This document shows positions 1 through 32,859 of a stretch of DNA of 32,859 nt, one piece after another; the first letter of the stretch is position 1, and each line of letters begins with the position of its first letter. The notes under the pieces are model-generated. The model searched no databases. It was not told the origin of the DNA and saw only the letters and a program-made list of their open reading frames with translations. The stretch lies in assembly GCA_030950105.1 (NCBI GenBank), contig JAUZRV010000001.1:1-32859 (forward strand), read 5' to 3'. The DNA is from Rhodobacterales bacterium. Its GTDB lineage: Bacteria > Pseudomonadota > Alphaproteobacteria > Rhodobacterales > Rhodobacteraceae. The position numbers and the translations under genes are program-made.

Positions 1-38
1 CGCCCTGGATGCGTCAGAGAATGGGTTGCCGCCCGCAA

Positions 39-332
39 TCAGTTCGCTATTCTATATCCCGAACGGTTCAACAGATGACCCGTGAAAACCGCATGGGCTA
101 AACCCCATACACAGAGTTTCGGATACTCCCTGGTGCCGTGAACCCGAGCGGCAATCGACAACTTCCGCATGCCGAAAGCCATGTTGTTCAGAGTTTCCTT
201 AACAAATCGCCAATATTCCGGTAGCACCCGCATCGCCGCGCGGTGCGCAATCATCACAGAAACCTCGCGCGGCTGCCCCTGCAACCACGCCTCCAAGCTT
301 TCGCGATCTACAATCTCATCATACTGATCCAT
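39..332 (-). CDS. Hypothetical small protein, function unknown
   Basis: An open frame of 97 codons starting at the ATG at 332; an in-frame GTG at 356 would add eight residues. The N-terminal part (MDQYDEIVDRESLEAWL, then REVSVMIAHRAAMRVLP) is acidic then helical and reads like a conserved alphaproteobacterial small protein, which supports real coding. The second half (from about residue 45, rich in Arg, His and Gly) looks different in character, so a frameshift or fusion near the middle is possible. No signal peptide or membrane segment is evident. It lies on the same strand as the DUF2484 genes but is separated from them by 110 bases that hold the CATACG array, so it may have its own promoter. 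I do not recognise a function. Confidence 0.5.
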   Translation of the reverse strand: MDQYDEIVDRESLEAWLQGQPREVSVMIAHRAAMRVLPEYWRFVKETLNNMAFGMRKLSIAARVHGTREYPKLCVWGLAHAVFTGHLLNRSGYRIAN

Positions 333-402
333 AGACGCCAATCTGCGCCACGCCACGCCTCAACGCAAGCGCGTTAACCCTTTGGACATCCATACCAACA
401 TA

Positions 403-441
403 TGCACGTGAACCATACGTTATACATACGCGACCCATACC
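403..441. repeat. 11-bp-phased CATACG array, copy 1
   Basis: Four units start at 403, 414, 425 and 436, exactly 11 bases apart: TGCACG, CATACG, CATACG and CATACC. A near-identical block with the same order and phase lies at 19905-19943. A further TTACGC follows at 447, again 11 bases on and inside the end of the neighbouring gene. The array ends one base before the stop codon of the minus-strand gene at 443-694. The 11-base period puts all units on one face of the helix, which suggests a protein-binding array; that role is inference. Confidence 0.6.
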
Positions 442-442
442 C

Positions 443-694
443 TCATTTACGCCCGAAAATCCGGCGCAACCAAAGCCCTAGATAATACACCGGCCAGCGC
501 AACACCCACGCCCCCATCAGCAACATCATCACCCCGATCGCCACCCCGTTTTCCCACGCGACATACCCCACAATCGGCATCCCGACCCCGATCAACATAT
601 AGGCGTTTCGCCAATGGTTGTCGCGGCTCGGAAACATGCCAATCACATTGGCCACCACCAACCAGATCAACGCCATTATCAACGACGTGCTCAT
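443..694 (-). CDS. DUF2484 family small membrane protein (second copy)
   Basis: 83 residues with three hydrophobic stretches (about residues 4-20, 30-47 and 49-66) and a basic C-terminus (LRRIFGRK). The pattern MSxSLIxALIWLVxANVIxMFPSR, a mid-protein Gly-rich segment and RWPVYYLG near the end is what I know as DUF2484, a family found in Rhodobacterales next to murC/murB. Its ATG overlaps the stop codon of the upstream gene (ATGA, 691-694), so the two are probably translationally coupled. It is a diverged paralogue of that gene. The role is unknown; the location suggests a link with cell-wall synthesis, which is inference from context only. Confidence 0.75.
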   Translation of the reverse strand: MSTSLIMALIWLVVANVIGMFPSRDNHWRNAYMLIGVGMPIVGYVAWENGVAIGVMMLLMGAWVLRWPVYYLGLWLRRIFGRK

Positions 695-969
695 CTCGTT
701 CTCTCCCTCGAAATATCCTCTGGTAACGCGACGCTTTCACCGCGCAACCGCCGCCAGACATAGCGCAACGGATGCCGAAACATCGACACAAACGCCGCCA
801 CCGCCAATCCGAACGCTAACCACCCGTAAGTAGTTGCAATCATTCCCATAATCACAAACGCAGCCATCGCCAAAACCGGCACCACTCGAAACTGCCACCG
901 CATCGGCATCATCGCCGCCGCGACCGCGCAAAACACCCAGATAATGGCCGATATCAACAGGTTACTCAT
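691..969 (-). CDS. DUF2484 family small membrane protein (first copy)
   Basis: 92 residues from the ATG at 969. It begins MSNLLISAIIW, has three hydrophobic segments and ends with FRHPLRYVWRRLRG followed by a charged tail. This matches DUF2484 in length and in the conserved (R)xPLRYxxR motif near the end. The start codon overlaps the stop codon of the permease upstream (TGATG around 967-971), and its own stop overlaps the start of the next DUF2484 gene, so permease and both small genes form one transcription unit. A longer open frame runs upstream to 1116 but lies inside the permease in another frame, so the 969 start is chosen. Function unknown. Confidence 0.75.
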   Translation of the reverse strand: MSNLLISAIIWVFCAVAAAMMPMRWQFRVVPVLAMAAFVIMGMIATTYGWLAFGLAVAAFVSMFRHPLRYVWRRLRGESVALPEDISRERTR

Positions 970-2180
970 CAAAACACCCCGATCAACCCGCCAATCGACG
1001 CCACCAGCGCGGCAAACGCCGCCAGCAACCCGAACCACGGCACAAATACCGGCACTTTGAATGGCGCATCCGGTTCCTTGCGCTTCAACGCAATCAGCGC
1101 GATATTGACGATGCAAAACACGCTCAACAACACAATCGACGCGCCTTCGGCCAGCGCCGAAACCGGCAGCAAAATCGCGGAGAATATCACCGCTGCCCCG
1201 ATCAGAACCGTCGCCAGAACCGGCGTGCCAAACCGTGGGTGGCTATGATAAAACACCGCCAGTTTCGCCTCTCTGCGGCCCAGCCCAAACAACACCCGCG
1301 ACGCCATAATCATCTGCGCCAACACCCCGTTCAACGCCGCAATCACCGCAATAATCGACAAAAACGCGGCATTTTCACCCCGCCCCGCCTCCCACACCGC
1401 CACAAGCGGGCGCGATGACGCCGCAAGAACATCCGCCGGAACCGCGCGCACCGCCGCCAATGTCACCGCAATATAAAGCGCGGTGGTGATCGCCAGTGAC
1501 CACAAAATCGCGCGGGGCATGGTGCGCTCTGGCCGTTTCACTTCTTCGGCCATATTCACGATGTCTTCGAACCCGATGAAGGCAAAAAACGCCAGCGCCG
1601 CCGCCCCTGCCACCCCGACAAAGACGAACTCCGGTCCGGTCCCTGCCGCCACTGCGGTCCACGCCTCGACGGGTGGGGCCAAAAAACCGGCCCAGACCAC
1701 CAGAAACAACCCGCCAACTTCTATAAAGGTGAACAACGCCGCCAACAAAAGACTGCCCAAAACCCCGACCATCGCCACCAATAACAGGGATACCCCAAGG
1801 CCGATAATCGCCCAGATTTGCGGCACATCCACCACCGCCAGCAAATACCCGACCCCGCCACGCAGCACCGCCGCCGCCGAAACCGTGCCCGCCAAAACGA
1901 TCAGTAACCCGACCAGAACCGCGAGCCAATGCAGGCCTAACCCCTTGTCAATATAGGCGGATTCCCCCGCTGCCTCGGGGATGCGTGTGGACAGTTCCGC
2001 ATAAGACATTGCCGAAGGTGCCGCGATCAAACCGGCAAAAAGAAACGCCACCGGCGCGTAAATTCCGGCCTCGGCAACCACCGCCCCCACCAGCACATAA
2101 ATGCCCGCGCCGACCATAACCCCGACACCATAGGCAGTTAACAACCACGGCCCCAAATTGCGTTTCAATTTTTCGGCCAT
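969..2180 (-). CDS. APC superfamily amino-acid permease
   Basis: 403 residues, almost entirely hydrophobic, with about 11-12 predicted membrane helices. The first helix carries GVGVMVGAGIYVLVG, the glycine-rich substrate-binding signature of the amino acid-polyamine-organocation superfamily. The central FFAFIGFEDIVNMAEE followed by RPERTMPRAI is the conserved helix 6-7 region of this family. Substrate cannot be told from sequence; a cation- or proton-coupled amino-acid transporter is the family expectation. AGGA lies upstream of the ATG. The gene sits 16 bases after murC and overlaps the first DUF2484 gene, so it is probably cotranscribed with the dcw genes. A permease between murC and DUF2484 is not the arrangement I expect in Rhodobacterales and may be an insertion. 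Confidence 0.85.
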   Translation of the reverse strand: MAEKLKRNLGPWLLTAYGVGVMVGAGIYVLVGAVVAEAGIYAPVAFLFAGLIAAPSAMSYAELSTRIPEAAGESAYIDKGLGLHWLAVLVGLLIVLAGTVSAAAVLRGGVGYLLAVVDVPQIWAIIGLGVSLLLVAMVGVLGSLLLAALFTFIEVGGLFLVVWAGFLAPPVEAWTAVAAGTGPEFVFVGVAGAAALAFFAFIGFEDIVNMAEEVKRPERTMPRAILWSLAITTALYIAVTLAAVRAVPADVLAASSRPLVAVWEAGRGENAAFLSIIAVIAALNGVLAQMIMASRVLFGLGRREAKLAVFYHSHPRFGTPVLATVLIGAAVIFSAILLPVSALAEGASIVLLSVFCIVNIALIALKRKEPDAPFKVPVFVPWFGLLAAFAALVASIGGLIGVF

Positions 2181-2196
2181 GGTGTCCTCGTTTCTG

Positions 2197-3618
2197 TTAA
2201 ATCGCCATCAATTCCGGCAGTTTATTCGCCCACGCGCTTATTGTGCCGGCCCCTAGGCAGATCACCATATCGCCCGGTTTGGCCTCGGCGCGGATCAGGG
2301 CCACAAGATCATCTTGCGACCCGATTGCCAAGGCGGCACGATGTCCGTGGTTGATCAACCCAGCGACAAGATCATCGCGGTTTGCCCCTTCAATCGGGTC
2401 CTCGCCAGCGGCAAAAACCGGGGCAATTGCCACCACATCGGCATCGTTGAAACAGGCGCAAAATTCATCGAAAAGCGAAGCAAGGCGGGTAAATCTATGG
2501 GGTTGGTGCACCGCAATCACGCGGCCCTCGGTGGATTGGCGCGCCGCACGAATAGCCGCTGCAATCTCGACCGGATGATGCGCATAATCATCAATTATGG
2601 TCACGCCGTCAATTTCACCCACCCGGGTAAACCGCCGGTTCACCCCGCCAAATGCGGCCAAGGCGTCGCGAATTTCCGTCCGCCCCATACCCAGATGCCG
2701 CGCCACGGCAACCGCGGCTAACGCATTGGAAACATTGTGATCCCCCGGCATTGGCAGGGAACATCCCTCGATTAAAGCATCCTCGACCTGAAGGTGAATA
2801 TCAAAATGCGCCACGCCGGATTTATAATGCAAATTCATCGCGCGCACATCCGCCTGCGCGTTAAACCCATAGGTCACAACCCGCCGGTCGGTGATTTTCC
2901 CCACCAGCGTCACAACCTCTGCGTGATCGGTGCAACAGACTGCCACCCCGTAAAACGGGATGTTCGACACAAATTCAAGAAACCCTTGGCGCAAATTGTC
3001 GAAAGTGCCCCAATGTTCCATATGTTCAGGGTCGATGTTGGTGACAATCGCGATGGTCGCGGGTAGCCGGTTAAAGGTGCCGTCGCTCTCGTCGGCCTCG
3101 ACCACCATCCATTCGCCTTCCCCCATGCGCGCATTGGAATCATAGGCGTGGATAATCCCGCCATTGATCACCGTCGGGTCAAAATTACCAGCGTCCAGAA
3201 GCGTCGCCACCATCGTTGTAGTGGTGGTTTTTCCGTGGGTTCCCGCCACTGCGATATTGGATTTCAACCGCATCAATTCGGCCAACATCTCGGCGCGTCG
3301 CACCACCGGCAATCCGCGCCGGCGCGCCTCGTCCAATTCGGCATTTCCCGGTTTGATCGCGCTTGAAATCACCACAACCTCGGCCTCTGCGAGGTTCCCG
3401 GCGCGCTGCCCTTCGAAAATCAATGCGCCTTTTTCGGCCAAACGATCAGTGATTTTGCTGGTTTTGAGATCACTGCCCTGCACCACATAGCCGTGGTTCA
3501 ACAAAACCTCGGCAATCCCCGACATACCAATGCCGCCAATGCCCACAAAATGGATCGGCCCAACATCACCCGGCAGTTTCGTAGACCGTTTGCGCGCCGC
3601 TTTTATCGCTGAATTCAT
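2197..3618 (-). CDS. murC: UDP-N-acetylmuramate--L-alanine ligase MurC
   Basis: Cytoplasmic ATP-dependent ligase that adds L-alanine to UDP-MurNAc, the first amino acid of the peptidoglycan stem. 473 residues, normal for the family. The N-terminal UDP-binding domain carries [17 protein letters not shown] (about 23-39). The ATP-binding loop is GTHGKTTTT (126-134). The central domain has the conserved [10 protein letters not shown] and [10 protein letters not shown] stretches, and the C-terminal domain has [10 protein letters not shown]. The ATG overlaps the murG stop by four bases, implying coupled translation. An APC permease follows after 16 bases. Confidence 0.97.
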
Positions 3619-4721
3619 TCGCTTTTTCCTTCTGCCGCCAACGCTTCCACCATGGCCACCAATGCGTTCGTCGCCTCGGGTTTTGCCACGCCCAACGCCG
3701 CCCGCGCCATATGTTCGGCCCCTTGCGGGTTGCCCAAAACCGCCACTATCTGTGCGCTCAAGGCATCAACTTCAAACTGGTTTTCGGGGATTAAAATAGC
3801 CGCCCCCGCCTCAACAAGACCGCGGGCGTTTGCGCTTTGATGATCTCCGGTTGCGGCCGCATAGGGCACCAGAATCGAGGGCCGCCCAATCACCGAAATA
3901 TCCGCCACACTTGACGCACCCGCACGGCTTATCACCAATTGCGCTTCGCTCATCCGGCGCGGCACATCCTTGAAAAATGGCCGCACCTCGGCATCAATCC
4001 CATGATCTGCGTAGTAATGTGTGACCCGTTCGTGGTCTTCATCACGGGCCTGATGGCTAATCCGCAGATTGCGCAATATATCTTCGGGAAGCGCCGCGAT
4101 GGCCGCCGGGACCACATCCGACAGGATCCGCGCCCCTTGCGACCCGCCCATAACCAACATCGACATCGGATAATCACCCGGTGCAATATATCCGGCACCG
4201 GCGCGTTCCAACACCGCCGCGCGCACCGGATTACCGACATGCACGGCGTTCACACCGTCCGGTACATCCGTCGGCCATGTCCCGCAGGCCACCGCATCAA
4301 CACGGCGCGAAAACAGCCGGTTCACCCGGCCAAGCACTCCATTTTGTTCGTGAATCATCCGCGGCAAGCGCATCAACCATGCCGCGCCCATTGCCGGAAT
4401 CGTCGGATAGCCGCCAAACCCCACAACCACATCGGGCCGCTCGCGCCGCATCCGGTAAATGGCCGCAATCACCCCGCAGGCAAGACGCACCGGCACCATC
4501 ACTTTTGCCACGATTCCGCCACGCGAAAACGTCGCGCTGGTGATCTGTTCAATCTCGACAGAATGGGGAAATCCGCCGGTATAACGCGCGCCGCGTTCAT
4601 CCGTCGACAGTTTCACCCGCCAGCCCTTGCGCAACATCACCTCGGCCAGGGCCTGTGCGGGAAACATATGCCCGCCGGTCCCCCCCGCTGCAATCACCAG
4701 CAGCGGCGCATTTCTGTTCAT
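3615..4721 (-). CDS. murG: UDP-GlcNAc:undecaprenyl-PP-MurNAc-pentapeptide GlcNAc transferase MurG
   Basis: Membrane-associated GT-B glycosyltransferase that converts lipid I to lipid II on the inner face of the cytoplasmic membrane. From the ATG at 4721 the protein is 368 residues and begins [18 protein letters not shown], with the glycine-rich GGTGGH loop at 13-18. The second Rossmann domain has MGGSQGARI and later [12 protein letters not shown] and [10 protein letters not shown], the usual UDP-GlcNAc-binding motifs. This start is preferred over one 18 bases upstream because it makes the four-base ATGA overlap with the ftsW stop seen elsewhere in this operon. Its own stop overlaps the murC start in the same way. 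Confidence 0.97.
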
Positions 4722-5884
4722 TTTCCGGACCCTCGCCAAATATCACTTATTTCGCCTTGCGGCCGTGTGCGCGTAAACGCCAAAAGCATGCCCACCGCAA
4801 TCCCCATTGCAATCAAAGAGGACCCGCCATAACTCACGAATGGCAGGGTCATGCCCTTGGCCGGCAGAAGGCGCACCGCAACCCCCATATTGATCATTGC
4901 CTGCACCCCGAACATGGCCACCAATCCGGTGCCCGCAAGGCGGATAAACATGTCGCGTTCTTTCATCAAGCGCCACAAAGACCGCACCACAACCCCAACA
5001 TAAAGCAGGATAATCACCAGCACCAACACCAGGCCGTATTCTTCGGCCGCCACCGCAATGATAAAATCGGTATGCGCATCGGGCAGCGAAAATTTAACCT
5101 CGCCACCACCGACGCCTACCCCGAAAAAACCGCCTTCGCGGATCGCGTTGCTAGCATAGCCAAGCTGCGTCGTTGGCGCGACATCGGGTGACAGGAACCC
5201 GTCAATCCGGCGGGCGAAATGTTCTGAACTATTATAGGCAAATCCGCCGCCCAAAACCACCATCATCGCCAGAACCACCAACAGGACTATTGGGGCACCA
5301 GCGACGAAATACATCACCATCCAGCCAAACAAAATCAATGACGCCTGCCCAAAATCGGGTTGAAGCGCGAGAAACATCACGATTGTAACCGTCAATATCA
5401 ACGACCAACTGCGCCCCGGTGGCCCGTTGATTTCCTGACTGGCCGCCATCATCCATGCGGCCACCACGACAAATCCGGGTTTAAGAAATTCAGATGGCTG
5501 GATCGACGCAAAGCCGAGCGAATACCACCGCGTTGCACCTTTGCCAAAATCGGTGCCGAAAAACGGCAACATCACCAATCCCAGAAGCGCCAGAAGAAAC
5601 CCGAACACCGCCAATCTGCGCACCATTACCGGCGTCATCATCGACGTCAGAAACAGTGCAATCATCGCCATGCCGCCAAATATCGCCTGACGCTGCACGT
5701 AATGAAACGGCGGCAATCCGTTTTTCGCGGCCAGAGGCGGAGACGCCGCCAAGCCAAGCAAAATTCCGAACCCGAACAGGATCAGAATAAAAGAGAGCGT
5801 CCATTTATCAATGGTGCGCCACCATTTGGGAAGAACAGGTTCACTTGTGTGAACCGGAATCGTGCCATAGACCATTTCTGTCAT
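4718..5884 (-). CDS. ftsW: Septal peptidoglycan polymerase FtsW (SEDS family)
   Basis: 388 residues with about ten membrane helices after a short cytoplasmic N-terminus. The SEDS pattern is clear: [10 protein letters not shown] near helix 2, [19 protein letters not shown] in the middle, [10 protein letters not shown], the loop with [13 protein letters not shown], and the C-terminal [18 protein letters not shown]. FtsW polymerises lipid II into glycan strands at the septum together with its class B PBP partner FtsI. It is the first gene of the downstream dcw block (ftsW-murG-murC) because the BaiN-like gene on the other strand separates it from murD. A promoter must therefore lie in 5885-6043 unless transcription continues through the antisense gene. 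No strong Shine-Dalgarno is visible. Confidence 0.96.
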
Positions 5885-5926
5885 GGGATACCGCCAATCG
5901 CCATTTGAATTACTGCCTCAACCATT

Positions 5927-5958
5927 CCCCATCCGGGGATTATCGCCCCTTTTCGGGG
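5927..5958 (-). promoter_or_regulatory. Two small GC hairpins in the ftsW upstream region
   Basis: The 159-base gap between the divergent ftsW and BaiN-like genes holds two short inverted repeats: CCCC-GGAT-GGGG (5927-5938, minus-strand reading) and CCCC-GAAAA-GGGG (5946-5958). They would lie in the ftsW leader if transcription starts further upstream. I see no convincing -35/-10 pair on either strand. A function is unproven. Confidence 0.3.
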
Positions 5959-6043
5959 TCTGGGTGACAGTCTAGCGCGGATTTTATTCCAATACCAGCC
6001 TGCGCCCCTTGAATTTATCAACAAAACTTGGCACCCCGCCCCC

Positions 6044-7231
6044 ATGAATTACGATACCCTTATCATTGGCGCTGGCGCCGCTGGTCTTATGTGCGCGGCA
6101 AACGCCGGCAAATCGGGTGGCCGGGTTCTGTTGATAGATCACGCCAAGCGCGCCGGTGAAAAAATCCGCATTTCCGGTGGCGGGCGCTGCAATTTCACCA
6201 ATCTGGATGTTTCGGCCCGAAATTTCCTGTCGGAAAATCCGCATTTCTGTAAATCCGCCCTGTCGCGGTATACGCAGTGGGATTTTATCGCCTTGATGGA
6301 TGCCAGTAAAATAGCGTGGCATGAAAAGACCCTCGGGCAATTGTTTTGCGATACCACCGCCAAAGATATCGTGGCTATGCTATTGAACAAGCTGGATAAA
6401 TCCGGCGTCACTTTGGCGGTCCAAACCACGCTCGTTGACTATGCAAAATCGGAAACCGGATTTACCGTCACGTTGGAAACCGACGGAAAACGCCGTGATG
6501 TGACCGCGCAGAACCTTGTCATCGCCAGCGGCGGAAAATCAATTCCCAAAATGGGCGCCACTGGCATCGCCTATGATATCGCGCGCCATTTTGGCCATGC
6601 GATCACCGATATCCGCCCCGCATTGGTGCCGTTCACCTTTGCCGGCGGGCGCTTTGGCGCGATTTCCGGCCTGTCCACGCCGGTGCATGTCCACACCAAA
6701 TCTGGCCGCTTTACCGAATCTCTCTTGTTCACCCATCGCGGCCTGTCCGGTCCGGCAATCTTGCAAATTTCGTCCTATTGGCGCGAGGGCGACCCAATCA
6801 CCCTTGATCTTTTTCCCGATAGCGACCCGATGGAAATCTTGCGCGCCCAACGCCAGATCGGCGGGCGCAAGCAGCTCACCACCTACCTCGGCAAAATGCT
6901 GCCGGCCCGTCTGATTGATCATCTGGCGGCAGAATTCGCGATCTCCGGCAACCTCGCCGATCAAAGCGACGCCGCTTTGGCCGCTCTCGTTGCGCAGTTC
7001 AAAAACTGGTCGCTCACCCCGTCGGGATCAGAAGGGTATCGCACCGCAGAAGTCACTTTGGGGGGCATCGACACCAACGGCCTGTCGTCAAAAACCATGG
7101 GATCCCAAACCGTCCCCGGCCTCTATTTCATTGGCGAAGCCGTTGACGTCACTGGATGGCTCGGCGGCTATAATTTCCAATGGGCATGGTCGTCCGGAAT
7201 CGCCGCCGCCGCCGCCATTAGCGCCGCTTAA
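6044..7231 (+). CDS. BaiN/HI0933-family FAD-dependent oxidoreductase
   Basis: 395 residues. The N-terminus has the FAD-binding GAGAAG loop (10-15), then the family signature [14 protein letters not shown] (about 45-58). A second dinucleotide-domain motif is [16 protein letters not shown], and the C-terminus has [20 protein letters not shown], typical of the HI0933-like (YhiN/BaiN) flavoproteins. The physiological substrate of most members is unknown, so no reaction is assigned. The gene is plus-strand, inserted between murD and ftsW of the minus-strand dcw cluster. Its stop codon shares the palindrome TTAA (7228-7231) with the murD stop. No Shine-Dalgarno is apparent before the ATG. Confidence 0.9.
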
Positions 7232-8637
7232 TCCGCGGTTTCAATCGCCGCGCGCACCAAATCGGTAAAATCATCGCCGCGTTTCTCGAAGTTGTCATAT
7301 TGGTCGAAACTGGCCGCTGCCGGTGCCAACAACACGACATCACCGTCCTGTACATCGCCCATAGCCGCCGCGACAGCGCGCGCCATTGTGGTGCAAACTT
7401 CCGCGTCCACCCCTGACAACCGCATCGCAAATCCCGCCGCTTCGCGCCCGATCACATAGGCCTTGGTCACCGACCCGCTTGCCGTCACCAACGCCTCAAG
7501 ACCGCCTTCTTTTTCCAGACCACCACATATCCAACGGATATTCTTGAACGCTCCAAGTGCCTTGGCGGCGCTATCAACATTGGTGGCCTTGCTGTCATTC
7601 ACATAGGTAACACCTTGATGTTGCGCAATAATCTGGCTACGATGCGCCAATCCGGCAAAGCTGTGAAACCCGTCTTCCACCACCCGTGGCGCAAGGCCAA
7701 GCGTGCGGCACGTCGCATAGGCCGCACAGGCGTTTTGATGATTATGTGCCCCCGGAAGCGCCGCAACTTTACGCAGATCAATTGATCCGACCTGACGCCC
7801 CTTGCGATACTCCGACAGAAACCCTTTGCGTGCAAAAACCGCCCAACCGGCGCCGGTCAATTTTTCGCCAACCGATATGCGGATCACCCGATCATCCGCC
7901 GCGCCTTCCGACAATTGCCCGGCCAAAAACCGGCCTTCGTTTTCGTCAACACCAACAATCGCGCGTTCCGGCCCGCCTTCGGCAAACAGCCGCCGTTTGG
8001 CCGCAAAATACCCGCCAAGACCGCCGTGTCGCGCCAAATGATCCGCCGAAAGATTGGTGAAAATCGCAATATCCGGCGTCATCGCACGCGCCAGTTCGGT
8101 TTGGTAACTCGACAGTTCCAACACCACAATCCCGCCATCCCCGGGTGGGTCAATATCAAGAACCCCGCGCCCGATATTCCCCGCGAGTTGCACCGATTTT
8201 CCGGCCTCCGCCAACACATGATGGATCAAGGTTGCGGTCGTCGATTTCCCGTTCGATCCGGTCACCGCAATCACTTTGGGAGTGATTTCAAAATTGTCCC
8301 ACTCTGGCGTCGCCAAGGCGCGGAAAAACAGCCCGATATCATTGTCCACAGGCACCCGCGCCGCCCACGCCCGCACAATCGCACGATGTGGCGCAGGGTA
8401 TAAATGCGGTATTCCCGGCGACACAATCAAACATGCCACGCCTTCAAAAGCACCCTCGCGGGTAAGATCGACGATGGCAAACCCTTGGTCGCGGGCTGTG
8501 TCCTGTGCGGCGCTGTTATCGTCCCAGCACAACACATCGGCCCCACCGGCCCGCAACGCCATCGCCGCCGAAATCCCCGACCGCCCAAGGCCCAAAACCG
8601 CGGTTTTGCGGCCTGCATATTCATTTACAACAATCAT
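7228..8637 (-). CDS. murD: UDP-N-acetylmuramoyl-L-alanine--D-glutamate ligase MurD
   Basis: Cytoplasmic ligase adding D-glutamate to UDP-MurNAc-L-Ala. 469 residues from the ATG at 8637, chosen because GGGGAAG lies a few bases upstream and because the longer frame (to 8769) would run into mraY. The N-terminal Rossmann segment is [14 protein letters not shown], the P-loop TGSNGKST is at 126-133, and the family's [21 protein letters not shown] and [15 protein letters not shown] follow. It lies 44 bases after mraY. Its stop codon overlaps that of the convergent BaiN-like gene within TTAA, so the mur transcription unit ends or is opposed here. Confidence 0.96.
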
Positions 8638-8681
8638 CGCTTCCCCCGAAACGCCCCAACCACAGCCGGTCAAACGACCTG

Positions 8682-9764
8682 TTACCGCACCTTCAATGTC
8701 GCAAGGCCGATCATCGCCAAGATCAGTGAAACAATCCAGAACCGGATCACGATCTGCGGCTCTGACCATCCCTTTTTCTCGTAATGGTGATGGATCGGCG
8801 CCATCAAAAACACCCGCTTGCCGGTGCGTTTGAAATACAGCACCTGAATGATCACGCTAAGCGCCTCGACCACAAACAACCCGCCGACAATCGCCAGCAC
8901 GATTTCATGTTTTGTCGCCACCGCAATCGCGCCCAATGCGCCGCCCAATGCCAAGGATCCGGTATCGCCCATGAACACCGCGGCAGGCGGGGCATTATAC
9001 CACAAGAACCCCAATCCGCCGCCAAATATACCCGCCACAAACACCAGAATTTCGCCGGTCCCCGCCACGTAATGGACGTCAAGATAGTCACTAAAATCGA
9101 CCCGCCCCACGGCATAGGCAATCACCCCTAATGTCCCGCTGGCAATCATCACCGGCATAATCGCCAACCCATCAAGACCATCGGTCAGATTGACCGCATT
9201 TGCCGATCCGACAATCACGATTACCCCAAATGGAACAAAGAGATAGCCCATGTTAATCAAGGTATCCTTGAACACCGGCAGCGCCAGTTGATACTGTAAA
9301 TCGGCCGGGTGGTATTGCGTCGCCCAATAGGCCGCAATTGCCGAAATGATCAATCCAAGACCAAGCCGGACCTTACCCGAAACACCTTTGGTATCCTGTT
9401 TGGAAACCTTGGCATAATCATCGGCAAATCCAATCGCCGCGAACGACATGGTCACAAACAGGATCATCCAGATATACGGATTATCAAGCCGCGCCCAGAG
9501 CAACGTCGAGGTCAACAAAGCGCCGACAATCAACAACCCGCCCATGGTCGGCGTGCCCGCTTTGGCAAAATGCCCCTCGGGACCGTCTTCGCGGATCGGT
9601 TGCCCCTTGCCTTGGCGGCGACGCAATACATTGATCAAAGGCCGCCCGAATATAAACCCGAAAACCAGCGCCGTCATAAAGGCCCCGCCAGATCGAAAGG
9701 TGATATAGCGAAACAGGTTGAAAAAATCGCCACCGTCCGACAGTTCGGTTAACCAAAATAACAT
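8682..9764 (-). CDS. mraY: Phospho-MurNAc-pentapeptide translocase MraY
   Basis: Integral membrane enzyme that transfers phospho-MurNAc-pentapeptide to undecaprenyl phosphate to make lipid I. 360 residues, about ten helices. Signature stretches are all present: [14 protein letters not shown] on the first cytoplasmic loop, [12 protein letters not shown] with the catalytic aspartates, [23 protein letters not shown], and the C-terminal histidine motif [14 protein letters not shown]. The ATG directly abuts the murF stop codon (TGAATG), so the two are translationally linked. Confidence 0.97.
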
Positions 9765-11222
9765 TCACGCGCCCTCGTTTTTCATATTCTCTGCGGCCTC
9801 TTGTGCCGGATGGCCCATTTTACGCAAAACGTCAACGAGGGCGCTCACTTTGATGCCCTTTGACCCTTTTACCAGCACAACATCACCCGCATCGACCAGA
9901 TTATGCAACTGCGGCCCAAGATCCGTCGCGCTTTGCACCCATTCGCCTTGTTGCCCAACCGGCAACCGCTGCCAAAGGTGCCGCATCAACGGTCCCACAC
10001 AATGCACCTTGGCGAGATTGGCCAAATATGGCAGATCGGCGATTTGCGCGTGCATCGCATCCTCGTCCGTGCCCAGTTCCAGCATATCACCCAATATAGC
10101 AATGCGTCGTCCGGTTTTGATCCGCCCCAAACCGTCGACGGGTTTGGCCGCAGCCAGCACCTCGAGCGCCGCCGCCATCGACGTCGGATTGGCGTTAAAT
10201 GCGTCATCAATCAACCAAAGCACCTGATCTTCGTCACCACGATCCAGATATATCGCCTCGCGGGTGCCGCGTCCTGCCGGTGGTTTCCACGCCGCCAAAT
10301 CAAGCGCCGCAAGCGCCGGATCAACGCCAAGTGCGTCAACCACCGCCAACACGCCAAGCCCGTTCATCGCAAAATGTCGCCCCGCCGTCGAGATTTTGAA
10401 CACCCCGTCGGCCCCGTGAATTCTGGTTTGCACAATGGTGGCGTCGTCCGACAGCGTCACCTCGCCCAATTGGAAATCATCGCCATGCACCCCGAACATC
10501 ACGTCGCGCACCCGCGCATCGACTGTTTTGGCGCATAGGATTGCCGAGGTTTCAATATCGGCGTTCAACACCGCAACCCCGCCCGGTTCCATCCCGTCCA
10601 TGATGGATGCTTTTTCAACCGCGATGTCAAAAATGCCGTCAAAGGCCTCAAGATGCGCCGCCGCCACCGTGGTGATCATCACCACATCAGGGCGCGCCAA
10701 TTTGGCCAATGGCGCGATCTCGCCCGCATGGTTCATGCCGATCTCGATCACCGCGAATTGCGTGTCTTGCGGCATCCGCGCAAGGGTCAGAGGCACCCCC
10801 CATTGGTTGTTATAGCTGGCCTCGGCGACATGGGTTTTACCCTGCCGTTCCAACACCACGCGCAACATGTCCTTGGTTGATGTCTTGCCCACCGATCCGG
10901 TCACCGCGACAATTTTCGCATCTGTGCGTTTGCGTGCTGCGCGGCCCAGATTTTCCAACGCTTCCAATACATTATCAACAATCAACAATGGCGCATCTTC
11001 CGCCACTCCGTCGGGAACATGCGACACCAACGCCGCGCCCGCCCCCGCAGCCAATGCCGCCGCGACAAAATCATGGCCGTCGCGCACGTCCTTGAGCGCC
11101 ACAAATAAATCACCCGGTTTCAAGGTGCGCGTATCAATCGAAACGCCATCCACCGACCAATCGCCGACAACCGTGCCGCCGGTGGCCAATGCCGCATCAC
11201 CGCTTGTCCATAACACGTTCAT
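9765..11222 (-). CDS. murF: UDP-MurNAc-tripeptide--D-alanyl-D-alanine ligase MurF
   Basis: Cytoplasmic ligase adding D-Ala-D-Ala to complete the UDP-MurNAc pentapeptide. 485 residues. The N-terminal domain has VSIDTRTLKPGDLFVAL, the P-loop TGSVGKTS is at 108-115, followed by SYNNQWGVPLTL, IGMNHAGEIAPLA and the C-terminal DDAFNANPTSM that marks MurF. The ATG overlaps the murE stop by four bases and the stop abuts the mraY ATG. Confidence 0.97.
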   Translation of the reverse strand: MNVLWTSGDAALATGGTVVGDWSVDGVSIDTRTLKPGDLFVALKDVRDGHDFVAAALAAGAGAALVSHVPDGVAEDAPLLIVDNVLEALENLGRAARKRTDAKIVAVTGSVGKTSTKDMLRVVLERQGKTHVAEASYNNQWGVPLTLARMPQDTQFAVIEIGMNHAGEIAPLAKLARPDVVMITTVAAAHLEAFDGIFDIAVEKASIMDGMEPGGVAVLNADIETSAILCAKTVDARVRDVMFGVHGDDFQLGEVTLSDDATIVQTRIHGADGVFKISTAGRHFAMNGLGVLAVVDALGVDPALAALDLAAWKPPAGRGTREAIYLDRGDEDQVLWLIDDAFNANPTSMAAALEVLAAAKPVDGLGRIKTGRRIAILGDMLELGTDEDAMHAQIADLPYLANLAKVHCVGPLMRHLWQRLPVGQQGEWVQSATDLGPQLHNLVDAGDVVLVKGSKGIKVSALVDVLRKMGHPAQEAAENMKNEGA

Positions 11223-12727
11223 GCCAGCTTCCCATCAAGAGCGGCCACGGCCACGCTTGCCTGTTCCACATCGTCAAACGGCAGAATATCATCGCCGACA
11301 ATCTGCCCGCTTTCGTGGCCTTTTCCGGCGATCAACAACGCATCACCCGCTTCCAATGCATCCACCGCCCGCAATATCGCCTCGGCGCGATCCCCGACAT
11401 TATACGCCTCGGGCGCGCCTTCCATCACCGCCGCGCGAATGGTGGCCGGATCTTCGGAACGCGGATTGTCATCGGTCACATAGACCACATCGGCGTTTTG
11501 CGCCGCCGCCGCACCCATCAATACGCGTTTGGTCGGATCACGATCGCCGCCCGCCCCCAACACCACAATCAAACGCCCCAAAACATGCGGTCGCATCGCC
11601 GCCAGCGCGGTTTTTACCGCATCCGGCGTATGGGCGAAATCGACAAACACGGCCGCGCCATTGGCCCGCGTTGCCGCCAACTGCATCCGCCCGCGCACAG
11701 TTTTAAGATGTGGCAATGTATCAAAAACCGCCTCGGCTTCGGCCCCGCAGGCAATCGCAAGCCCCGCCGCCAACATCACGTTTTCGGCCTGAAACCCGCC
11801 AATCAAATCCAACCGCGCCTGATGCGAGCGCCGTTTCCAGCGAAACCGCACCTCTTGGCCTGTCAAGCCAAACCTTTGATTTTCAATGCGTAAATCGCTG
11901 CCTTCTTCCTTGCCAACGCTGATGGTGGCAATGCCGCGCTCTTTGGCGATCAACGACATCTTGAACCCTTTGCTGTCGTCGGTGTTGATCACGGCCACGC
12001 CATTATCCGGCAAGACCCGATTAAAAAGCCCCGCCTTGGCATCAAAATAATCCTCGAAATGCTTGTGATAATCGAGGTGGTCCTGACTAAAGTTGGTAAA
12101 CCCCGCCGCCTGTAAAACCACGCCATCCAAGCGCCGCTGCGCCAATCCGTGACTTGAGGCCTCCATCGCGCCATGCGTTACCCCCGCGCGTGCCGCGTCA
12201 CGTAAAATCCGGTGCAAGGTGATCGGCTCCGGCGTGGTATGGGCAAGCGGCACTTCATACGCGCCCTCAACCCCGGTAGTGCCGATATTGATCGCCGCAA
12301 AATCCAGTTCGCTCCAGATCTGGCGCAAGAAAACCGCCACGCTGGTTTTGCCATTGGTGCCGGTCACCGCCACCATATGTTCGGGTTGTTGGCCAAACCA
12401 CAGCGCCGAACAATAGGCCAGGGTCTGTCGCGGATCCTGCGCCACAATCAACGCTGCATCGCTGGCGTCCAACTCGGCTTTGGCAATGCGCGCGCCGGTC
12501 GCATCGGTCAAAATCGCCGCTGCCCCCATGCGCAACGCATATTTGATAAATTCACCGCCATGCACCTGTGTGCCCGGCAAGGCGGCAAACAAATACCCGT
12601 CTTTCACCTGCCGGCTGTCGACCGCAAGACCGGAAATCATCGCCCGCCGCCCGTTTTTCGCCGTCAACCCAAGGGTGCCAAGTGATTTCACCTGCCCCGT
12701 TTCATGGCCGCTCGTTTGCCCTGTCAT
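11219..12727 (-). CDS. murE: UDP-MurNAc-L-Ala-D-Glu--meso-diaminopimelate ligase MurE
   Basis: Adds the third residue of the stem peptide. 502 residues. The N-terminal domain has AVDSRQVKDGYLFAALPG, the P-loop TGTNGKTS is at 122-129 and HTTPEPITLH at about 162-171. DDNPRSE at 419-425 is the motif that selects meso-diaminopimelate rather than lysine, as expected for a Gram-negative. VGKEEGSDLRIEN and FVDFAHTPDAV are also typical. It lies 28 bases after ftsI and overlaps murF by four bases. Confidence 0.97.
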   Translation of the reverse strand: MTGQTSGHETGQVKSLGTLGLTAKNGRRAMISGLAVDSRQVKDGYLFAALPGTQVHGGEFIKYALRMGAAAILTDATGARIAKAELDASDAALIVAQDPRQTLAYCSALWFGQQPEHMVAVTGTNGKTSVAVFLRQIWSELDFAAINIGTTGVEGAYEVPLAHTTPEPITLHRILRDAARAGVTHGAMEASSHGLAQRRLDGVVLQAAGFTNFSQDHLDYHKHFEDYFDAKAGLFNRVLPDNGVAVINTDDSKGFKMSLIAKERGIATISVGKEEGSDLRIENQRFGLTGQEVRFRWKRRSHQARLDLIGGFQAENVMLAAGLAIACGAEAEAVFDTLPHLKTVRGRMQLAATRANGAAVFVDFAHTPDAVKTALAAMRPHVLGRLIVVLGAGGDRDPTKRVLMGAAAAQNADVVYVTDDNPRSEDPATIRAAVMEGAPEAYNVGDRAEAILRAVDALEAGDALLIAGKGHESGQIVGDDILPFDDVEQASVAVAALDGKLA

Positions 12728-12755
12728 TTACGCCCCGCAATCGCCGTTACCCGGC

Positions 12756-14540
12756 CTAATTCGATGTCAGCGTTATACCAGCCAATTGACCAGGTTCAAC
12801 TTCGGGTCGCATCCCGAGCAAAGGCGCCACCCGCTGAATAATTTCGGCGGCAATCGGCACAGCAGTCCACCCCGCCGTGCGCCGTGGTTTGGCCCCCGAT
12901 GTTTCCACCGGTTCATCCAATGTCACCACCAACACATATTTCGGATCATGTGCCGGAAACATCGACGCAAAAGTGGCAAGCACCTTGTCGTCATAATATC
13001 CGCCACCGCGCTCGCGGGGTTTGTCGGCGGTGCCGGTTTTCCCACCCACCGCATAGCCGGGCACCCCGCCAAGAGACGCCGTGCCTTCAGTGACCACACC
13101 ACGTAACATCACGCGCGCCGCCGTAGCGGTTTGTTCCGATATCAGGCGCTCGCCAAATTGTGGTCCGTCCTGTTTCAAAATCGTCGGCCTGATCCGGGTG
13201 CCACCATTGGCAATCATCGCATACCCTGCCGCCAGATGCAGCGGGCTGGTCGAAAGTCCGTGCCCATAGGATATCGTCATCGTCGAGAGTTCCGACCAAT
13301 TGCCCGGCTTAAGAGGCTTGCCGCCCTTGGCCTCGGTAATTTCAAAACTTGTCGCCTCAAGCATCCCCAGCGCCCCGAGGAATTCCTGCTGCCGCTCGGC
13401 GCCAATCATCTGTGCAATCCGCGCCGTTCCGATATTCGACGATTTCACAATGATTTTGGTTGTCGTCAGTTCGGAACCGTAATTGCGAAAATCCCGTATC
13501 TTGAACCGCCCCCACTTGAGTGGCCCGCGCGTATTGATCTTGGTGAACGGCGTCACAAGCCCCAGATCAAGCGCCTGGGCAACCGCGAAAATCTTGAACA
13601 CAGACCCGAGTTCGTAAACCCCCTGCACCGCGCGATTAAACAACGGGCTGTCGGTTGGATCACCCTTGACGGCCGGACGTGGCCGGTCATTTGGATCAAA
13701 ATCCGGCAGGGACGCAATCGCCACCACTTCTCCGGTTTTTACATCCATCAAAACGGCGGCTGCCCCTTTGGCATTCATCAATTTCATACCACCATAGAGA
13801 ACCCGTTCAAGTGCGCTCTGAATGGTCAGGTCTATCGAGAGCTGTAGCGGCTTGCCCTGCTCTGCGGGGTCGTTCAAATAATCGTTGAACATGCGCTCGA
13901 CCCCCGCCACGCCGATCACTTCGGCCCCCGAAACCGCCTCGCGCCCGAAACTTGCCCCTCCAAGGATATGCGCGGCCAAACTGCCATTTGGATAAAGCCG
14001 CATTTCGCGTGGCCCAAACAACAGACCGGGATCACCAATCTCGTGCACCGCTTGTTTCTGTTCAGGGCTTATCTTCTTGCGAATCCACAAAAATTTTCGA
14101 CTTCCGGTGAAATCTTCCAGCAATCTTTCGCCATCCAGATCCGGGAAAATCCGGACAAGTTCGCGCGCCGCGCGTTCGGCATCAATCATCTGCGGCGGTT
14201 GCGCATAGAGCGAAAAAACCTCGAGGTTGGTCGCCAGAACACGGCCCTCACGGTCGATAATATCGGCTCTTTGCGCCAATATCGGTGCGCTGGACGCGGT
14301 TCCGCGCGGCTCAGAGGGGTCTGTGTTTGCCATCGCCCCCATACGCAGGCCAATCGCGCCAAAGGCCACCACAAATATCGCCGCCAAGACCAAAAGCCGC
14401 CCTTCGGCGCGCGCACGGGATTTGTCGCGCATCTTCTCGTGGCGCAGGCGAATATTCTCGCGCTCGATTGTCTCGGGATTTTCGCCCTTGCTACGGGCCG
14501 CTAAAATACGGGCCAGCGGGCGAAGCGGGGTGCGGATCAT
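12756..14540 (-). CDS. ftsI: Division transpeptidase FtsI (PBP3, class B)
   Basis: Crosslinks septal peptidoglycan in the periplasm as partner of FtsW. 594 residues: a basic cytoplasmic tail, one membrane anchor at about 48-66, a dimerisation domain beginning near RADIIDREGRVLATN (91-105), then the transpeptidase domain. All three active-site motifs are present: SVFK (313-316, Ser313 the acylated nucleophile), SSN (367-369) and KTG (501-503). The ATG overlaps the ftsL stop by four bases and AAGG precedes it. Confidence 0.97.
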   Translation of the reverse strand: MIRTPLRPLARILAARSKGENPETIERENIRLRHEKMRDKSRARAEGRLLVLAAIFVVAFGAIGLRMGAMANTDPSEPRGTASSAPILAQRADIIDREGRVLATNLEVFSLYAQPPQMIDAERAARELVRIFPDLDGERLLEDFTGSRKFLWIRKKISPEQKQAVHEIGDPGLLFGPREMRLYPNGSLAAHILGGASFGREAVSGAEVIGVAGVERMFNDYLNDPAEQGKPLQLSIDLTIQSALERVLYGGMKLMNAKGAAAVLMDVKTGEVVAIASLPDFDPNDRPRPAVKGDPTDSPLFNRAVQGVYELGSVFKIFAVAQALDLGLVTPFTKINTRGPLKWGRFKIRDFRNYGSELTTTKIIVKSSNIGTARIAQMIGAERQQEFLGALGMLEATSFEITEAKGGKPLKPGNWSELSTMTISYGHGLSTSPLHLAAGYAMIANGGTRIRPTILKQDGPQFGERLISEQTATAARVMLRGVVTEGTASLGGVPGYAVGGKTGTADKPRERGGGYYDDKVLATFASMFPAHDPKYVLVVTLDEPVETSGAKPRRTAGWTAVPIAAEIIQRVAPLLGMRPEVEPGQLAGITLTSN

Positions 14541-14890
14541 GGGGTGACCTTCAGATTTGAAACATCAACAGCGTTCAAAATCTTGAGCGGCGGCGCGCTC
14601 TCGATTGGCGGATAAGCGACCTGATCAATGCGGCCATATTGTTGCGGGCTGAATGGCAGCAATCCGAGCCGGTCAAAATTCAATTCCGCCAGCTCGCGTA
14701 ATCTGTCGGGCCGGTTCAAATAGGCCCATTCCGCCTTGAGAACACTCAAACGTGCTGCCGCCATGCCGATCTGGCGTTGCAATTTCTTGACTTCGGCAAT
14801 CGACTGTTTGGTTTTGAAATTCTCTTGATAGGCCCAAAACGCAAGGCCGATCACCCCGATGAATGTGGTCACAAGTATTAATGTGCGCAT
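14537..14890 (-). CDS. ftsL: Cell division protein FtsL
   Basis: 117 residues: a single N-terminal membrane segment (about 4-20), then a coiled-coil stretch (about 28-57) leading into LNRPDRLRELAELNFDRLGL, the conserved FtsL C-terminal pattern. FtsL forms the FtsQ-FtsL-FtsB complex that activates FtsWI. The annotation rests on position (between rsmH and ftsI), topology and this motif, since the family is poorly conserved. It overlaps the rsmH stop by one base (TAATG) and ftsI by four. Confidence 0.9.
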   Translation of the reverse strand: MRTLILVTTFIGVIGLAFWAYQENFKTKQSIAEVKKLQRQIGMAAARLSVLKAEWAYLNRPDRLRELAELNFDRLGLLPFSPQQYGRIDQVAYPPIESAPPLKILNAVDVSNLKVTP

Positions 14891-15942
14891 TATGATTTCC
14901 CCCTGCCCGGCTTTGATCCGCGTTTGGCGCTTTTGCGCGCTTTTCCCTCTGGAAGCTGCGGCATGCCGATTGCGCGCCGATCCACCGATATCGCGGTGGC
15001 GTCCGTGCGCCGACCAACCCGCAATTTGGCGCTGCGCGACCGCGGGTTTTCATCTAATTCCTGTGCATCCGGCCCAATCGCCTTGCGACTCTTGAGGGTA
15101 AATTGTGATTTTTCCTCAACGGCTTCCGGTGCATATCTGTTGGCATGTCCGGCCCCGCCAGAATGGGCCTGAAAGAAGCGTTTGACCATGCGATCCTCGA
15201 TAGAATGGAAGGTTACAACCGCCAATTGTCCGCCCTCTTTCAATCCGCGTTCCGCCGCTTCGAGACCGGCCACCAATTCCCCGTATTCATCATTTACCGC
15301 AATCCGCAGCGCCTGAAAGGAACGCGTCGCCGGATGCGATTGCCCGGGTTTTGCCCGTGGCAAACAGCCCTCAACGATGCGCGAAAATGCCCGCGTTGTG
15401 GTGATCGGGCCGACCTCGCGATACCGCAAAATCGCCGCAGCAATGCGCCGGCTGGCCCGTTCTTCACCGTAATGAAACAAAATATCCGCCAAAACGTTTT
15501 CGTCCGCCTCATTGACAATATCCGCCGCCGAGATCCCCGTTTGGCTCATCCGCATATCAAGCGGCCCGTCTTTCATGAACGAAAATCCGCGTTCCGCCAG
15601 ATCAAGTTGCATCGAGGACACCCCGAGATCAAGCACCACCCCGTCAAGGCCTTGCGCGTAGTCATCCATCTTGGAAAATACGCCCTCGACCATCTCGAGA
15701 CGTGCACCATATTGCGCCGCCCACGGGGCTGCCATCTCGAAGGCAAGCGGATCACGGTCTACCGCAATCACCTTGTCGGCGCCCGCGTCCAACAAGGCCC
15801 GCGTATATCCGCCCGCCCCGAATGTGCCGTCGAGCCAAACGCCTTTAACCGGCGCAATCGCGGCCATTAACGGGCGCAACAAAACCGGAATATGGGGGGC
15901 ATCATCGTTGGGTAAATCAGGGGGAAGGACGGTGGCAGCCAT
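14890..15942 (-). CDS. rsmH: 16S rRNA (cytosine1402-N4)-methyltransferase RsmH (MraW)
   Basis: SAM-dependent methyltransferase that modifies C1402 in the ribosomal P site. 350 residues. [10 protein letters not shown] near the start, the SAM-binding [18 protein letters not shown] followed by [34 protein letters not shown] and the C-terminal [11 protein letters not shown] are all family signatures. AAGAGG lies eight bases before the ATG. It starts three bases after mraZ. Confidence 0.97.
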
Positions 15943-15945
15943 CGT

Positions 15946-16449
15946 TTAAACCTCTTTCGCAGAATCCAGAAAACTTAACGGGTCAAAATCTTCCGGCTGA
16001 TCGGCAAGCCAGCTTTCGGTTTGCGAACGCTCGACTTCCTCATAGGTGTCCGGTTTCCAGATCTGGAACGTATCGCCCGCAGCAATGAAAAACGCCTCTT
16101 TTTCCAGTCCGATTTTCTTGCGCAATTTTGCCGGCAACACCAACCGTCCGGTTTCGTCTACCGTGGTGGGAAACGACTGCCCGTTGAACATCTGTTGTAA
16201 AAACTTGCGCCCCGCCGATCCACGCGGGAGCGCGGCAATTTGCGCATCAACCTCGTCAATCGCTTCCATCGTATAACATTCAAGAAACTTGCGCCGCTCG
16301 TCGCCATACACAATCACCAGTTCGGGATTATCGCCCGAGGTCCAATTGGGGTCGCCCGCCTCGATCACACGACGAAACAGAGCCGGGATAGACACCCTGC
16401 CCTTTGCATCCACTTTGTGGTTGCTTTCGCCTCTGAACTTGCGTGCCAC
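15946..16449 (-). CDS. mraZ: Transcriptional regulator MraZ
   Basis: First gene of the dcw cluster. MraZ is a ring-forming DNA-binding protein with two SpoVT/AbrB-like repeats. Here they are FRGESNHKVDAKGRVSIPALFRR-like near the start and TTVDETGRLVLPAKLRKKIG in the second half, each with the DxxGRxxxP signature. The GTG at 16449 gives VARKFRGES, which fits the usual MARxFRG start (167 residues). An in-frame TTG at 16479, just after AGGTGAT, would add ten residues, so the start is not certain. In enterobacteria MraZ represses its own operon through TGGGN repeats; I see no clear set of those upstream. Confidence 0.93.
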   Translation of the reverse strand: MARKFRGESNHKVDAKGRVSIPALFRRVIEAGDPNWTSGDNPELVIVYGDERRKFLECYTMEAIDEVDAQIAALPRGSAGRKFLQQMFNGQSFPTTVDETGRLVLPAKLRKKIGLEKEAFFIAAGDTFQIWKPDTYEEVERSQTESWLADQPEDFDPLSFLDSAKEV

Positions 16450-16479
16450 TGCCCTGCGACCTTTCAAAACCTGCCCCAA

Positions 16480-16776
16480 ATCACCTTTGTAAATGCGGAA
16501 TGGCGGATTGATCGGCTGCCACTGATCAATCCGCCATCCTTGTCCCGTTTCCGGGCCCCTCGCGGGGTATGTCCAGCTGCGCGCGCCACCTGGGGGGATG
16601 TATCTGCTCGCCCGCGCGCCGGATCTCTTCGTTTCGATGAAAGCGGAGCCTGTATGTTACCTGCCTCGGGAGATTTTTTACCGTGGGGTCTTTGTTGCCC
16701 CTTTGTTTGTTCCCGTCTTCATCTTGGATTTAGTTTTGCCATGAGAGCCCGTCTCGATCAAGGGAAATTATGGGAA
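16480..16776 (-). ncRNA. Structured mraZ 5' leader, probable UpsM-like sRNA
   Basis: In Rhodobacter sphaeroides the dcw cluster is preceded by a long leader from which the abundant sRNA UpsM is released. Here the same position holds about 300 bases with strong folding potential on the minus strand: a perfect 14-bp stem (16500-16537) and two adjacent tetraloop hairpins (16544-16555 CCCG-GAAA-CGGG and 16556-16567 CCCC-GCGA-GGGG). The 5' end is set by a candidate promoter with TTGGAG (16806-16811) and TATCGT (16783-16788), 17 bases apart. I did not recall the UpsM sequence well enough to align it, so homology rests on position, length and structure. Confidence 0.5.
16500..16537 (-). terminator. 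Perfect 14-bp stem-loop in the mraZ leader
   Basis: Arms 16500-16513 and 16524-16537 (ATGGCGGATTGATC and its complement) enclose a ten-base loop. It lies 50-90 bases before the mraZ start and could end a leader sRNA or act as an attenuator. It lacks a strong U tract on the minus strand (TTCCGCATTT follows), so an RNase processing barrier is an alternative. Confidence 0.45.
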
Positions 16777-16782
16777 AGATAT

Positions 16783-16811
16783 ACGATATGTTGTTTTACA
16801 AGCCACTCCAA
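16783..16811 (-). promoter_or_regulatory. Candidate sigma-70 promoter of the dcw cluster
   Basis: Minus-strand TTGGAG (16806-16811) and TATCGT (16783-16788) are separated by 17 bases and match the consensus at four of six positions each. Initiation near 16776 would give a leader of about 300 bases. The surroundings (about 16750-17040) are clearly AT-rich compared with the genes. This is a visual match only. Confidence 0.3.
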
Positions 16812-17399
16812 AACAATATGTGGTAGAGTTTTGTAAAATTTATGCGCACATGTCGCAGAACGTGGACAGTGGACCACTATATATAGTGAAATCTTGAGGT
16901 AAAAAATTTCCCCCAAATTCCCTACTTTTCTGCATTTTTCCAAAAAATCACCCAAATCACAGCTCCAAATAAACAATATCCATCCAAAACACAGGATTTT
17001 TTACGGAATTTTACTCAAATTTTTCGCAAAGTGATTCGCTTTTGCCGCAAATCACGCCCTTGCCCCACCCTTACCGTGCAAATGTCCCGTGTTTTCCCAC
17101 GTGGCACCCCGCATACGTCCCACAAGGCGATAGGCGACACCACACAACGCCACCATTGCGCACAAATTTAATAAATTTCTCACGAGTATTGCGCGCCCGC
17201 AAGGCCCCGGCACGATGCAGCCCGTGGTCCGCCATAGCCGCCTGCCGGTTTTTGCCTTATACTTTGTCCTATACAATGGCGAACGAACCCAATAGGGGCT
17301 GTCCCTTATCGCCCATTATTATCGCCTATAGGCATCAACACGCCTGTTGGCCCCGTAACACCCGCATAATGCCCCTGTCCGTATAGAGCCGAGAAAATC
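16812..17399. other. AT-rich intergenic region before the DEAD-box gene
   Basis: About 590 bases between the divergent dcw and DEAD-box transcription units with no convincing gene. 16812-17040 is AT-rich with several A/T tracts (ATTTTTTACGG near 16993, AAATTTTTCGC near 17019). 17240-17280 contains TATACT and TATACA, possible -10 elements for the helicase gene, without good -35 partners. The 120 bases before the helicase ATG would make a long leader. Open frames here look like chance. Confidence 0.4.
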
Positions 17400-19835
17400 A
17401 TGACATCCCCCGAAAACACGCCCGCCGAAACATCAACCGACACGACAATGGAAGCCGCCACAGAAACCTCTGCGAATCCATCCGTAGATACATCTGCCGA
17501 CGCGCCCGCCAATGCAGCGCCTGAAACTGTGCCTGAAACCGCACCAGAAACAGCCGCAGAAACCGCGCCCGTAGAAACAAAAGAAACACCCGAGAAACCC
17601 GACCTGTCCACGATGATGATCGCGCCGCTGGCCGCTGCGATCACCAAACGCGGCTATGACACCCTGACGCCGGTGCAGATCAAGGTGTCCAAACCCGAAT
17701 TGATTGAACATGACCTTCTGGTCTCGGCGCAAACCGGATCGGGTAAAACCGTCGCCTTTGGCCTCGCGATCACCCCGACCATGCTGGGCGATGCCACGCG
17801 CTTCCCGCGCGCCGCTGCCCCTCTCGCTCTTGTTATCGCACCCACCCGCGAACTTGCCCTACAGGTAAAGCGCGAATTTGACTGGCTCTATGCCGAGGCC
17901 GGCGCCATCACCGTGTCCACCGTTGGCGGTATGGATAGCCGGACTGAAAAACGCGCTCTTGAACGGGGGGCCCATATCGTTGTCGCCACGCCGGGCCGTT
18001 TGCGCGACCATATCATGCGTGGCGTTGTCGATATGTCGGCCATTCGTGTCATCGTTTTGGACGAAGCCGATGAAATGCTCGATCTCGGGTTCCGTGACGA
18101 ACTCGAATATATCCTTGGCGAAGCGCCGAGCGAGCGCCGCACTTTGATGTTCTCGGCCACTGTGCCGCGCGGCATTGCCAATCTCGCCAAGAATTTCCAG
18201 AAACCGGACACCGTGCGCGTTACCACCACCGCCGAGAAAAAACAGCACTCCGATATCACCTATCGCGCGCTTCAGGTTGCCTCGAACGATCCCGAAAACG
18301 CCATTATCAATGTGCTGCGCTATTACGAGGCCCCGACCGCATTGGTGTTCGCCAACACCCGCGCCATGGTCAACCGCCTGACTGCGCGGTTCTCGAACCG
18401 TGGCTTTTCCGTTGTTTCCCTGTCTGGCGAATTGTCGCAAAACGAACGCACCCACGCCCTACAGGCGATGCGCGACGGGCGGGCGCGGGTTTGCGTGGCC
18501 ACCGATGTGGCGGCGCGCGGCATTGATTTGCCCAATCTCGAATTGGTGATTCACGCCGAACTCCCGTCCAACACCGAAACCCTGATGCACCGTTCGGGCC
18601 GCACCGGGCGCGCCGGTCGCAAAGGCGTGAGCGCACTAATCGTGCCCAATCGCGCCCGTAAAAAGGCCGAACGCCTACTTGGCACCGGCAAGATCAAGGC
18701 CGAATGGGCCGCCGCCCCCTCCGCCGACGAGGTCAAGGCCCGCGATGTCGAACGCCTTTTGCAAGATCCGGTGTGGAGCGAACCGGTGCGCGACGACGAA
18801 TCCGCAATGGTCGCCAAATTGACCGATCTGCACGATGCCTCGCAACTTGCCGCCGCCTATCTGCGCCTGTTCCACGCCCGCCAATCGGCCCCCGAAGAAC
18901 TCGCCCCTGTGGACGCAGGCGGCAAACGCCCCGCCCCGCGCGAATTTGGCCCCTCGACATGGTTTTCGGTCTCCATTGGCCGCGATCAAAAGGCCGAGCC
19001 GCGCTGGATTCTGCCGATGCTATGCCGTGCCGGTAACATTGGCAAAGACGTGATTGGCGCAATTCGCGTGCAACAAAACGAAACCTTCCTTGAGATATCG
19101 AACAATGCGGTGGATGGTTTTGTCGCCTCGGTTGGTCCCGACGGCGCGCTTGAAGAAGGTGCCAAATTGACCAAACTCGCCAAGGCCCCCGATCTCGGCT
19201 CAATGCCGCGCCCTGCCCCTTATAAAGGCAATGATCGCAAACCGACGCGCAGCAATCCAAAATCCGGCAAGCCCTACGATCGCAAACCGGGCGGAAAATC
19301 CGATTATAAATCAGGTGGCAAACCGGACTATAAGAAATCCGGCAAACCTGACTATAAAAAGAGCGACAAACCGGCCTATGCCAAATCTGAAGACCGGTAT
19401 TCCGACGGCCCACGCACCGCGCGCACGCCCCACAAGAACATCGGCCACAAACCGAAAAGCGATTACAACCCTGATAGCGGCCCACCCCGTGGTGCCGAAG
19501 CGCCCGAACCAAAGCGCGATTACAAAGGTAAATCGGAATACAAGGGCAAGGCCGAGTATAAGGGGAAATCCGAATACAAGGGCAAGCCCGAGTATAAAGG
19601 CAAACCTAAACCCGCCGGCCGCTCGAATGATCGCCCCGATGACCGCCCCGCGAAATTCGCAAAACCGACATCAAGCAAACCAGCGCCTCGCAAAGGTGCC
19701 ACAGACGCCAGCGTGCGCCTTGGTCCCGATGGCAAACCCAACGGCAAAGTCAAACCACGTCACAGCAGCGCCAAGAAAAAAGCCGCCAAAAAACACCGTG
19801 CCACAGGTGGCAGCGCGGTGCCTCGGCGCAAATAA
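17400..19835 (+). CDS. DEAD-box RNA helicase (DeaD/CsdA-like) with DbpA-type RNA-binding domain
   Basis: 811 residues. An acidic Thr/Ala/Glu/Pro-rich disordered leader (1-67) precedes the helicase core: Q-motif region TLTPVQIKV, motif I AQTGSGKT (110-117), Ia PTRELALQV, Ib TPGR, II DEAD (221-224), III SAT (252-254), V ATDVAARGID and VI HRSGRTGR (397-404). About residues 515-580 (TWFSVSIGRDQ to EISNNAVDGFVAS) match the DbpA/CsdA RNA-binding fold. The tail (from about 600) is very basic, with DYK and EYKGK repeats, and probably binds RNA non-specifically. Such helicases act in ribosome assembly and mRNA turnover, often in the cold. Only a weak GAG precedes the ATG. A strong hairpin follows the stop. 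Confidence 0.92.
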   Translation: MTSPENTPAETSTDTTMEAATETSANPSVDTSADAPANAAPETVPETAPETAAETAPVETKETPEKPDLSTMMIAPLAAAITKRGYDTLTPVQIKVSKPELIEHDLLVSAQTGSGKTVAFGLAITPTMLGDATRFPRAAAPLALVIAPTRELALQVKREFDWLYAEAGAITVSTVGGMDSRTEKRALERGAHIVVATPGRLRDHIMRGVVDMSAIRVIVLDEADEMLDLGFRDELEYILGEAPSERRTLMFSATVPRGIANLAKNFQKPDTVRVTTTAEKKQHSDITYRALQVASNDPENAIINVLRYYEAPTALVFANTRAMVNRLTARFSNRGFSVVSLSGELSQNERTHALQAMRDGRARVCVATDVAARGIDLPNLELVIHAELPSNTETLMHRSGRTGRAGRKGVSALIVPNRARKKAERLLGTGKIKAEWAAAPSADEVKARDVERLLQDPVWSEPVRDDESAMVAKLTDLHDASQLAAAYLRLFHARQSAPEELAPVDAGGKRPAPREFGPSTWFSVSIGRDQKAEPRWILPMLCRAGNIGKDVIGAIRVQQNETFLEISNNAVDGFVASVGPDGALEEGAKLTKLAKAPDLGSMPRPAPYKGNDRKPTRSNPKSGKPYDRKPGGKSDYKSGGKPDYKKSGKPDYKKSDKPAYAKSEDRYSDGPRTARTPHKNIGHKPKSDYNPDSGPPRGAEAPEPKRDYKGKSEYKGKAEYKGKSEYKGKPEYKGKPKPAGRSNDRPDDRPAKFAKPTSSKPAPRKGATDASVRLGPDGKPNGKVKPRHSSAKKKAAKKHRATGGSAVPRRK
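19518..19607 (+). repeat. Five 18-bp coding repeats, [DE]YKGK[SAP]
   Basis: Five tandem six-residue units (DYKGKS, EYKGKA, EYKGKS, EYKGKP, EYKGKP) lie in the basic tail of the DEAD-box helicase. A looser DYKK-S-GKP repeat precedes them at about 19300-19375. Synonymous differences between units argue against a very recent slippage event, but copy number could vary between strains. Confidence 0.85.
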
Positions 19836-19843
19836 ACAATAAA

Positions 19844-19871
19844 GGCGGAGCGGTTATTAACCCGCTCCGCC
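19844..19871. terminator. Bidirectional terminator hairpin after the DEAD-box gene
   Basis: A perfect 10-bp GC-rich stem, GGCGGAGCGG (19844-19853) and its complement (19862-19871), with an eight-base loop lies nine bases after the helicase stop. A-rich sequence on its left and TCTAAATT on its right allow it to act for both the helicase and the convergent mrp transcript. Confidence 0.75.
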
Positions 19872-19904
19872 TCTAAATTACTTGCTAAACCTGTGGCAAA
19901 CCTA

Positions 19905-19943
19905 TGCACGTAATACATACGTTTTCCATACGCGAACCATACG
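19905..19943. repeat. 11-bp-phased CATACG array, copy 2
   Basis: TGCACG at 19905, then CATACG at 19916, 19927 and 19938, exactly 11 bases apart. Order and phase match the copy at 403-441, and TATGCACGT, CATACGTT, CATACGCGA and a following TTTACGC are shared. It ends seven bases before the mrp stop codon. The last unit also forms a small plus-strand hairpin AACCA-TACG-TGGTT (19935-19948) running into six Ts, which could serve as a weak terminator. Confidence 0.65.
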
Positions 19944-19950
19944 TGGTTTT

Positions 19951-21024
19951 TTACGCAATACCGTCCTTGATCAACCCTTTGGCAATCGTCGCATAGGCCT
20001 TGGCCATGTTGCTCTCGCCCGCGGCAATCGGCGTGCCCGCATCTCCGGCAAGACGTGTATCAAGGTCAATCGGCAGCGCGCCAAGGAACGGAATCCGCAG
20101 ATCCTCCGCCTCTTGTTTCACCCCGCCGTGGCCGAACAAATGCGCCTCGTTCCCACATTCCGGGCAGATATAGGTCGACATATTTTCGATCATACCCAAC
20201 ACTGGTGTGTCTAGTTTCTTGAACATATCCAATGCCTTACGTGCATCAATCAACGCGACATCCTGCGGTGTCGACACAATGATCGCGCCGGTAAGCTCGG
20301 TTTTCTGGCATAGGGACAATTGCACGTCACCGGTGCCCGGCGGCAGATCAACGATCAACACATCCAACTCGCCCCAGACCACTTTGCCCAGCAATTGTTG
20401 CAACGCGCCCATCAACATCGGCCCACGCCAGACCACCGCCTGATCAGGGTCAAGCATCAGCCCGATCGAGATCATTTTCACCCCGAACGCCTCTAGCGGC
20501 ATCATCATATCTTCCCCCGCCGCCTTTGGCGCCGCGTTCACGCCCATCATGCGCGGCTGCGACGGGCCATAAATATCGGCATCCAAAAGACCGACACGGC
20601 GCCCCTCGCGGGCAAGAGCCACGGCAAGGTTTGACGAAACCGTAGACTTGCCAACACCGCCTTTTCCCGACCCGATAGCAAGGATTCGATCAATGCCAGC
20701 TGGTTTTGTTGGCCCGTCCTGCGGTGTCGGATGCCCCCCGATCTTGAGTTTTGGCGGCGGCGCTTTGGGCGCGCTTTCGGCATGGGCAGTCAAGGCAACC
20801 GTTGCCGTTTCAATGCCGTCCAGATCGGTGACGATCTTCTGAGCCGCCGCGCGCAATGGCTCCATCTGGCGGGCGATTTCGGGGCTGGGTGCTTCGATAA
20901 CGAACCGTACACTTTTGCCCTCTATAACGATGGCGCGCACCATATCGCGCGAAATCAGATCGCCACCATCAGGCAATACCAACCGTTTTAATTCTGTCTT
21001 TATGTCCTCAATTGTCACACTCAT
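19951..21024 (-). CDS. mrp: Fe-S cluster carrier ATPase Mrp (ApbC/NBP35 family)
   Basis: Binds and transfers Fe-S clusters to apoproteins. 357 residues from the ATG at 21024, chosen because AGAGGGG lies about eight bases upstream; the frame is open to 21135 but the extra residues are unlike the family. An N-terminal MIP18/DUF59-like domain (1-80) and a Pro-rich linker precede the deviant Walker [12 protein letters not shown] (118-128). [26 protein letters not shown] and the cluster-binding CPEC (287-290) are all present. The upstream region is shared with the divergent DUF1127 gene and contains the CCAAGTC array. Confidence 0.95.
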
Positions 21025-21120
21025 CGGGTGCCCCTCTACGCTGTTGCGCCATAAGTGGCAGATTTTTGGCAAAGGGCAAGGGAGGTGTGGCGATATGTGC
21101 CTATTTTTGTCAGGAATTAA

Positions 21121-21175
21121 CCAAGTCTCCGCCAAGTCCCCGCCAAGTCATCGCCCAGTGACCTCCAAGTCACGG
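21121..21175. repeat. Five tandem 11-bp repeats with CCAAGTC core
   Basis: Units begin at 21121, 21132, 21143, 21154 and 21165. Four start CCAAGTC and the fourth is degenerate (CCCAGTG); each ends in a four-base CG-rich tail such as TCCG, CCCG or ATCG. The array lies between the divergent mrp and DUF1127 genes, about 100 bases from the mrp start. Exact 11-base phasing suggests cooperative binding by one regulator. I do not recognise the motif. Confidence 0.8.
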
Positions 21176-21178
21176 CAT

Positions 21179-21195
21179 GCACGACTCAATCGTGC
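21179..21195. promoter_or_regulatory. Palindrome GCACGA-N5-TCGTGC
   Basis: A perfect 6-bp inverted repeat with a five-base spacer immediately follows the CCAAGTC array. A dimeric regulator could bind here. It has the same 6-5-6 geometry as the palindrome centred 38 bases further on. Confidence 0.4.
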
Positions 21196-21216
21196 CACAA
21201 TTAGGTCACAATTGCT

Positions 21217-21233
21217 TATGCATTTGCTGCATA
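21217..21233. promoter_or_regulatory. Palindrome TATGCA-N5-TGCATA upstream of DUF1127
   Basis: A perfect 6-bp inverted repeat with a five-base spacer, about 100 bases before the DUF1127 start. The T...A ends and spacing resemble LysR-type operators, but that family is not proven here. I could not settle on a promoter; in Rhodobacter the equivalent locus uses alternative RpoH-type sigma factors. Confidence 0.4.
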
Positions 21234-21329
21234 GCGGCATTGCGCAAACAGCGTGTTGTGCAGTCGCAGCATTGCCCCTATTTCATCCTCAACAACAGCG
21301 AACAACACTTCACACGAAAGCCAAGTCAG

Positions 21330-21548
21330 ATGACATACGCAACACTTCCACACCCGACCACACGTTTTGGCGCAACCCTTTCCGGCCTGATCAATGACCT
21401 GATCGAAAAAGCTGCGAAACGCCGTGCTTTCAATCGCACAGTGCGCGAACTTGGCGATCTAAGCGGTGCCCAATTGGCCGATCTGGGCTTGCACCGTGGC
21501 ATGATCCATTCGGTTGCGATGGACGTAACTTACGGTACGCATCGCTAA
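21330..21548 (+). CDS. DUF1127 small protein (CcaF1-like)
   Basis: 72 residues from the ATG at 21330; an upstream in-frame ATG at 21177 would add Cys-rich sequence unlike the family. The C-terminal half, VRELGDLSGAQLADLGLHRGMI, is the arginine-bounded DUF1127 motif, preceded by a basic helix (EKAAKRRAFNRT). In Rhodobacter sphaeroides the DUF1127 protein CcaF1 (71 residues) binds RNA, acts in sRNA maturation and RNA turnover, and is cotranscribed with the CcsR sRNAs directly downstream. The same order is seen here: the first hairpin begins 18 bases after the stop codon. The Shine-Dalgarno is weak. Confidence 0.88.
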   Translation: MTYATLPHPTTRFGATLSGLINDLIEKAAKRRAFNRTVRELGDLSGAQLADLGLHRGMIHSVAMDVTYGTHR

Positions 21549-21565
21549 ACCAGAGAATACGAATT

Positions 21566-21635
21566 CAAACACCCGGTCCTCCCCCGGGATGTTTGACAAC
21601 AGCGGTGGCTTCTTCCTCCCTTGAGGCCACCGCTG
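21566..21635 (+). ncRNA. Cuckoo/CcsR-type sRNA, unit 1
   Basis: Two adjacent hairpins. The first (21566-21595) pairs CAAACA-CCCGG with its complement, with one bulged A, and exposes TCCTCCC in the loop. The second (21600-21635) pairs AGCGGTGGC with GCCACCGCT, extended by three inner pairs, and exposes TTCCTCCCTT. Paired hairpins with anti-Shine-Dalgarno CCUCC loops downstream of DUF1127 define the cuckoo RNA family, whose Rhodobacter members are CcsR1-4. Its first hairpin is the most diverged of the array. Confidence 0.8.
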
Positions 21636-21651
21636 CAAAGATTGCGAATAC

Positions 21652-21721
21652 CGGACATTTGATCCTCCCTTCAGATGTCCGATACCGGCGGCGGCTTCTT
21701 CCTCCCAAGAGGCCGCCGCCG
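21652..21721 (+). ncRNA. Cuckoo/CcsR-type sRNA, unit 2
   Basis: Hairpin one (21652-21681): CGGACAT pairs with ATGTCCG, extended by TTGA/TCAG, with loop TCCTCCCT. Hairpin two (21686-21721): CGGCGGCGGC pairs with GCCGCCGCCG, with three more inner pairs and loop TTCCTCCCAA. It starts exactly 86 bases after unit 1 and is separated from it by an A-rich spacer (GCAAAGATTGCGAATAC), a plausible processing site. Confidence 0.85.
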
Positions 21722-21737
21722 CAAAGTTTACCAGATA

Positions 21738-21807
21738 CGGGCATTTGATCCTCCCTTCAGATGCCCGATACCGGCGGTGGCTTCTTCCTCCCGAGAGGCC
21801 ACCGCCG
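21738..21807 (+). ncRNA. Cuckoo/CcsR-type sRNA, unit 3
   Basis: Hairpin one (21738-21767): CGGGCAT pairs with ATGCCCG, loop TCCTCCCT. Hairpin two (21772-21807): CGGCGGTGGC pairs with GCCACCGCCG, loop with TTCCTCCC. It lies exactly 86 bases after unit 2. Relative to unit 2, one stem pair changes A-T to G-C in hairpin one and one changes C-G to T-A in hairpin two, so pairing is kept while sequence varies. Confidence 0.85.
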
Positions 21808-21834
21808 CAAAGTTTACCACTCACGAACCTTCCC

Positions 21835-21873
21835 CTGCTGCCTTGAGTATCTTCAGATATATCAGGGCAGCAG
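21835..21873 (+). terminator. Terminal hairpin of the sRNA array
   Basis: CTGCTGCC (21835-21842) pairs with GGCAGCAG (21866-21873), extended by TTGA/TCAG-type pairs and an inner TATCT/AGATA helix. It lacks the CCTCCC loop of the preceding six hairpins. Only AATTTA follows, not a U tract, so it may be an intrinsic terminator of modest strength or a 3' barrier to exonucleases. Confidence 0.55.
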
Positions 21874-21951
21874 AATTTACGGAACTGGCGGTGCCAAGGC
21901 ATCGCCACTATGCGTTTCGGCATGTCATTGCCGATGTTTGGCGCCTCTCCC

Positions 21952-21980
21952 TTGATTCAATGCGGTATTGGCACTAAACT
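21952..21980 (+). promoter_or_regulatory. Candidate promoter upstream of the desaturase
   Basis: TTGATT (21952-21957) and TAAACT (21975-21980) are 17 bases apart, each four of six matches to the sigma-70 consensus. It lies in the 245-base gap between the sRNA array and the desaturase, which otherwise shows no gene. Confidence 0.25.
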
Positions 21981-22118
21981 CGGGCCACTTTATTTGGCAA
22001 CAGGGATATGCTGCGGGAATATGGTTGGGCCACAATTTCCAGCTCTCTATTATGGAATAACCACAGTGATTTAGGCAGTATTGGATAGTAGCGGGCAAAG
22101 TTCCGGGAGGGAATAATC

Positions 22119-23087
22119 ATAAACATCCGTGAAAAAACCCGTCTTTACAGCACCAAAAACAACCCTCTTGCCTTGCTTAGTCTGGTGGGCAATCTCGCCG
22201 TCTATTTTCTGTCTTTATATTTGGCCCTTACAGTCGGAAATCAGGATCGCATTCTCTGGATACTGCTGATTCCTCTGATTGTGATCACGGCTTTGGCGGG
22301 CGCGCGTCTCTATATGTTGCAGCATGACACCGGTCATTTGTCGTTGTTTTCGGGAAAGCGCAGCAATGAAATCGCCGGTTATATTTTGTCGCCGTTTACC
22401 GTCACGCCATTTCGGGTCATGCAGTATAATCACAATTTGCATCACACCTATGTCGGCAATCTGGATGCGCGCGACAAAGGCGAAATTCACACCATGACAT
22501 TTCAGGAATGGAATGCCGCAACCCCTTGGCAACGCACATATTATCGGCTCTATCGCAATCCGTTTGTGATGCTTCCCCTAGGCGGGTTTATCACCTATTT
22601 TATCCGCTATCGCTGGCCCAAAAACACGCTTTTGGTCGGGGTTTGGGGCGTGCTTATCCACAATGCGCTGTTGCTCGGCTACGCTGCGTTGATCTTTGCG
22701 GGGTTCGGCTGGACCGGGGTTTTAATTCATCTCGCGACCATTTTTGTCGCAAGCCAACTCGGCGTTTTCCTCGTCTATCTGCAACACAATTTCGAAGATA
22801 CCTATTGGGATCCCAAACCCGCGCTTGATTTTGAACGCGCCTCGTTGCGCGGGTCGTCCTGTCTTGATTTTGGTTGGGTGTTTGATGAAATCGTGGCCAA
22901 TATCACCAAACATGACATTCATCACCTGAACGCCTCGATCCCCTGTTATCGCTTGCGCCAATGCCACCGCGATCTTGCCGATGATTTTGAATTGCGCAGT
23001 ATCGGCCTGCGCGAAGCATTGGCAAGTTTCCGGCTCAAACTATGGGACGAAAGCCAAGGCAAGCTGGTGCCATTTCCCAAGCTTTAA
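22119..23087 (+). CDS. Membrane fatty-acid desaturase
   Basis: Di-iron membrane desaturase. Numbering from the TTG at 22173 (304 residues), the three histidine boxes are HDTGH (51-55), HNLHH (87-91) and HDIHH (247-251), with four hydrophobic segments between them. The only standard start codon in frame is that TTG, which has no Shine-Dalgarno. The frame is open upstream to a TAG at 22089, and a strong GGGAGGG (22105-22111) sits eight bases before ATA at 22119, giving xNIREKTRLYSTKNNPLALL. I therefore place the start at 22119, with a non-AUG codon or a base error. The stop overlaps the uvrD stop within TTAA (23084-23087). Regiospecificity cannot be read from sequence. Confidence 0.85.
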   Translation: MNIREKTRLYSTKNNPLALLSLVGNLAVYFLSLYLALTVGNQDRILWILLIPLIVITALAGARLYMLQHDTGHLSLFSGKRSNEIAGYILSPFTVTPFRVMQYNHNLHHTYVGNLDARDKGEIHTMTFQEWNAATPWQRTYYRLYRNPFVMLPLGGFITYFIRYRWPKNTLLVGVWGVLIHNALLLGYAALIFAGFGWTGVLIHLATIFVASQLGVFLVYLQHNFEDTYWDPKPALDFERASLRGSSCLDFGWVFDEIVANITKHDIHHLNASIPCYRLRQCHRDLADDFELRSIGLREALASFRLKLWDESQGKLVPFPKL

Positions 23088-25444
23088 AACGGAATATCAT
23101 CGGCCCCGCTGACGTATTGCGCCACGACTTTCTTTGACCCTGCTTTTTCGAAATCAATCTCGAGCTTGTCACCGTCGACCTCGCGAATTGTGCCATAGCC
23201 AAATTTCTGATGGAACACCCGATCGCCCACCGTGTGCGACCTCACCGCGGTGAGGTCAATCACCGGCTTGCGCGCCCCGCTTGGCTGTGCTGTGCCCCGT
23301 TGATTGGCGCGCGATTGCAGCCGCCGCCAGCCCGGAGAATTGTAAACATCGGCATTTGCCACGGCGGTTTCGAGGGCGGATTTGCCCCCCCCGCCATGCG
23401 CCGACGCCGCCCCGTATCCGCCCCCATATAGGCCCGGCGGCGTAAGGATATCCACATGATCGGCGGGTAATTCATCAATGAACCGCGACGGCATGGCGGA
23501 TTGCCATTGCCCGAAAACGCGGCGATTTCCCGCGAACGAGATCGTGCATAATTCTTCGGCGCGGGTGATCCCGACATAGGCCAGCCGACGTTCTTCCTCG
23601 AGCCCCTTTTGCCCGCTTTCATCCATCGATCGTTGCGACGGAAACAACCCGTCTTCCCACCCCGGCAAAAACACCACCGGAAATTCAAGTCCCTTGGCCC
23701 CGTGCAGGGTCATGATCGACACTTTAGTGCCCTCTTGGTCGCTCTCGTTGTCCATGATCAGGCTGACGTGTTCCAGAAAACCTTGAAGGTTTTCAAACTG
23801 TTCCAGCGCTTTCACCAGTTCCTTGAGGTTTTCAAGACGGCCGGAGGCCTCGGGGGTTTTGTCGTGTTGCCAAAATCCGGTATAGCCGCTTTCATCGAGG
23901 ATAATTTCGGCCAATTCCATATGGCTGATGCTGTTGTTGGCGGCCGTGTGCGCCCAGCGCGCGATGCCGTCAATCAATTTGCCAAGCTCGACCGCAGCCT
24001 TGCCACCAAGCCCCTTGTCATCAAGCAAAATCCGCGCCCCTTCGAGCAGGGAAACCCCATTTTCACGCGCGGCAAATTGAATTTTCTGCTGCGCCTTGTC
24101 ACCAAGCCCGCGTTTGGGGGTGTTGACGATACGTTCAAACGCGAGGTCATTCTCGGGCGAGGTAACGATGCGGAAATAGGCCATGGCATCGCGGATTTCC
24201 ATGCGCTCATAAAACCGTGGCCCGCCAATCACCCGATACGGCAGGCCAATGGTCAAAAACCGGTCCTCAAAGGCGCGCATTTGATGCGACGCACGCACCA
24301 GAATGGCGATATCATCCAGTGAAAACGCCCGCATCCCGCGGGTGCCTTGCGGCATCGCCTCGATTTCTTCCCCGATCCAGCGCGCTTCTTCTTCGCCGTC
24401 CCAATGGCCAATCAGACGCAGTTTTTCACCATCTTCCTCGGCGGTCCAAAGCTCCTTGCCAAGACGCCCTTCGTTGCCGGCAATCACCGCAGAAGCGGCC
24501 GCCAGAATATGCGGGGTAGACCGGTAATTCTGCTCCAGACGCACCACGGTTGCACCGGGAAAATCCGCCTCGAAGCGCAGGATATTGCCAACTTCGGCCC
24601 CGCGCCAGCCATAGATGGATTGATCGTCATCGCCCACGCAACAGATGTTTTTATGCCCCGCCGCGAGCAACCGCAGCCACAAATATTGCGCGACATTGGT
24701 ATCCTGATATTCGTCCACGAGAATGTATTTGAACCAGCGTTGATACTGCGCCAAAATATCGCCATTGGTTTGGAAAATATGCACCACATGCAACAAAAGA
24801 TCGCCAAAATCACAGGCATTCAATGCCTTGAGGCGCGCCTGATACAACGTATAAAGCGCGATACCTTTGCCATCAAACGCCCCTGCTTCGCTGCTCGGCA
24901 CGTTATCGGGGGTCCAGGCGCGGTTTTTCCAGTTATCAATGATTCCCGCCAACATGCGCGCCGGCCACCGTTTGTCGTCGATATTGGCGGCGCTCAACAA
25001 TTGTTTCAACAGGCGCTTTTGATCGTCGGTATCCAGAATGGTGAAATTCGATTTCAACCCGACCAATTCGGCGTGACGGCGCAATAATTTCACACAGATC
25101 GCATGGAAGGTGCCAAGCCACGGCATGCCCTCGATATCGCGCCCCATCAAACCGCCAACGCGGTTTTTCATCTCGCGCGCGGCTTTGTTGGTAAAGGTCA
25201 CCGCCAGAACCTCATTGGGGCGCGCCCGTCCGGTGTTCAACAAATGCACAATGCGCGTGGTCAATGCCTTGGTTTTGCCGGTCCCTGCCCCCGCCAGCAT
25301 CAAAACCGGCCCCTCCATCGCCTCGACAGCGGCGCGTTGGGCGGGATTCAACCCATCGAGATAGGGCGCAGGTCGCGCGGCAACCGCCTGTGCCGAAAGA
25401 GAGGTCGCGCCTTCAAAGGCATCATATTCGTCAAAAGTGCTCAT
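23084..25444 (-). CDS. uvrD: ATP-dependent DNA helicase UvrD/PcrA
   Basis: Superfamily 1A 3'-5' DNA helicase of excision and mismatch repair. 786 residues from the ATG at 25444 (the frame is open to 25552, but the extra residues are unlike the family). LNPAQRAAVEA (Q motif), Walker A AGAGTGKT (51-58), VDEYQDTN (motif II, about 241-248), GDDDQSIYGWRGA (III), RLEQNYRSTPHIL (IV), TLHGAKGLEFPVV (V) and YVGITRAEE (VI) are in order. The C-terminal RVFHQKFGYGTIREVDG is the UvrD/PcrA tail domain that contacts RNA polymerase in better-studied members. Confidence 0.96.
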   Translation of the reverse strand: MSTFDEYDAFEGATSLSAQAVAARPAPYLDGLNPAQRAAVEAMEGPVLMLAGAGTGKTKALTTRIVHLLNTGRARPNEVLAVTFTNKAAREMKNRVGGLMGRDIEGMPWLGTFHAICVKLLRRHAELVGLKSNFTILDTDDQKRLLKQLLSAANIDDKRWPARMLAGIIDNWKNRAWTPDNVPSSEAGAFDGKGIALYTLYQARLKALNACDFGDLLLHVVHIFQTNGDILAQYQRWFKYILVDEYQDTNVAQYLWLRLLAAGHKNICCVGDDDQSIYGWRGAEVGNILRFEADFPGATVVRLEQNYRSTPHILAAASAVIAGNEGRLGKELWTAEEDGEKLRLIGHWDGEEEARWIGEEIEAMPQGTRGMRAFSLDDIAILVRASHQMRAFEDRFLTIGLPYRVIGGPRFYERMEIRDAMAYFRIVTSPENDLAFERIVNTPKRGLGDKAQQKIQFAARENGVSLLEGARILLDDKGLGGKAAVELGKLIDGIARWAHTAANNSISHMELAEIILDESGYTGFWQHDKTPEASGRLENLKELVKALEQFENLQGFLEHVSLIMDNESDQEGTKVSIMTLHGAKGLEFPVVFLPGWEDGLFPSQRSMDESGQKGLEEERRLAYVGITRAEELCTISFAGNRRVFGQWQSAMPSRFIDELPADHVDILTPPGLYGGGYGAASAHGGGGKSALETAVANADVYNSPGWRRLQSRANQRGTAQPSGARKPVIDLTAVRSHTVGDRVFHQKFGYGTIREVDGDKLEIDFEKAGSKKVVAQYVSGADDIPF

Positions 25445-25626
25445 AGGTGAGACCCTAGCGTGCTGTGCCCCCGAGATAAAGGGATGTTCGGGGATTGTTC
25501 CATTTTTTGCCGACCTATCACCTGTCGCGATTCCCCGCAATATTAACGGCATTGACGCGCCTTGAAAAATCGCAAAATATGACGGGAAATTGTGACATAT
25601 TTCCTTCTATTCATCGGATACTGCAA

Positions 25627-26460
25627 ATGCCAAATTCCCCGAACTCCGGCCTTATCGAAACCCGCCTACGGGTTGTTACATGGAATATCTGGTGGCGTTT
25701 GGGTCCTTGGGAACACCGCGCACCGGCGATTGCCGCCACTCTGAAAACGCTTGATCCCGATATTATCGCCCTGCAAGAGGTTTGGGATGACGGCACCGAC
25801 AATGCCGCCGCTTTGTTGGCGCAGGAACTGGGCTATCATTATGTGCATGTGCGCGGGGCCGATCTAAGCGGCATCAACATGGGCAACGCCATTTTGTCGC
25901 GCTGGCCGATCACGCGTTCTGAAACGCAAACCCTTTATGGCGATCCGCAGGCAGATGAAAAACGCGCGGTGATCTATGCAGAAATCGACGGGCCACGCGG
26001 CCCGATCCCGATTTTCACCACCCACTTGAACCACCTGCAATACCACAGCCATATCCGCCAGAAACAAGTGGCCGATATTGCCCAGTTCATCGCCGCGCAG
26101 GGCAAACAAAGGTTCCCGCCGGTTCTATGCGGCGATTTCAACGCCGATCCCCATTCCGACGAAATTCGTATGTTGACCGGCCAAACCACAGTGCCGGTGG
26201 CCGGATTGGCGTTTCACGATGCCTTTGATTTCTGCAACCCCGGCGTTTCCGGCTACACTTGGGACAATGCCAATCCCTATGTGGCCCAAGTGATGGAACC
26301 CGACCGGCGCATAGATTACATCTTCACCGGCTGGCACAAGGGGCGCGGTGCGGGCCATGTCACGGACTGCCGGATTGTAGGCAATACCGCCGTCGCCGGA
26401 ACCGATGGTGATTTATGGGCAAGCGATCACCACGCATTGCTGGCCGAATTGCGCTATTGA
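25627..26460 (+). CDS. Endonuclease/exonuclease/phosphatase family protein
   Basis: 278 residues from the ATG at 25627; the frame is open to 25495 but the upstream residues are unlike the family. The metal-dependent EEP fold is shown by VVTWNIWW (N-terminal Asn), ALQEVW (catalytic Glu), GDFNADP, DRRIDYIF and the C-terminal SDHHALLAEL (Asp-His pair). No signal peptide is evident. EEP proteins act on nucleic acids, phosphoinositides or sphingolipids, so the substrate is open. It is 14 bases upstream of the LldD-like gene and probably cotranscribed. Confidence 0.88.
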   Translation: MPNSPNSGLIETRLRVVTWNIWWRLGPWEHRAPAIAATLKTLDPDIIALQEVWDDGTDNAAALLAQELGYHYVHVRGADLSGINMGNAILSRWPITRSETQTLYGDPQADEKRAVIYAEIDGPRGPIPIFTTHLNHLQYHSHIRQKQVADIAQFIAAQGKQRFPPVLCGDFNADPHSDEIRMLTGQTTVPVAGLAFHDAFDFCNPGVSGYTWDNANPYVAQVMEPDRRIDYIFTGWHKGRGAGHVTDCRIVGNTAVAGTDGDLWASDHHALLAELRY

Positions 26461-26474
26461 CAGGGTTTAAATAG

Positions 26475-27614
26475 ATGTCGCTGCACAGCAGATACCCCGC
26501 GATTTCGGACCTGAAACACCGCGCAAAGCGGCGGATCCCGCATTTTGTCTGGGAATACCTTGATAGTGCCACGGGTGACCACAAAACCCAGCAACGCAAC
26601 CGTGCCATGCTCGACAAACTGTTGTTTGAACCGTCGGTTTTACATGGCGAATTTGAACCTGAATTGCGCACAAGCCTGTTCGGGGTTGATCATGCGCTGC
26701 CGTTTGGGGTTGCCCCTGTGGGTATGTCCGGTCTGATTTGGCCGGACGCGGAACGCAAGTTGGCGCGCGCTGCAACGGTGGCGAAAATCCCCTATTGCCT
26801 ATCCACAGTTGCCACCCAGACACCGGAATACATCGGGCCGGACGTGGGTGGAAACGGCTGGTTTCAACTTTACCCGCCCCGCGATGTCGACATCCGGCAC
26901 GATATGTTGAAACGCGCCCGCGACAACGGGTTTTCCACGCTGGTTCTCACAGTCGATGTGCCGGTGGCGTCGCGTCGCGAAAGACAGACCCGATCAGGAT
27001 TGACCAACCCGCCGCGCCTGACACCGCGATTGTTGGCACAGGTGGCGCGCTGTCCGGTATGGGCGGCGGGTATCGCCAAAACCGGCATGCCGCGTATGCG
27101 CACCCTTGATAAATACACCGCTGATCTGGCCGATCAAGGCGCGCTTTCGTCCACCGCGCATGTCGGGTATTTGCTGCGCACGGCCCCCGATTGGGAGTAT
27201 TTGCAGTGGCTGCGCGACGCGTGGCACGGCACATTGGTTGTCAAAGGCGTGATGCGCGCGGCGGATGCCGAAAAAATGCAGAGCTGTGGCGTTGACGGGA
27301 TTTGGGTGTCAAACCACGCGGGCCGTCAATTTGATGGCGCTCTGTCGAGTATCGAGGCGCTGCCATCTATCCGCGCAAGCACCACTTTGCCGATTATTTT
27401 TGATAGCGGCATCGAGGGCGGCCTTGATATTCTGCGTGCCCGCGCGCTTGGGGCCGATTTTGTCATGCTCGCGCGGGCATTTCACTATGCGTTGGGGGCG
27501 CTTGGCGATGCCGGCCCCGCACATCTTGTCGACATGCTGCGTCTTGATATGATCGCCAATATGGGGCAACTCGGCGCGCGGTCGTTGGACAATCTTGCGA
27601 GCCGCCTGATCTAA
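26475..27614 (+). CDS. lldD: FMN-dependent alpha-hydroxy-acid dehydrogenase (LldD-like)
   Basis: 379 residues forming the FMN TIM barrel of the L-lactate dehydrogenase/glycolate oxidase family. FGVAPVGMSGLIWPDAE binds FMN near the start, TVDVPVASRRERQTRSG is the family's central stretch, LVVKGVM carries the catalytic-site Lys, and SNHAGRQFDGA (about 279-289) has the catalytic base His281 and substrate Arg285; most members have SNHGGRQL here. DSGIEGGLDILRARALGADFVMLAR closes the phosphate site. Oxidation of L-lactate to pyruvate is likely, which would feed the pyruvate carboxylase downstream; other 2-hydroxy acids are possible. AGGG precedes the ATG. Confidence 0.88.
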   Translation: MSLHSRYPAISDLKHRAKRRIPHFVWEYLDSATGDHKTQQRNRAMLDKLLFEPSVLHGEFEPELRTSLFGVDHALPFGVAPVGMSGLIWPDAERKLARAATVAKIPYCLSTVATQTPEYIGPDVGGNGWFQLYPPRDVDIRHDMLKRARDNGFSTLVLTVDVPVASRRERQTRSGLTNPPRLTPRLLAQVARCPVWAAGIAKTGMPRMRTLDKYTADLADQGALSSTAHVGYLLRTAPDWEYLQWLRDAWHGTLVVKGVMRAADAEKMQSCGVDGIWVSNHAGRQFDGALSSIEALPSIRASTTLPIIFDSGIEGGLDILRARALGADFVMLARAFHYALGALGDAGPAHLVDMLRLDMIANMGQLGARSLDNLASRLI

Positions 27615-27740
27615 CACCTGAATATTCGTCGCAGATTTGGGCGAATTGCCGCTTTTACCCCGATGTGTATCGCTTTCAGCAGTGCCATTCGCTATGCCAT
27701 CAACGAAATGTTGCTGAAATCTAACAACTCGGTAACTCTG

Positions 27741-27778
27741 GGTATTGCGCTGCACTGCGGCATGGCGTTAGCAATACC
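27741..27778. promoter_or_regulatory. Inverted repeat GGTATTGC-N22-GCAATACC before pyc
   Basis: Perfect 8-bp arms (27741-27748 and 27771-27778) in the 190-base gap between lldD and pyc, followed by TGATAAT, a possible -10. It could be a leader hairpin or an operator. No good -35 partner was found. Confidence 0.3.
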
Positions 27779-27804
27779 TGATAATGCCATGGGAGGCTGC
27801 GCGC

Positions 27805-30800
27805 ATGACCGAATTTACCAAAATCCTCATTGCCAATCGGGGCGAAATTGCCATTCGCATCATGCGGGCGGCCAACGAGATGGGCAAAAAAACCGTCGCA
27901 GTGTTCGCCGAAGAAGACAAATTGGGCCTGCACCGTTTCAAGGCTGACGAAGCCTATCGCATTGGCGAGGGCATGGGACCGGTCGCCGCCTATCTATCCA
28001 TCGAAGAAATCATTCGCGTTGCCAAAATGTCGGGGGCCGATGCGATCCACCCCGGGTATGGCCTGCTGTCGGAAAATCCCGATTTTGTTGATGCCTGCGA
28101 TGATGCGGGTATCGTATTCATCGGTCCCAAAGCCGCCACCATGCGCCAACTTGGCAACAAGGCAAGCGCGCGCGATGTCGCCGTAGAGGGCGGCGTTCCG
28201 GTGATTCCGGCCACGGGTGTTTTAGGTGAAGATTTTGATGCAATCCGCGCCGAGGCAACGGAAATCGGGTTTCCGGTGATGCTCAAGGCATCCTGGGGCG
28301 GGGGCGGTCGCGGTATGCGCGCCATTCACAATGTTGAAGAACTCGAGGAAAAGGTTCTTGAAGGACGTCGCGAAGCCGCCGCCGCATTTGGCAATGACGA
28401 AGGTTTCCTTGAAAAAATGATCGTGCGGGCGCGCCACGTCGAGGTGCAAATTCTGGGCGATCAACATGGCGGTATGTATCATCTGTTTGAACGCGATTGT
28501 TCGGTGCAGCGGCGCAATCAAAAAGTCGTCGAACGCGCCCCTGCCCCCTATTTAAACGATGAACAGCGCGCAGAGATCTGTGCCTTGGGGCGCAAAATCT
28601 GTGCGCATGTCAATTATGAATGTGCCGGCACTGTTGAATTCCTGATGGATATGGACAGCGGTAAATTCTTCTTTATCGAAGTAAATCCACGGGTGCAGGT
28701 CGAACACACCGTCACCGAAGAAGTCACCGGTATCGACATTGTGCAGGCGCAAATTCTCATTGCCGAAGGCAAAACCATCGCGCAGGCCACCGGCAAAGCA
28801 TCGCAAGAGGACGTGCGCCTGAACGGTCATGCCCTGCAAACGCGGATCACCACCGAAGACCCGCAAAATAATTTCATTCCCGATTATGGCCGGATTACCG
28901 CCTACAGAAGCGCCACCGGCATGGGGATTCGCCTTGATGGCGGCACCGCCTATGCGGGCGGGGTGATCACGCGGTATTACGACAGTTTGCTGGTCAAAAT
29001 CACCGCCCACGCCCAGACACCAGAGGCGGCGATTGCACGCATGGATCGGGCGCTGCGCGAATTTCGCGTGCGCGGGGTATCGACCAATATCGCCTTTGTC
29101 GAAAACCTGCTTAAACACCCGACGTTCCTTAACAATGAATATACCACACGGTTTATCGACACCACGCCGGGCCTGTTTGATTTCAAGAAACGTCGGGATC
29201 GTGGCACCAAAGTATTGACCTATATCGCCGATATCACGGTCAACGGTCACCCCGAAACCACCGACCGCGCAGCACCTTCTGCCGACTGCAAAACCCCGCG
29301 CCCGCCCGAAACGATCGGCAATGGCACGGCAGGCACCCGCACCCTTCTCGAGGCCCAAGGCCCACAGGCGGTGGCCGACTGGATGGCCGCGCAACAGCAG
29401 CTTTTGATCACCGACACCACCATGCGTGACGGGCATCAATCCTTGCTCGCCACCCGCATGCGCTCCATTGATATGATCCGCGTGGCCCCCGCCTATGCCG
29501 CCAATATGCCGCAACTGTTTTCGATGGAATGTTGGGGGGGGGCGACCTTTGATGTGGCGTATCGGTTCTTGCAGGAATGTCCGTGGCAGCGGCTTCGGGA
29601 TTTGCGCATCGCGATGCCCAATGTGATGACGCAGATGCTGTTGCGGGCCAGCAACGGCGTTGGATATACCAATTACCCCGACAATGTGGTGCAGGGATTT
29701 GTCGCCCAAGCGGCCAAATCCGGCGTTGATGTGTTTCGTGTCTTCGACAGCCTGAACTGGGTTGAAAACATGCGCGTGGCGATGGATGCGGTGATCGAGG
29801 CCAACAAGGTTTGCGAAGGCACAATTTGCTATACCGGCGATATTCTCGATCCCGACCGCGCCAAATACGACCTCAATTATTACGTAAAAATGGGGCAAGA
29901 CCTCAAGGCGGCCGGTGCGCATGTTCTTGGCCTGAAAGACATGGCCGGATTGCTTAAACCCGCAGCGGCGCGGGTGTTGGTCAAGGCCCTCAAGGAAGAC
30001 GTCGGCCTGCCGATCCATTTCCACACCCACGACACCTCGGGCATTGCCGGCGCGACCATTTTGGCCGCATCCGATGCCGGTGTTGATGCGGTCGATGCGG
30101 CGATGGATTCGTTTTCGGGCGGCACCTCGCAGGCCTGTATGGGCAGCATCGTCGAGGCCTTGCGCAACACCGACCGGGATACCGGACTCGACATCAACGA
30201 GTTGCGCAAAATCAGCGACTATTGGGAACAGGTGCGCAACCAGTATGTCGCCTTCGAGAGCGGCATGCCAGCCCCCGCATCCGAGGTGTATTTGCACGAA
30301 ATGCCCGGTGGGCAGTTTACCAACCTCAAGGCGCAAGCGCGCAGCCTTGGGTTGGAAGAACGCTGGCATGAAGTGGCGCAAACCTATGCCGATGTGAACC
30401 GGATGTTCGGCGATATCGTCAAGGTGACACCGTCATCAAAGGTGGTCGGGGATATGGCATTGATGATGGTTTCCCAAGGGCTTAGCCGTGCAGAGGTCGA
30501 AGACCCCGAAACCGATGTTGCGTTTCCCGATAGTGTGGTCGACATGATGCGCGGCAATCTTGGCCAACCTCCCGGCGGGTTTCCGGCGGCATTTATCAAC
30601 AAGGTTCTCAAGGGCGAGGCCCCCGATACCACACGCCCCGGTGCCCATCTCGCCCCCGTGGATGTCGAGGCGGTGCGCGCCAGCGTTATCGCCGATCTCG
30701 ATGGTATGAAAATCGACGATGAGGACCTCAACGGGTATCTGATGTATCCCAAAGTGTTCATGGATTATATGGGCCGCCACCGCCAATACGGACCGGTGCG

Positions 30801-31245
30801 CACCCTGCCCACCCGCACGTTTTTCTATGGAATGGAACCGGGCGAAGAAATCACCGCCGAGATTGATCCGGGCAAGACCCTTGAAATCCGCCTACAGGCC
30901 GTGGGTGAAACCACCGAAGACGGCGATGTGAAGGTGTTTTTCGAGCTGAACGGCCAACCACGGGTGATCCGCGTGCCAAACCGTCTGGTCAAATCCCAAA
31001 CCACCCAGCGCCCCAAAGCCACCGAAGGCGACCCCAACCACATCGGCGCGCCAATGCCCGGCGTGGTGGCCACCGTCGCCGTATCCGCGGGCCAACAGGT
31101 GCATGAAGGCGATCTGTTGCTCACCATCGAGGCGATGAAAATGGAAACCGGCATCCACGCCGAACGCGACGCGGTTGTGAAGGCGCTGCATGTGCACGCG
31201 GGTGGCCAAATCGACGCCAAGGATCTGTTGGTGGAACTGGAGTAA
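27805..31245 (+). CDS. pyc: Pyruvate carboxylase
   Basis: Biotin-dependent anaplerotic enzyme making oxaloacetate from pyruvate and bicarbonate. 1146 residues, the full alpha4-type length, from the ATG at 27805 preceded by GGGAGG; an ATG at 27784 lies before that site. The biotin carboxylase domain (about 1-460) has IANRGEIAIR, the ATP loop GGGGRGMR (about 166) and EVNPRVQVEHTVTEE. The carboxyltransferase domain begins at DTTMRDGHQS (about 534) and includes FSMECWGGATFD and the metal-binding HFHTHDTSG (about 737). The C-terminal biotinyl domain has EAMKME, with the biotinylated Lys near 1112. A nine-G run (29534-29542) encodes the WGGA stretch. Confidence 0.97.
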   Translation: MTEFTKILIANRGEIAIRIMRAANEMGKKTVAVFAEEDKLGLHRFKADEAYRIGEGMGPVAAYLSIEEIIRVAKMSGADAIHPGYGLLSENPDFVDACDDAGIVFIGPKAATMRQLGNKASARDVAVEGGVPVIPATGVLGEDFDAIRAEATEIGFPVMLKASWGGGGRGMRAIHNVEELEEKVLEGRREAAAAFGNDEGFLEKMIVRARHVEVQILGDQHGGMYHLFERDCSVQRRNQKVVERAPAPYLNDEQRAEICALGRKICAHVNYECAGTVEFLMDMDSGKFFFIEVNPRVQVEHTVTEEVTGIDIVQAQILIAEGKTIAQATGKASQEDVRLNGHALQTRITTEDPQNNFIPDYGRITAYRSATGMGIRLDGGTAYAGGVITRYYDSLLVKITAHAQTPEAAIARMDRALREFRVRGVSTNIAFVENLLKHPTFLNNEYTTRFIDTTPGLFDFKKRRDRGTKVLTYIADITVNGHPETTDRAAPSADCKTPRPPETIGNGTAGTRTLLEAQGPQAVADWMAAQQQLLITDTTMRDGHQSLLATRMRSIDMIRVAPAYAANMPQLFSMECWGGATFDVAYRFLQECPWQRLRDLRIAMPNVMTQMLLRASNGVGYTNYPDNVVQGFVAQAAKSGVDVFRVFDSLNWVENMRVAMDAVIEANKVCEGTICYTGDILDPDRAKYDLNYYVKMGQDLKAAGAHVLGLKDMAGLLKPAAARVLVKALKEDVGLPIHFHTHDTSGIAGATILAASDAGVDAVDAAMDSFSGGTSQACMGSIVEALRNTDRDTGLDINELRKISDYWEQVRNQYVAFESGMPAPASEVYLHEMPGGQFTNLKAQARSLGLEERWHEVAQTYADVNRMFGDIVKVTPSSKVVGDMALMMVSQGLSRAEVEDPETDVAFPDSVVDMMRGNLGQPPGGFPAAFINKVLKGEAPDTTRPGAHLAPVDVEAVRASVIADLDGMKIDDEDLNGYLMYPKVFMDYMGRHRQYGPVRTLPTRTFFYGMEPGEEITAEIDPGKTLEIRLQAVGETTEDGDVKVFFELNGQPRVIRVPNRLVKSQTTQRPKATEGDPNHIGAPMPGVVATVAVSAGQQVHEGDLLLTIEAMKMETGIHAERDAVVKALHVHAGGQIDAKDLLVELE

Positions 31246-31257
31246 TTATGGCAACGT

Positions 31258-31299
31258 CACACACCCGCCCGCGTTATATGCGACGCGGGCGGGTGTGTG
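31258..31299. terminator. Strong bidirectional terminator between pyc and the SQR-like gene
   Basis: A perfect 16-bp stem (31258-31273 with 31284-31299) encloses the loop TTATATGCGA, 12 bases after the pyc stop and 21 bases after the end of the convergent flavoprotein gene. There is no U tract on either side. Stem length and placement favour termination or RNA 3'-end protection for both transcripts. Confidence 0.7.
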
Positions 31300-31320
31300 G
31301 GCCATAGAAACGGCGCGGCG

Positions 31321-32454
31321 TTAGCGCCGGTATTCTTTTAGATAATGACGTTCAAACAACCGTTTGGCCCAATGGAATATTTTCATTGGCGGCAAGAACA
31401 GGCTAATTTTGGTATTCCGGAACACCAGAATACCCGAGTCGAGCGTATCAACGATACAAATCAGTTCCGCTTTGAAATCATGGCTCGGCGCGCGGCCTGC
31501 GATCTCGTCGAGGATATTTTTCACCGCGGCCTCGGCCTGTAAATCCGCCTGATGCGCCTGTTTAGCCAACCAGTCAGGACCGGGATACGATCCGGTATCG
31601 CCAACAACATAGGTGCCGGTTAGCCCTTCAACACGGCATTTGGCATCCGCCTTGATGAAACCGCCCTCGGACCGCGGCAAGTCGGTATTATCAAGCCACA
31701 AAGGCCCGGTCATGCCCGGCATCATCAGGATAAGGTCGGCGGGAATTTCTTCGCGTTCGGTCACCACTTTGTCGGCCTCGATACGGGTTGGTTTGGCCCC
31801 GATATGAATGGCAATGCCGCGCTTTTCCATCTGCTTGAGTAGACCGCCAACCGCCTTTTCCCCCAACCGGATGCCCGGTTTGGCGGCGCCGTTAAAGAAC
31901 ACCAGATTGAATTTATCGCGCCGCCCCTGACGGCGCAGCATGGTTTCGATGCCAAACAGAAATTCGAACATCGGACCGCCGCGCACGGCCTTTGGTTCTT
32001 TGGGGTTGGTGCCGAATCCGACGGCAATGGTGCCGCCGTCCATCGCGTTGATCCGGTCGTGGATCATCATGCCCTGCGCTGCGCCCTCGCACGGAATAAT
32101 CGCGTGTTCCATTATTCCGGGTAATTTTTTGATGAACCGGCTGCCGGTGGCGATCACCAGAAAATCATTGGTCAACGTGCCGGTGTCGGTTTCCACGGTG
32201 CGCCCGCCATCGGTCACATTGACCACCGCCCCCTGATGCCAAACCACGCTTTCGCGGGCAAAGAACCGCGCCAGATCGACATCAATATCGCTTGCGTTGC
32301 GCATCCCCGACGGCAGCCAGATCAGGCTTGGCAGATAGGTCAGGTGATTGTTCGGCGAGACCACGGTAATTTGCGCCTCAACGCCGGATTTGCGGATTTC
32401 GCGAACAGCGGTCAACGCGCCAAATCCGCTGCCTAGAATTACGATATGGGTCAT
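31321..32454 (-). CDS. SQR/FCC-like FAD-dependent oxidoreductase
   Basis: 377 residues. The N-terminal FAD loop is VILGSGFGALTA (5-16) with PNNHLTYLPS after the second strand; FLVIATGSR and TYVVGDTGSYPGPDWLAKQAHQAD are typical of sulfide:quinone oxidoreductase and flavocytochrome c flavoproteins. Canonical SQRs use three cysteines. Here Cys122 and Cys333 (CIVDTLDSG) fit two of them, but the middle position, in the conserved GG/APxxEF stretch, is Arg158 (AVRGGPMFEF). The C-terminal amphipathic LPPMKIFHWAKRLFERHY may anchor it to the membrane. Sulfide oxidation is therefore uncertain; a related NAD(P)H or thiol:quinone reaction is possible. Confidence 0.8.
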   Translation of the reverse strand: MTHIVILGSGFGALTAVREIRKSGVEAQITVVSPNNHLTYLPSLIWLPSGMRNASDIDVDLARFFARESVVWHQGAVVNVTDGGRTVETDTGTLTNDFLVIATGSRFIKKLPGIMEHAIIPCEGAAQGMMIHDRINAMDGGTIAVGFGTNPKEPKAVRGGPMFEFLFGIETMLRRQGRRDKFNLVFFNGAAKPGIRLGEKAVGGLLKQMEKRGIAIHIGAKPTRIEADKVVTEREEIPADLILMMPGMTGPLWLDNTDLPRSEGGFIKADAKCRVEGLTGTYVVGDTGSYPGPDWLAKQAHQADLQAEAAVKNILDEIAGRAPSHDFKAELICIVDTLDSGILVFRNTKISLFLPPMKIFHWAKRLFERHYLKEYRR

Positions 32455-32660
32455 TTGATTTCCTTGGGCTATGGTGCTGCGGGCTATGGTGCTGGCGCGC
32501 TGTCGTGCATCTCTGCGCCATCCGCTATCTACGCGATTTAACCGCCGAAATGCAAGATACGCGCAATTTCAACGCGAAAGTGAGCTGACGCATGGTTACA
32601 CTGGTCAAATCACGCCTTCGCATTAAGGTAATTCAATATCCTTAACGAAAGGCGCGCAAA
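32455..32660. other. Intergenic region between divergent genes
   Basis: 206 bases between the SQR-like start and the MAPEG-like start. The imperfect duplication GGGCTATGGTGCT/GGGCTATGGTGCT at 32467-32490 is visible. No convincing promoter pair, hairpin or gene was seen. Confidence 0.4.
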
Positions 32661-32798
32661 ATGTTAACGGTCACACCTTTATACGGCGGAATTCTTGCTC
32701 TGCTGTTCATTTATCTAAGCCTAGCCCGAATTATTCATCAGACTCCGGGTATTTCCTTCCGGCGCACTGGATCGGCCGGGTTGACGGCGGCGTTTTGA
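32661..32798 (+). pseudogene. MAPEG-like membrane protein, truncated by an insertion
   Basis: The ATG at 32661 follows AAAGG at good spacing. The first residues, MLTVTPLYGGILALLFIYLS, match the start of the first membrane helix of MAPEG-family proteins as I know them from Rhodobacterales. After about 21 residues the similarity stops, and the frame runs into RIIHQTPGISFRR and a TGA at 32796-32798, giving 45 codons instead of about 130. The break coincides with the probable IS end at about 32721. The rest of the gene would lie beyond the window. Confidence 0.55.
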
Positions 32799-32859
32799 AC
32801 TGAGCTTAGAGTGTGCGTTGAAGGTTGATATCTGGGGGTGTTCGGGCGGCTGATGCCGC
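32721..32859. mobile_element. Probable insertion-sequence end
   Basis: From CTAGCCCGAATTATTCATC (32721) onward the sequence no longer continues the MAPEG-like gene and shows no coding of its own. Its start reminds me of IS termini common in Rhodobacteraceae, possibly the IS1380 family, but I cannot confirm the family. Neither the second end nor a transposase is in the window, and the window stops inside it, as expected if an assembly broke at a multicopy element. Confidence 0.45.

Follow-up and report, generated by a model that had tools for sequence, protein, structure and literature searches.

A cuckoo/CcsR RNA operon of the CcaF1-CcsR kind with predicted PhaR sites in its promoter in a Rhodobacterales genome

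A short DUF1127 gene followed on the same strand by a row of hairpins with anti-Shine-Dalgarno (aSD) loops raises the questions of which RNA family the hairpins belong to and what controls their expression. We analyzed such a locus in a 32,859-nucleotide stretch of a Rhodobacterales genome (assembly GCA_030950105.1, contig JAUZRV010000001.1, positions 1 to 32,859 of the forward strand), here called the window. The reading that we favor, at a probability of roughly three in four, is that the locus is a CcaF1-CcsR-type operon whose aSD-loop RNAs would block translation and which is predicted to be repressed by PhaR, a sensor of the carbon store PHB, until PHB accumulates. The operon type, a DUF1127 gene with aSD-mimic sRNAs, is known; what is new is the prediction of PhaR-like sites in its promoter, here and across the family.

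The first-pass annotation of this DNA had described a DUF1127 gene, six hairpins with CCTCCC in the loop, and a seventh hairpin without it, and a Pfam match (PF06568) and folding of the region bore this out. The gap between the gene and the first hairpin is 16 nt, and the array consists of three units with one A and one B hairpin each, followed by one more hairpin. The features are as follows.

21330..21548, + strand: DUF1127 gene, CcaF1-like, 72 aa (Pfam PF06568, E 2e-11), with homologues that have like downstream arrays.
21561..21637, + strand: cuckoo/CcsR unit 1, folding into hairpins 21565-21596 and 21601-21634 with loops UCCUCCC and UUCCUCCCUU; 41.2 bits with model R1 (see below) and 25.7 bits with CcsR1 (below cut-off).
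21648..21723, + strand: cuckoo/CcsR unit 2, folding into hairpins 21652-21681 and 21686-21721; 34.8 bits with model R1 and 27.2 bits with CcsR1.
21733..21809, + strand: cuckoo/CcsR unit 3, folding into hairpins 21738-21767 and 21772-21807; 32.9 bits with model R1 and 18.7 bits with CcsR1.
21835..21873, + strand: seventh hairpin by folding, 17 bp, without CCUCCC; AATTTAC is next.

The region from 21540 to 21880 had a minimum free energy of -168.7 kcal/mol versus -92.4 ± 5.2 kcal/mol for shuffled sequences (z = -14.8). The units start 86 and 86 nt apart, and the earlier description of an exact 86-bp repeat therefore holds for the spacing; it does not hold for the sequence, where units 2 and 3 agree at 73 of 86 positions, unit 1 agrees with them at 64/86 and 62/86, and the stem of the unit 1 A hairpin is wholly different from those of units 2 and 3. 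The reported stem covariation between units 2 and 3 was confirmed, with an A-U to G-C exchange in hairpin A and C-G to U-A and A-U to G-C exchanges in hairpin B. An intrinsic terminator at 21835-21873 was considered and rejected: the hairpin is strong, yet the T-run after it is missing, and a terminator scan made no call there. On the folding model, this seventh hairpin is probably the 3' end or a terminator.

At Rfam gathering scores, no family matched in the window. A permissive search placed CcsR1 on all three units at the scores listed above, against a cut-off of 65.3 bits for RF02791, with ar14 and ar7 also below cut-off. Because the CcsR1 scores fall short of the gathering cut-off, we do not file the locus under the narrow Rfam family RF02791. 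In a search of the whole genome (3.2 Mb), CcsR1 (E 1.9e-4) and ar14 (E 4e-7) matched at the locus and nowhere else, except for one CcsR1 match with an E value of ~2. A covariance model, R1, that was made from the units of 25 relatives with the window sequence excluded had exactly three matches in the window, which are the three units; their scores are low (33-41 bits versus 50-80 bits for most relatives). The covariance-model check suggested in the first-pass annotation thus came out negative at the Rfam gathering score and positive for sub-cut-off CcsR1, ar14, and ar7 matches on the units and for the relatives-only model. No further cuckoo array was found in the 3.2-Mb genome; the one weak match comes from a lone CCUCCUCCC hairpin within the phaP 3' UTR.

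Across 97 aligned units, 95.9% of cells were paired, there were 292 double changes, with double changes at 15 of 15 pairs, and covariation was 0.636 versus 0.228 after shuffling and at most 0.167 with slid partners; this alignment leans to the model, and a plain MAFFT alignment of the units gave the same picture. At 23 of 29 loci of same-family relatives, the stretch 3' of the DUF1127 gene holds CCUCC-loop hairpins in tandem, numbering about 4-15, and the locus of Falsirhodobacter (Rhodobacter) xinxiangensis has the layout seen in the window. Of the 150 family genomes sampled, 124 had model matches to units. Such matches were present in 6 of 289 genomes across the class, four of the six being of the same family, in a survey whose stricter filters and family-specific model would miss rhizobial relatives. 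The sub-cut-off Rfam matches, the arrays of relatives, the relatives-only model, the covariation, and the family distribution, together with the DUF1127 gene, the tandem two-hairpin units, and their aSD loops, support what was first proposed for the locus, a cuckoo/CcsR operon with three units that belongs to the CcaF1-CcsR (CIN1) type.

At 30 loci, mrp is beside the locus in 21 and uvrD in 13. In the window, a fatty acid desaturase gene (PF00487) downstream of the array sits between it and uvrD, the neighbor in several relatives. This desaturase gene has GGGAGGG, complementary to the CCUCCC loops, at 22105-22111 with no ATG nearby, and its candidate starts are TTG 22173 or a rare codon upstream. 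Elsewhere in the window, 17400-19835 encodes a DEAD-box helicase that has a DbpA domain and, at its C-terminus, a long tail of repetitive sequence rich in K, Y, and G.

The CcaF1-CcsR1-4 locus of Rhodobacter (Cereibacter) sphaeroides (RF02791) shares with the window locus a small DUF1127 gene (72 aa in the window, 71 aa in R. sphaeroides), tandem sRNAs of two hairpins each after it, and CCUCC-type loops; its RpoH-like promoter has a putative counterpart in the window. It differs in having four units rather than three and CCUCCUCCC loops rather than UCCUCCC. Cuckoo/CIN1 loci (Reinkensmeier and Giegerich 2015) are likewise described as variable-stem hairpins with a conserved loop motif (PMC4504443), and those associated with DUF1127 are labelled CIN1 (PMC10253847). 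The window has what marks a cuckoo/CcsR array, a run of 2-4 hairpins (or more) whose stems vary and whose CCUCC-type loop is conserved, and what marks CIN1, a short same-strand DUF1127 gene immediately 5' of the array. The loop motif is two bases shorter than that of the cuckoo RNA family/CIN1 in all six hairpins: UCCUCCC is in every unit loop, and the nine-base CCUCCUCCC is in none of the six. Most relatives keep the full CCUCCUCCC loop, in one of four loops at one locus and in the majority of loops in most others. Since the count of this motif also varies among relatives, we treat the shortened loops of the window as variation within the cuckoo/CcsR family. The locus is also akin to the aSD-hairpin sRNAs known in rhizobia (PMC3927594). 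The Rhizobiales RNAs ar14/NfeR1 and ar7 (SmelA075/SmelA099; RF02344, RF02342) have two to four aSD-loop hairpins and matched here below cut-off (45.5 and 41.2 bits), but they are separate sRNAs, NfeR1 having its own sigma-70 promoter (PMC7143759).

The part of the locus with the most information is the promoter, which lies upstream of the region covered by the first-pass annotation. Within 250 nt 5' of their DUF1127 genes, the window and its relatives share a motif of ATGCANTTGCTGCATAGCAGCATTG, 12-13 bp, TTGTGCANNYGCAGCA, and then YATNTT, which gives the element pattern TGCTGC-N3-GCRGCA, 12-13 bp, TTGTGCA-N2-YGCAGCA over a -35/-10 pair. This conserved composite element occupies 21220-21284 in the window, upstream of the DUF1127 gene, with the following parts.

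21225..21239, + strand: PhaR-like box 1, TGCTGC-ATA-GCGGCA (TGCTGCATAGCGGCA), about -59 from the putative transcription start; an exact YTGCTGCANNGCRGMA match, conserved in cuckoo-bearing relatives.
21256..21261, + strand: putative -35, TTGTGC, which is conserved and, in most relatives, has YATNTT after a further 16-17 nt.
21258..21269, + strand: PhaR-like box 2, GTGC-AGTC-GCAG (GTGCAGTCGCAG), overlapping the -35 and the spacer; kept as TTGTGCANNYGCAGCA 12-13 bp past box 1.
21278..21283, + strand: putative -10, CTATTT, aligning with YATCTT/CATGTT of relatives.

A generic sigma-70 scan found no promoter at the putative -35/-10, and a sigma-70 consensus promoter for the operon was rejected on this ground; the conserved TTGTGC-N16/17-YATNTT is compatible with an RpoHI/RpoHII promoter. 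The composite element agrees with the published binding sequence of R. sphaeroides PhaR, CTGCNNNGCAG (PMC12542648), and each box has one mismatch to CTGCN3-4GCAG (GCGG for GCAG in box 1, GTGC for CTGC in box 2). Paired CTGCN3GCAG-type boxes around the -35 are a likeness to the PhaR (AniA) regulon, and two PhaR-site copies flank the -35 of phaP1 and phaP2 in Sinorhizobium meliloti (PMC12542648). The window promoter resembles a stress promoter of the RpoH type in which a pair of PhaR boxes surrounds the -35.

The genome has a phaR gene (TIGR01848, 142.7 bits versus a cut-off of 109.45) that adjoins phaC and phaP in a cluster, and boxes of this kind, among them GTGCAGACGCAG, a near copy of box 2, are present in its own phaP promoter. 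Exact YTGCTGCANNGCRGMA sites occur twice in the 3.2 Mb, in the promoter of the operon and in that of ccr (crotonyl-CoA carboxylase/reductase). Sites with one mismatch lie 5' of the divergent phaC/phaZ, phaR, a PHB-type thiolase gene, and a methylmalonyl-CoA-mutase-family gene, as well as 5' of an HpcH/CitE-family lyase gene with a divergent dgcN, malate dehydrogenase (mdh), and a RamB-like acetate regulator; the remaining one-mismatch sites are mostly intragenic. By family membership, ccr, the mutase, and the lyase may act in the ethylmalonyl-CoA pathway. Eight box-bearing loci were noted that make up a predicted PhaR regulon for acetyl-CoA assimilation.

The phaP 3' UTR of this genome (2670-2735 of locus L052; about 7169-7234 of contig C133) has a single CCUCCUCCC-loop hairpin just 5' of a strong terminator, and four relatives also have such a phasin 3' UTR hairpin, upstream of phaR. 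Five loci with this hairpin were seen versus 0.08 expected from gap shuffling. It is an orphan cuckoo hairpin on another predicted PhaR-controlled mRNA. A second DUF1127 gene (15433-15543 of contig C133), ~8 kb from phaP-phaR, is without cuckoo hairpins and has a weak box upstream, TGCATTGCGGCAATGCA.

We scored promoters with a PhaR matrix made from 36 boxes of 18 relatives' phaP promoters, with this genome and all DUF1127 promoters excluded. Its best site in the window is box 1; the second best, at 10.6 bits, is at 27743-27767. Among the cuckoo-bearing loci, 23 of 25 exceeded the 99th percentile of the scores of control windows (p = 3e-15, which reads as conservation and not as independent trials because the loci are related), and high scores were also found at two array-less DUF1127 loci. 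The strict composite element is present in 86 of 150 family genomes, and its reversed control in none. Each of these 86 genomes belongs to the 124 with an array, and none of the 26 array-negative genomes has the element (Fisher 6e-12); these counts are not independent events since the genomes are related. A unit lies downstream on the same strand for 51 of 53 checked element copies, 53-778 bp away. At three loci, the element is directly 5' of the cuckoo array and a DUF1127 gene is not detectable between them.

It is unlikely, though conceivable, that this is the same CcaF1-CcsR operon under RpoHI/RpoHII-type sigma factors alone and that the TGC-rich element belongs to another regulator (e.g., RamB/PccR-like) or to promoter context. 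The R. sphaeroides ccaF1-CcsR promoter is published as RpoHI/RpoHII (PMC10253847), the -35/-10 of the window fits a TTG-type RpoH promoter, and the gene for a RamB-like regulator, which acts on acetate metabolism, bears the motif too. However, RpoH leaves box 1, 5' of the -35, unexplained, and the element matches both the published PhaR site and the phaP, phaR, and phaC promoters of the same genomes. Genomes without PhaR also bear on this choice. PhaR was found in 145 of 150 genomes, and three of the five PhaR-less genomes are also without the array. One genome in which no PhaR was found retains the box, in an assembly that is 84% complete. The complete, one-contig genome G003 is without PhaR and has kept the array and the -35/-10, but its boxes have decayed (score -2.6): CATAGCGGCATT remains, and the left arm and box 2 are lost. 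G003 is the only clear case in which PhaR loss goes with box decay.

Under PhaR control of a cuckoo operon, we infer the course of transcription and processing, the targets, and the binding of PhaR and its sign as follows. A single promoter would give a transcript that comprises the DUF1127 mRNA and, in the 3' part, three cuckoo RNAs of two hairpins each, and RNase E would cut in the single-stranded linkers. The freed RNAs would present UCCUCCC loops on stiff stems that could pair with the Shine-Dalgarno sequences of mRNAs and block translation, and the DUF1127 protein may help processing and turnover, including RNase E maturation as CcaF1 does. In R. sphaeroides, CcsR1-4 with ccaF1 form a CIN1 locus with an RpoHI/RpoHII promoter and RNase E processing, and CcaF1 aids RNase E maturation (PMC10253847). 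NfeR1 silences mRNAs through its aSD loops, which pair with them at the ribosome-binding site (PMC10746234). PhaR would repress the operon until PHB builds up and would then leave the DNA for PHB granules; expression of the cuckoo RNAs would go up along with that of the phasin, PHB, and acetyl-CoA-assimilation genes, in addition to RpoH-dependent stress induction. Because PhaR leaves phasin promoters for PHB granules (PMC12542648), the operon should rise as PHB accumulates. The arrangement of box 1 just 5' of the -35 and box 2 between the -35 and -10 would suit repression, and activation is possible.

We think it quite improbable that the array is mainly a sponge or ribosome mimic whose UCCUCCC loops act globally, by titration of free Shine-Dalgarno sequences or of aSD-binding factors, and have no set targets. 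The loops are all alike, and array size ranges widely (about 4-15 hairpins), as expected if dose matters. Yet related RNAs have defined targets, NfeR1 acting on ntrB and CcsR on flhR (PMC8307010), and the stem sequence of hairpin B is conserved beyond the needs of titration. We reject a DNA-level repeat (REP-like or a selfish hairpin repeat) without RNA function, which the tandem hairpins and 86-bp period might suggest: this genome has one such locus, the array always shares the strand of the gene upstream, stem changes are compensatory and the loops invariant, and promoter and synteny are conserved.

The S. meliloti sRNA MmgR is not known to be a cuckoo RNA. PhaR represses it, so that an sRNA under PhaR is already known (PMC12542648). 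In the literature searched, outside of which lie the primary CcsR, CcaF1, and cuckoo papers, a PhaR-cuckoo link is unreported, PhaR control of R. sphaeroides CcaF1-CcsR is not mentioned, and the sole paper found with both PhaR and DUF1127 treats them in unrelated contexts without a link. CcsR RNAs of R. sphaeroides affect C1 metabolism and pyruvate dehydrogenase (PMC8625941), effects that would fit a storage-state signal.

For this Rhodobacterales family, we consider it likely that the PhaR regulon includes the cuckoo/CcsR operon as a core member. In this reading, PHB accumulation would relieve the aSD sRNA array of repression at the same time as the phasin, PHB, and acetyl-CoA-assimilation genes, and in some genomes the phaP mRNA bears a cuckoo hairpin in its 3' UTR. 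The published role of CcsR RNAs is that of stress RNAs adjusting C1 metabolism and pyruvate dehydrogenase, a source of acetyl-CoA. PhaR operators at their promoter would explain the choice of these fluxes as targets, and the cuckoo array would become an output of the storage state. This prediction concerns most sampled genomes of the family and, if true, would mean that carbon storage is wired directly to a translation-silencing RNA array so far described as a stress response.
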